From Meghimatium bilineatum (taxonomy: Eukaryota > Mollusca > Gastropoda > Stylommatophora > Philomycidae): a stretch of 64,000 nucleotides of DNA. Under the pieces are notes generated by a model. It saw nothing but the letters and a program-made list of their open reading frames with translations. It ran no database searches and was not told the origin of the DNA. The position numbers and the translations under genes were made by a program. The DNA is taken from contig CM067311.1 of the NCBI GenBank assembly GCA_034231615.1, positions 19,720,173-19,784,172 on the forward strand. Direction: 5' to 3'. Below, in pieces: positions 1 to 64,000 of the stretch (positions are counted from its first letter, which is position 1; every line of letters starts with the position of its first letter).

Positions 1-453
1 TTCTATAAGAAGATAACCTCAATATAAAGGCATGTCATCTACTAAGGTTTTCTATTGCATGGATGGTTTGTCTAGTGAGCCATTGGTGAGACCCACAGAC
101 ACAACCGCATGTTCTACTTTAATTAAGCTATTCAACTGGGGTCAATGTTCTCGTGCACTGAATACACTCTATGTATAAAATCTAGATTACTTGAAAGGTC
201 CCATAATACCACTTTAACCCTTTACCACTATGAGATTTCCCTATTGTTAATCCACCATCACTAAGACAAGGGGCACAACTCCTCCAAATTGTTGGTATGA
301 TGATTTAAAAAATGCATTTTCTTTAAAAGTGTGCGTCCCATCACACTCACACTTGGCAGATAAACAGAAAAATGAACAGTCTCACAAGAAACTGTATCAA
401 CAATAATCCAACACTTATGCATTTCAAAAAAATAAACTGTTAAAGTCAGAATA
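1..453. other. No recognisable feature
   Basis: AT-rich sequence without a convincing reading frame or repeat that I recognise. It is probably decayed intergenic or intronic DNA next to the piggyBac remnant. Confidence 0.4.
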
Positions 454-454
454 A

Positions 455-1645
455 TGTGGGGAAAACATTTTTTAACTTATATTTTCAGCAAACAAAAAGT
501 ATCTGGGCTGATCAGTAAATGTCAATGTGGCATGATATTTGGAGAAGCATTCTCTCTTGCACAGTCTAATCTGACACAAATCACAACCGTAGGCTGCCTC
601 ATGTGCCTTGTTTCTACTACCATACTGCCGGTTACTGTGGGGTATGCCATATCACTGTTGTAAGACCTGGTGTTGTGTTTGTACTCAGGATGGATACAAA
701 TCTCTGGTTCCTCCAAACAGTGGCCACTTTATTACCTTGCTGTTTATACTGCACATTACTTCGCATAGATATTGTGCACTTTGGTTTGAAAACATCTTGC
801 CATCCTTTGCGATTTGGCCATATTGTGGAACATGAGTACAGTTTGTTTTGGAGCAGATCGTTTGCCAGCTGCACAGAGAAAAAATAATAATAAGTCTAAC
901 AGATATCCTGTTGCAGAATAGGCTGCACACCAGACCTTGATTCCTCATGGGTTTGGCTTACCCTTGACATACTACTTCAAGGAAAAACGACCATTGTAAG
1001 CTATCATAGCTTCATCAATACTTATATTCTTTCCAGGAGAGAAAACATTGTTCCTTTTGACCATATCCAGAAATAGTCTTGACTTTATATAAGGGGTCAT
1101 AATCTTTGTGACCTTTGGGGTGTTGCATAGCAGAGTCATTCAGATAAAAATATTGGGATAGTTTCTCAAATCTATTTTTCCCCAAGCATGATGATATTCC
1201 TGGAACATTGAGCCTGTCATCTGTACCCAATACATGCTGTACTCAGGCAATACATGTATGCCCATCGTCATATAAAAATGAAAAAAAAAGTTTTATTTCA
1301 CTGGCAGTTACAGGTGACCAATACTTGTCTTCTTTCCCAGCTTGTTTTTGATGCTGTGTTGCGTACAAATTGATAAAACTCCTTATTGATGATGATACTA
1401 AAGTAATCAAAAGGAGTAGCATTCGCATCAAGATTATGCACAGGATCAATGCTTTCAATAAAGTTCTCGACTTCTACAGGAAAAATTATGTCCCTCCAGT
1501 CATCATTCATGATGCCACTATTAGTGTCACTAATTTTGTGCTCGTGATCTGAATCACTATAAAAATTGAACATAGAAACTTCAGTGTCACTTTCTACATC
1601 TTCTACAGAATGTAAATCATCCTGCACCATGCATATTTTTATTGT
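455..1645 (-). pseudogene. piggyBac-like transposase remnant (copy 1)
   Basis: On the minus strand the pieces read in order from 1630 downward. First comes an acidic N-terminus rich in D, E and S (1298-1630). Then a segment in another frame ends in a run like YDPLYKV (1015-1230). Then SIDEAMIAYNGRFSLK (about 1021-972), the piggyBac family signature around a catalytic aspartate, is followed by GKPNP and GIKVW with two in-frame stops. A later piece, NKVATVWRNQRFVSILST (about 690-780), matches the family's downstream strand. Frames change at least twice and the stretch between GIKVW and the last piece looks shortened. piggyBac transposases move DNA between TTAA sites; this copy cannot encode one. 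Terminal repeats were not found. Confidence 0.75.
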
Positions 1646-1649
1646 AACC

Positions 1650-2478
1650 AGCCGGTCACATCAGTATACATACAAATAACATCTTCCATTTTCAAAACAA
1701 TGTCTAAAACTTCACTAATTAAAAAAATTCATAATAAATCAGTCTTATGTTCGATCACTTTGATTGAAACAGAAAACAAGAAGCTAAACCATGGATCTGC
1801 GCAATGGTCATGGTTTTTAATAAACCTGGCGCAAACTAAAAATTTAATACTGATCACAATGAAACAAGTTTTAAAAAGTGCCCTACGGTGACTGTAAGGG
1901 GCTACCAGTAGAATGGCGATGCGAGGTGACTCTAAGGGAGATTAAATTAAGAGCAATTTGTAAGTTCAAATTTGAAATTAACCAAACTACTATCTTCTAA
2001 TCTGTGCAGGCAAGAAAATTTTTTCGGGGAAATTGTTGTTATTGTGCCATGATTTTTTTAGGTAACATCTAGTATAGACCTACTATTCATAGTTTTGGGA
2101 AGTTTTTCCCATCCAATGTTGGTTTTATGTTAAAGATGTTTTGGTAATATAGGCATGTCAAGTTATTTCATGAAATATTTCTTTATTTATTTTGCAGTGT
2201 GCAGAGAACTTATTTTGAGCTACCATTTAGAGTGCTCAATCTTTGATTAAATTGATGGCTCTGTTGGCATTGAAATTTTCACCTACAGCGTGTGGATCTT
2301 CTTATCTTTCTTTCTTCTGCTGTTTTCATACCTATAGATGTTTTGTGTCCAATATTGGGGTAGACTTTTAACCTACAAATACCACTTTCCTGCAACTCCC
2401 GGACGTGAAACATGCAATATTTGAGTTTTTTTTTGTTTATTATTTTTGTTCACATTGATTATCCTATATTAAATAATA
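1650..2478. other. No gene seen
   Basis: AT-rich sequence with only short spurious ORFs. The 3' edge abuts a 5'-truncated RTE copy, so this is probably the target DNA of that insertion. Confidence 0.4.
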
Positions 2479-3640
2479 TTGAGGCCCGATGGCCGTGGTA
2501 ACTGTGAGAAAATAATTTGTCAATCATGTATTGACTTTACAAAGGCCTTTGACCGTGTTTGGCATAATGGTCTGTGGCACATACTGAGACAATTTAATTT
2601 TGACACCACAATTATAGACATTATTGAAGCTCTGTACAAAAATGCAAATAGTGCTGTCTTGTCAAACAATACAATTGGTGAGTTCTTCAAAACAAAATTG
2701 GGAGTTCGACAGGGATGCATAATGTCCCCAGTACTTTTCAACATATACTTAGAGCACATCATACAAGAGACATTACATGATTACAACACGTCTATATCGA
2801 TCTGAGGTCGCCCTATTTGCAACTTGTGTTTCACTGATGATATTGATCTTATAGCTGGGTTAGAACAATCATTGCAAGAATTAACAGCAAAGTTGGAAAA
2901 AGTTACCAGAAAGTACGGAATGGAAATCAATACAGATAAGAGCAAAATCTTGGTAAACAGCAGAGATACAGAAAACCAGACTACTATCGTGATTAATGGA
3001 CATCAGGTTGAGGAAGTGAATACCTTAAAATACCTCGGATCCAGTATATGCAGTGATGGTAAATGCAAAGCAGAACTAAAAGTAAGGCTGGAGATGGCTT
3101 TAGCATCCTTGTCAAGGCTAACTGTGATTTGGAAAAGCAACATCAGTGTTGGAGTAAAAATCAAAATGTATAAGTCGCTGGTGCTTTCTGTTGTGTTGTA
3201 TGGTTGTGAGAGTTGGACACTCACTGCGGAGATGGAGAGATGCTTACAGGCTTTCGAGTACAAATGATACGGATGAATTCTATGAATTTCCTATAGGGAA
3301 CATAAGACCAATGTATAAGTAAGAAATAAAGTAGAGATGTGTGCAGGTGTTCAGGAGCCATTGCTTTCAATAGTGAAACGCCGAAAACTAGCATGGTTCG
3401 GATATGTATGCAGGCATGATTCCTTGTTAAAAACAATACTGCAGGAAACTGTCGAGGGTGGAAGAAGCAGAGGAGATCAAATAAAGGCATGGACAGACAA
3501 CATCAAGGAATGGACAGGTCAAGATATTTCCACACTCATCCGCATCGCTGAGGATAGAATTCGCTGGAGGACTCTGTGTGCTGAGGCATCCAATGTGGTA
3601 CCCTTGCGACCCTGAAGGGTTACGGGTTTATTGATTGATT
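2479..3640 (+). pseudogene. RTE-clade LINE (RTE-1), 5'-truncated copy with 3' end
   Basis: One frame runs from the reverse transcriptase palm to the 3' end. CIDFTKAFDRVWH, VRQGCIMSPVLFN and DDIDLIAG are RT motifs, and YLGSSICSDGKC and YGCESWTL are typical of the C-terminal part in RTE/'CFDP2-like' elements. The last segment (3337-3615) holds RRKLAWFGYVCRHD. The frame is broken by TGA at 2803-2805 and by several stops near 3266-3290. All of these are substitutions relative to the better copy at 60.8-62.3 kb. The residue before the catalytic DD is T (FTDD) instead of A. After the stop at 3613-3615 comes a short 3' UTR with a TTGA-type tail, which marks the true 3' end of the element. The copy is dead and 5'-truncated. 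Confidence 0.9.
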
Positions 3641-3654
3641 AAATAATAATATTA

Positions 3655-3852
3655 GGTCAGGCTCTGTGGCAGAGTGGTAGAGACCGTGTCTGTGATGGCT
3701 GAGGTCCCAAGTTCGATCCCAGTCACAGGCAATTGTGCATCTGGGACTTTCAAAAAGCAATTGCAAACTACTAAACATATTTATAATTGCCTAGAAAATT
3801 GCTACAGCCAAAAATTGCTGGGTTGATGGATATGACCTGAATAGGATATGCA
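3655..3852 (+). repeat. tRNA-derived SINE (SINE-1), copy 1
   Basis: The head carries RNA polymerase III promoter boxes. TGGCAGAGTGG at 3667-3677 fits the A-box consensus at every position, and AGTTCGATCCC at 3710-3720 is a B box. A body of about 130 bp follows and contains AGCCAAAAATTGCTGGGTTG. The same head and body recur, inverted, at 19912-20176, which shows a dispersed family rather than a single tRNA gene. It lies directly downstream of an RTE 3' end. Mobilisation by an RTE partner is an inference. Confidence 0.8.
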
Positions 3853-3975
3853 ACCTATTTTTTTTCTATTAGGGCCTAAATCAGATTTGTGTATTTATTG
3901 GCAGTGTGTAATAAAAACATCTGCTAAAGGAGTTTTTGATGCTTGGTGTTGTCATTCAAACCTTTTTTTGTAGGG

Positions 3976-4206
3976 GGGGGGGGGTAAATCATGACATTTA
4001 CACTGAGCAACAAGTAAGAGGTAAACCTGCACAAACAACTAAACTCCCACAAACAAATGTGGATAATTGTACATTCTACAAAAATATAATAATAAGGTTT
4101 TAAAAAAAAATAAACTGTACATGCCCAACAACATGCCCTGATGACAAGGTCGCAGATAGGAGGGGATGTTCACACACACCCACCCACCCACGCACGCACG
4201 CACGCG
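3976..4206. repeat. Low-complexity tracts (poly-G, CACC/CACG)
   Basis: A G run lies at about 3976-3985, and a purine/pyrimidine-alternating CACCCA/CACG tract lies at about 4170-4206. No gene is present. Both tracts are slippage-prone. Confidence 0.8.
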
Positions 4207-4491
4207 TAAGTGGACTCTCCTCCTCATTGTTCATGACCCTCGACATTGTGTATGGTTTTTTAGAACTTATTTAATGGTTTTTTAGTCTCAACTGATTGGC
4301 ACCTATGATTTTCTCACACAAATATATGTAACATGAACATTCTCACACATAGAGATATATACATGTATTCTCACACACATTTATTCACATGAAAATATTC
4401 ACATGCATTGCTATAACTCATGAATATGCACACATACAAATGTGGACCCAAAGTAACTGTATGGATACATAGAACCATGTAAATAATATGC

Positions 4492-4562
<71 letters not shown>
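4492..4562. repeat. (TA)n microsatellite
   Basis: About 70 bp of nearly pure TA. The apparent ORFs in it (YIYI repeats) are artefacts. Confidence 0.97.
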
Positions 4563-4565
<3 letters not shown>

Positions 4566-4824
4566 GGTCATCATCAAGTGTCGCTCCGAATGGCGTTAGC
4601 GATCACATTTCCCCACATACATCAATCTCTCATGTATGTCATCATCTCTGTTGGTGTCATCAATCTAAGCCATTTAGTCAAACTGTCCGAGATCTTTTTC
4701 CTTCTATCTTTCCTGTTGTCACTATATTCTGCTCAGTGTTTTAAATTGATTTGATGACATTACATTTACATTAAAAATAATTTAGAATATTATTACACTA
4801 TATTCTGTTGTCCCTATATTCAGA
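4563..4824. other. Unassigned sequence, possible LINE tail
   Basis: The left edge has TCATCATCA next to the TA tract. That is reminiscent of the TGATGA tails of the RTE-3 copies at 22.0 and 46.1 kb on the minus strand. No protein match was recognised. Confidence 0.25.
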
Positions 4825-5347
4825 CACTGAGAACAGACCATTTGAAACAAGGACAATTACAACATCAACGAACATCCCATACAAGTATTAAAGTATCCTC
4901 AGGAACACAAACACAGAACATGCATATTCGTACACAAGGACCTAAAGGCCTTCTTGTAAACATAAATAACATAGAGACAGAACAATGTTGCTTCAAATAA
5001 TATCTTATACAAGTAAATTCAAGTAGGAAGCATGAGGATAAATGAAAATAATTCTTACAACTGACGGGAATTGAACCAGTGTCTCTGTGTTATTTATGTT
5101 TACAAGAAGACCTATTGGCCCTTGTGTATGAATATGCACGTTCTGTGTTTGTGTTCCTGAGGATACTTTAATACTTGTAGGGGATGTTCGTTGATGTTGT
5201 AATAGTCCTTGTTTCGACTGGTCTGTTCTCAGTGACTTGAGTACACAGGCTGAAAGTCTTGACAAGACCACATCTTTTTTTGAGGATGTGGTTGGTTTAG
5301 TACAGAAACCCTGTTTAATTGTGTTGCAAAGCGATAGTGTCCAGGTA
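4825..5347. repeat. RepA interspersed repeat: inverted pair (imperfect palindrome)
   Basis: The left arm (4825-4979) is the reverse complement of the right arm (5081-5234) with few mismatches, separated by a 101-bp spacer. The left arm plus spacer are collinear with 59164-59410. The right arm continues to about 5347 and is collinear, inverted, with 59040-59290. So this is two RepA copies in opposite orientation. A motif resembling GAATTGAACCAG (a B-box-like element in reverse complement) occurs in each copy. The class of the repeat is unknown to me. Confidence 0.85.
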
Positions 5348-5349
5348 AG

Positions 5350-5975
5350 CAGACTTGGCACAATGTTGCCGTATTTGTGAAGATGTGTTCGAAAGTTTTG
5401 ATGAACGAATGGAGACATGCGCGGCTGCAATAGACCTGGTCGATGCTTATAACAGAGTTCCCTTGGATTTCTTGATGACCATAATGCTGGAACTCCAAGT
5501 TAGTCCTTTCATTGTCATGTGGATTATCTCTGCACTTTTTCAGAGTTCAAGTGTGGGAGTTGGTCTTCGTCACCAACAGTCATATACCCAAGACTACCAC
5601 AAGGGTCACCTCTGTCCCCAGTATTATTTAATGTGTATACAGTTCAAATTACAAGCTGTCAGATTGCAGGTCCAGGGAGAACTATGTCTTATGCTGATGA
5701 TATCTTAGTATATAGGCAGGGCAGAGATAGAAAAACGATCACCAGGAATTTACAGAGGGAGCTTGATCATATAGGGGATTGGTGCAATATTTCTGGATCT
5801 TTTGTTAATCATCCAAGACATCAATAACATGGTCTTCCCTAAATAATCACATAGTAAACAAGCCCACCCATCGGTTGAGAGGGGATGTCCTCGAGAGAAC
5901 CGGCACAATAAAATACCTAGGGGTTATGTTGGAATGTAGTCTGAGTTTCAAAGATCATGTCGACTACAATCATTG
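5350..5975 (+). pseudogene. RNase H-class LINE (RNH-B), RT fragment
   Basis: Two frames together give an RT palm. AAIDLVDAYNRVP precedes a frame change near 5540, then LPQGSPLSPVLFNVYT and MSYADDILVYRQG (YADD catalytic motif), ending near KYLGVM and SFKDHVDY at about 5910-5970. The order and motifs match the better copy at 8546-10593. Both ends are lost, and the copy abuts an RTE-2 fragment on the opposite strand. It is inactive. Confidence 0.85.
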
Positions 5976-5977
5976 TA

Positions 5978-7068
5978 AAGGCATCTTTTCACATCCATCC
6001 TTCTAAGACATTCTTCATTAGTAATCTTTGCTGTCCAAGGAATGCGTAACATTCTTCGAAGGAACCACATTTTTGCTGCCTCCAATAATGTTTGTGATGT
6101 CTTATTTATTGTCCATGCTTCACTTCCATAGAGTAGGACTGGTTCAGTGTAGCATTTGAGGACATGTTTTCTAGTATCCATCAATATGGACTTGTTGCAT
6201 AGGATATTTTTCATTTTATGGAATGCTGCTTGTGCTTGTCCTATTCTGCTTATAATTTTGGTCTTGCATTTACCATCTTAAGTTATTAATGTTCCTAAAT
6301 ATTTTAAACTATTTACCTGCTTTAAGTTTTTCTCATTTAATACTATTTTACTATTTGGTGGGGTACTATTTCCTGATATTACCTTGTCTCTTTTTTATGT
6401 TTAAACCTTTTTGTTCACTTTCTATCACTGTCCTGTTTAACAGATCTTGGAGATGTTCTTTGTTTTCTGCTATCAACACAGTATTATCTGCATATTGTAG
6501 ATTATTGATATTGTGTCCTCCTATTTTAATGCCTGGCATATTCTTAATTCATCTCAAGATATTCTCGCTGTACGAAGAAAATAAATCTGGTGATAATACT
6601 CATCCCTGGTGTACACCTTGTGTTATTTGTGCATACTTCCAGTTATATAATCCACTTTCATGGCCGCTTCTTGTTGCAGTATATATTGCACACTATTATA
6701 AGATCTTTACTGTCCATATTAATGTCTTCTAGCATTTTGATAATCTGGTCATGTTTTACTTTGTTGAATGCTTTGGTGTAATCAATAAAGCAAACGTATA
6801 TATCTTTCTGAACTTCTAATGATCTTTCAATTAAAGTTCTTAATGTATATATGGCATTTTGTGTTCCTTTCCCTTCAACAAATCCAAACTGTTCATCCGA
6901 AATTTCCTCTTTAATTTTCTTTCTTGTTCTTCTCATAATAATCTTTAACAAAATTCTTTGTTATAGACAGGAAAGATTAATTGTTCTATATTATTCACAT
7001 TCTATTGCTCCCTGTTTCTTTGGTAATGCTATAAATGTTGATTTTAGAAAGTCCTTAAGTAAGTGACC
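5978..7068 (-). pseudogene. RTE-clade LINE (RTE-2) fragment
   Basis: Minus-strand pieces read ISDEQFGFVEGKGTQNAI and CFIDYTKAFNKVKHD (6658-6951), then YGSEAWTINK and MLRIPWTAKITNEE (5948-6214), the order expected of an RTE reverse transcriptase. Upstream of 6951 a further piece reads like ALPKKQGAIECE. The middle, holding the catalytic DD region, is frame-broken. The long hydrophobic plus-strand ORF at 6289-6732 is antisense to this and not a gene. Confidence 0.8.
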
Positions 7069-7071
7069 ACT

Positions 7072-8545
7072 GTCATCAATCAATCAATATCAATAAACCC
7101 GTAACCCTTCAGGGTCATAGGGGTACCACATTGGATGCTTTACCACACAGAGTCCTCCAGCGAATTCTATCCTCTGCTATGCGGATGAGTGTGGAAATAT
7201 CTTGACCTGTCCATTCCTTGATGTTGTCTGTTCATGCATTTATTTTACCTCCTCTGCTTCTTCCACCCTCAACAGTTCCCTGCAGTATTGTTTTTGACAA
7301 GGAATCGTGCCTGCAAACATGTCCGAACTATGTTAGTTTTCGTTGTTGCACTATTAAAAGCAATGGCTCCTGAACACCTACACACAACTTTATTTCTTAC
7401 GTACACTGGTCTTATAGGAAATTCATAGAATTCGTCTGTAGCATTTGTACTCACATGCCTGTAATATTCTCTCCATGTCTGCAGTGAGTGTCTAACTTTC
7501 ACAACCATACAGCACAACAGAAAGCACCAGCGACGTATACAGTTTGATTTTCACTTCAACACTGATATTGCTTTTCCAAATCACAGTTAGCCTTGACAAG
7601 GACATTGAAGCCATCTCCAGCCTTATGTTTAGTTCTGCTTTGCATTTACCATAACTGCATATACTGGATCCGAGGTATTTAAAAGTATTCACCACCTCAA
7701 GCTTATGTCCATTGATCATGATATTAGTCTGGTTTTCTGTGTCTCTGCTGTTTACCAAGATTTTGCTCTTATCTGTATTAATTTCCATTCCGTACTTGCT
7801 GGTAACTTTTTCCAACTCTTGCAATGATTGTTCTGACCCAGCTATAAGATCAATATCATCAGCAAAACGCAAGTTGCAAATAAGGCGACCTCCGATCGAT
7901 ATAGACGTGTTGTAATCATATAATGTCTCTTGTATGATGTGCTCTAAGCATATGCTGAAAAGTACTGGGGACATTATGCATCCCTGTCGAACTCCCACAT
8001 TTGTTTTGAAGAACTCTCCAAATTGCATTGTTGGACAAGACAGCACTATTTGCATTTTTGTACAGAGCTTCAATAATGTCTATAATTGTGGTGTCAAAAT
8101 TTAATTGCCTCAGTATGTGCCAAACATGGAAATTGACCATCATGCCAAACACGGTCAAAGGTCTTTGTAAAGTCAATGAAGTTGTGGTATAGTTGGTGCT
8201 GAATGTTTTTTGATTAGTGTTTGGATGTTAAATATTTGTTCAACAGTGCTTCTGTTTTCTCTGAAGCCAGCTTGTTCTTCTGCAATTATTTCTTCGAACT
8301 TGTGTTTTATTCTGTTAAGTAGTATTTTGAGCATCACTTTACTGGGGTGCGTTATAAGGCTAATTTTTCTGTATTTTCGTACACACTTTCAAATTTCCTT
8401 TCTTGGGAATTGGTATTATTAGTGATTGTGTCCAATCAGTGAGCCATTGTTTTGTGTTCCATATATTCTGACATATTTTGGTCATAAGATTTACCACATT
8501 AATACCCAGGTTTACCACATTAATACCCAGGTTTACCACATTAAA
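7072..8545 (-). pseudogene. RTE-1 LINE copy, 3' half (interrupted element)
   Basis: This reads on the minus strand. The RT region at 7492-8073 contains VRQGCIMSPVLFS, RFADDIDLIAG and YLGSSICS, and FNFDTTIIDIIEALYKNAN is in an adjoining frame (7916-8176). Upstream RT pieces lie at 8200-8540. The 3' end at 7072-7130 carries the same terminal sequence as the copy at 3.6 kb, including the TTGA-type tail in complement. The 5' half resumes at 10594 after an inserted LINE. Together the halves give about 3.1 kb with endonuclease and RT, close to full RTE length. At least one frameshift and several stops inactivate it. Confidence 0.9.
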
Positions 8546-10593
8546 CCTGGGAAGGACCACACCAGGATACATGGCTACAGAATAATAACTATGCAGAATA
8601 CGATTGGCAAGCTTTTGGAAAAAATTGTGGCCTGGAAGGTATTGTGTTATCTTGAAAGAAATAAGTGTTTACCAACATTGTTAGGAGGATATCGTCCAGG
8701 AAAGAAGACATGGCAAAATGCAGCCATATTTGCGCAGGATGTTTTTGAGGGGTTCGATTCGCGCATGGTGACATGTGCGGTCGCAATAGACCTTGAGGAT
8801 GCGTACAATAGGTTGTCCTTGGATATCTTGATGCACCAGCTGTTAAATCTTGCAGTTAATCCTTTTGTCGTGCGTTGGGGCCACCCTGATGCACAGGGTT
8901 GTAGTTCTTAAGTGTGGTAACTGGATATCTACACCAACGGTTATTAGCCCTGGCCTGCCACAGGGATCGCCTCTATCTCCTGTACTTTTCAATGTATACA
9001 CAGTACATATCGCTGGCAATCAAATCACAGGTGTTGGCAGAACGATGTCATATGCCGATGATATCCTGGTGTATAGACAGGGCAGAAATCGAGAAGAGTG
9101 CGTCGTGGAACTACAGAAGGAGCTGGACAGACTGACAAATTGGTGTCGAGATACGGGAGCAGTGGTTAATCCATCTAAGGCATTCGTGACGTGGTTTTCC
9201 TTGAACAATCACATGGTAAAGACACCCATGCCACAAGTTTCGTTGTCCGGGAAAAGTTTAGAAAGAACTAGCACAATGAGATATCTGGGTGTGTTTTTTG
9301 ACAGAAGCCTGAGTTTCAGGGAACATGTTGACCACATTATCATAAGGGCAGGCAAAGGCTTAGCAGCAATGAAGGTTATGGCTATTGCGCAATGTGAGCA
9401 AAGATTGTTATTTCTTTTGTACCAGGGTTTGGTTGTGGCTGTGGTGGAATATGCACTGGCAATTCTGACTCTTAGCCAAACTCAGATCGAAAGACTGGAT
9501 AGAGTCCAGAATGCAGCAATGCATATCATTCTGGGATGCACAAGAGACACATCGACAAGAGCTATGCGATACCTACTTGACTGCCCAACAGCTGAGCATA
9601 GATTACAGTATTGCCGTGCATGGGCGTACCTTCAAATACATGCAGATAAGGAACACCCATTGCATTCCGAAATACAGAAAGTTCAAGGCAGCAGACTCAA
9701 GAGAGGAAGGTCGTGGATGGGACGTGCTGAAGATGTAATACAAAGCGTGTGCCGATTACAGGATGTGGCAGTTGGTGCGGAATGGATAGGTCTACCCACA
9801 GATTTCGAAACTTGTTTGAGATTAGTAATATCACTTAGCAGGGAATGCAGAGAATGTTGTCCCACAGCTGTGGAGAAAGAAGTGCAGGCTTTAATCAGTG
9901 AGAATACCAAAGAGGGGGATGTGATTATATACACTGATGGATCTGTAATTAGGCATGTTCGCAGTGCTTGGGCCTTTACAGCTCAGTGCGCAGGTAAAAC
10001 GATCAAGGAGGAAAGTGGTGCCTTTGCGGTCACTACGAGTAGTATGACCATGGAGACTATGGCGGTGACCAAGGCATTTGAGTGGCTACGCACACAGAAA
10101 GTAACGCAGGTCTGCATCTTGAGTGACTCTATGAGTATGACTAAGAAGGTACAAGTGGGTCTCGTTCGCGAACAGTGGATTGAGGCCTTGAGAAATGCGA
10201 GCTTAAAAGCGGTTACATTTATTTTCGTGCCGGGACATGTGGGCATTCGAGGCAATGAAAGAGCGGATCAACTGGCATCGTGTGCAATTGTGGCAAAGGG
10301 CGATGGGGCAATGGATCGCGCTGACGTTTTGAACTCCTTAAGAGATATAACACGCGAGAGTGAGACGAATGTGGATGATGATTCCTTTTCAATGGCTAGG
10401 ATTAAAGATCAGGGATTGAGATGTGGTGTTGCTAGAGGTGAACATTTTGGAGGGCGCAGAAGAATGATGGTCAACCAGCATAGGACCGGTACTGTCAGCA
10501 GAAGTGTGATGGCGGATACACTCAAGGAGAGATCGGAGCAACTATGGATGTGTCCAGTTTGCAGTGATGATGATCCGACGACTAACTAACTAA
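8546..10593 (+). mobile_element. RNH-B LINE: RT-RNase H copy inserted in RTE-1
   Basis: The 5'-truncated LINE starts inside RT. A first frame (to about 8878) has KLLEKIVAWKV and CAVAIDLEDAYNRL. After a one-base frameshift near 8876-8882 a 579-codon frame (8850-10589) holds LPQGSPLSPVLFNVYT, SYADDILVYRQG (YADD), then RNase H with YTDGSV, the metal ligands in ETMAV and LSDSM, and FVPGHVGIRGNERADQLA. The C-terminus ends in a CPVC cysteine pair. The stop codon lies in the TAAC tail at 10586-10593. An APE endonuclease would normally precede RT and is missing. The flanks are the two halves of one RTE-1 copy and share the target motif ACATTAATACCC. Apart from the single frameshift the RT/RNase H is well kept, so the insertion is fairly young. 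Confidence 0.92.
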
Positions 10594-12260
10594 CATTAAT
10601 ACCCCCGTACATCAACAGTTCTGCTGGAATGTTGTCTACACCAGGTGACTTTCTCCTTTCAATGTTCGTATGGCCTCTTTTATTTCATCAAATAGAATTT
10701 CTGAATTTTCTATTTCTCGGTTGTTTAGTTCAGAATTCTCTAATATTGTGTAGTCAGGATTACATTTGCAGTTATACAACTCCTTGCAATACTCTGTCCA
10801 TCTTTTCACTATAGCTGTTGTTTCATCCATGTTTGTCTTGTATCATAGATATATGTGTTCTTTTTGGTTGTGTTATCTTTCTTAGAGTATCGTATGCTAC
10901 CTTACTGTTTCCGCATTTAACATTTTCATTGATGGTTTCACATTGTTCCTCTAGCCACACTTCTTGTGCTTGTTTCATTTTCCTTCTGATGTTTTTGTTT
11001 ATTTTGCTATATTGCCCTGACATTTCATGGGCCTCTTTCTTAATCTTTTTCACTTCCCTCCGTTCGTCACACAATTTCAGGATGTCATCTGTTACCCAAG
11101 GTTTGTGTGTTATTCTTCTTGTCCCTAGTATTTCTGTTGCTAATTTTAATAAAGTTTCTTTCATGGCTCTGTGAGAGAGTTAACATCTTAATTTACAAGG
11201 TTTAGAGCTGCAAATTTTCCTCCCACTGTTGCCTCAAATATCTCTGCTATTTCTGGATTTTTCAATTTTTCTAAATTAAATCTTAATCATGTGCATTTGT
11301 TTTGCGAATGATTCTTTGTAAACTTAATTTTGATCGTCAGTACAACCATATCATGGTCGCTACCGATGTCTGCTCCTGGAAAAGTTCTTGTTTGTGCTTT
11401 GTTTATGCTGGACTTGAATTTTTTCGGTGTAAGAGTGAAATCAATTTGATTATGTATGTCTGCTTTTGGAGCATGCCATGTTGTTCTTCTGGAAAGCTAG
11501 TGTGGGAATAATGTATTTGCAAGAGTAAGTTTAAATTTACTGCAAAATCCAATAGTCTTAGTCCTCGTTCATTCGTTTCTCCTGTTCTAAATTTCCCTAC
11601 TGTACCGGCCCATTGATCATAAGCGCCAGGTCCCACTTTTGCGTTTCAGTCGCCTAGTACTATTAATATATATTTTTTTGGGATCTCCTTTATTGTGTCT
11701 TCTAGTGTTTCGTAAAATGTGTCTATTTCCTCTTTGTCATAATTGGCAGTTGGGGCATAAACTTGAATTATTGTGATGTTTTTGGGTTTAGCTGCTACAC
11801 TTATTGTTATAAGTCTGCTGTTTATAGGGGTGCAACTAATGATAGATTTAAATTTCTCCTTGTTTACAATAAACCCCACTCCATGTTGGTGTTTCGTTTC
11901 ATCTCCGCTATACCATATTTTGTGACCGTCATCCATTGTTGTTTCATCAAATCCTGTCCACCTTACCTCTGCCATGCCCATTATGTCCCATGTGTACTTG
12001 TTTAATTCGTGTGTAAGTTTGCTGACCTTTCCATTTTCAATATGCTTTGTCTAGTTGTATTATTACTTTAGTCTGTGATTTCTTCTCAGTGTCTACCTCC
12101 ACCCATTCACTGCTCTTTCCTATTTCTTCAAATTCACATACTCTTCGCTGTGTGTTCAGCGTCTGCCATCCATGATCTGCCACGCTTGATTCATTTTCCC
12201 TTTGACTCATCTAGACTTTGGTTTAATGGGTGGTGGTTGTATTCTGTCACTTTAAGGTAT
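10594..12260 (-). pseudogene. RTE-1 LINE copy, 5' half (endonuclease and RT N-part)
   Basis: Continuation of the copy at 7072-8545. The apurinic-type endonuclease is seen at 11646-11981 (MGMAEVRWTG, QVYAPTANYDKEEIDTFY) and 11403-11636 (ETNERGLRLLDFA). The linker lies at 10823-11164 (KPWVTDDILKLCDERREV, KMKQAQEVW) and the start of RT at 10636-10830 (IVKRWTEYCKELYN). Frames change between the pieces. The 5' edge at about 12260 abuts an RNH-B remnant on the same strand. The hydrophobic plus-strand ORF at 10818-11174 is antisense. Confidence 0.9.
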
Positions 12261-12281
12261 GATCTAACCTGTGCTACCTGA

Positions 12282-13245
12282 TGTCACACTCTAATGCTGG
12301 GGAGATCAAGCAGAAATCTCATAGTAGAGATGGGTGTATCACTAGTACACCCCAGTACTGCTGTCATTGCCTCATGTTGGACTTTTTCCAATCTAACAAC
12401 TTGTGTCTGTGACAGTGTTAGTAGGCAGAGGCTATAATCTATGATAGATAGGAACATAATTTGTAGAAGCAGAAACAATACCCACTGCTACATGTTGAAG
12501 GTCGCCATAACCTTGATCACTTTATTAGCCTTCTGAATCATATTTGTGATGTTTGTTGAATGAGACTTCTATCAAAGGATATCCCAAGATATTTAAGGTC
12601 CTGTTCTTTTTCAATGAATGAGCCCATGCAACTGTCAGTGTGTACCTGACCAGATTATCAGTTACGGAGTACCAGACGACCTTTGCTTTCGAGGGATTTA
12701 TCACAGCATTGTATGTTCTGCACCATATTGACAATTGATCTAGTCCACACTGTACACAGTCAGCAATATCTGTTCTATTCCTTCCCATGTTGTATAGTAG
12801 GAATTCCTTCCCATGTTGTATAGTTGGATAACATCAGCGTATGTTAGAACTCTATAGGATGAGTGTAACTAACTATATTAAATGCACCTTCTAGGTCTAT
12901 TGCTGCAACTACAGATTATTCTTTATTCTGAAAACCTTCATAAACTTCATATGCAAGAACTGCTGCATTTGTGAGTGTGTCTCTTCTGGGTCTGTATGCA
13001 CCTAGGTTGTTTGGGAGAATGGCTTTGATCTCTAGTTCCCTGGTTATGCGTCTAGCGACAATTCTTTCCAGCAACTTGCCATACACATTCTGCAGTGTGA
13101 TGATGCAATAACCTTTTATGTCTGTAGCATCTTTGCCTGGTTTTTGCATGGGTATAAGATAGCTTTGTAGCCACTCCTCTTGTACAACTCCTGTTTTCAG
13201 ACTCACATTATAATCGTCTGTGATCTTAGCTAGGATATTCCCCAT
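12282..13245 (-). pseudogene. RNH-B LINE copy (interrupted), RT part
   Basis: Minus-strand pieces follow the RNH-B order. KPGKDATDIKGYCIITLQN and LERIVARRI lie at 12916-13257. WCRTYNAVINPSKA lies at 12525-12788. LCLLTLSQTQVVRLEKVQ and VLGCTSDTPISTMRFLLD lie at 12284-12478 and match the copy at 8.5-10.6 kb almost residue by residue. The catalytic YADD stretch near 12800-12860 is damaged. The element continues upstream at 16757-17565 beyond the inserted RNH-A LINE. Its 3' end, including RNase H, is missing at the junction with RTE-1. Confidence 0.85.
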
Positions 13246-13408
13246 CAAGGCCAGCACCTTGCAGTGGTGATGGGGCTTAGTTCAGCCATCAGGGGCTGGA
13301 AACTAAGACTGGTCGGGCAGTCCCATTCGAGCAGGACCATAGTCCTGCCCAAGTAAGCAGAGTGCTGAAGACGGAGGCATCCAGCCAAAAGGCGCACATA
13401 TAATCAGG

Positions 13409-14401
13409 ATGCCACGCACAAAACACAATGGAAACATGTCTGTATCTATAAAAAGTTATGGTGCCTGCCCTGTGGCGGACGTTCAGGCAGGGACGGTGTC
13501 GGGCCCTATAACTCGAAAGGGCCCAACCTCAGTTACTGAAAGTCCTTCTCAATTGCCTCGAGGAGCCAGGAGGCAAGGGAATAGAGCTACTGGCCAAACA
13601 AACAAACGACCAATAAAAATAATGCACTGGAAAGCTGTGGGTGTCAACAGTAAAAGAGATGGATACAGCAAAAAATTGGAACTTGAAAATGTCCTCAGTG
13701 AAGACCAAGTTAATATATGCTGTATCCAAGAAACACACCTCAGCAGCGACATAGCCTTCAAAATCAGAGGCTACCAGTGCTACCGATCTGACCGAAAGGA
13801 CAGGCGAAAGGGTTGAATTCTGACACTTGTTAAAAACAATATCAGCGCATGTCAGCTGGAAGTATATATGGAAGGGGCAGAATACCAGATGCTCCACCTA
13901 AAAACAGACAGTGCAGAATTCCATCTCCTGAACTACTACTGCCCAAATGATAAACCATTGGCACTAGACACAATTCCAGATAAAGAGAGACTTATGGTGT
14001 GTGGTGACTTCAACAGCCACTCTCAGAGCTGGGGCTACGATCATATCGACAAGAGAGGTGAGGAACTTGAGAGCTGGCAGGATGAAAATAATCTCATCCT
14101 TATTAACCAGCCAGCTGACTCACCAACCTTCTACTCGAGAGCATGGCACACCACCTCTACACCAGATCTGGCATTCCACTCACCAGGCCTGGAATGGAAC
14201 ATCACACGTGTCGTTGGAAAGCAGCTTGGGGGTAGTGACCACAGACCAGTATTTCTGGAAATCCACAATGAATTTACCAAGGACAGCAGCACGCTCACTA
14301 GGTGGAACTATAAGAGGGCAGACTGGAAAATGTACCAGCATTTAACCAGTGTTCTAGCTAAGGACATGAACTTGGACAAAGACATCAATAGAGCAGAGTG
14401 A
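13409..14401 (+). pseudogene. RNH-A APE endonuclease (N-terminal) reading frame
   Basis: A frame from an ATG at 13409. The first 70 codons are basic and S/T/G-rich. The endonuclease fold then begins at KIMHWKAVGV, with CCIQETHL, GDFNSHSQSWG and GGSDHRPV, which are the metal and phosphate-binding motifs of APE-type LINE endonucleases. It nicks target DNA to prime reverse transcription. One TGA at 13814-13816 replaces an expected glycine codon (GGA to TGA by comparison with the family). A 2-bp loss near 14396 shifts the frame into RT; the copy at 55.5 kb keeps those bases. Without these two lesions it would run into the RT. Confidence 0.9.
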
Positions 14402-15863
14402 ATTTAATAGATGTATACTACATGCTGCTAGTAAAACCATACCCAGGGGGGCACGCAAAAACTACAAACCCTACTGGAATGATGAACTGGAAAAGCTGCA
14501 AAATGAGATGGAAACATCTAGACAGCAGGCTGAGAACAGACCTATCCAAGAACATCACAACAAATATCAGCAAACAAAGGCTAAATTTCAAAGAGCCAAG
14601 TTACAAGCCAGACGGAGTAGCTGGAAAGAAAAAACAGAGTCACTGAACCTAGAAAGAGATACTAGGAAATTATGGAAACTTGTAAAACAACTAAATGATG
14701 AAGGTACAGGGAGAAATACCAGGATCACACTTTATAAAGATAGAAACATTTTAACAGGTAAACATGCAGCTGATTACTTTGCAGATTCCTTTGCAGAAGA
14801 CAATAACATCAAAGTCAGCCCAGACAAACAACAGGAGGTTCGAGAGAACCAGCAAAACATTGGACAAGGCGAACCTATACCTGAAGTCATGGAGGCACCA
14901 ATCACAATGAGAGAACTGGAGCATGCAATATCCAAATTGAAAATGAAAAAGTCCCCTGGAGCTGATGGAGTGTCCAATGAAATGATTAGAAACCTGGGAA
15001 TTGCAGCAAGAGCAAAGCTACTGCAGATCTTTAATACAAGCTGGTCCACGGGTAATGTACCACAGGCGTGGAGAGAAGCAATAATGATACCACTCCTCAA
15101 ATCAGGAAAAGATGGCAACACAGTCTCCAACTACAGGCCCATCAGCCTCACAAGCTGTCTATGCAAAACAATGGAACACATTATCAATCTTAGGATGCAG
15201 TGGTACCTTGAAAGTGAAAACCTTCTGGTATCACAGCAAGCAGGTTTCAGACAGTGCTACTCTACTGAAGATCAGGCAACCTACCTCTCCCAAGAGATTG
15301 AGGATGCCTTCCAAGATAAGAAACTGGTACTAGCAGCATGGATAGACCTCAGAAAAGCATTTGATAAGGTCTGGAAAGAAGGGCTCCTAAAGAAATTGCG
15401 AAATTGCAGGGTTAGCTCAAGAATGTACAAATGGGTAAAAGCATACCTGCATAATAGAAGAGCCAGGGTACAATTAGATGGTCGCAAGAGCAAGAAAGTT
15501 CTACTGCGTCATGGAGTCCCCCAGGGAGGAGTCCTGTCGCCCACACTTTTCTTGGTTTACATCAATGACCTAGTTGCTGAACTACCACACAGGATCAAAG
15601 TGGCAATGTATGCTGACGACCTAGTGATCTGGTGCACGGAAGAACATGCAACAGTGGCCACTAAACAAATACAAAGAGCTATCGATGCCCTAACCTTATG
15701 GGCTAATAGATGGTGCATCAGCATTAACACAGATAAGTGCAGCACTACACTTTTTACCCTCTCACCAAAACAAAAAGCCGGTCATATCAAGATAGATGGA
15801 GAGCTCTTGAAAGAAGACAAACAACCCACATACCTCAGAGTTACTTTTGATGCTAAACTGACA
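14399..15863 (+). pseudogene. RNH-A reverse transcriptase reading frame
   Basis: An open frame from the frameshift to 15932. The linker is rich in K, R and Q. RT then has SPGADGVSNEMIRNLG, YRPISLTSCLCKTMEHII, AAWIDLRKAFDKVWKEG, HGVPQGGVLSPTLFLVYIN and MYADDLVIWC (YADD intact), and ends at TYLRVTFDAKLT. At about 15863 the sequence jumps to NTKRGRTEQ. A segment of about 545 bp present in the 35.3-35.85 kb copy (thumb region and linker to RNase H) is deleted, and RNase H follows in a different frame. The RT active site is intact but the polypeptide is cut. Confidence 0.92.
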
Positions 15864-15869
15864 AGGAAT

Positions 15870-16707
15870 ACTAAGCGAGGACGAACAGAACAGTGTGCAG
15901 CGAAGGACAGTCACCCTCAGTTTCCTGGATGAGGAATATCCACAAGATATATGGGTCAGAGTATACACAGATGGGTCAGCACAGAATGCAGTGAGGAATG
16001 GAGGTGCAGGTGTATATATAGAATATCCACACAAGCCTAGAGATACAATCAGAACACCGACAGGAAAATTCTGCAATAATTATGATGCAGAAATCCAGGC
16101 AATTAGTGTGGCAGCTAAAAAACTGCTGAACTCCAACTCTGAACTACAGCCTGTGACAGATGCAAGGTCAGTGCTTCAAGCTCTCCAGTCTGAAAAACTA
16201 ACAGACTTGAAAAAACTACTTAGCGAATTGTCTTACCAGTATAGGGTAACCATGCAGTGGATACCCTCTCACTGTGGAATACCAGGAAATGAAAAAGCAG
16301 ACCAACTGGCTAAGGAAGGTGCTGCCGAAGACCAACCTGATATACCAATCACCTACCATCAGAAAAAACAGATGATCAAGTCAATAAGAAAGCCACAAAC
16401 GCCAACACAAGATGACTATCATATTATGAACAGACCAGAACAAGTTATAATTCTACGTCTCAGAACAGGACACAACCGACTCCGCAGTCACATGTATACA
16501 AAGTTCAAGATTGGCAACACAGCCATGTGTACATGTGGACAGGCAGCACAGAGTGCGAAACATATACTTCAAGAGTGTTCTGAGCATGAAACGCTGAGGC
16601 AGACATATTGGCCAGAGGAAACAACACTGGAATCAAAACTCTATGGGACACTGTATGAACTACAAAAGACAGTGAGTTTTATTCAGGAGACAGAATTACA
16701 GATATAG
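15870..16707 (+). pseudogene. RNH-A RNase H and C-terminal zinc segment
   Basis: The frame from 15895 carries RNase H: VYTDGSAQN, NYDAEIQAIS, a shortened VTDARSV, and IPSHCGIPGNEKADQLA, which supply the D, E, D and H/D ligands. The VFL strand before the third aspartate is missing through a 9-bp deletion relative to the 36-kb copy. The C-terminus has MCTCGQAAQSAKHILQECSEH, a C-x-C...H...C zinc-binding type segment common in these LINEs. The stop at 16705-16707 is followed by a 3' UTR and GAA tail. RNase H removes template RNA after reverse transcription. Confidence 0.9.
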
Positions 16708-16756
16708 ACATGTTTCAAGTGAACGAAAGAAGAAGAAGCTAGGATATTTTCCCCAA

Positions 16757-17565
16757 TGTCCTCGAGTAAGCTGTACCTGATTCCATCCTAACCTGGAGTG
16801 CCATCAGACGTATTCTTAATAACTAAATTCACTTCTTCAACATCTACAAGCTGTTCTTCTTTGTCCCTGATATCCGTGATGAATGTCAGGGTACGCAGCA
16901 TTTCTTTGCATTGATCTAAATCACCCTGATTAGTTTTTTGAAGATATCATCACAGAAGGCTCTGCCTTTCATCTCATCTGATGTCAGTGTCTGCCCTGAT
17001 TCGTCCCTCACGCTTGTGCTGGGTTTCGTTTCTATTCTCCGCTTCATTGATCTATGTAGCTTCCAGAACTAGTGTAATACTTTGTCCACCGTGATCTCCT
17101 CAGTAAATTTTTTCCAATGCGTCGTTTTTGCTTCTTCAGCAGCTTGTTTAAAAATCTCAATTGTCTTTATTGCACTCTGAGCCTCCCGTTTATCATTGAG
17201 TGTGATGTATGCCTGTTTTCTCTTGCATTGCCAATCCTTGATTTCTTGCTTTTTGAGTAGCCATGTTGCCTCTTTCTTTTTAGTCCATCATGGGGGGGGG
17301 GGGGGGCTGTTGAACCTTAGGTCTAACCCACTTTCGTTCTGAGGCCTTTTTCCTAAAGTTGCTAAGCACTGCACTGATTCTTGTAGGTATTAGGTCTGTT
17401 GATTATCCTCTTCGCACACCGGACATGTCCATAGGTGTTCAGATCTCTGCTTCAGTAAATCTCTCAGGGTATAGTGACTGATGGTTCCGGTTCTATGTTG
17501 GTTCACTGATTCTTTTGTGGGCGCTTATCTAAAAGGGTGGTGAATCCTGATCAATCTGACTTGCC
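16757..17565 (-). pseudogene. RNH-B LINE copy (interrupted), upstream part
   Basis: Continuation of the copy at 12282-13245, upstream in element order. The boundary is fixed by the duplicated AGCTAGGATATT. Reading frames are badly broken and no clear endonuclease motif is left. Assignment rests mainly on continuity across the RNH-A insertion and on the matching target sequence. A G run lies at about 17294-17306. Confidence 0.6.
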
Positions 17566-17875
17566 GCCTTTTTGAGAAACTTATGAAACTCGGGAATTCC
17601 CATAATGGTGAACGACAACTCACTGTCCACTACATTCAGAAATATCTATTAGACATAAAAACATACTAGAGCTTCAGCCCTCACAGTTCACTGATGGACA
17701 CAACGTGGGCGGGCAGAACAACAAAGAAATATGTCGCAAGGGCCAGAGTTGTGCCCTGATGTTGACGTGTTTCTGCAGCATTAGACTCAGAACGCCATCA
17801 AGTCAGAAAACAATGGTCATCCCGGTGGGAACAACAGAGGAAAACATTCATAAGGAAAACTGACAATTCAAAAAA
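17566..17875. other. No gene recognised
   Basis: Sequence between the RNH-B remnant and a SINE. It may belong to the LINE endonuclease remnant downstream, but no motif supports that. Confidence 0.3.
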
Positions 17876-18180
17876 ATATGCGGTATCCTAGTGGATAGTA
17901 AGCTTGCTTGCTATCATCTGGTTACAGCGTGCCAGGTTTGAAACCACGTCCGGATATTTAAAAAAGAATAAAATCCGGATTGTGATTTCTCACTTGACAC
18001 GACCACTCCTCCAGCCGACTCAGCTGTAAATGAGTACCTGACGCATGAGTTAGGGAAGGTAAAAAAAAAAAAAACAGCAAGGAAGGGAACTGGCCACCCC
18101 ACCTAATAGTTGCTGCGGCTTAGTACATGAAGAGTTATCTTCATCCCCGACAGGCTGATGCCATGGGACCTACCTTTAAC
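17876..18180 (+). repeat. tRNA-derived SINE (SINE-2, Meta/V-type core)
   Basis: The head has an A-box-like CGGTATCCTAGTGGATAG and a B-box-like GGTTTGAAACC at about 17935-17945. The body includes CCGACTCAGCTGTAAATGAG, a stretch I associate from memory with the conserved core of broadly distributed invertebrate SINEs. An A run lies at about 18060-18074, and GGCTGATGCCATGG closes the element. It is unrelated to SINE-1 outside the promoter boxes. The family name is an inference. Confidence 0.7.
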
Positions 18181-18184
18181 ATTA

Positions 18185-18800
18185 GCATTGGATACTGGAA
18201 CTGAAATAGTGCTGCCCAGTTCTGGAACATCTCCTGTATGACTTTGACATCATGTTACTATAGGAGACACAGGCCGAACAGTTTAATTTCATGGACTTTG
18301 CATGTTACATCATTCCTGTAAGCCCAACACACCACGGTGAAGCCATTCTCATTAGTCAAGGATTACCACACACACTATTAAACTTAACAGTGTGGGATAG
18401 AGAGTTGCAGGTGGTACAGATAACATTCTAGGGTAGAAGGTGGAATATCGTTAATATCGACATAGGAAATTGCTCTCACATGAAGTCCGATGGCTGGGAA
18501 TTCATTAGCAAACTAGAACATCTCCCTGTAGAAATGCTACTTGGTTTGCGGGGATTCAATGCACGCAATGTCTCTTGGGGAAACTCAAACAACAACCCTC
18601 AAGGACTGGTTTTAAATCAAGCGCTTCTTGAGACTGACCTAACTCTTCTGAACTGAGTGAGCATGACTAGATTAGCAGCCAAAGATACAGACTCCAACAT
18701 TGAAATCACACTGGTGTCAGGTCATGGAGCGACAGATGCGAGATGGACAGCTCTTAAATACTATGGGACCGACCATTTGCCATTTCCGTTGTTTTTTGTT
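18185..18800 (+). pseudogene. LINE APE endonuclease remnant
   Basis: Scattered frames give a start like GYWN.NSAAQFWN, then LVSQGLPHTLLNLTVWD, then FNARNVSWGNSNNNPQG and QALLETDLTLLN, then GTDHLPF. These are the core motifs of an APE-type endonuclease in the correct order. It is riddled with frameshifts and no RT follows, so it is a truncated remnant. The wording differs from RNH-A, so it is a separate LINE family. Confidence 0.7.
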
Positions 18801-19911
18801 TACTCCAACCTACATTCCTAATACTGTTAACTATTGACCCCGCCCCCACCCTTGCAAACAAACCCCCTCCACCAATTCTCTACGTTGATTATTGGTAGCC
18901 CCCTGCTCTGTGTTTGTCCTTGTGCGACATTACACACACACACTATTTGGAGTGTTTGCATGTTTTATATTTTAATTTATCATCCTTGCAATCAGTATTC
19001 TTCTGATCTTATTTAACACTTATAACTTCTTTAACTTTTGGCATAATTTATATATTGCTATTTGTACCTATTAATAGTATGTAGGATTTTGCGCACAGTA
19101 ATAAACATAATTGAAGGCTTTTCCCCTTATATCTATTTACCTCCTTTCTGTCTATGTACAAGGATATCTTGGTATAAATATCTCTATACATAAATTTTTG
19201 TAATTGTTGTGTGTTTTCGTTTCCTGAAAAAGGTCCCGTTTGGACTTCAGTGTGGAAACAGTCCTTGTTATTGTGTTTATTGTTATTCAGTTTTTACATT
19301 TAAAAAATTTATTTTGATAGTCAGTAGTTAGTATTATAGGAAAATCTTTAACTTTATTAGTGTATATAACTTATATTAAGTTAGTTTGGTCATGAAACTA
19401 TATAAATATTCAGGTGTGTTACAGTGTGGAAAACGATATTTTCAGGTTTGCCATAGAAAATAAATAAAAGTAAGCAATTTTTGCAAATTTCTTATTTGAT
19501 TTTGATGTTTTTCTGTATTCCCATGTTTACAATCTTCTCACACCTCTTGTATAAACATATCTTAGACCAATATATGCTGTATTCAATTCTTTATTTACAT
19601 GTAAACAAATTATTTTAAAATCTCTAAGTACAAAAAAAGATATTACAAACACCCATGTTTGGTTATTTTTGCGAACAAAAATATTCACTACTTCCTCAAA
19701 TCTCTCGTATGGCACATTAACAAAAACAGATTATACATATATTTACAGTAGGCCTATGTAATTATTCATTTAAATGTGCAAAGATATATTTTTTAATCTC
19801 TAAAAACAAAAAAGTTATTGCGCTTTCCAAACACCAAAAAAAATACAAAAATGTTCAAACTATATATAATCCAGTGGCAGGAAAAAGATAAAATAAAAAG
19901 ATTGTAGTGTA
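18801..19911. other. AT-rich, no gene; degenerate ribozyme-like motif
   Basis: No gene. At 19221-19260, CCTGAAAAAGGTCC, a short loop, GGACTTC and then GTGGAAACAG resemble the stem-loop plus GAAAC pattern found at the 3' ends of the Penelope-like copies at 33 and 38.7 kb. This could be the end of a very old Penelope-like copy. Confidence 0.3.
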
Positions 19912-20176
19912 TCATATTCAGGACATTGCCATCAACCCAGCATATTTTGGCTGTAGTGATTTTCAAGGCAATATAAATATGTTCAGTAGTTAGGACATTG
20001 CCATCAACCCAGCATATTTTGGCTGTAGTGATTTTCAAGGCAATATAAATATGTTCACTAGTTTACCATTGATTTCAGAATAGTCCAGATGCCTAATTGA
20101 CTGTGGCAGGGATCGAAACTCGGTACCTTGACCTTCACAGACCTCTAGGATACCACTCCACTACAGAACCGTATAA
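19912..20176 (-). repeat. SINE-1, copy 2, with internal 72-bp tandem duplication
   Basis: Read in reverse complement, TAGTGGAGTGG (A box, perfect to consensus) and GTTTCGATCCC (B box) head a body collinear with the copy at 3655-3852. The distal body is duplicated in tandem: 19920-19991 and 19992-20063 are nearly identical. The antisense ORF that repeats ITTAKICWVDGNVL is an artefact of this duplication. Confidence 0.85.
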
Positions 20177-20803
20177 ATAGTGTAAATTCAATCTGGCTTG
20201 CTAAAGGATAATATGTATGCTCTACTTAAAGTTTTATAATTTGTTTTTTTAGTCTGTTCCAACAATATTTTTTTCAAAGCAGCTGTTTTTATGATCCCTT
20301 ATTTTTTAATACTCGACAATGTACATTTTTTCACTACTGGGGCCAAATTTAACTTCAAAGTATGTAAGTGTGACTCATGTTTTGGCAATGTTTGACCTAT
20401 ATTAATGGTGATCCTGATATTTAGCTGTGAGTTAGTAGCCTATTGACACATGATGATGATGAAATAATCCCTTTAGCTGTAAGTTGATAGCCGCTTCTAG
20501 CCCATAGCCTTTCTGACAAAAGCAGAGATCCTCCTCAGTTGAGCAACCCAATCTCTTATTAGGTTTGTTGTCTCAAAGGCATATTAGGAGGTTTATGAAT
20601 GCACTTATAGTCTCCAAAGGATGGCATTCCAGTGGGACAGTATCCCAGGATCAGCATGTCCTGCCAGGAGTGTTGCATGTACTTCTAGGCCAATCTACTG
20701 GCCTGCATCTCTTCATTATCCATGTGATAATGATAATTATTTTCACAGGTAACAGGTTGTCAGCCTATCCCCCATCTTTCCCTATGACATGCCTGGAAAC
20801 ATA

Positions 20804-20870
20804 ATTTATCTTTGGTTATCACTTATAATTGTATATACTGGCATTTATCTTTGGTTATCACTTATAATTG
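20804..20870. repeat. Direct repeat next to exon acceptor
   Basis: A 28-bp sequence beginning ATTTATCTTTGGTTATC is present at 20804-20831 and again at 20843-20870, about 30 bp before the exon starting at 20902. It lies in the presumed intron. Confidence 0.9.
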
Positions 20871-20901
20871 AATATATATGTTTATCTCTGTGACCATGTA
20901 G

Positions 20902-21073
20902 GTTGAGCAGTGGCTTTTGGCAGACAATAATGCAGACTTTAGAAAAGAGAATGTTGATGTGATTATTCCCTTGTTGCGTTTCTGCAAGATGACACCAACA
21001 GAACTTTTAACTATAGAGTCATCTCCTTTAATGGAGCAATTTTCCACAGCTTTGAAATCAAAACTGGGAGCAG
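20902..21073 (+). CDS. Exon of host BTB-BACK domain protein (BTBD17-like?)
   Basis: A 172-bp open stretch bounded by an AG acceptor (CATGTAG ending 20901) and a strong donor (GCAG|GTAAGA at 21073/21074). It translates as VEQWLLADN followed by IIPLLRFCKMTPTELLTI and ESSPLMEQF, the usual end of a BACK domain, where a hydrophobic helix leads into LL..I..SPL. BTB-BACK proteins are often adaptors for cullin-3 ligases or, in the BTBD17 group, secreted-type proteins; the exact family is a guess. The upstream BTB exon is not in the window. The exon ends one base into a codon. Base composition and lack of stops separate it from its transposon surroundings. Confidence 0.6.
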
Positions 21074-21157
21074 GTAAGAACAACATCTTTACAGTTCATA
21101 ATCTTTGTCAAGTCTTATTGTTTGTATTTATTTTGACTTTTGTCAAAATATATATTT

Positions 21158-21296
<139 letters not shown>

Positions 21297-21390
21297 TCCT
21301 GTATTTTTCTGTATGTGCTGTCTCTTCCATATGAACACTACATTGAGTCTACCTCTTTTGTCGACTTTGTTGTTTCAGTCTGTTTGTCCC

Positions 21391-21425
21391 TATCTTGATA
21401 AAGACCTGTTGATCGAAATGCCTAT
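21391..21425 (+). other. Penelope-like 3' motif remnant (hammerhead-like)
   Basis: CTTGATAAAGACCTGTTGATC followed by GAAATGC matches the motif at the 3' ends of the Penelope-like copies (33049-33077, 38719-38747). Only this end is recognisable; it is probably a short relic of another copy. Confidence 0.5.
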
Positions 21426-21799
21426 TCTGTGCATTTGTTCCAGATAAATTGACATTTAACACATTATATATTTGTTATACCAAAGTTATGTGTTAGGTCA
21501 TTGGTGGTGACACACAACGCATTTCCGTTCTCTGGACTATATCTTGCTGGAAATCTTGTATGACCATTTTTCTGCAGTCTTCCTGCATTCAGTCTTTGCT
21601 ACCATCTGCCTGCATTCAATGTTTGCTGCAGTCTACCGGCATTCAATTTGTGCTGCAGGTTGAACCTGTATTCATTTTTTTATGCAGACTACCTATATTG
21701 TAAATATTTACAGCAGGTAGAACCTGCATTCAATTTTTTATGTAGTCCTTTTTTGACCAGTATATAATGTTGAATAATATTTGTGATCACAATAACAAA

Positions 21800-22340
21800 A
21801 GAGCAGATTAAGTTACACAAGAAAAGAAATTAGAAAGCCAACACCAACTCAAAATGAATACCAAATTAATATCAAACAAGAACAAGTGATCATTCTTTGC
21901 CTCTGAACAGGACAGAACCAATTCTGCATCAACATGTATACAAATTTCAATATTACAACACAGTCATGTGTACAAAGTTGGATTGGCACCTCAGAAAGAA
22001 GATTATATATTTAATCATCATCATGTGCCATCGCCGCAACAAATGTTGGCTGCAACAGACCACCAACAATTCCCTGTCTCTTGTTTTGGTGGTGACTGTA
22101 ACTTGTCCATCTTGTGATGTTGCTCTCAAATATGTATCTCTGCTTATCTCTTGCTCACCTCCTTTGACTTTACCCTCAAGTAAGGTCTTCAACAAGGTGT
22201 TAAATTAAATCAAGTTAAAACAAGGACTTAAACAATGTCCTGAATATGAAATGCTGAGACAAACACAATGGCTAACAACACTAGAAGAAGTCTATGTAGT
22301 TAAAAATACAGTAAAGTTTATAGAGTATAAGTACATTCCA
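21800..22340 (+). pseudogene. RNH-A LINE 3' remnant, split by RTE-3 tail
   Basis: Before 21990 the sequence follows the RNH-A C-terminal region (KANTNSK..., HQHVYKFQYYNTVMCT, compared with the zinc segment of the 16.5-kb copy). After 22205 it resumes with LKQCPEYEMLRQTQW and ends in a GTGAGTGAAAGAAAAAGAAG tail like that of RNH-A. The interrupted part holds an RTE-3 fragment. It is old and divergent. Confidence 0.7.
22005..22200 (-). pseudogene. RTE-3 LINE 3' tail fragment nested in RNH-A remnant
   Basis: The minus strand reads KTLLEGKVKGG and TKTRDRELLVV, ending in a CATGATGATGATT tail. The same wording and tail occur at 46085-46460. It is severely 5'-truncated. Confidence 0.75.
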
Positions 22341-22960
22341 GGTGAGTGAAAGAAAAAGAAGCTATGAACAAGCAATACTTACAGTTGACTGCATATGTAA
22401 AGCCCTGCACCCATCAGATCAAAAATTAAGTTCATCTACTTATTCTCTTGCTATGGACTGTTGATCTGCAGCTTAACTCTTTATCTCCATAAAAGTTTCC
22501 TGCTATGCAAGTGTAAATTTTTGTCATATTTTTTAGTAAATTGTGTTAGCATTTATATTTTTCCATTTTCCCCCTCACTATTCTGTCCACATTAACAATT
22601 ATGACATCAAAATGTTCAGAAATGGATAGGTAATAAGAATCAGTTGAGTTAGTTTGCTTACATACAATATTGTGTTAGTTGTGGAAAATCTAATTCAGAA
22701 AAAACAATAAAATGTGTACATACCCAAGCTATACCCCAGAAAGCTGACTCATAATCCATTTCTATTGGGGAAAAAATACATTCACATGCAACCGGAACCA
22801 TTTTGAAATACACACATTATTTATATATAGATAATTACTTATAAATGTCACCTTGTCTGGACATCAGCAAATGCATATAAAATATGAAATTTTCATAAAA
22901 CTGTATATTGTTTACATTTTAGTATCCAGCATACATTTTACATATTCTTAGATATATATA
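22341..22960. other. No gene seen
   Basis: AT-rich presumed intron sequence without a recognised element. Confidence 0.4.
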
Positions 22961-22964
22961 TCAC

Positions 22965-24780
22965 ACACACAAGTTATTATATTTTTATATACTGGTCTGA
23001 ATATTTACATCCGCGTGTGATATTCCAAAAAGCATGATTTTGGATGTAGCTGATCACTACTTGTATTGTATATGCATTTGACATGGAGTCTCTTTGCTGG
23101 TGTACTGCAATACACACAGTTGCAGTCCTTATCGACATACTTGGCCAAATACATAGCACTTGTTGCATTGCTAACACATATGTTGGGAACTGTTGTTTTA
23201 TGTCTTCTATGAGCTGCTTCACAAGTTCACACTTGAAATCGAAAAAATGTGTGTTTGTTATCATTCGGATGAGATAGCTTGTACAAGATGACAGCATTAT
23301 GCTGTAAATTTCAAGTAGCCACAGAAAGATCTTCTTCCACCAGTTTTTTTAACGGATTTCCAAACTGCCACAGTAATCAATATTTTGGTGACAACCATTC
23401 ATTGATTTGTTGTACATATGTACAACAAGTGGCGTATCTTAGTCCGAAACATTTTCTTCTGTTTTGTTGCAGTAGAAGCCAAGATGCATGGTTTCTTTGT
23501 GTTCTTGTCATGCCATGCTATGCACATAACCTTACTGGTCACATCAGAAAACCACTTTGACTCTTTACGTTGTAATCGTAAGGTCTTCAAATTTAGTGGA
23601 CGATCCTTACGGGAGGAATTTACAGTGCCAGTAAAATTTATGCTTCGTTCCAGTAAATAACTGATGACTGGCATGGCAGTGTTGTACCTGTCCACATACA
23701 CAGTGTTCCCTTTCTGTATATCCTTCAGCAGTGTTTGAAATACTTTTACTGCTTGAAGGCCATTATTATCAGCTTCAGGAGCATACGAGGTCAGTTTTCC
23801 ACAATACAGTAGTATATTCCATATATAGCCTGTCATGCTATAACATAAATGAGTTTATGTGATGTGGCTTGGAAGCATTATATTGCTAATGCATCTTCTC
23901 TTGAATCCAATTATCCAGTTACCATTTCATCAATGGATAAGTCCTGAAATAGGTAGAAGGAAGCTTGGAATCTAGCCACCAAAGCTTTCAGAAAAGGCTG
24001 CATTTTTTTTCTTTAGATCGTGCCCTGACATCACCTACATGGAGCATGGAATGATATATTGCTTAAAATCTCTCCTTACTTGGAAATATTTGAAAAAATC
24101 TTTCCAAAATGAGTGTGCGAAAATTATGGTGTTTTTGTCCAGTAATCCATTATTCTTGGGCTCTTTCCAAGCCAAAAATAATTAACGCCAAAAATCAAGA
24201 AATTTATCTCGGGTTACAGGCTTCCAATTTTTGAAAATTGATCTTGATGTCAGTTGTTGAAGCAGACATTTTGACCTTTCCTTGATCCTAAATTCTGCAT
24301 TTTCATTTATATCAATTTTTAAATTATCAATAATATCCTGTCAACAGCTGACTGAGACAATCTAATGCTGAAGATTTCTCATCTAATGGAGCCGTCAATC
24401 CTGATGTTCATGTTGGATCAAATGTGAAATCATTTATAGTTTTCATTTCTGGTGATGATCGACCTCATTCCATATCAATTGTTGAGGTTGATTGCTAACT
24501 GTGTTGGGCATCGTACTGCTTGTAGTTGCATGTTTTCTTTTTTTAGAATTCAGTTCACCTGAACTACTAGCACTAGCACATGGCTGAGTCAACTTCATCA
24601 ATAATCAACTCAGAATCAGAACTTTCATCAAAGTCCAATTGTTATAATTCCACATCATCACTGTCATCCAAGTTAATGTCAGAATTATTAGCTAACGTAT
24701 TTTTGAACATTTCCAAAGTCTGACTAGCTGTCAGACAGCGAGGTCTAGATTCTATTGCTTCAAATAAAAGTAGCAAAAAT
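22965..24780 (-). pseudogene. piggyBac-like transposase (copy 2)
   Basis: Minus strand. The N-terminal acidic part (about 24760-24560) reads LDDSDDVELQQLDFDESSDS. The best frame (23399-23836) contains MTGYIWNILLYCG, GNTVYVDRYNTAMPVISYL (the family's catalytic aspartate region) and LRLQRKESKWFSDVTSKVMC. A C-terminal cysteine-rich finger (about 23180-23000, CNCVYCSTPAKR...CFLEYH) is the zinc-binding domain typical of piggyBac transposases. Frameshifts and stops are frequent between pieces. It is more complete than copy 1. Terminal repeats and TTAA flanks were not identified. Confidence 0.85.
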
Positions 24781-25189
24781 TACACACACTAAAAATATAA
24801 ACCAACCTGTTTATTTGAAAAAAAAAGATCAATTTCTTTTAAAGTTGCAACTCTTGTTAGATAGGTTTAATCTCAAATGACAGTACTGGAAATAGGAACA
24901 TTGTGTTTGATTTTGCAGACTTCGTGATGTTTATAATTCATGATAGTAAATTCCTATCAAAGTGTTGATTTCAACTGCTTTTTGGCATAGTGGGTCTCCA
25001 AAATGTAGATTTTAGCAGCTCAGTGAACGACAAGTATCCATCGTGAAGCATCCTTTGTTACAGAAACATTAGCATTGCTTTGTATGTTATTGCGAACAAA
25101 TCAGTATAAACATCAACTCATCTAAAACAAATATATTGGGTTTCACAAATGTAACAGTCAATGTCAAACCCAACAAAAATGTGCTAGAG
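24781..25189. other. No gene seen
   Basis: AT-rich sequence. The last 8 bp (25182-25189) form the left copy of the hAT target-site duplication. Confidence 0.4.
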
Positions 25190-25329
25190 CATAGGTTCCC
25201 ACACTTTTTCGGTCCACTACCCACTTTACAAGACACAAACTTTGTAACACCCCCCTCCCCAATTATAAAAGTTTTCCACGCACAAGCTGTTTGATATTTT
25301 CTATGTAAATAGTTACTAATGATACATTG

Positions 25330-26970
25330 CTGCTTATGCCGTTAAAGCTGCCATATTATGCTGATGATTTGGTGCTGTCGTATGTAGAATATCAAAAAAT
25401 CACCAACATGAAAATACAAAAGACTGCAGACAACATAGCAGCATGACAGAGAAATCAATGGTAAATATCACCGCTGAAAAGTCCTCAACACACTCTTCAC
25501 GATCTCAAATAAGGACAAAGCATGAGAGATAAAACTTGAAAATGTATGTATCCAAATAGAAGATGAACTTGGGCACCTGACTACATAAGAGATTGGCATG
25601 GAAACCTCACATTTTGAAATAGAGGCAGAGACAATAAAGAAACTTGCCATCCAGAGGCAAGCTGGGAGCGGGAGATGTGGCAACTTTAAAGAAGGTATAT
25701 ACAGGTGTAATTATACCAGTACTGGAATACGAATTTAACAGCATTAACTGCAGCATCCAATTCCCATCTACACAAGCTCTGGACAGGGCACAAAATCAAG
25801 CATTCCACAATATCACAATGCCCAAAAAGACCTCTCCCATAAATGAAATAAAAAAGAATACAAGCAACACACACCCCCCTCCCCCTTTTACCATACAGGC
25901 AGGAAACTATGACCATGATCCATGCAGAAAAGTACAAGAGCATGCAAGCACACCCAATGAAGACCAGATTCTGTGATGTAACCAGTGGAAGGCTGAAGAG
26001 AAGCAATTTTATTCACCAATAAAAAAAAGAACTAAACAGAGAATATAAAGAAGGTCTACCAGAAATAACAAAGGAAATAAAACACCAACACTTTTCCCAG
26101 TCATGTGAGGGCAATATCAAAAACTCACAATCAGAACCACAATTAACAACAACTACACTATGAGAGAACTGAATACTTCCAAAAGAAAACAATAGTATGC
26201 AAATGGTAGAAGATATGTACCTCAGAGAAGCGTGTATACAAGTATATACTGATGGATCAGCAACCAGAGCAGTGAAGAATGGAGGTTCTGGATTTTACAT
26301 AAAATACCAAGAAAAGAGAATGAATCCACATGTGCACCAACTGGAATCATCTGCTCCAACTACTCTGTAGAATCACAGGCCAGAAACATTGCTGCAGAAA
26401 TAATTAAAAACACTATAAGCCAATGTCAACCGGTGATGTTTCTTACTGATACAATGTCTGTCCTATAAGCCTTTGCAAGTGATAAACTGCCAGACTTGAA
26501 GAAAGTCATATGAGAAGTGAACATTCAGTTAATATATCTCACTGTGGCATACCAGGAATGTAGAGGCAGATATACTGGCAAAAGATGGAGCAACACAGGA
26601 ACGAAAGGACCAAGAAATCACCTGTCAGGAAAAAGACCCTCATCACAGCTATTAGACAATCGACCACCCAAAAGACAACTATCGCTATCTTGACAGAGCT
26701 AAGCAGATTGTCTTACATATCAGGGCAACAAACTAAACAGCCACAGACTATGACTGATTCCATCACCCGTGTCCATGTAGGCAGGCAGCAAAGGCCACAG
26801 AACATATCCAGCATTATACTAAACCAGTTAAGCCCCCAGAGATGGATATCCACAGACAGCTGTATTGGAGCACTGAGGAGCTTTTAAATACAGCAGCATT
26901 TATTAAGAAAATCAAATTGCTGCATAAACATGGTTAAAATGTGAACGAGAAGAAAAAGAAGATGCCATTA
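25330..26970 (+). pseudogene. RNase H-class LINE remnant inside hAT
   Basis: Plus strand: YYADDLVLS (RT active site, about 25350), VIIPVLEYE and LDRAQNQAF (about 25700-25800), then RNase H QVYTDGSATRAVKNGGSGF at about 26235, and a late ISLWHTRN..EADILAKDGATQ that corresponds to SHCGIPGNEKADQLAKEGA. The order and wording follow RNH-A, so this is an older, diverged relative. Many frameshifts; inactive. Confidence 0.8.
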
Positions 26971-27199
26971 AATTATTGAAAAGTAGTGGCTAATATGTAT
27001 TTTATCTTGAAACAAGTTATTGCTATACCGATTTTGATGACACCTAATCCATATGTGCAGATTGTAAAGTGTATGCTCGAACACACAGTTTTATACAACA
27101 GTTTAAATAGGAAAATATGGAATACATATTAAGAGATTGCATTACAGTAGTAAGAATCTTATTGTAATAATTAAAACACCCTAAAACATATTATATAAA

Positions 27200-27697
27200 T
27201 ATTTATTTTGAACGTATAAAGTAAAAATACTACCGGTAAGCAAAAATAACAATTTAATGTGAAGGAGGAGCCTGGTGCATTTGTAAAAGTTTGTTAATAT
27301 GGGTTCAACTTTCGTTAAAAACAGTCGTAAATCGCCACGCTCAGTTATATGCACTTGGTTCCTTTTCTTAGTAAATTCGCTACAGCACTAAACCCATGTT
27401 CAGTAAAATGAGGAAGTGCAAGTACAATTCAGAATTTCTGCATTATTTCCCATAATCCAGGGTACAGTACCAGTATAGATTTCTGAAGTCAGAACTTTTG
27501 GTATCCACTTTGAAATTTTATTTTTAGTTCTTCATTTATTGTGAGTTCTAAGAGTGCCTCTTCAAAATGTGATGATCCTGCTGTGTTTACATGTGAGAAC
27601 AGATCTAGAACCCAATTTGGTATATGCCTATTCATGTTTAAAATATAATTGAATAGCTCAATTTAAATCAGCATGAAGAACCTCCACATGTTGATAG
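27200..27697 (-). pseudogene. hAT transposase C-terminal (dimerisation) region
   Basis: Minus strand: WVLDLFSHVNTAGSSHFEEALLELT (shown here in part), then LKIKF, then LPHFTEHGFSAVANLLRKG, and after a stop APGSSF. These match the conserved end of ZBED5/SCAND3-like hAT transposases, where the ...EKGFSA... helix mediates dimerisation. Stops interrupt it. Upstream parts are separated by the mariner insertion and are too decayed to read. Confidence 0.75.
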
Positions 27698-27699
27698 TA

Positions 27700-28768
27700 C
27701 GAGGCGTGTTCAAATGAAAACGGGACTTGTGGATTTATTTAAAAAGTATCATACGCAATTTAATATTTTCAACGGAATTGAACAAAGCAACCACTTGTGA
27801 ATAAGAATGCACCTGGGTTCATCAGAAAAAATCTCCGTATGCATTTAGGCAAGCATCCCACTGTTTAGGTAGACGTCGAATACCGTCCGAGAAAAAGTTG
27901 CGTGGCTGTTCTCTGAACCATGTGGTCACCGCTGTCTTCACGTCTGCGTCGCTGTTGAATCGCTGTCCCTTTAGTGCTTTCTTCAACGGTCCGAACAAAT
28001 GGAAATCTGCAGAAACCTGTGTCTTGAATTTTTTGGGTTTTGGTGAACCTGGATGTTTCCATTGCATGCTGTCAATTTTGCTGCTCGGTTCATAGTGGTG
28101 GCACCACGATTCATCACCTGCCACAATGCTCAACAGAAATGCATCACCCTCTGCCCTGTAACGCATCAGGTGGTTCAAACTCCACCCCATCCGTTCTTCC
28201 TTATGGTGGTCAGTCAACATCCGTGGGACCCACTGTGAACACACCTTCCGATAGTTCAATTTCTTCCGAACAACCATGTGGGCTGTCCCAATTGACATAT
28301 GGAATTCTTCTGCAAGCGAACGAATGCTCCGACGACGGTCAGTCAGTACTGCTTTATCAAGCACGGCTATGGCTTCTTCTGTTGCAACAATATGCGCCTG
28401 ACCTGGCCGTGCAAGATCTGCCGTTAACTCACGTCCGTCTTTAAACATACGCACCCACTCCATCACTCTGGTCCTCGACAAACATTTGTCACCATATGCT
28501 GCCTTCATTCTCCGATGAATGTCTACTGCTTGACATCCTTCAAATGAAAGAAACTGGATCACAGCACGCTGATTCACTTTGGACGGGTTCGGAATCACAC
28601 CCGCCATATTGTTAACAGTCTTCTGCAGCACATATGCATGCTGGGAAGATGAACACGTGACTGTATGTAAATTATTGGATACTCATTACTAGTGCAAAAT
28701 GTCATCAATATCAGTGCGCTCTATCACGCGTGGTGTAACAAGTCCCGTTTTCATTTGAACACGCCTCG
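27700..28768 (-). mobile_element. mariner element with perfect terminal inverted repeats
   Basis: The element begins CGAGGCGTGTTCAAATG and ends with its exact complement. The inverted repeats are 31 bp and identical (27700-27730 and 28738-28768), with TA on both sides (27698-27699, 28769-28770), the Tc1/mariner target duplication. The length of 1,069 bp is about 230 bp short of a standard mariner because of an internal deletion in the transposase. It sits within the hAT element. Perfect repeats mean recent arrival. Confidence 0.96.
27822..28607 (-). pseudogene. mariner transposase, in-frame internal deletion
   Basis: Single open frame, about 261 residues from MAGVIPNPSK; the upstream ATG at 28631 is possible but less like family starts. 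The N-terminal paired-type DNA-binding part has AVIQFLSFEG and SRTRVMEWVRMFKDGR, then RRSIRSLAEEFHMSIGTAH. The catalytic part has VAGDESWCHHYEP (first aspartate). Shortly after KKFKTQ it jumps to ADFHLFGPLKKALKGQRF, the region of the third aspartate. The stretch with the second aspartate (the HDNA.PH motif) is absent, although the frame is kept. Family transposases are about 340-350 residues. The protein could still bind ends but lacks a full D,D34D triad. Confidence 0.93.
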
Positions 28769-29259
28769 TATATAAGTAAATCTTCTTTTTTGAAAGACAC
28801 TACTGATAAATTTGAAAAAGGACTATATTGTTCTCTACAAATTCCGCTTGTGCAGAAGAATTTTGCCCACTAATATGTACACATATCACTGACATAGAAA
28901 ATTGACATCTATTTCTGTATAGAAAATTGACATCTATTTCTGTCAGATATGGTCAATTTTCAAATTACTGTTAGTAAATAATTGAAATATTAAAAAATTG
29001 ATTGAGCATATGATGAATTAAAATGCAAAATTTAAATTTTATATGATTATCCAGTTGCAAAATCACGAAAATAAGTAGTTTTGAAATATACTTTATTAAT
29101 TTCTTCTATGAGTAGCCACCAATCCCTAAGACCGCTTGAACACCCTCCCCCCCCCCTATCGCTTCTAAATTCACCAGCACTCCCTCCCCTTCAGCACCTA
29201 CTGGGGGGGGGGGGGCAGTACCGTTCACTTTGGGAACCTATGTACTAGAAGAAACTAAA

Positions 29260-29811
29260 GCCTTCAACTATTTGATGAGTATAAGATGGTGATATAACAA
29301 AATGTCAACCTGTATAGCTCTAGCAGCAGGTGCATTTAATAAGTTTTCAATTATATAGTGCTCACAAGAATTAAATAAACTTACAAAGCATAGACTGTTT
29401 AGTGTGTGCATACTACCTGTATTAACATACAGATGCAAAGCTTGAAATCTACACTAGCAGTAGAGACTAAATTAATCATCTTTAAAAACAGGTGCCTTTA
29501 AAGAACATTGAATACACAATGCACATATTTAGGTCATTCACTGAGTGAAGAAACAAACCGAGAATTAGAGTCAAATTTTATAAGTAGAAGAAGATGAAAT
29601 TACATCGGCCATGTACTTAGAATGGATAAAAACAGACTTCCCAAACAATCTATCATGTGTAGACAGAAAAAGAAATGTAGGTCACCCAAAAGAAATTCCC
29701 AAAAAAGAAATCAACAAAGAAAGCTCAATATTGGGCATAAGTAATACACAATAACTACAACAACTTTACAAGGTGCTCAACATGGAATGAAATGACTACT
29801 GATCTATATGT
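29260..29811 (+). pseudogene. RTE-like LINE C-terminal remnant
   Basis: Plus strand near 29595-29700 reads RRRWNYIGHVLRMDKNRLPK, the 'WFGHVLRM' motif near the C-terminus of RTE/CR1-type polyproteins. Nothing else is clear. Old and truncated. Confidence 0.5.
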
Positions 29812-31290
29812 ACTTACGTAAAACAGGGTTTTTAAAAATGTTTCACTAAGATTAAGATACGACGGACTATCACTAAAACTAGGGGGTTATAATGAACAAA
29901 CAAGAAAACATACACAAAACATTTTCAACTTTTCAACCAAAAGGTCTTTATCAAGATACGCACAAAACAAACAAAAAAGACGACGAATGAAAATTATCAG
30001 AACACACAAAAACGTGTCCAACCGAAATATGGATGTAAGATGCCGGAAGGACAGGAAGTATATAAAAAACGTAAATATAGGTGGAAACGATAGAAACAAA
30101 ACGTAAATGACGTAAATGACGTAACAAAATGAATAAAGACACAGACCACACAACCCAGTACTAGACAAAAGAGTGGTCAGAATTGAGTCCAAAAGGCTTG
30201 AGGGTATCCAATTCAAAAATAAGATTATTTTCTAGAGAGTAACTTGATCTATCATCTGTGGTGTAGGATCTGATGGCAGTGACCTGAATATCAAGAGTAC
30301 CATCATGGCCATAGCAGTTGAAGTGTGTGGCAATGGGAGTAGATGTTCTGTGCTTGATGGCATGGAGACGGTTACAAAAGCGGTCGCTCAATCTTTAGCC
30401 GGTTTCCCATATGTATTGCTTGCCGCAGCGTTTACATATAATCACGTAAATAAAATTACGGGACTCACATGTAAAGGCTTCATCGATGGAGAAAGTCGCC
30501 TTAGGAAATGAAATGGAGCGCATCTGAACCACATAAGGACATGTATAGCAACAGCTTCATGTGCAGCGAACATTACCAAAGTGGTCGGGAACAGAGGACA
30601 AGGTGGCTATGGACCAAGATGTCCTTCAGATTTTTGTCGCTCTCTTATAGACCACTAGAGATAAGTCCTGGAAAGCAACACGGGTGTCAGGATCAGACTG
30701 GAGAAGGGAATAATGTTTAAGCATGATGCGTCGGACAGAAGAGTTATGGGGATGAAAGGTAAGAACAAGTTTCTGAGGAGGAGGAGGAAGAATCCTGAGA
30801 GCTAGTCAAGGTATCAAGGCGAGACAACTGGCGCACATGGAGCCAAGCGGATGAAAGAGTGCTGTCAAGGAACGAGTGTCTACGGAAAAACTCGATCATA
30901 TCAGAGGACTTGTTGAGAAAATCATCGTAATCGCTGCATAAGTGACGAAGGCGAAGAAGCTGGGAGTGAGGCAGAGAGTTGCGACAAGTGGGAGAATGAG
31001 AAGTGTAGAACAGAGAGCCATGTGCATCAGTAGGTTTATAATAAACAGATGTGCTGAGGTAAGGGAGATGAATGGTGTCAAGAAAGTTGACAGAAGTAAT
31101 GGAGATGTTAGATGTAAATTGAATAGCACGGTTGAAACTGCTGATGAAGTTGATGAAGCGAGAAAATTCCACTTCGGACATCTCAGTGATACCTATCCCA
31201 TTGTCAATGTATATGTGGAAGAGATGGGAACGGTCCATCATAGGGTGACCAAACAAGATGTTCTTGATTGTCATATTGAAATTTTCAATT
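29812..31290 (-). pseudogene. Penelope-like element copy A (RT C-part, GIY-YIG, 3' end)
   Basis: Minus strand. 30744-31274 gives the end of RT: HIYIDNGIGITEMSEVEFSRF, SITSVNFLDTIHLPY and VYYKPTDAH. The GIY-YIG endonuclease (about 30161-30520) is frame-broken, with RFCNRLHAIKHRTSTP and ENNLIFELDTLKPFGLN. The 3' UTR follows with TCTTGATAAAGACC...GGTTGAAA at about 29927-29957 and a terminal part shared with copies B and C. The catalytic YIDD reads YIDN here. Penelope-like elements encode a telomerase-related RT plus GIY-YIG nuclease for target cutting. 5'-truncated and head-to-head with copy B. Confidence 0.88.
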
Positions 31291-32004
31291 GCAACTTCTC
31301 GTCTTGCAGGTACTTTTATGTTTTAGTTATTAGTTTAGCTTCATTTTCATCCATATCTTCCATTATCATGCATTCGCTACAGCACTTCTTCAAATGTTTG
31401 CGTCACTAAGCCATTGTTTATTTCAGCCGTTTGCCGCATGACATACATTATACAGCAACTGACCTGGCTCTCGTTACGTTATAGAAGACCAAATTCTTCT
31501 GTCACTGCCATTTTCTTGTCACCTGTGACCGTCGTCATGTTACCCCTAAAGGATTTTTCTCTAGCTTCCATTCATCAGCTGGTTTCGTGTACCCGCGTAA
31601 CAGCGCTTACTCAAACGTCTTGACAACAAATGCACGTTTCAACGCATGCATATTATACTCCACTTCTAACATCTTTTAACCACACTCATCTTTTACCTGA
31701 TCTAGACTCTTCTAAAGTCTTACTTTCAAAATGTTTACAGTCCCTTACTTGCAACAATAATCTACTCTCTCCCTCATTCGTGGTATTATCCACGTTCTCA
31801 GTGGGTAGTTATGTGCACTCATCACAACAATAAACTCAATTCTCTTCACTCCAAAACTCACGCTGTTTTCCCCCGTTCTAGTCCTACTGCTTTAGCTTAT
31901 CCTTCACTACCTCGTCTCCATACTCCCTCTGATCTTCTCACTTCTCACCTCACTACTAATGTGGATGTTCATCTTCCTGATCATTCCAATGCCCCGGTGG
32001 TTCG
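31291..32004. other. Unassigned, between two Penelope-like copies
   Basis: Several short plus-strand ORFs (31414-31833) rich in S, L and T lie directly before copy B and could be its N-terminal or leader region. No motif confirms this. Confidence 0.3.
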
Positions 32005-33085
32005 CATGCCTCTTCTTCTCTTCCTCCTGCTTGTCGCAACTCTCTACCGTACTCCCAGCTTCTTCGACTGCGTCGCTTATGTAGCGATTACGACGATTTT
32101 CTCGACAAGTCCTCTGAGATGACTAAGTTTTTCCGTAGACGATCGTTCCCTGACAGCATTCTTTCATCTACTTGGCTCCGTGTGCGCCATTTGTCTCGCC
32201 TCGATACCTTGACTAACTCTCAGGGTTCTTCCTCCTCTTCTGATATGGTTACACTTGTTCTTACCTTTCATCCCCATAACTCTTCTGTTCGACGTATCAT
32301 GCTCAAACATTATTCTCTTCTCCAGTCTGATCCTGACACCCGTGACGCTTTTCATGACTTACCTCTGGTGGCTTATAGGCATGATAGAAATCTGAAGGAC
32401 ATCTTGGTTCATAGCCACCTTAAGTCTTCTGTTCCTGACCATTTTGGCACTGTTCGTTGCTCACGTCCGTTGCTTTACTTGTCCTTGCGTAGTTCAGATG
32501 CGCTCCATTTAATCTCCCAAGACCACTTTCTCCATCGATGAGGCCTTTACATGCGAATCCCGTAATGCCATTCACGTGATCAAATGTAAACGCTGTGGCA
32601 AACAGTACATCGGGGAAACGGGCCTACGGTTGAGCAATCGCTTTTGTAACCATCTTCATGCCATCAAGCACAGAACACCCACTCCTGTGGATACACACTT
32701 CAACGGCGTTGGTCATCATGGTACGTTGGATATTCAGGTCACCGCCATCAGATCTTGCACAACCGATGATAGATCTACGTATGCTCTAGAAAATCGTCTC
32801 ATTTTTGAATTGGGTGCACTCAAGCCTTTTGGACTCAATTCCGACCACTCTAATGTCTAGTACTGGGTTGGTGTGGTCTTTGTCTTTATTCTATTTGTTG
32901 CGTCATTTACTCATCTTTTTGTTCGTTTCGTTTCCACATATATTTACGTTTTTATGTACTTTCTGACCTTCCGGCATATCATTTCCATATTTCCGTTGGA
33001 CGTTGTGATAATTTTTCCATTCGTCGTCTTTTGATGTTTTGTTTGTGTCTTGATAAAGACCTTTTGGTTGAAACGTTGAATGTGA
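32005..33085 (+). pseudogene. Penelope-like element copy B (RT end plus GIY-YIG)
   Basis: Plus strand. 32119-32541 reads MTKFFRRRSFPDSILSS, VLTFHPHNSSVRRIMLKHYS and LPLVAYRHDRNLKDILVHS, the RT-to-endonuclease linker. A frameshift near 32540 leads to the nuclease at 32576-32860: IKCKRCGKQYIGETGLRLSNRF (shown in part), the GIY-YIG core with its preceding zinc-type cysteines, and ENRLIFELGALKPFGLN. The 3' UTR holds the ribozyme-like motif at 33049-33077. It is followed at once by copy C, giving a head-to-tail pair. Confidence 0.88.
33049..33077 (+). ncRNA. Degenerate hammerhead-like motif at Penelope 3' end
   Basis: CTTGATAAAGACC, a TTTT loop, GGTTGAAAC: a short hairpin (ACC/GGT) between a CUGANGA-like box and GAAAC. 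Penelope-like elements are known to carry hammerhead ribozymes near their repeats. Here two core positions differ from CUGANGA (UUGAUAA), so cleavage is doubtful. The same motif is at 38719-38747 (+) and about 29927-29957 (-). Confidence 0.4.
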
Positions 33086-33089
33086 TTTG

Positions 33090-33204
33090 TGTATTGTAAT
33101 TTTTATGATTTCTTATGTGCTTATCATTGCCCATCATTGCCCACTATTTTTAGATATAGTCTGTCGTGTCCCATTGAAACGAAATATAAACCTGTGTTTT
33201 ACGT
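33090..33204 (+). repeat. Penelope pLTR-like boundary segment
   Basis: The segment ending ACCTGTGTTTTACGTAAGT recurs after copy C (about 38760-38875) and, inverted, at the outer end of copy A (about 29815-29910). It therefore lies both downstream of B and upstream of C, as in the tandem 'pseudo-LTR' arrangement of Penelope-like elements. Confidence 0.7.
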
Positions 33205-33556
33205 AAGTCTAATTGTCTCAGATAGTGAAGTTTCTGTCCTCAGCAATGGTCTCACATTCATCCCTCTCTGTCCTGCATATGATCAATACTCTCTTCTTCA
33301 TGCTATCCGCCGCTACCATCGTCGTCTTAGGCTCCATTATCATTTCTTTGTCAAAGTGTCATCTGATACTGATGATTTGTTCTCTAGATATGAACAGAAG
33401 AAATATCCTTGAACTTCCAAACCCGGTGCATCCCAGGCTTTTGATCTTTACATCAGGAATACCACAACATTAATTCACTTCATCACAACCGCATAAATCG
33501 CTCCAACATCACCCTGAAGAATTTCGCGCCTTGGCTCATCTTCGCCGCCAGAAAGG
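33205..33556 (+). pseudogene. Penelope-like element copy C, N-terminal part
   Basis: SDSEVSVLSNGLTFIP, CPAYDQYSLLHAIRRYHRRL and EEFRALAHLRRQK are the N-terminal RT segments of the family. The frame is interrupted by the RNH-A LINE at 33557 and resumes at 36785 with [14 protein letters not shown]. Confidence 0.85.
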
Positions 33557-36500
33557 CTTATGGTGTATGGTGGCTTCAACAGCCACTCTCAGAGCTGGGG
33601 CTACGATCATATCGACAAGAGAGGTGAGGAACTTGAGAGCTGGCAGGATGAAAATAATCTCATCCTTATTAACCAGCCAGCAGACTCACCAACCTTCTAC
33701 TCGAGAGCATGGCACACCACCTCTACACCAGACCTGGCATTCCACTCACCAGGCCTGCAATGGAACATCACACGTGTCTTTGGAAAGCAGCTTGGGGGTA
33801 GTGACCACAGACCAGTATTTCTGGAAATTCACAATGAATATACCAAGGACAGCAGCACGCTCACTAGGTGGAACTATAAGAGGGCAGACTGGAAAATGTA
33901 CCAGCATTTAACCAGTGCTCTAGCTAAGGACATGAACTTGGACAAAGACATCAATAGAGCAGTTTGTGAATTTAATAGATGTATACTACATGCTGCTAGT
34001 AAAACCATACCCAGGGGGGAGGGGGTCACGCAACAACTACAAACCCTACTGGAATGATGAACTGGAGAAGCTGCAAAATGAGATGGAAACATCTAGACAG
34101 CAGGCTGAGAACAGATCTAGCCAAGAACATCACAACAAATATCAGCACAAAGGCTAAATTTCAAAGAGAAAAAACAGAGTCGCTGAACCTAGAAAGAGAT
34201 ACTAGGGAATTAGGGAAACTTGTAAAACAACTAAATGAAGAAAGTACAGGGAGAAATACCAGGATCATACTTTATAAAGATAGAGACATTTTAACAGGTA
34301 AACATGCAGCTGATTACTTTGCAGATTCCTTTGCAGAAGACAATAACGTCAGTCAGCCCAGACAAGCAACAGGAGGTTGGAGCGAACCAGCAAAGCATTG
34401 AACAAGGCGAACCTATACCTGAAGTCATGGAGGCACCAATCACAATGAGAGAACTGGAGAATGCAATATCCAAATTGAAAATGAAAAAGTCCACTGGAGC
34501 TGATGGAGTGTCCAATTAAATGATTAGAAACCTGGGAATTGTAGCAAGAACACAGCTACTGCAGATCTTTAATACAAGCTGGTCCACAGGTAATGTACCA
34601 CAGGCGTGGAGAGAAGCAATAATGATACCACTCCTCAAATCAGGAAAAGATGGCAACACAGTCTCCAACTACAGGCCCATCAGCCTCACAAGCTGTCTTG
34701 CAAAACAATGGAACGCATTATCAATCTTAGGATGCACTGGTACATTGAAAGTGAAAACCTTCTGTTATCACAGCAAGCAGGTTTCAGACAGTGCTACTCT
34801 ACTGAAGATCAGGCAACCTACCTCTCCCAAGAGATTGAGGATGCCTTCCAAGATAAGAAACTGGTACTAGCAGCATGGATAGACCCCAGGAAAGCATTTG
34901 AAAAGGTCTGGAAAGAAGGGCTCATAAAGAAATTGCAGGGTTAGCTCAAGAATGTACAAATGGGTAAATGCATACCTGCATAATAGAAGAGCCAGGGTAC
35001 AATTAGATAGTCGCAAAAGCAAGAAAGTCCTACTGCGTCATGGAGTCCCCCAGGGAGGAGTCCTGTCACCCACACTTTTCTTGGTTTACATCAATGACCT
35101 AGTTGCTGAACTACCACATGGGATCAAAGTGGCAATGCCAAACCTTATGGGAAAATAGATGGTGCGTCAGCATTAACACAGATAAGTGCAGCACTACACT
35201 CTTTACCCTCTCACCAAAACAAAAAGCCGGTCATATCAAGATGGAGTGCTCTTGAAAAAAGACAAACAAACAACATACCTCGGAGTTACTTTTGATGATA
35301 AGCTGACATGGAAGCAGCACATAAACAAAGCAACAACAAAAGCCAGGAGGAAGTTAGCTATCCTGAGAAAACTAAGTGGAACCACATGGGGAGCCAGAGG
35401 GAATATACTCGGTAAAGTTTACCAGCAAGGCATAAGACCACACCTGGAATATGGTTCAGCAGCGTGGTGTCCTGTATCAAACACCACATTACAAGATCTA
35501 GATAAAGTGCAAAACCAGGCACTTAGAATAATGCTGAGAGCAATGAATCAACACTCATAGCAGAGATGCAGAAAATGGGAAGAATGCAAACACTTGGCGA
35601 ACGCAAAGACACAAAAGTACTAATTCAAGCAGAAAAGTTTCAGTGTATGCCAAGTCATCCAATGAAGGAAAGATTCCAAAATCTAGCAATGGGGCGACTG
35701 AAAAGAAGCAGCTTTATCCATCAAGCTAAACGACTCCGTAGACAACTTACAGACCTGTCTGAAGTTGACAGCCCCTTAAGGTCTGTACCAGAACAAACCC
35801 CGTTGAGTGAAAGGCATGGAATGCAAATATACATTCAGACCCATATGAAAGGAATACTAAGCGAGGACGAACTGAACAGTGTGCAGCGGAGGACAGTCAC
35901 CCTCAGTTTCCTGGATGAGGAATATCCACAAGATATATGGGTCAGAGTATACACTATATATATATTCTATAGTGATATAGTAATATAGAATATATTCTAT
36001 ATATATCTGTGATGGGTCAGCACAGAATGATGTGAGGAATGGAGGTGCAGGTGTATATATAGAATATCCACACACGCCTAGAGATACAATCAGAACACCG
36101 ACAGGAAAATTCTGCAATAATTATGATGCTGAAATCCAGGCAATTAGTGTGGCAGCTAAAAAACTGCTGAACTCCAACTCTGACATACAGCCTGTGGTAT
36201 TCCTGACAGATTCAAGGTCAGTGCTTCAAGCTCTCCAGTCTGGTAAACTAACAGACTTGAAAAAACTACTTAGCGAATTGTCTTACCAGTATAGGGTAAC
36301 CATGCAGTGGATACCCTCTCACTGTGGAATACCAGGAAATGAAAAAGCAGACCAACTGGCTAAGGAAGGTGCTGCCGAAGACCAACCTGATATACCAATC
36401 ACCTACCATCAGAAAAAACAGATGATCAAGTCAATAAGAAAGCCACAAACGCCAACACAAGATGACTATCATATTATGAACAGATCAGAGCAAGTTATAA

Positions 36501-36784
36501 TTCTACGTCTCAGAACAGGACACAACCGACTCCGCAGTCACATGTATACAAAGTTCAAGATTGGCAACACGGCCATGTGTACTTGTGGACAGGCAACACA
36601 GAGTGCCAAACATATACTTCAAGAGTGTTCTGAGCATGAAACGCTGAGGCAGACATATTGGCCAGAGGAAACAACACTGGAATCAAAGCTCTATGGGACT
36701 GTATGAACTACAAAAGACACTGAGTTTTATTAAGGAGACAGAATTACAGATATAGACATGTTTCAATTGAACGAAAGAAGAAAA
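33557..36784 (+). mobile_element. RNH-A LINE copy inserted in Penelope copy C
   Basis: Truncated at the 5' end within the endonuclease (starts near the FNSHSQSWG motif; SDHRPV retained) and running to the GAAAGAAGAAAAAA tail. RT is broken by a stop at 34517-34519, a frameshift near 34700, another near 34935 and a deletion of about 95 bp at about 35137 that removes YADD. The thumb and linker region (35250-35850), absent from the 13-kb copy, is present here. RNase H (36032-36706) keeps VFLTDSRSV and IPSHCGIPGNEKADQLA but its first part is separated by a 54-bp AT-rich insertion at 35955-36008. Clear target duplications were not seen. Dead copy, close in sequence to the other two. Confidence 0.92.
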
Positions 36785-38880
36785 AAACCCTCGCCGCTGT
36801 CGTGATATTGTTATCAAACCAGCAGATAAGGGTGTCACCGTTTGTTGTGTGACGTAACGACCTTTATCCCCAGAAGAGCCACCAAAAACTCTTCAACCCC
36901 TTTCTACACTGCACGCACATCTGACTCGACTGTACCTAACCAGAAGTTGGTTAACAGCGCAGTGAAAACCCTTATCCTTAACAACTACCTTCCTACCACT
37001 GCTACGGCTTTTTGCATCGATCAAAGCTGTTTAGGCAGACCAGTTTTCTACATGCTGCCTAAAATCCATAAGGCATCGAATCCGGGTAGACCTATTGTCT
37101 CTGCTTGCTCTTGTCCCACTGAGCGCATCTCGGACTTCCTTGACAGCATTTTCCAGCCCTTAGTCTTTATTCTTAAAAGACACCAAGCATGCGTTGACCA
37201 TTTTCTCTTCCGTCCAGTTGTCTTCTGACCGTACCTATCATCTGTTCTTGCTTGACGCCTGTTCTTTGTACACTTCTAATGACCATGCAGACTGTCTCAG
37301 GGCTCTGCAGTTCTTTCTGGACAAGAATCACCATCCTTCTGTATCTACATCCACTCTTATCCGCCTTGCTGAACTGGTGCTTTCACTCAACTCTTTTGAA
37401 TTCGAAGGGCACTTTTTCGATCAGAATGGGACCTAGCTATGCTTGTCTTTTCATGGGAGATCTCAAACACCTAGTTTGGTCGACCTATGATGGCCCGTTC
37501 CCATCTCTTTTCACATATACGAGTACATTGACGATGGGATAGGTATCACCGACATGTCCGAAGTGGAATTTATCTCGCTTAATCAACTTCATCGGCAGTT
37601 GATATTTAATTTTATCTAACATCATCACTTCCTCTGTGAACTTCTTGAAATCATTGTCACCATTCATCCCCTTACCTCAGCACATCTATTTACAATAAAT
37701 CTACTGATGAAAATAGCTTTCTGCTCTACACTTCTTCTCATCCTCCCGCTTGTCGCAACTCTCTTCCTTACTCCCAGCTTCTTCACATTCGTCGCTTATG
37801 TAACGATTATGACGATTTTCTTGATACGTCCTCTGATATGATTGAGTTTTCCGTGTGCGTCAGCTGAGCCTTGATTCTTGAGCCTTGATATCTTGATTAG
37901 CTCTCAGGATTCTTCCTCCTCTTCAGAAACTTGTTCTTACCTTTCATCCCCATAGCTCTTCTGTCCGACGCATCATGCTTAAACATTATGTCCTTCTCTA
38001 GTCTGATTCTGACACCTGTGTCGCTTTCCAGGACTTATTTCTGGTGGTCTATAGGCGCGACAAAAATCTGAAGAATATCTTGGTCCATAGCCACCTTAAG
38101 TTTTCTGTTCCTGGCTATTTTGCTACTGTTCGTTGCTCACGTCGCTGTACATGTCCTTATGTGGTTCAGATGCGCTCCATTTCTTTTTCCTAAGGCCAAT
38201 TTCTCCATCGACGAGGACTTTATATGTTAATCCCGTAATTTTATTTACATGATTATATGTAAACGCTGCGGCAAGCAGTACATCTGGGAACCGGCTGAAT
38301 ATTGAGCGACCGCTTTTGTAACCATCTCCATGCCATCAAGCACAGAACAGCTACTCATGTTGCCACATACTTCAACGGCGATGGCCATCATAGTGCTCTT
38401 GATATTCAGGTCACTGCCATCAGATCCTGCACCACAGATTATATATCTAGGTACGCTCTAGAAAATCGTCTTATTGTTGAATTGGGTACCCTCAAGCCTT
38501 TTGGACTCAATTCCGACCACTCTTTTGTCTAGTACTGGGTTGTGTGGTCTTTGTCTTTATTCATTTTGTTCAGTCATCTTTTTGTTTCTTTCGTTTCCAC
38601 CTATATTTACGTTTTTTATGTGCTTCCAGTCCTTTCGGCATCTCACTTATTTCTGTTGGAAACGTTTTTGTGTTTTGTGATAATTTCCATTCGTCGTCTT
38701 TTGATGTTTTGTGCATATATTGATAAAGATCTTTTTGTTGAAACGTTAAACGTGTTTTGTGTATTGTAATGTGTATGTTTTCTTGTTTGCTCATTATAAC
38801 CCCCTAGTTTTAGTGATAGTCCGTCATGTCTTAGTGGACCATTTTAAAAAAAACCTGTGTTTTCGTAAGTACAATTGTTG
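36785..38880 (+). pseudogene. Penelope-like element copy C, RT catalytic part to 3' end
   Basis: [14 protein letters not shown], then 36842-37228 with [20 protein letters not shown] (RT fingers), 37194-37436 with LLDACSLYTSNDHADC, and YIDDGIGITDMSEVEF at about 37525 (catalytic YIDD intact). The linker at 37730-38230 is decayed. GIY-YIG remains as RFCNHLHAIKHRTATH and ENRLIVELGTLKPFGLN (38302-38532). The 3' UTR, motif 38719-38747 and boundary segment follow. About 2.6 kb without the LINE, similar to a unit Penelope-like element. Multiple frameshifts. Confidence 0.9.
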
Positions 38881-39435
38881 TTATGTTTCACACAGTTACC
38901 TTATATTGATTGTCGTACTGATCTATCTGTCATCTTTGGCCCAAAAGGAGCCAACTACATCAAATAAGTATTCAACAAATTCACTTACTTACAAGTTGAT
39001 GCAGCCTATCGGGATTATATTTAACCACCTTGTATTAAATTTAATTATCTTTTGTTAAAAGTTACCATCATCATAATTTTGCTATGCATATATATTCAAC
39101 AATAATCTGTCAGCCTACAGGTTTCACTCACTGGCAAGTAATGGAGTTTTTTTACCCAGTGAACAGGTCCCTTATCGAAACTTCACTTCTGATTTGTATG
39201 GCATAAGATTTCAGTTTGAGTTGAAGTCATATGCAAATATTCCCAAAATTGAGAGTAGGATTTGCCTTTCCTGTCAAGTGCCATACACTCCTTGCATTGA
39301 GATTGAGTCTAAGAAGGTAGGAAATTTTATCAGTATTTCAGGTATGAAAAAATACCTGCATGAAAGATAGAGAGCTTGTGCTCATGAGATGAAATGGAAT
39401 GTTTCTGTTCAAATTAATTTGCTGAAGTACATACC
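38881..39435. other. No gene seen
   Basis: AT-rich presumed intron; possibly the decayed front of the RNase H remnant that follows. Confidence 0.35.
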
Positions 39436-39439
39436 CTAA

Positions 39440-39860
39440 GAATTGATACAAAAGTATGCCAATGCAAACAGATGGTGTTTATTACTGATGTCAGTTCTAC
39501 AGGCCCATGGTAGTGATGCAAGGCCAGACTTGAAAAAAATCTGAGAAATGAGCATTCAAAGAAGGGATGTGTTACAGCGGATACTATCTCACTGTAACAT
39601 AACAGGAAATAAAAACAGATATGCTAGCAGAATAAGAATCAACACAGAAACAAATGGAGCAAGCAATCTCTCACCAAGAAAAAACAACCCTCATCGAAGA
39701 TACTAGAAAAAGTAGACCAATCAAAAGACAACTATCACTATCCCACAAGAGCAGAACAAATGATCTTGTTCCGTACCAGGACAGAGCACAAAAGACCAAA
39801 TACAAAGGACTTGTCATATGTCTTTAACTTGACCATGAAAGAGTTGGAGGAGAAAGTTGA
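39440..39860 (+). pseudogene. RNase H-class LINE remnant (RNH-A relative)
   Basis: Traces of RNase H (FITDVSSTGPW near TDARSV, ISL.HNRK.K near SHCGIPGNEK) and QSKDNYHYPTRAEQMILFRTR (shown in part) correspond to the DDYHIMNRPEQVIILRLRTG segment of RNH-A. No open frame survives. Evidence is order plus several short matches. Confidence 0.6.
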
Positions 39861-39865
39861 AATCT

Positions 39866-40047
39866 GTTACATATATAGTTCATTCAGTTTGTACTGGATG
39901 TGTAAAGTTGTTTACATATATAGTTCACTCAGATTGTACTGGACATGTGCAGTTTATTACATATATAACTCATTCAATTTGTACTGGACATGTGAAGTTG
40001 TTTACATATATAGCTCATTCAATTTGTACTGGATGTGTGAAGTTTGA
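39866..40047 (+). repeat. 45-bp minisatellite, four units
   Basis: Four diverged copies of a unit starting ACATATATAGTTCATTCAG and containing TGTACTGGA. The period is a multiple of three, so a frame with YIYSSF..YW.C repeats stays open; it is not evidence for a gene. Confidence 0.9.
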
Positions 40048-40359
40048 ATTTCACACCTCAACTGGTTTTTCCAATATGGTGTTTCACTAAACACCTTAGT
40101 AACCAGATCTGGTAGTTCAACAGCTTGACATAAGAATTGAGAAATCAGAGACCAAAATTGTGATAAAATTCTTGATGTTACAGGAAAAACACAGAAATAG
40201 ACTAGTGTTTGAGGAAAATATGTCCTTCATATGATTCTATAATAAAACTGGTGTAGGCAGTTTAAGTGTGGCCGTTCCCATATTACCGTCATCAGAATGC
40301 AATGATGAAAATGCTGCATGAGCAAAGAACCCATTGACCAATGAGAAGAAAATGACAAT

Positions 40360-40840
40360 TGCAGAAATTCAGCTATTGAATTCACTGAGTTTAGCGAAAG
40401 TGAAACTGCTCAGTGAAAGCACAATTTTTATAATGTTACAGAACAGTCTGAACATGAGAAACGTTTGTGCCCACTGGTTCTTGCATCTGTTGACATATGA
40501 ATAGCACAAATTAGGGTTGATTACTGGAGTCAGTTGCTTGAAATGTGGCAGTCAAAAAATATGTTGATGACCATGCTGACAGTAGATGAGACTTGGGTTC
40601 ACCATTATAAGCCAGAATCCAACATTTCTTGCATGCAGTGGGAAAACACCAGGCACACCAACACATGTCAAGCCAAGAGCACAGAATCTGCAAGAAAAGT
40701 GATGGTGGCTGTTTTTGGGACACCAATGGTGTCATATTGAAGGTTTCTCTGCCTCATCGGAAACAGTTAATGGTTAGTATTATGCAGATCTCCTTACCAA
40801 ACTAAGAAAGACTGGGTAAGAAAAGGGGGGTAAACGTGAA
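40360..40840 (+). pseudogene. mariner transposase remnant (second copy)
   Basis: Plus strand: MRNVCAHWFLHLLTYE, then LEMWQSKNMLMTMLTVDETW and VHHYKPESNISCMQWEN, then KSTESARKVMVAVFGT. This is the first-aspartate region (VDETWVHHY) of a mariner transposase of a different lineage from the 27.7-kb element. The second and third catalytic regions are not recognisable and no terminal repeats were found. Confidence 0.85.
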
Positions 40841-41079
40841 CCAAAATTCTGTTTTGCAGAATTTTTTCTTTTCTAAAGTATTTAAAAAAACAGTTGAAAA
40901 AAATCATTTTGACAATGACGAAGATATCATACTGGTTTGCGATGACTGTTAAATTTTTTCTAAAAGTAGGTTGTTTTATTCTGAATGTCTTTTCAAGGTC
41001 ATGCAGAGGTGGCAGAAATGTATAAATTCAGGTGGTGGCTATATTGAGAAGGAATAAACACTGTCAAATTTTGTTTTTT

Positions 41080-41640
41080 TGTTCCTACTCCTTCATGGTC
41101 AGAGTAAAGACATATGACACACATCAATATACCGGTACCTGCATCACATCTACTTGTAAGAGGTGCAGTGGAAACTTTTCAGTTGGTAAGTGTACAAGTG
41201 TGCCTTGACATCAGCGCTTCTGCTTGAGACACCTACATTTGACAAGAGATGAGAACTTTCATTGATACCACTTACAGTGTTCACAAGTATACTGTTTTTT
41301 TTTCCTGAAAAAGTTGAAAAGGCATAGATGGTTGACTTAATTGTATTTAGGTTACCGCTATAACTTAAAATAAAATCCACAGGGATCTCCAAAAAAATCC
41401 ACTTTGTAAACAAGACATCGCAAACCATATTTGGACAGTGAGCTCTTGAGCACAAAGCAAACGACTTCACCGTTATGCCAGTGAGATATACAAGACCTGG
41501 ACATTATTTCTTTGTTTAAGAGTCTAATAAAAGGACATATAAGAGGTTCAACAATGAAGTTGATAGCCAAACTAGCGATAGGGAAAGTAGTAATCCAGGA
41601 TTGCCATGGAAAACCAACATGGCACTTGCCGATGATGATG
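41080..41640 (-). pseudogene. Possible third piggyBac-like remnant
   Basis: The minus strand has SKYGLRCLVYKVDFFGDPCGFYF, which recalls the 'K.GFK.W.L....GY...F' strand after the catalytic DEAM region. Downstream traces (KFSSLVKCRC) recall the VATL strand. Weak; it could be something else. Confidence 0.3.
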
Positions 41641-41899
41641 AAAACTACTGTATGTCTGGTTGGGCTCTCTTCCTGGGTGCATAGATGTTAATACTAATTC
41701 CAGGCATTTAGACATATAGGACAATGGGAGAGGCAATAAATATGTGAGTTATGTCACCAAATCAGAGCATCAGCCAATTATTGAGCAGGCATTGTGAACA
41801 CATTCTAGACATTAGAATCTGGCCAGTAAGAAAGCTGAGTTCGACCAATCAATATCTATAACAAGAAATCAAGAAATAGCTGTGAATATTGGAGATGAG

Positions 41900-42800
41900 A
41901 ATTTGTAAGCAGACCATTTGGACCATAAATCAACACAGTAATGGCACGATTAGTCCCTGTATGTTGTTGGAGATATGGAGAAAATGGTTGGTTGGTCCAT
42001 GGGCTCATGACCATTGGCCAATGCCATTGTGTTATATGTGAATCTGTTTGTGAGCAGGTGGTTTGTTCCATATAAGGTATTGCATTTATTTGGCCTCAGG
42101 AGGAGAAGCATTTTCTTGATATCACTCAGCACTGGACATTCAAAAAGGTGGAATTCGACAGTTTCGTAGGGATGAGTGCACAGTCGGCACCATGGAGTGT
42201 GTTGTGGTTGTATTCTGTTCAGGTAATTTTAATGCTGTACATGTTGTGTGCGAAGTCGGAATATGATACTCTGGTCTTTCCTTCCCAGGAGGTTGATGTT
42301 GTCTTTGGGATTTGGGCTGGTCATATATTTATAGATTTCTGTCCCATGGTTTCTCATGGCCCATCTGTTCATTATTGGATATACTCTTTGTTCACAGATT
42401 TCAATATCATTTTAACTGTGTGTATGGCTGCTCTTATCGTGCTCTCTTCTTTGCTAGTCTGTCTTATCATTGCCATGTGTGTTTGAGTGGCCAGAAATCA
42501 TCTGCATAACAACACTGACTTTATAAGATGTAAGCAGCTGGTTGGCATTGGTAATATATTTTAGCTAGTTCAGACTTACAGTGTCCATCCCATTCTAGTG
42601 CTTGAAACGCGAACATAGTCTAAAAATCACAATATTTTGGACTTTTGGTGGAAAGGCGTCAAATATGGTTTTCAGGTTGTACAAGGCAAGTTCAAGTGCT
42701 GTTATTTCAGCTTCTTAGAATATATCTCCCCAAAGGGATCAAACAACTCATCAGATGTTGTGTCTGGATACTCTATATAGACACCAACCATAACCTGCTT
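41900..42800 (-). pseudogene. RNase H-class LINE remnant (RNH-C)
   Basis: Minus strand from 42790 down: VMVGVYIEYPDT, FDPFGEIYSEAEITALELAL and NLKTIFDAFPPKVQN, an RNase H start with its glutamate. Further down (42200-42060) lies a cysteine/histidine-containing end (LHGADCALIPTK..., NVQC) like the zinc segments that close such LINEs. The sequence differs from RNH-A and RNH-B. The membrane-like plus-strand ORF 42148-42486 is its antisense. Confidence 0.65.
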
Positions 42801-42826
42801 TAATGGTGGTTTAATATTATCTGGAT

Positions 42827-43262
42827 CTGGTGGTCCCTTACACATTCCCAGAGGAGGAAGAGTGGGTTGACTTCATCGCCGGTTGCAATGATGATCGCCG
42901 GACGATGACGATGTTGCCACCTACTGTACTTGACGAAGCATTGGGGAAGAAGACATACATTGCACAATGACTGAGGAGAGGGCGGCACAGATCCTCCAAC
43001 CTTTCTGGAGGGCGCGTTTGTCGGTAGGATCAAGTTTATCAGACATACAGATCCTGTTGATGATGAGGGTAGGTGGGTCATTGTGGACCAGATGGACTCG
43101 ATAAAGAAAAGTCACAAGAAATGTGGTGAGATCGTGGTGTTCTCTCTGGAAATGAAGCCTGGCGAGTTAACAGGGATCGATAAGCCCTATTACGAGAACG
43201 CCTACCAACATACCGCAACTGTGTATGGCTTTTATCGACTCAGCCAGACCCTCTCAATCTAG
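42827..43262 (+). pseudogene. Two overlapping frames of unknown function
   Basis: Frame 1 (42827 to TGA about 42970) reads VVPYTFPEEEEWVDFIAGC and ends TYIAQ. A second frame starts at an ATG overlapping that stop (ATGA) with MTEERAAQILQPF; after a one-base shift it continues FLEGAFVGRIKFIRHTDP, GRWVIVDQMDSIKKSHKKCG and YENAYQHTATVYGFYRL to a stop at 43260-43262 (about 98 residues). Amino acid use is clearly protein-like. I do not recognise either family. The ATGA overlap is typical of compact viral genomes. The frameshift marks decay. Confidence 0.5.
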
Positions 43263-43549
43263 CATCAATACGTAATGGTGACCTTAATTGCGTCGCATAG
43301 AAAGTGGCGGAACGCTTCAAATGTGTTCTTCGAGGTCAGGGATTAACACACACCAGAAGGCAATAAACACAGTAGGAAGAGAAACGAGTCCGTGCCTCGG
43401 GGGTAACGATCAACAACCTGGCCAAGTTGGAGAGGATCCTCAAATGAGCCATTATCCTGCTCGATATTGCAGGCAAGATTATCTACAGCAGCAGCAAATA
43501 TCAGGCCAGTAGGTGGAAACCGTGACTGACTATATTGGATCTGTTGAGC

Positions 43550-44372
43550 GTCTTCGTCCGCCTTCCAGCTCGCTCGGCTGGTAAAGATAACGAACCTGGA
43601 CATCAGAGGTATCGGATTCTCTGCAAAACCTACGGGACGACCTGGGGCCACAGGAGGGTCGCGCCGTCACTCCCTGGAGTTTGAGAGCATCCAGATGCTT
43701 CTTACCTGTCAGCCGAGTCGGCTCATTTTTGATTTCCTTAACAACAGCTGGGAGGCGTGCCACCCACTCCGATGATCGAGAAGAAGACCCACGGACTACA
43801 ATCAATAGCTCTTGATCATGCTGGTGACCAAAAAGCCGCTCGATCCCTTGCTCTCAATGAATCTCCACACGGCTGCGTCGTATCATAGTCCTATGCTCCT
43901 CCAGTGGCTGAGAGACCTCGCCCATGAATTCACGCAGAGGGTCCACCATGTATAGCTTAGGCCACGCGAGCGGCCTACGTTGTAGATTTGTGTCAGCCCT
44001 TCAGCAACCTCGGCGCTATTCTTCGAGCTCAGAGGCTCCACTTCTTTGTAATGACTTATCCAAGTCTACAACTGTTAGAGCGTATTTGTACGTTTTGCTT
44101 CCTGCGGAGCAGTTGCTCGCCTGGCTGCCATATATTGCCCCGCAGGGGACGTGATCATGAGGCAGAAAAAGCAGGTCAGCCTGATGTGCCGCGTTTGACT
44201 CCTATATGTCAAATTTCGGCCATGGTATGTGGCGAGGTTCGGGTAAATAGATCTGCCATATTGCCTGTTTTTTAAGCCAGTCCTGAGCCTCACTATCCGT
44301 AACTTTTGCCGCCGTGGCAAGCTGATTGATGGCTGAAGCACCCTTCCAGTACCCTCTTGGGCAATAATACAC
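43550..44372 (-). pseudogene. Maverick/Polinton-type integrase
   Basis: Minus strand from 44372: GYWKGASAINQLATAAKVT and WLKKQAIWQIYLPEPRHIP (N-terminal zinc/helical region), then after a stop HQADLLFLPHD (first catalytic D), YKYALTVVDL, a frame change, LAWPKLYMVDPLREFMGEV (second D), a stop, EQGIERLFG (third acidic region, shortened: the usual stretch between GIVER and the next helix is missing), EWVARLPAVVKEI, NEPTRLTGKK and VRYLYQPSELEGGRRRSTDP (C-terminal strand-rich domain). This wording matches integrases that I know as 'transposon-derived' proteins of Maverick type in invertebrates (family recall, not a search). Several stops and frameshifts. Confidence 0.7.
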
Positions 44373-44425
44373 GGCAGAGCAATGCTACACAGCATGTTTC
44401 ATAATTCAGTTTCGTGTGCTATGTA

Positions 44426-44668
44426 TTAAAACAAGCTGATAAGTCTCCAACAAGCTGCCGCTAGGGGTTGAGGATGCTGCCTAGTATTCGGTACGTTTAT
44501 TCGAATCACCTTTCTAGCAAAGACATCAATGGTGTGTTCATTCTCATGCCAGACAGGGAGACACGGGATGAGTATATAATAGATTCCCCCCAGCTCTGGC
44601 ACGTTATGGAGTCTGGCTATATAGCCCACCCTTAACATAGCACAGTAGAGTTCGTCGGCGAGATCCAT
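44426..44668 (-). CDS. Hypothetical ORF upstream of integrase
   Basis: An 80-codon minus-strand frame, MDLADELYCAMLRVGYIARL to NVPNTRQHPQP, about 50 bp upstream of the integrase remnant in the same orientation. No motif recognised. It may be part of another element gene or chance. Confidence 0.25.
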   Translation of the reverse strand: MDLADELYCAMLRVGYIARLHNVPELGGIYYILIPCLPVWHENEHTIDVFARKVIRINVPNTRQHPQPLAAACWRLISLF

Positions 44669-45074
44669 TTCTCAGCTTCCCTATTACTAGTAATACTTCC
44701 TATTACTATTACTTTAAAAAAAAATATTATTGGGCTTGGTGACAGCTGATATTGCACCCAGATGTAGATGGGATGTGCTGTGGCATCATGGCAGCGACCA
44801 TTTGCGATGTGTCTTGTTGGTGGACAAAGGAAAAAGTAAACAACAGAAAGAGGAGTATAATAGGGTAGGCATATCACTTTCGTGACTCCGCACTTCAACG
44901 TCTGAAGACCAGAACACATTCATCATTTGGAATCTCGGCCCAAGCTGAAGATGGTAGTGAGATAAAACTTGTATATATGAGTTTGGCTCTAGAATTTCAC
45001 AGAAAACCCCTCTATGGATCCTGAGGGTCGATGACGACACGCTCCTAGGCAGTGCAGCACGCTTACTTTGGCCG

Positions 45075-46027
45075 ATCTCGGCGATACAACGGAGTTCAGC
45101 TAGCTGGGGGTGCCACACAAGACTTATAGATTTAAAATAGACGACAAGGGCTACTACACTCGAGTAGCAATCTACCATCCTGAAGACGATGAATGGGATA
45201 TTCAGCTCGAGATATGGCGTGCGGCTGCCTACATGGAGCACAATCATATGCTAGTGCCTCTCGAGAATCTGGGCACGTGTCTCGTTTCGTACCAGGCATG
45301 CAAAGTGCTGATCTGACAGGATAAAACCACCAGTGTTTCTTATAAATCGTTTTTGAAAGTCATCAGTCTCAAGACCCTTATTTATGGCGCGCAGGTGACA
45401 GAGACCACACCCAGTGTCAGATTTGGCATGAAGGCGGTCACCGAATTTGACACCGATCTGCTTAATCTAGTCAAACCGCCACCAGTGTCAACAATATACC
45501 TCGAACTAGTAATTCTGTCAGCCCCCCCCCCCCCCCGGACAGAACCTGTTTCTGTCCTTGCGGGCATTTCTGTCTAATGGCCATCAGTCGCCATATTTCG
45601 CCATATGTCATAAATTATGGGGCCAATGTGAAGAGGTAGGCACGCAACAGCTCTGAATATTTCTGTTGAGCTCAAAGATGTCGGGGTGGACAAGATCACT
45701 TTTGGTATGACTTGGGTCTTTGTCCGGCTGTTCTCGTCAGCCCGGTCAGCGCCTCTTGTATTGAGCATCTCATCTCCCAGTTGAAGGCATGAGTGCCTGC
45801 CAATAGTATTCACAATGTTGTATCCAAAAGTTGGACCAAAGTTTCCGTCTCGCACGCAATAGCTAGATTGATAATTTCCTGACTAAAGAAATTAAAGAAA
45901 GACGTACATTCTAGAAAAAATATTAACGCGTTATGATTGTAGCTCAAGGCATAAGCACTGGTGCTGGAATTACTGCGCTCGGCATGGAGACTGTCGGAAT
46001 TCCCCTAATGGTAACTGGGTGGGAGCT
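45075..46027. repeat. Segment duplicated at 62332-63246, with element ORFs
   Basis: Starts ATCTCGGCGATACAACGG, ends ACTGGGTGGGAGCT. The plus frame 45110-45316 (PHKTYRFKIDDKGYYTRV, DEWDIQLEIWRAAAYMEHNH) ends in TGA; 45353-45577 continues in the same frame. The minus frame 45574-45855 (IPKVILSTPTSLSSTEIFRA) is also open, so the coding strand there is unresolved. Near 45933 MIVAQGISTGAGITALG starts a glycine-rich frame. A C run at about 45523-45535 interrupts. Copy 1 has 30 bp (about 45963-45992) missing from copy 2. Confidence 0.7.
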
Positions 46028-46084
46028 TTTCCCAGCATAGTGCTTCTAGATCTGTGGGCTAGATGTTTCTTTCTGGTATTTTCG

Positions 46085-47900
46085 TGCGATAGAATGCAGA
46101 GTAATTCATCATCATTAAGTGCCGTCTCCGCAACGAAGTGTGGCTGCAACGTATCTCCAACATCTCCTGTCTCTTGTCTTAGTGGTGCACTCTGCTAGAC
46201 TGTAACCTGCCCATCGTGTGATGTTACTCTCCCACTTGTATCTCTGCCTACCTCTTGCTCGCTTCCCTTTGACTTTACCTTCAAGTAAGGCCTTCCATAC
46301 GGTGTCATGTATTTTAATGTGTCCAAAGTATTTTATTTGCCTGATCTTTATTTCTCTTGTAGTTCTTTCTTCATATTGTCGTAAGCACCTCTTTATTTGT
46401 TTTCTTTTCTTTCCATGATGTTCTCCGTATTCTTCTATATACCCACATCTCAAAGGCATTAATTTTGCCTTCTAATTGTTTATTTAGTGTCCATGTTTCT
46501 GAGCCATACATTAATATGGAATAGATGTAGCATTTTATAATTCTCATTTTTAACTTGTTTGTAATTTGTTTAGATATTAATAATTTCCTCATGTCATTGA
46601 AGGTACTTTTAGCCATTCCTATTCTCCTTTTAACTTCTGTTTCACATCTGCCATCATTTGTGACTATGTGTTCAAGATATTGATACTGTTTTACTTGTTG
46701 TAGTTTCTCTCCCTGTATGTTTATGTTTACCTCCTGTTCTGTGTCTTTGCTGATTATAATGGTTTTTGTTTTTTCGATATTTATATCCAGTCCATATTCA
46801 TTACTTGATTTATTGACTTGATCTATTAGTCTTTGTAGTTCATGTTCACTTTCTCCCAAAAGAACAGTGTCATCTGCATATCTAAGGTTGTTTATTATTT
46901 TCCCATTGATCTTGAGTCCTGGTATTTCTATTATATTTTTAAAGATATTCTCTGTGTAGATATTAAATAGGCTTGGTGATAAAATGCATCCTTGTCTTAC
47001 CCCTCTTCTTATTTCTATGTATGGAGAGTAGCTGTTTTCACACCTTATTGATGCAGTTTGTTCCCAATATATATTTCTAATCAGTCTGATGTCTTTTCCA
47101 TCTATGCCTATTTCTTGAAGACATTTGATTAATTTTTCATGTTGGACTCTGTCAAAGGCCTTGCTGTAGATGAAGCAAGTATAGATACTTTTTTGGACTT
47201 CTATATATTTATCTATCACTAGCCGGATACTCAATATAGCTTCTCTGGTTCCTTTGTTTTTCCTAAAACCGAATTGTTCTTCACAGACCTCCATGTCTAT
47301 CTTGTTCTTAATTCTTTCATGTATTATTTTTAGAAGTATTTTAGTTAGATAACTCCTTAGACTTATTCTTCTATATTCGGTACAGTCCACAGCCCTGGGC
47401 TTCTTAGGTAGTGGTATGAATATTGATGATGTTAGGTCTTTAGGTATGTGGCCTGATTCATATATGTCATTGCAAAGTGCTGTGATAGTATCTACGCCAA
47501 ACTCATTTAGAGTTTTTATTATATGTCTGCTGTTATGTTGTCCGAGCCTGCAGCCTTTCCACATTTTATTGAATTTAGTGCATGTTCTACTTCTGATTTC
47601 AGTATTGCTGGTCCATCATTGTTGTTCTAACATTCCATGTTCCTATTCTAATATGTTGTTTCCTAAACTTTAGATGTTGTTGATCCGTTGCTTGGCTTTG
47701 GGGTGTACGTGGTAAGGTCCCAGTCTTTTCCACGGTGGTCAGCCAATATTCATTATTATGCCCAGAACGTGCCTCTTGTGCGCCACACACTTTTTGCTGT
47801 TTCACCGTTTGAGCCGATGATCCATTTGGATTCCTCCGCCTCGCGTGCCGTCACAGACTTTTTTTTCTAGGGATGGACATTCCCAATTGTTGACTTACGG
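46085..47900 (-). pseudogene. RTE-3 LINE with internal deletion of the endonuclease
   Basis: Minus strand. The N-terminus at 47805-47640 reads HIRIGTWNVRT, the start of an RTE endonuclease, but within about 30 bp it passes into the RT leader. A single 397-codon frame (46371-47564) then gives SIFIPLPKKPRAVDCTEYR, EQFGFRKNKGTREAI, GVRQGCILSPSLFNIY, NLRYADDTVLLGES (YADD intact) and YGSETWTLNKQL. The C-terminus (46115-46459) has IKYFGHIKIHD and TKTRDRRCWRYVA, followed by an ATGATGA tail. About 1.2 kb of endonuclease is lost between intact ends. CFIYSKAFDRVQH lacks one residue of the usual motif (FIDYSKAFD). Confidence 0.92.
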
Positions 47901-48045
47901 TTGTCTCTTTGCGAAGAAATTCTACGTTGTGAACGTAGCCATTAACTGGAGTAGTCGAGATTCCATTTTTTTGTCTGTATCGAAGATAGGGAGTTCGCGA
48001 GTCGGAACAACTTGAATGATATTCGCTATATTAATTGGTATGCTG

Positions 48046-48170
48046 CCCCCCCCCCCCCCCCCAGCTGTTCTCGGTGACTCGAGTACATAGTTTAAATGTC
48101 TTGACAAAATGGAAGGCGATTCGGTGCCGCTGGAATGGACTTGGTTCAGTTACCGTTATTCTCATGAATG
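48046..48170 (-). repeat. RepA partial copy, next to poly-C run
   Basis: TTCTCGGTGACTCGAGTACA and GATTCGGTGCCGCTGGAATG match the complement of RepA at 59.0-59.2 kb, with the middle part missing. A run of about 16 C at 48046-48062 directly precedes it. Confidence 0.75.
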
Positions 48171-48199
48171 ATGCTTAGTACTGGCTTGTTAGAGTTCTC

Positions 48200-49150
48200 G
48201 TCTTCGAACATACTATCACTTCTTCCTTGTTTGTTCATCTCTATCGTGCTAGTATATATTTCTAGTATATACTGTATTTGTTTCTGTCCTGTCTTGTATG
48301 CTTCCTTATTTTCTTGATGATTTCTTTGTATTTGCTGTGATTTGCAGTATAATGCATTGTTTTCATTTGTCTTTTTTCTTCACTTTGAGAATTTCATAAG
48401 ATTTTGTGCTATAGAAACAATAATATATCTTGCGTAGTTGGCTAGTTCATTGGATACTGCGAGAAGTATTTCAAGTTTGCTGTGAACTTGGTTGCTATAT
48501 TCTGCTGGTATTTTGTTGATGTCAAAGCGGATGGATCTAGCACCTTTTATTTTTTTTTTTTAAGCTTTATTTTTACATCCGCCATGAGAAGTTCATGGTC
48601 TGAGTCACAGTCGGAACTCTTACGGGTCTTGGCGCATATAATGCTTGATCACCATCTGTGTTGGATTAAGATGTAAACTATTTGATTTATTGTCTTGCCA
48701 TCTGGTGATGTCCACGTGAATAGTCGTCTAGCGTGTTGTTGGAATACAGTGTTTGTGATTGTCAAGTTGTCTATGCAAAAATCTGCTAGTCGTTGTTCTC
48801 TTATTCCTTTGGCCGATAGCAAAAGGTCATACTGCATGTCTTTCTTCCCGTGCGCTTCGTAGTCCAACCTTTGCATTTAAATCCACCATTACTATTTTAA
48901 TGTCTTGTTTTGGTGTTTTATTTATTGTCTTTTGTGGATCGTCATAAAATGTGTCTATTTCTTCGTCTTCTGCTACTGGTGTTGTTGCATATACCTATGT
49001 TTGAATGTTGGTACCTTTCCACCAGTTGTGATGTGTCCTTGGCAAGCACATCTATGTTCACATATCCCTATATTGTCTGTCTAATCGTCTCATTTCGCTT
49101 TCTACAGTAGGCCTATGTTGTTTTCCCGTTTACGTTCCATGAGGCAAATC
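48200..49150 (-). pseudogene. RTE-like LINE endonuclease and linker remnant
   Basis: The minus ORF 48649-48876 contains EQRLADFCIDNLTITNTVFQ and RLFTWTSPDGKTINQIVYIL (shown as two parts), the C-terminal half of a CFDP2-like RTE endonuclease. Upstream, near 48900-48990, EDEEIDTFYDDPQKTI fits the preceding part. The linker at 48200-48640 is decayed. RT is not attached. Confidence 0.8.
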
Positions 49151-49164
49151 TAATTATTTTCTTA

Positions 49165-49575
49165 ACGTGGATACTTTCAACAGAAATGGAGGCTTTTGAA
49201 AATAAATGCTACAGACAAATACTACATATCAATTACACAAAACCAACATATACGTGAGATGCAAAATAAATAATCTTGCAAGCCAACAAGAATATTTCAT
49301 GGCAATGGTAAAGGCGTCGCAAACTTGTGTGATTTAGTCTTAATGAGGGCACGATTCTCTTTTCAAAAAATCTTGCAGGAAACAATTGAGGCTGGAAGAA
49401 GATGAGATAAAAGGAAAGTATGGATTGATAATATTAAAGACATGACAGGATTAAGATCACACAAACAAAAAACTGATAACAGAGAGGCGTGGCGAAATTT
49501 TTTTGTCGATGTTTCAGAGTGACGCCCCTACGGTCCTGTAGGGTTGTGGGTTTTATGATTCAATTTCAATTGTCT
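49165..49575 (+). pseudogene. RTE-1-like LINE 3' end remnant
   Basis: TEMEAFENKCYRQILHINYT corresponds to the AFEYKCYRRILRISY segment of RTE-1. The later ETIEAGR..., RREAWRNF and the end CGGTCCTGTAGGGTTGTGGG parallel the RTE-1 terminus (compare 3340-3640). Frames are broken. Confidence 0.7.
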
Positions 49576-49799
49576 TGGACAATCTAATAGTCTATGCTTT
49601 GCACGCGAATATGACAAGTTATCAATATTATTCCTACAAAGTCCTTGATCAATATGCTCTATTCACTTTCCCATGTTCTCTTTAACTGCACAAGTTTTCT
49701 GTTTCATTAGTGGTTTCTCTAGTGGGTCATTTATGCAAAATATGGAGTAGATAATGCACATAGCAGTAGTATAAAAATATCTATGCATCTATGTAGTAC

Positions 49800-50445
49800 A
49801 AACTATCTATGCATTATTTCCATTGGCAACACACGGTTGTGAGGCATGGACACCCCTTAGCTGCGGACGTATTCTTTAGGATATGATGAAATGTCACTCT
49901 TATTTTGCAAAGATCCTTCTCTTATCTTCCCAGGGGAAAAATCGAGCTGGCATCTTATAATAAAGTATTCAGATGAATTATTTCCCTTGGAAACTAATTA
50001 GAAGAAGATCTCAGCAAAATGGCAACAACAACTCATCATATCTTTAAGGATACCTCCGCAGCTAAGGAATTTAAAAGAAACAATAGCAAAGAGAATAGCT
50101 GCTTTCGAAATGAGATGCTACGGAAGAATTTTATGTATATCATGGACAGCTAACAAGCCTAATCAAAAAGTGTTAAGATCAATAAACGTTGAAGAGGGCT
50201 GGCTCATTAAAATAATATTGACAAGAAAGCTGTCGTTTTTTTGGTCATATAAATGGAATAATTAATAGCTGAAGGCGGAGTTAACACCAACAGGAGAAGA
50301 GGGCCCCTAAATACAGTGCCGTGATATATCAAATTACTTAAGAATGTCTCTAGCTGCGGCAGATCAACTCACCCAGAATCACAGAGTACTCAGAATCAAT
50401 AGGGGAATAAAACCACATTCTGGAAAGAATTTGTCACATGATGAT
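49800..50445 (+). pseudogene. RTE-like LINE C-terminal remnant
   Basis: THGCEAWTPLS near 49850 and AFEMRCYGRILCISW...NQKVLRSIN near 50100-50190 match the C-terminal RTE region (YGCEAWTL, AFEMRCYRRIL). No continuous frame. It lies just before the presumed last host exon. Confidence 0.7.
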
Positions 50446-50599
50446 GACTGGCACATATCTTTATCTACATGTCCAGAGTGCTGTGAAGAAAATCAATAAA
50501 GATTTATTCTCTTGCATTAAAAAAAAAAATTATAATATATTTCATTAACTCATCTTTTCAAAATTGAATATCTGACTAATTATACCTTTCTCTTATCAG

Positions 50600-51052
50600 A
50601 AAACTCATCATGCACAGTTTCAAGTGTACTTATATCCGAAGGGCCACTTTTCCACAATATCTTTGTATGGTAATTTCATGGGACGGCAGAATGATAATGT
50701 GACTCTGAAAATTATTCGACAGAACTTACCATATATGTTGAGTACTGCTACCGATGGTAACAAGCAGTACCCTCCCATGCTTGTTGAAGCAACTCTTCAG
50801 CTGTACAGCAAGAAGAAGGAGCTGAGATTTGTTGGACTGACCATCACTCAAGCCCACATCTTTACCCACAAGAGTCCAGATCTTGTGCTTGAAAATGTCT
50901 TGGATTTGGCAAGGTTAAAGAGTGAGGATTCTCCATTTATTGTGGAAGGATCATTGTCTGGTGCAGTTTTTATCAAGATCCAGCAGGTTGGTGATCACCT
51001 AGTCGAAGGAGAATGCAGTAGAGATGTGGTAGTAGGTAACATAGTCCAGTAA
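50600..51052 (+). CDS. Probable last coding exon of host BTB-BACK protein
   Basis: Acceptor TTCTCTTATCAG (ends 50599) after a T/C-rich tract, then 150 open codons to TAA at 51050-51052. It translates as KTHHAQFQVYLYPKGHFSTI, LYGNFMGRQNDNVTLKII, LRFVGLTITQAHIF and VEGSLSGAVFIKIQQVGDH: alternating hydrophobic strands, as in a beta-sandwich C-terminal domain. No transposon family fits. Link to the exon at 20902-21073 rests on strand, proximity and my recall that BTBD17-like proteins have a BACK domain followed by such a domain. Phase disagrees: the upstream exon ends one base into a codon, while this exon starts in phase 0, so another exon must lie between or the pairing is wrong. The last about 12 codons fall in a minisatellite. 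Confidence 0.6.
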   Translation, partial: KTHHAQFQVYLYPKGHFSTISLYGNFMGRQNDNVTLKIIRQNLPYMLSTATDGNKQYPPMLVEATLQLYSKKKELRFVGLTITQAHIFTHKSPDLVLENVLDLARLKSEDSPFIVEGSLSGAVFIKIQQVGDHLVEGECSRDVVVGNIVQ

Positions 51053-51480
51053 AGATGGCCTGTGAACTATGTCATCAGACCATCATACAACTTTGTTTAG
51101 TCAAGTAGATATAACATCTGTGAACTATGTCATCAGACCATCATACAACTCAACATAGTCCAGTAGAGATGATATCAATGAACTATGTAAACTATCATAA
51201 TCCAGTAGAGATGACATCAATGAAATATGCCATCAGACTATCATACAACTTAACATAGTCTAGTAGTCTCAACATTATCTATGAACTATGTCATCAGTAC
51301 ATCATACAACTTCACATAGTTTAGTAGAGAAGAAAGCTAATAACTATGACTTCATGCTATCAGAAACATAACATAGTTTAGTACAAAAGAAAGCTATGAA
51401 CTATGACTTCATATTGTCAGAAACAGCACAGTTTTCTAGAGATGAAAACTATGAAACTATGTCATCAGTGGAAAAGAGAC
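51030..51480. repeat. Degenerate ~60-bp minisatellite at 3' end of host exon
   Basis: Repeated units contain AACATAGTCCAGTAGAGATG and GAACTATGTCATCAGAC-type phrases with drift and deletions; at least six are recognisable, with weaker traces to about 51900. The first unit overlaps the stop codon of the exon. Confidence 0.85.
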
Positions 51481-51529
51481 AGTTAAATTATGATTTCATA
51501 CTATTATAAAAAATGTCTTCATGTGGACA

Positions 51530-51740
51530 CCAGACTTGAAAAGAAAACCGGGAAGACCAAAAAAATGCCCAGGAGAACATTTAAGAATGAATTAAAATCA
51601 ACAGGCATAAATGCACAAGACCTGTATTCCTTGGCAACTGACCGACATAGGCATGGAGAAATATGACATTTGCCCTATCTAAATGGTAAAAATCTAACCT
51701 TGGCAAAAGAAGAACTAACTGACTGTGTCATAATCATGTG
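51530..51740 (+). pseudogene. Short RTE-type C-terminal remnant
   Basis: KRKPGRPKKMPRRTFKNELK and DLYSLATDRHRHGEI resemble the end of RTE polyproteins (KR..GRP..RW..DI...LA.DR..WR). Very short. Confidence 0.45.
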
Positions 51741-52569
51741 AATAAGAGATTTTTGAACTGTGATACCAGACTGTCATAAGCATTAACATTGTCCAGTATA
51801 GAATGGATCTATCAGTTCAGATTGTTATACAACCTAACATTGTTCTGTGTAGAAGAGGTCTATGACTTCAGACTTTCATAAGAATTATTATAATATAGTA
51901 GTCCAGAGACTTCCAGTTAATGGCGTGGGATGGCAGTTACTATCCTGCTTGCCCAAATGGAAGTAAAATTTGGTATTTCAGTGCATTCTAAATGGAATAC
52001 TGTCAAATTCTGACTATAAGCCCATCTGATAATAGGCCGATGGAGTACATTCAGGACCCTTAAAGTTTCCAAAATATAAGGTCCGTTTATAGACTGACAT
52101 CCCATAAACGTAACATTGCCAGTAATACCGAACTTCCTCATCGTAAGAATGAACAGGCATGCTAAATGGAAATTACCTGGTAACATACACTTTTGCAGCT
52201 GTAAGATAAGGGCATTCCTTTCATTTGCCTCACATTACTTGAATTAAAGAATCAAGAATGAAAGGCCACTGTATTCTGGGAACAATACATAAAAGACAGT
52301 ACCGTTCTGCCTTCCCAAACTACTACTATATACGGTTTAGGACGTGGTGAAACTTTGGAACATCAGATCATACTTTCCTGAACAAATTGTTTGTGTTGGG
52401 TGTTGCGATGTTATGACACCTCAATGAATTTAGTGAATAGTAATTACTACATAATTATTTTGTTAGCGGACAGTAAAGCCTAAGCAAGAAACAAGAGGAT
52501 GAAAGAAAAACACCGGTCGACAAATGGGCGCCTTTAGTACTCTTTAATAGATACAGAAGAATTTGAACT
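51741..52569. other. No gene recognised
   Basis: A minus-strand ORF of 89 codons (51917-52186) has no recognisable motif and overlaps minisatellite-like sequence. Nothing else seen. Confidence 0.35.
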
Positions 52570-52656
52570 TTGTGACCCGTAGGGTCAAGTAAGGAATCAA
52601 TTACGGGGGAATTTTACTAAAAAATGTCTGATATGTTGGGCACGTGTAGAAAAATG
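52570..52656. repeat. Minisatellite flank left of RNH-A copy
   Basis: AGGAATCAATTACGG...GGAATTTTACTAAAAAATG followed by one 30-bp unit with TGATATGTTGGGCACGTGTAG. The same order occurs at about 55655-55730 on the other side of the LINE. Confidence 0.85.
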
Positions 52657-55617
52657 TCTTCTTCTTCTTCTTTCGTTCACTTGAAACATGTCTATATCTG
52701 TAATTCTCCTTAATAAAACTCACTGTCTTTTGTAGTTCATACAGTGTCCCATAGAGTTTTGATTCCAGTGTTGTTTCCTCTGGCCAATATGTCTGCCTCA
52801 GCGTTTCATGCTCAGAACACTCTTGAAGTATATGTTTCGCACTCTGTGCTGCCTGTCCACATGTACACATGGCTGTGTTGCCAATCTTGAACTTTGTATA
52901 CATGTGACTGCGGAGTCGGTTGTGTCCTGTTCTGAGACGTAGAATTATAACTTGTTCTGGTCTGTTCATAATATGATAGTCATCTTGTGTTGGTGTTTGT
53001 GGCTTTCTTATTGACTTGATCATCTGTTTTTTCTGATGGTAGGTGATTGGTATATCTGGTTGGTCTTCGGCAGCACCTTCCTTAGCCAGCTGGTCTGCTT
53101 TTTCATTTCCTGGTATTCCACAGTGAGAGGGTATCCACTGCATGGTTACCCTATACTGGTAAGACAATTCGCTAAGTAGTTTTTTCAAGTCTGTTAGTTT
53201 TTCAGACTGGAGAGCTTGAAGCACTGACCTTGCATCTGTCAGGAATACCACAGGCTGTAGGTCAGAGTTGGAGTTCAGCAGTTTTTTAGCTGCCACACTA
53301 ATTGCCTGGATTTCTGCATCATAATTATTGCAGAATTTTCCTGTCGGTGTTCTGATTGTATCTCTAGTCTTATGTGGATATTCTATATATACACCTGCAC
53401 CTCCATTCCTCACGGCATTCTGTGCTGACCCATCTGTGTATACTCTGACCCATATATCTTGTGGATATTCCTCATCCAGGAAACTGAGGGTGACTGTCCT
53501 TCGCTGCACACTGTTCTGTTCGTCCACGCTTAGTATTCCTTTCACATGGGTCTGAATGTATATTGGCATTCCATGTCTTTCACTCCACGGGGTTTGTTCT
53601 GGTACAGGCCTTAATGGGCTGTCAACTTCAGGTAGGTCTGTAAGTTGTCTGCAGAGTCGTTTAGCTTGATGGATAAAGCTGCTTCTTTTCAGTCGTCCCA
53701 TTGCTAGATTTAGGAATCTTTCCTTCATTGGATGACTTGGCATACACTGAAACTTTTCTGCCTGAATTAGTACCTGAATTTTGTGTCTCTGCGTTCGCCA
53801 AGTGTTTGCATTCTTCCCATTTTCTGCATCTCTGCTATGGGTGTTGATTTCATTGCTCCCAACATTATTCTAAGTGCCTGGTTTTGCACTTTATCTAGAT
53901 CTTGTAATGTGGTGTTTGATGCAGGACACCACGCAGCTGAACCATATTCCAGGTGTTGTCTTATGCCTTGCTGGTAAACTTTACTGAGTATATTCCCACT
54001 GGCTCCCCATGTGGTTCCACTTAGTTTTCTCAGGATAGCTAACTTCCTCCTGGCTTTTGTTGTTGCTTTGTTTATGTGCTACTTCCATGTCAGTTTAGCA
54101 TCAAAAGTAACTCCGAGGTATGTGGGTTGTTTGTCTTCTTTCAAGAGATCTCCATCTATTTTGATATGACCGGCTTTTTGTTTTGGTGAGAGGGTAAAAA
54201 GTGTAGTGCTGCACTTATCTGTGTTAATGCTGACGCACCATCTATTAGCCCATAAGGTTAGGGCATCGATAGCTCTTTGTATTTGTTTAGTGGCCACTGT
54301 CGCATGTTCTTCTGTGCACCAGATCACCAGGTCGTCAGCATACATTGCCACTTTGATCCCGTGTGGTAGTTCAGCAACTAGGTCATTGATGTAAACCAAG
54401 AAAAGTGTGGGCGACAGGACTCCTCCCTGGGGGACTCCATGACGCAGTAGAACCTTCTTGCTCTTGCGACCATCTAATTGTACCCTGGCTCTTCTATTAT
54501 GCAGGTATGCTTTTACCCATTTGTACATTCTTGAGCTAACCCTGCAATTTCGCAATTTCTTTAGGAGCCCTTCTTTCCAGACCTTATCAAGTGCTTTTCT
54601 GAGGTCTATCCATGCTGCTAGTACCAGTTTCTTATCTTGGAAGGCATCCTCAATCTCTTGGGGATGATCTTCAGTAGAATAGCACTGTCTGAAACCTGCT
54701 TGCTGTGATACCAGAAGGTTTTCACTTTCAAGGTACCACTGCATCCTAAGATTGATAATGCGTTCCATTGTTTTGCATAGACAGCTTGTGAGGCTGATGG
54801 GCCTGTAGTTGGAGACTGTGTTGCCATCTTTTCCTGATTTGAGGAGTGGTATCATTATTGCTTCTCTCCACGCCTGTGGTACATTACCCGTGGACCAGCT
54901 TGTATTAAAGATCTGCAGTAGCTTTGCTCTTGCTGCAATTCCCAGGTTTCTAATCATTTCATTGGACACTCCATCAGCTCCAGGGGACTTTTTCATTTTC
55001 AATTTGGATATTGCATGCTCCAGTTCTCTCATTGTGATTGGTGCCTCCATGACTTCAGGTATAGGTTCGCCTTGTCCAATGTTTTGCTGGATCTCTCGAA
55101 CCTCCTGCTGTTTGTCTGGGCTGACTTTGACGTTATTGTCTTCTGCAAAGGAATCAGCTGCATGTTTACCTGTTAAAATGTTTCTATCTTTATAAAGTGT
55201 GATCCTGGTATTTCTCCCTGTACCTTCATCATTTAGTTGTTTTACAAGTTTCCATAATTTCCTAGTATCTCTTTCTAGGTTCAGCGACTCTGTTTTTTCT
55301 TTCCAGCTACTCCGTCTGGCTTGTAACTTGGCTCTTTGAAATTTAGCCTTTGTTTGCTGATATTTGTTGTGATGTTCTTGGCTAGGTCTGTTCTCAGCCT
55401 GCTGTCTAGATGTTTCCATCTCATTTTGCAGCTTTTCCAGTTCATTCCAGTAGGGTTTGTAGTTTTTGCGTGCCCCCCTGGGTATGGTTTTACTAGCAGC
55501 ATGTAGTATACATCTATTAAATTCACTCACTGCTCTATTGATGTCTTTGTCCAAGTTCATGTCCTTAGCTAGAACACTGGTTAAATGCTGGTACATTTTC
55601 CAGTCTGCCCTCTTATA
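52657..55617 (-). mobile_element. RNH-A LINE copy, 5'-truncated, well preserved
   Basis: Minus strand, from just after the endonuclease (KRADWKMYQHLTS) to the GAA tail. Frame 1 (54079-55596, 505 codons) is RT with SPGADGVSNEM, AAWIDLRKALDKVW, GVPQGGVLSPTLFLVYIND and MYADDLVIWC; it ends at a TAG where other copies have CAG. Frame 2 (52601-53743) holds RNase H (VYTDGSAQN, NYDAEIQAIS, VFLTDARSV, IPSHCGIPGNEKADQLA) and the zinc segment. Between them lie the thumb region and a 5-bp insertion near 53772. A small deletion removes about five residues after STEDH. Target duplication is about 12 bp (AGAAAAATGTCT on both sides). This is the least decayed RNH-A copy, but it is inactive. Confidence 0.95.
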
Positions 55618-55790
55618 GAAAAATGTCTGATATGGTGGGCACTTGGATTCCCAAGTAGGGAATCAATTAGGGAGGAATTTTACTAAAAAAATGTCTGATA
55701 TGTTGGGCACGTGTAGAAAAATGTCTGATATGTTGGGCACGTGTAGAAAATGTCTGATATGTTGGGCACGTGTAGAATACAGATATAGAC
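55618..55790. repeat. 30-bp minisatellite right of RNH-A copy
   Basis: Four units of about 30 bp with AAATGTCTGATATGTTGGGC and ACGTGTAGA, the first one diverged and followed by GGAATCAATTAGGGAGGAAT. It is one locus with 52570-52656, split by the LINE. Confidence 0.9.
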
Positions 55791-58700
55791 ATCGTAGATG
55801 AGTTTTTCTCATGAAATATCGGAGATTTCGGAGGTAATATTGTATGATATATAGAAATTAATGTAAATCTAGGCCTAGCATTTTGATAAGTACGCTCTGG
55901 TTTGCTGGTGAGCCCTAGTAATTTTATCCTGGCTTAATGTATTGGACATGCGAGTCACTGGCTGTTTTGGTTTTTTTTTCTCCCTGTTACCGTGATTTGA
56001 CAATTTTTTTTAAAATGTGGCTGTACTCATTTGTAGACCTAGGGGCCCCCCCCCCCAAAAAAAGCCGGCTTATAGTCGTTAATTGTCAGTATGTGATTTC
56101 TTTTCATAGATTTTTGTCATAGATTAAAGAACATGGTTTAACCATTTGAAGACCTGAAACAACAGCGTAGAACGAAAATACTTGTAGGAAACATGGAGTG
56201 TTCTCAGAAGATGACATACCACAGATTAAGTGGTTTTCACATGCATTCACACTACCATAAAACAGTGCCCCTCAAAAAGCATTATTATACAGACAATATG
56301 GATACAAGTCCAGGGGCAGACCTTGCAAATGATGGATTACAGAATGAGTCAACGAAAACAAATATATATATGAAGCACAAAAAAAAGCCATCTCCAGAGA
56401 ACTCTTCTACCCCTGATGCTGCAGGGCATAAAAGGGTATAAAGCGATAAGAAAGTGATGGGTCAAAGGGCATGAACCTATTGACTGCTGGATCAGCCACT
56501 AACAAATAAATCCATTGTCTTTTTATGAAAGAAACCTTTCAAGAAATGCAGTTTTTTGAAAGTACTGAATCATATTAGATCTTTCAGGACGTAATTATTC
56601 CCGGGGTTTGGGCGTAAATAATTTTAGGCTAAATTTTTGGATGCAACATGATACAGACGCAAGCTTCCTGAAGAGGAAGTATTAGCTATGGAAGGTCATA
56701 TAAGGTATCAAAAGAAAGATAATTGAATGTGGAATCCATATACAACAAAACACAAAAATTACTCCACAAACATGGATGTTAAATGAAGAGACATTTTTTG
56801 GACATGCATTTTGTTCAACTTACCCTCAATTTTACTTGTCCTGAAATGTTGATATCCAATCTTACTAAAGTAGATGTATTGACTGTCCATTTACTGATCA
56901 TAATTCGTTTATTTGAAGTAAATTTATCAACTACCTAGTGTTTATTTTGTGTGTTCCATATCCAATTTCAATACTATCATTAGGTCTAACTCTAATTTCA
57001 GTATAACGTAGTGAAATATTATCATTGCTGTCACTAGGTCTAACTCTTCAGAAACAATAGCAGTGTACTGTAGGTGGGAACAGTATTATAATTTTTTGGC
57101 TCTTACCTATTAGGTCTAAGTCTAAGCCTATACTATTTATTTTCAACAAGTCTGTAATGCCCACTGTCAAAATCGAAAACACTGGTGTTTTTTTTACCGT
57201 CACATCACTTGAAATAACATCTCCAATGATAAAACTCAAAGAATAATAAAGCCCGATGTTTGCTAAATGTTTGAACTCAGTTGTTAGTGGAAGATGAAAC
57301 CATTTTGATAATTTTTTTGGAAAGCTGAATATACTTTATTCGAATTTTAATTTGAAATAAATATACCACCTTCTAAACACACACAATGACTTCCTTTTGT
57401 TAATCAGATTTCTAAATGTTAAACGGCTAAATAAGTTAATACATTTCATTTTTGAACCAAATTTAAATGGTAGGTCTATATATGGGCGCCCGAAATGTGT
57501 TTACATCCGAAAAAGATGGAGGCTCTGTCCCTTTATAATGTGCTTACATATGAATTGAGTTAGAGGGACCCATAAAGAGATAAACTGTGATACCTTTCTT
57601 TGGTGTGTTATTGAGACTGTCAACCAGTTTTTAGTTATGTTTAGTCATAAAAATAGCACAAGCCAACATCAGAAGTATGTTTGGCCATTGACACAAATGA
57701 AACGGAGATACAGCACACTTTTTTTCCCTGGACTACATCCTTTTGGAAATCTTGTAGGACCATTATCCTGCTACAAGAGAGATCTAGTAGGACCATCGTC
57801 CTGCTACAAGAGAGATCCAGTTCGGGTTTGAAAATGACTTGAAAAACATAGCACAAGCCATATTCACATTTTAAAATATGATACATATTCTGTGCAATGG
57901 AGTACTATCAATTATGTATGACTTTGTGTGTTAGGGTGTTATATCAAATCAATGGAGTACTATCAATGTATGTGTGACATCAAGTACTGGGTTGTTAAAT
58001 AAAAGCAATTTTTTTAAATGGATGTGAAGCATGAAGCAAGCTCATAGTGAACTAGAAATACTGAAATGTGGTTTTTTTAAGGAAAATTATGAAAATGTCA
58101 TAGACAACTAAGAAAACAAATGGAGGTTCTCAGAGATTCTCGAGTAAAATGACAAATTATAACATACATTAGAGGCAGAGAGTCAATACTTTTAGGGCAT
58201 GGAATTATAAAAGAAAAACATGAATATTTAGTAACCATCAAAAAGATTAAGGGGTGAAGAGACAGAAAAAGACAAAGAGACAATTTGTTCGATGGATTAT
58301 CATTATGGCATGAGAGAATTTCACAGACTGAACGGATTAACAATGCCAAATAATTGTGGAGAAACATGATTGTCTATAACCATGTGGCACAACACTTTGA
58401 TTGACTAATTGATCCACATGGACATGCTATTACATTAATCATCCACTTACATTTATATACAGTAAACTCATTTTTTAGTTGATTGAAACACTGTTATACA
58501 ATAATTGTGAATTTTTACTAGAAGAGATATCCCATTTTCCATTGGTCTTGTATTGAACAAAGTAGCTTTCTTCACACTGATTAAATAATAGACTGTATTT
58601 ATATGCACATTTTGTGTGTTGAGTGATAGCTTTTATATCTGATTATGTTCCTATGTATCTTAGTTGTATCATATAACTGTCGCCAAAACTTTGTTAAAAT

Positions 58701-58965
58701 TAATACGCTTTATTGTATATATAATGCTAAAGTAGTAATGTAACAAATATATTCATTGTTTAATAATGGCAATAGTGATACTTTTCAATATGTGTGATGT
58801 AATTTATTTTCAGTTACTTCATTTTGTGATTCTCACATTATTTTCAGTTATTTCATTTTGTGATTCTCACATTATTTTTCCATGCATTTGTAATGAAATT
58901 ATCTTATCAGCAATTTCTAATTTACTTTAACATAAGCTGGTACATGAAAATGTTTGTATACAAAA
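55791..58965. other. About 3.2 kb without a recognised gene
   Basis: AT-rich. It holds a C run (about 56045-56056), an 82-codon plus-strand ORF at 56193-56441 (MECSQKMTYHRLSGFHMHSH to AAGHKRV, hydrophilic, no known motif), a 33-bp duplication at about 57752-57815 (AGGACCAT.TCCTGCTACAAG) and a 33-bp duplication at about 58812-58877 (CATTTTGTGATTCTCACATT). No transposon protein or splice-bounded exon recognised. Confidence 0.4.
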
Positions 58966-59545
58966 TGTACAAGTAAATTCAAGTAGGAAGAATAAGAATA
59001 AATGATAATAATGTTTACAGATGACAAGAATTGAACCAGGTCCATTCTAGCAGCACCGAATCATTTTGCAACACAAGTGAACAGGTTTTCCGTACTTGAC
59101 CAACCACATCCCCAGGAAAAGATGTAATCTAGTCAAGACATTCAACCTGTGTACTCAAGTCACTGAGAACGAACCAATCAAGACAAGAACTATTACAACA
59201 ACAACTAACATCTTGTACAAGTATTGAAGTACCCTCAGAAACATAGAACAGCTATATACAAGGGACAATAGGTCTTCCTTTAAACATAAATAACATAGAG
59301 ACAGAACAATGTTTCTTCAAATAATAGCTTATGCAAGTAAATTCAAGTAGGAAGCATGAGGATAAATGAAAATAATTCTTGCAAATGACAAGAATTGAAT
59401 CAGGTCCATTCTAGCAGCACCAAATCATTTCGTAACACAAGTGAACAGGTTTTCCGTACTTGACCAACCACATCTCCAGGAAAAGATGTGATCTCATCAA
59501 GACATTCAACCTGTGTACTCAAGTCGGACCAATCGAGACAAGGAG
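58966..59545 (+). repeat. RepA interspersed repeat, tandem pair
   Basis: Two copies in direct orientation with a period of about 364 bp: AAGTAAATTCAAGTAGGAAG at 58970 and again at about 59334. Unit 1 is complete; unit 2 ends at about 59545. Shared parts with 4825-5347 and 48058-48170 define the family. Confidence 0.9.
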
Positions 59546-59733
59546 ACACGGATTTGTTTTATCATGGTTTCTAATAAATGTGGATGTAAGCATACATAAA
59601 CTGGAGCTTCCAACTGTTTGATCTAATTTGAATTGCTGTGTAATAAACTAGAGCTTCCAACTGTTTGATTTGCTGAAAGACTTAAGAGACAAAAAAACCT
59701 AGTATGATAGTTTTATAGACATCAGCAAAGATA

Positions 59734-59765
59734 ATGTTTCAACCACAGAGACTTTATCAAGATTA
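59734..59765 (-). other. Penelope-like 3' motif remnant (hammerhead-like)
   Basis: The minus strand reads CTTGATAAAGTCTC, loop, GTGGTTGAAAC, parallel to the motif at 33049-33077. No RT or nuclease nearby. Confidence 0.45.
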
Positions 59766-60777
59766 AGTCACATCCTCCTCGAAGGTTAACTAAATTGGAT
59801 CTTGCCTTTATGGTATACTCTGACGAGCTGAAGGTTTTCCATCTCATACACCATACTGCAACCATACTCTTGATGCTGCCCTCTCACATATACTACTATC
59901 TTCTGCTAGACCTTCAAATTTACTTTCCAGCTTTGTTTTCAAGAAATGTAATTATTTTTATTTGACTTAAATATCTGACTTGTTTCATTTTAATATTCCT
60001 TACTTCATTTCAAATTTATCTAAGACATTTCTCTATTCATGAAATTCCTCCTCTTCTGTAAATCCATAAACACGTGATCCGCAACAACTATAAGCAACAA
60101 TTGGTGGACCTCTGAATCATTGATATGTTAACATGTCACAACCAAATCCACATGACAATGTAATAGACACATAAAAAGGAGAAAACCACAATAGTTAGGC
60201 TGAGAACATGTACAACTTAATAAACACCTACAAAGAATTACAGCAGACCATACATCATACTGCAACAGACAGAAGGTGGGAACAGTAAAACATCACCTTA
60301 TTGAATACCCTCCATTGCATGAAAATAACGTGTGACCATACGCCTCTATTACTAACACCCTCTATACAAACACAACACAGCTGAAGAAGTCATGCACCTA
60401 CCATCACCGGACACAGAGTGAAAGCTCACAACCCCGAGGATTGGATAAGTAAATAAGTTTATAAATCCACAGCTCCAGATGCTTTATTTATTCATCATCC
60501 TTAATATTGTAATTTTGTGTTCCCTTTCAGTCAGTAGTAGTTTATCATCAATAGGGCCTATATTCTTTTTTCTTTTTCAGCTAGTAGTAATTTGTCATCA
60601 GTATATATGATATGGTTCACTATTCACTCACATGCACTCATTCCTGGCATTTATTCAGTCTGTGAGAATATTTTCTGGATGTTGCTTAGGTACATTACAC
60701 ATTCTTGTGTTACTTCTCTTTTTTGTCACAATGTGATGAATAGTTTAAAAAATTAAAATAGTTAATAAGAAATAGTT
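59766..60777. other. No gene seen
   Basis: AT-rich sequence up to the 5'-truncated end of the RTE-1 copy. Nothing recognised. Confidence 0.4.
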
Positions 60778-62331
60778 TAAAAGATTAAGAAAGAGGCCCC
60801 TAAAATGTCAGGGCAATATAGCAAAATAAACAAAAACATCAGAAGGAAAATGAAACAAGCACAAGAAGTGTGGCTAGAGGAAAAATGCGAAACCATCAAT
60901 GAAGGTATTAAACGCGGAAACAGTAAGGTAGTATACGACACTCTAAGAAAGATAACACAGCCTAAAAGACCAAATATATCTACAATACAAGACAAACACG
61001 GAAAGATACTCAATGAAACAACAGATATAGTGAAAAGATGGACAGAGCTGTATAACTGCAAGTGTAATCCTGACTACACGATATTACAGTATTCTGAACT
61101 AAACAACAGAAAAATAGGAAATGCAGAAATTCTAGTAGATGAAATAAAAGAGGCCATACGAACATTGAAAGGAGGGAAGTCACCTGGTGTAGACAACATT
61201 CCAGCAGAATTGTTGAAATACGGGAGCATTAATGTGGTAAATATTATGACCAAAATATATGGAACACAAAACAATGGCCCACTGATTGGACACAATCACT
61301 AATAATACCAATTCCCAAGAAAGGAAATTTGAAAGTGTATACAAATTACAGAACAATTAGCCTTATAACACACCCCAGTAAAGTGATGCTCAAAATACTA
61401 CTCAACAGAATAAAGCACAAGTCGGGAGAAATAATTACAGAAGAACAAGCTGGCTTCAGAGCACACAGAAGCACTGTTGAACAAATATTTAACATCCGAA
61501 CACTAATCGAAAAACATATTCAGCACCAACGTGATCTATACCACAACTTCATTGACTTTACAAAGGCCTTTGATCGTGTTTGGCATGATGGTCTGTGGCA
61601 CATACTGAGGAAATTTAATTTTGACACCACAATTATAGACATTATTGAAGCTCTGTACAAAAATGCAAATATGTCTTGTCACACAATACAATTGGAGAGT
61701 TCTTCAAAACAACTGTAGGAGTTCGACAGGGATGCATAATGTCCCCAGTACTTTTTAACATATACCTAGAGCACATCATACAAGAGACATTACATGACTA
61801 CAACACGTCTATATTGATCGGAGGTCGCCCTATTTGCAACTTGCGTTTCGCTTATGATATTGATCTTATAGCTGGGTCAGAACAATCATTGCAAGAATTA
61901 ACATCAAAGTTTGAAAAAGTTACCAGCAAGTACGGAATGGAAATCAATACAGATAAGAGTAAAATCTTGGTAAACAGCAGAGACACCGAAAACCAGACTA
62001 ATATCATGATGAATGGACATAAGCTTGAGGAGGTGAATACCTTCAAATACCTCGGATCCAGTATATGCAGCGATGGTAAATGCAAAGCAGAACTAAAAAT
62101 AAGGACGGAGAAGGCTTTAGCCTCCTTGTCAAGGCTCTGATTTGGAAAAGCAACATCAGTGTTGGAGTGAAAATCAAACTGTATAAGTCGCTGGTGCTTT
62201 CTGTTGTGTTGTATGGTTGTGAGAGTTGGACACTCACTGCGGACATGGAGAGAAGATTACAGGCTTTCGAGTATAAATGCTACAGAAGAATTCTACGAAT
62301 TTCCTATAGGGAACATAAGACCAATGTGTAC
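60778..62331 (+). pseudogene. RTE-1 LINE copy, truncated at both ends
   Basis: The linker at 60805 (MSGQYSKINKNIRRKMKQAQ) leads to LKGGKSPGVDNIPAELLKYG (shown to RT start), then after a shift YRTISLITHPSKVMLKIL, EEQAGFRAHRSTVEQIFN and FIDFTKAFDRVWHDG (61329-61718). Another shift precedes VRQGCIMSPVLFNIYLEH and RFAYDIDLIAG (61676-62140; catalytic AD changed to AY). A third shift leads to WKSNISVGVKIKLYKSLVLS and YRRILRISYREHKTN. At 62329-62332 the element ends abruptly, without its normal 3' part, and joins the Polinton-like duplicate. Confidence 0.92.
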
Positions 62332-63480
62332 ATCTCGGCGATACAACGGAGTTCAGCTAGCTGGGGGTGCCACACAAGACTTATAGATTTAAAATAGACG
62401 ACACGGGCTACTACACTCGAGTAGTAATCGACCATCCTGACGACGATGAATGGGATATTCAGCTCGAATTATGGCGTGCGGCTGCCTACATGGAGCACAA
62501 TCATATGTTAGTGCCTCTCGAGAATCTGGGCACGTGTCTCGTTTCGTACCAGGCATGCAAAGTGCTGATCTGACAGGATAAAACCACCAGTGTTTCTTAT
62601 AAATCGTTTTTGAAAGTCATCAGTCCCAAGGCCTTTATTTATGGCGCGCAGGTGACAGAGACCACACCAGTGTCAGATTTTGCATGCAGGAGGTCACCGA
62701 ATTTGACACCGATCTGCTTAATCTAGTCAAACCGCTGCCAGTGTCAACAGTATACCTAAAAATAGTAATTATGCTCCCCCCCCCCGGACAGAACCTTTCT
62801 GTCCTTGTGGGCATTTCCGTCAAATGGGCATCAGTCTTAAAACCCGCCATATTTCGCCATATGTCATACATTATGGGGCCAATGGGAAGAGGTAGGCACG
62901 CAACAGCTCTGAATATTTCTGTTAAGCTCAAAGATGTTGGGGTGGACAAGATCACCTTTGGTATGACTTGGGTCTTTTTTCGGCTGTTGTTCTCGTCCAG
63001 CCCGGTCAGCACTTCTTGTAATTGAGCATCTCATCTCCCAGTTGAAGGCATGAGTGCCTGCCAATAGTATTCACAATGTTGTATCCAAAAGTTGGATCAA
63101 AGTTTGCGTCTCGCACGCAATAAGCTAGATTGATAATTTCCTGAGAAAGACGGACATTCCAGAAAAAGTATTAACGCGTTATGATTGTAGCTCAGGGCAT
63201 AAGCACTGGTGTCGGAATTCCCCTAATGGTAACTGGGGTGGGAGCTCAATTCGATTCATCAACTGATGAAAGAGGCTTTGAGTGACTCGAAATGCAGTGA
63301 AAAGGAATTTAAAACGATCGTTGAAGATTATGATCGTTATCAGACTATGAAGGAAGAGTATGCTCTAAAGCTCATGCTCCGCAGGACAGCACAACAAACA
63401 AAAAAGAAATGATGCAACAAGCTTGAGTGGAAATTCGCAAAGAGTTTGCCAAATATATCTCTGGTGTCTATTGTCTATCC
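62332..63480. mobile_element. Second copy of Polinton-like segment plus extension
   Basis: 62332-63246 is about 95% identical by eye to 45075-46027, including shared stops in the plus frame; the plus ORF 62367-62573 differs at five residues (for example K to T, E to D, I to L). After 63246 the sequence goes beyond copy 1: a plus frame from about 63246 reads LNSIHQLMKEALSDSKCSEK, EFKTIVEDYDRYQTMKEEYA and LMLRRTAQQTKKK, stop at about 63410. This helical segment resembles the end of an uncharacterised protein that I associate with integrase-bearing elements (from memory only). No integrase in this copy. Confidence 0.6.
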
Positions 63481-63910
63481 CCAGGTGAATGATTGTTGAT
63501 CGCATTCACACTTGCCGTTAAGTGTAGGGATGATATCTTAAGCTGTCGTTTCAAGGCCAGATGTGTCGCCGAGGTTGCATTTAGTCCATGTTTGTTCAAA
63601 GTTATCTTAATGTTTTCTATCCACCGTTTTCTTGGTCTACCTTTGGCTTTACGCCCGGATATTCTTGTATTATATGCTCTTATTGGTATTTGGTTTGGCT
63701 TCATTCTCATAAGGTGACCGAACCATTTTACTTGCTGTCTCTCAATATGTTCGATACATGATATTATACCAACTCTTTTCCTAATTTCTTCATTTCTTAT
63801 TTTATTTAGTTTGGTAACCATTGCAGCTTTCCTCATACACTTCATTTCACATGTGACGATTTTTCTTTGCTGCGAAGCTGTTAAAAACCATGTTTGACAT
63901 TGGTAGCACA
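63468..63910 (-). pseudogene. RTE-clade LINE C-terminal fragment
   Basis: Minus ORF 63468-63845: VTKLNKIRNEEIRKRVG, QVKWFGHLMRMKPNQIP and KAKGRPRKRWIENI, the C-terminal 'WFGHL.RM ... GRPR.RW' pattern of RTE polyproteins. The wording differs from RTE-1 and RTE-3. It probably continues past the window edge. Confidence 0.85.
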
Positions 63911-64000
63911 GTGTTGGTATAAAAATTGTAGATATTATTTGTTTTTTTTCCCATCTTGATCTTTGGATGAAGAAGTAATGGTGAAAGTTGGTAAGTCACT

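What the first reader, a model, noticed from the sequence alone, without database searches (positions are those of the whole stretch)
42827..46080. Virus-like integrase block with unrecognised companion genes
A GC-richer island among AT-rich transposons carries a Maverick-type integrase pseudogene (both catalytic D regions readable) on the minus strand and, on the plus strand, two coding-like frames joined by an ATGA stop/start overlap, plus further frames. No polymerase B or packaging ATPase is visible, so it may be a fragment of a Polinton/adintovirus-like element or of an undescribed relative. The companion proteins are unknown to me.
Basis: partly seen in the sequence, partly recalled or inferred. 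Interest (0 to 1): 0.75.

Follow-up and report, generated by a model that had tools for sequence, protein, structure and literature searches.

The report
Broken Polinton-like virus fossil, animal genome
The block is a dead, internally deleted relic of a virus-like jumping element (a Polinton relative) in an animal genome, and one of its genes is a piece of an unusual polymerase-helicase replication protein.

Summary
The island is real: a fossil of a Polinton-like element in an animal genome (1.61 Gb; Wnt genes). It holds pieces in one gene order: part of a replication protein (42821-43507, +), a broken rve integrase (44378-43512, -) with small gene C (44668-44402, -), then part of E, most of B and part of F (44864-46034, +). 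Other copies carry more: a PF03175-type polymerase, an A32-type ATPase, a capsid-sized gene. The "ATGA-linked" frames are one gene broken by a frameshift, and that gene is the replicase, so "no polymerase" is wrong in effect. In copy L026 this replicase runs on into palm-like motifs (motif C "ATD"), a superfamily-1 helicase and an HNH-like end, the anatomy published for Tlr1-like pPolB-S1H proteins. A sister form in the same genome has an ordinary pPolB but shares the upstream gene, a 75-residue N-terminal stretch and the integrase, as if the replicase had been exchanged inside one gene. B is an orphan family (4 database homologues). Fusion in one polypeptide, and that all window pieces come from one element, are inferred. 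Not an adintovirus by its integrase (no chromodomain). New variant of a known kind.

The parts
42821..43507 (+). A: remnant of the N-terminal / vOTU-like part of the element's large replicase (type 2), broken by frameshifts and stops; the ATGA at 42967 lies inside it
   Evidence: tblastn of L018/L026/L020 frames onto the window, pieces 44-61% identical, best E 1e-44; DNA copies at 68-74%
43504..43523 (.). junction: replicase fragment ends, truncated 3' end of the integrase begins; read as a deletion joint
   Evidence: DNA alignments of block A end at 43503-43504 in four copies (L018, L019, L020, L026); those of the integrase block start at 43522-43525 in three (L014, L016, L021) and 43535 in L022. 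In L026 the two are about 3.5 kb apart, with palm, helicase and HNH-like coding sequence between
43512..44378 (-). INT: rve integrase pseudogene, without the last ~46 residues
   Evidence: 52.5% to P0003, residues 7-290 of 336; 54% to the open frame of the C10 copy
44402..44668 (-). C: small gene directly upstream of INT, same strand; function unknown
   Evidence: 55-56% to L014:3972-4244 (+), also in L016, L021, L022; dN/dS 0.34
44730..44850 (.). 121-bp dispersed repeat between the C and E remnants
   Evidence: 21 of the 51 rows match this stretch only, at 94-97% identity
44864..45003 (+). E: residues about 186-232 of a 244-codon open frame seen in L015:4440-5171 (-)
   Evidence: E = 1e-8; E also lies upstream of B in L011, L012, L013, L017, L023, L024
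45011..45742 (+). B: most of the gene of a ~263-residue protein, broken by stops and frameshifts
   Evidence: 4 database homologues, best E = 7e-60; 62% to the open frame of the C10 copy; 37 rows in the genome
45831..46034 (+). F: part of a ~150-residue protein with a glycine-rich hydrophobic stretch (by eye)
   Evidence: 63% to L015:3170-3619 (-), 44% to L018:2304-2747 (-)
62334..63289 (+). second relic in the same window: B (62334-63016) and F (63145-63289)
   Evidence: (91% DNA identity to the first copy over 888 bases)

Best explanation
The island is an internally deleted, inactive copy of a Polinton-like integrating DNA virus (element) of an animal genome. Its family uses an rve integrase to insert its linear genome and, in the form to which this copy seems to belong, a large replicase of the Tlr1-like kind: N-terminal region, vOTU-like part, divergent family-B palm, superfamily-1 helicase, HNH-like end. 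Gene order in the window's orientation: G(+), replicase(+) tail to tail with INT(-), C(-), then ATPase and probable capsid genes, then E(+), B(+), F(+). Two large deletions (most of the replicase plus the integrase end; what lay between C and E) and a 121-bp repeat gave the present island. Shown here: homology and order of the pieces, decay, palm followed by helicase at 8 loci. Inferred: that palm and helicase are one polypeptide, protein-primed replication, packaging into a capsid, that E, B and F are virion or assembly proteins, that all window pieces come from one element. The window copy cannot move by itself: integrase and replicase are both broken.
For: INT family and its tail-to-tail pairing with DNA_pol_B_2 in L001. 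The C10 copy holds PolB, INT (open frame; rve 31.8 bits, just under the cut-off of 32.6), C, A32-type ATPase (PF04665 E = 3e-10), a 389-codon capsid-sized frame, E, B and F. A is collinear with the replicase frame of L018/L020/L026; in L026 the coding sequence runs on into palm motifs DMTECFPASF and VATDSLYIKK, a Walker A GGGGSGKTT (AAA_30, 27.6 bits over a cut-off of 27), a motif-VI-like end and then the INT C-terminus. Palm matches fall at 16 places and helicase matches at 16; at 8 places palm is followed by helicase on the same strand, at 6 of them about 240-320 nt apart, at the other two about 810 and 1550 nt (tally by hand of the 32 rows and the 30 rows). In C9 palm-side matches end at 603 and helicase matches begin at 613 of L035. 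The published anatomy of Tlr1-like proteins agrees: vOTU, palm with the first Asp of motif C missing, S1H, GIY-YIG or HNH end, rve integrase in Tlr1 (passages of PMC11071308).
Against: No unbroken frame spans palm and helicase in any copy read here, and 8 of 16 palm places show no helicase match. Profile comparison of the type-2 N-terminal part and palm with type-1 polymerase gave no match (2-3 sequences each). Pfam finds no polymerase domain in the palm frames; UvrD_C_2 and HNH are below cut-off, and the HNH-like end was seen in L026 only. The palm query L018:2734-3663 ends in about 20 residues of a B tail, a deletion joint of that copy. No Tlr1 sequence was compared. Window B is nearer to B of the type-1 C10 copy (62%) than to the second B subfamily (28%), which leaves room for a chimaera. 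dN/dS between closely related A copies is near neutral (L026/L020 0.89, L026/L018 0.67), as expected of decaying copies.
Confidence: 0.76

Rival explanations
1. The island is two elements side by side: a type-2 replicase fragment (A) joined by chance to INT, C, E, B and F of a type-1 (ordinary pPolB) element.
For: Abrupt junction at 43504-43523; window B is closest to the C10 type-1 copy (62%).
Against: Order and orientation (replicase +, INT -, tail to tail) are the same as in the type-2 copy C8 (L026) and, by position, in C9, although in C9 the integrase end is partly inverted; a single internal deletion is simpler.
Confidence: 0.25
2. A is only a fast-evolving N-terminus of the ordinary Polinton pPolB, and there is no Tlr1-like protein.
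For: Type-1 and type-2 proteins share an N-terminal stretch of 75 residues at 52% identity and the G gene upstream at 66%.
Against: Beyond that stretch no similarity was found (weak test). DNA copies of A run on into an ATD palm and, in L026, a helicase, not into a PF03175 match.
Confidence: 0.08
3. It is an adintovirus relic.
For: Animal host, rve integrase, PolB in the sister form.
Against: No chromodomain in the full-length integrase frame L014:4238-5272 or at the complete C-terminus in L001, whereas the more distant integrase of L002 shows one in the same test.
Confidence: 0.07
4. An LTR retrotransposon or other ordinary element.
For: The rve domain alone is shared with retroelements (established knowledge; no call).
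Against: In the C10 copy the neighbours are a polymerase, an A32-type ATPase and shared small genes.
Confidence: 0.01

Closest known systems
Polintons / Mavericks (animal)
   Same: rve integrase, PF03175-type pPolB in the sister form, A32/FtsK-type packaging ATPase, capsid-sized gene, many decayed genomic copies
   Different: the form in this window carries a palm-helicase protein in place of pPolB; B has no Pfam or PDB match
Tlr1 element of Tetrahymena and Tlr1-like (pPolB-S1H) replicases of polinton-like viruses and transpovirons
   Same: rve integrase (Tlr1) with a large protein: vOTU-like motifs, palm with the first Asp of motif C missing, S1H after the palm, nuclease-like end (passages of PMC11071308)
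   Different: animal host; shares an N-terminal stretch, the upstream G gene and the integrase with a pPolB-bearing sister element of the same genome
Oxyrrhis marina PLV helicase-pPolB fusion (PMC12721341, passages seen)
   Same: S1H joined with pPolB in an endogenised element
   Different: there the helicase is N-terminal, a full exonuclease is kept and a tyrosine recombinase is present instead of rve integrase
Adintoviruses (definition seen in passages of PMC11071296)
   Same: animal-associated, rve integrase
   Different: no chromodomain on this integrase

Membership tests
Polinton / Maverick | rve-family integrase | tested here: met
   L001 39.4 bits over the cut-off of 32.6; C10 copy 31.8 bits, just under it; the broken window copy scores in no Pfam family
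Polinton / Maverick | protein-primed PolB (PF03175) | tested here: inconclusive
   met by L001 (E = 2e-15) and by similarity in the C10 copy (69-73% in its better pieces; its own frame gave no Pfam match); not in the form whose fragment lies in the window
Polinton / Maverick | FtsK/A32 packaging ATPase | tested here: met
   L028:1098-1772, PF04665 E = 3e-10; not found in the window
Polinton / Maverick | double jelly-roll capsid protein and penton | tested here: inconclusive
   L028:2-1168 has the size and place; no Pfam match, no convincing PDB match; likeness to a Polinton capsid protein is recalled, not tested
Polinton / Maverick | Ulp1-type protease | tested here: inconclusive
   none among the 35 distinct frames (34 of the animal genome, 1 of L001) scanned with Pfam; other frames were not scanned
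Polinton / Maverick | terminal inverted repeats and 6-bp target duplication (recalled) | not tested
   element ends were not located
Tlr1-like element | rve integrase with palm-S1H protein instead of pPolB | tested here: inconclusive
   palm-helicase order at 8 of 16 palm places, INT tail to tail in L026; one unbroken frame not seen
Tlr1-like element | palm motif C without the first Asp | tested here: met
   by eye: VATDS in L026 and L036, VATDT in L018, VATNN in L035; DTDS in L001
Tlr1-like element | superfamily-1 helicase | tested here: met
   AAA_30 27.6 bits over the cut-off of 27, narrowly; UvrD_C_2 15.4 bits, below its cut-off
Tlr1-like element | sequence clade with Tlr1 / transpoviron helicases | not tested
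   no reference sequence was at hand
Adintovirus | integrase with C-terminal chromodomain | tested here: not met

The most novel reading that the evidence does not exclude
An animal Polinton lineage exchanged its replicase inside one gene: the upstream gene, an N-terminal stretch of ~75 residues and the integrase stayed, while the rest was swapped between an ordinary pPolB and a Tlr1-like vOTU-palm-S1H-HNH protein, and both forms colonised the same animal genome with the same E-B-F module, in which B is a new protein family.
Probability: 0.55. Interest if true: 0.62.

Novelty: new variant of a known kind. Interest (0 to 1): 0.5.

Why it matters
Tlr1-like pPolB-S1H replicases are used to tie together Polintons, polinton-like viruses, Tlr1 and transpovirons. 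In the passages seen here they are described from a ciliate, from polinton-like viruses and from transpovirons; the species key of a 2013 figure with a superfamily-1 helicase tree includes Hydra (PMC3671162), so an animal relative may already be in print. Both replicase types in one animal genome, sharing the flanking genes and the start of the gene, would make the proposed replicase replacement directly traceable by sequence.

Tried and rejected
Pfam and PHROGs on ten separate window frames: nothing significant (best E 0.29 and 0.056). PDB by sequence: nothing convincing for INT, B profile, capsid-sized frame, X frame, palm, helicase (best E-values 0.08 or worse). IMG/VR scans with INT, A, B, PolB, ATPase, palm and capsid-sized queries: 7 scans by exact short peptides, no confirmed relative. 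Phage records: no match for INT DNA or palm. Homologues of A of 193-612 residues: none of 15 candidates; a larger protein could not have been found with that query length. AlphaFold model of B: mean pLDDT 38.7, too poor to search with. I first read the sharp block ends at 43503 and 43523 as ends of separate small elements or retrocopies; rejected because they are this copy's own joints (copies share sequence beyond them). I first took an antisense stretch at 43346-43490 for the integrase C-terminus; rejected.

Full report
What was checked. The window is a stretch of contig C14 of a 1.61-Gb genome in 32 contigs. I take it for an animal genome: PF00110 (Wnt, an animal family by recall) gives 65 rows there, all over the cut-off, and does not ring in the 14 control genomes. 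The island is GC-richer than its direct neighbours; on the right it borders sequence shared at 86-92% with L021 and L022 from 46106 on, which by eye is the end of an RTE-like element.

The integrase. The minus-strand frame 44384-43533, read in one frame with X at four stops, has 2418 homologues at E <= 0.001 among 3465 candidates; of the 120 listed, 119 carry rve (PF00665) by the precomputed column. Names shown in that list are two molluscs (Elysia, Liolophura) and bacterial MAGs. In the MAG contig L001 an integrase of this family stands tail to tail with a DNA_pol_B_2 gene, which ties the family to Polinton-like elements. Of 23 stretches with a matching pattern in the genome contigs, 2 encoded a relative.

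Companion B. The frames at 45014-45739 match four database proteins of 262-266 residues (51-62% identity, best E = 7e-60, 4 of 336 candidates). The genome gives 37 rows of B matches, at 24 places by my count, 7 of them with a stop-free match of more than 180 residues; two subfamilies are about 30% identical. dN/dS between two open copies of the second subfamily is 0.17; between the subfamilies 0.54. B has no Pfam or PDB match; the structure model was too poor to use.

The larger element. The island occurs elsewhere in the genome only in parts (51 rows, 40 of 434 candidates scored, so a lower bound). I fetched 17 of these places and stretches next to four of them. At C10 (L029, L014, L028, L015) the pieces lie in the window's order with more genes: a polymerase 69-73% identical to L001's in its better pieces and 45-57% in others, INT as an open frame, C, a further small frame D, an ankyrin-repeat frame, an A32-type ATPase, a 389-codon frame of capsid-gene size, then E, B and F. 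A repeat of about 3.2 kb with long frames, also found at about 13-17, 33-37 and 53-55 kb of the window, sits inside that copy. A was not found in that copy.

Companion A is the replicase. The A frames match, in order, one long open frame in L018, L020 and L026, so the ATGA overlap is a frameshift site within one gene. In L026 the coding sequence runs on into palm motifs (DMTECFPASF; VATDSLYIKK), a helicase (GGGGSGKTT; AAA_30 just over cut-off) and an HNH-like end, then meets the integrase tail to tail. Motif names are my reading by eye. A second copy, C9, shows palm and then helicase without a gap, but its HNH end is missing. A third, C19 (L036), shows the palm end only. A Cys motif (DGDFNC) and a His motif (VHNGHAW) in L018 fit the published vOTU description, by eye only.

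Comparison. PMC11071308 (passages seen) describes Tlr1-like proteins as vOTU-palm-S1H with GIY-YIG or HNH ends and with the first Asp of motif C changed, in Tlr1 (with rve integrase), polinton-like viruses and transpovirons. PMC12721341 (passages) notes the polymerase-first order of those and reports a helicase-first fusion in a dinoflagellate. The original fusion paper (PMC5499653) is not held. Seven paper searches (listings) and passages of seven papers showed me no description of a Tlr1-like replicase in an animal Polinton; Hydra is named in the species key of a 2013 figure with a superfamily-1 helicase tree (PMC3671162), so absence from print is not claimed.

Type 1 against type 2. L026's replicase and the C10 polymerase share an N-terminal stretch of 75 residues at 52% (E = 2e-16), and gene G upstream is 66% identical over 91 residues; beyond that no similarity was found, also by profile (few sequences, so weak evidence). 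The simplest reading is exchange of the replicase body inside the gene.

Limits. Fusion in one polypeptide, protein priming and capsid assembly are inferred. Whether the window's A and its INT-B part come from one element is likely but not proven.

Noticed in passing
62334-63289: A second relic of the same family (B and F pieces), 91% identical in DNA to the first, about 17 kb away; further copies lie on the same contig (C14).
   Followed up: partly
44730-44850: A 121-bp dispersed repeat with 21 further matches at 94-97% identity in the genome (a lower bound) lies inside the relic; kind of element not determined.
   Followed up: no
L002 (4385 bases): A contig filed under Saccharibacteria carries a chromodomain rve integrase beside DNA_pol_B_2, so it looks like a eukaryotic Polinton contig misbinned in a bacterial MAG; L001 (Oligoflexia MAG) looks the same.
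   Followed up: no
L028:3301-3840: An ankyrin-repeat frame lies beside the ATPase in the C10 copy, with matches in L021, L022, L023 and L031.
   Followed up: no
46371-47564: A 397-codon minus-strand frame that by eye is an RTE-like reverse transcriptase borders the island; a mariner-like fragment lies near 40534-40740 (by eye).
   Followed up: no
13243-16704, 33549-36752, 52706-55617: Several copies of a repeat with long frames, mostly 90-99% identical in protein to one inserted in the C10 copy; not classified.
   Followed up: no
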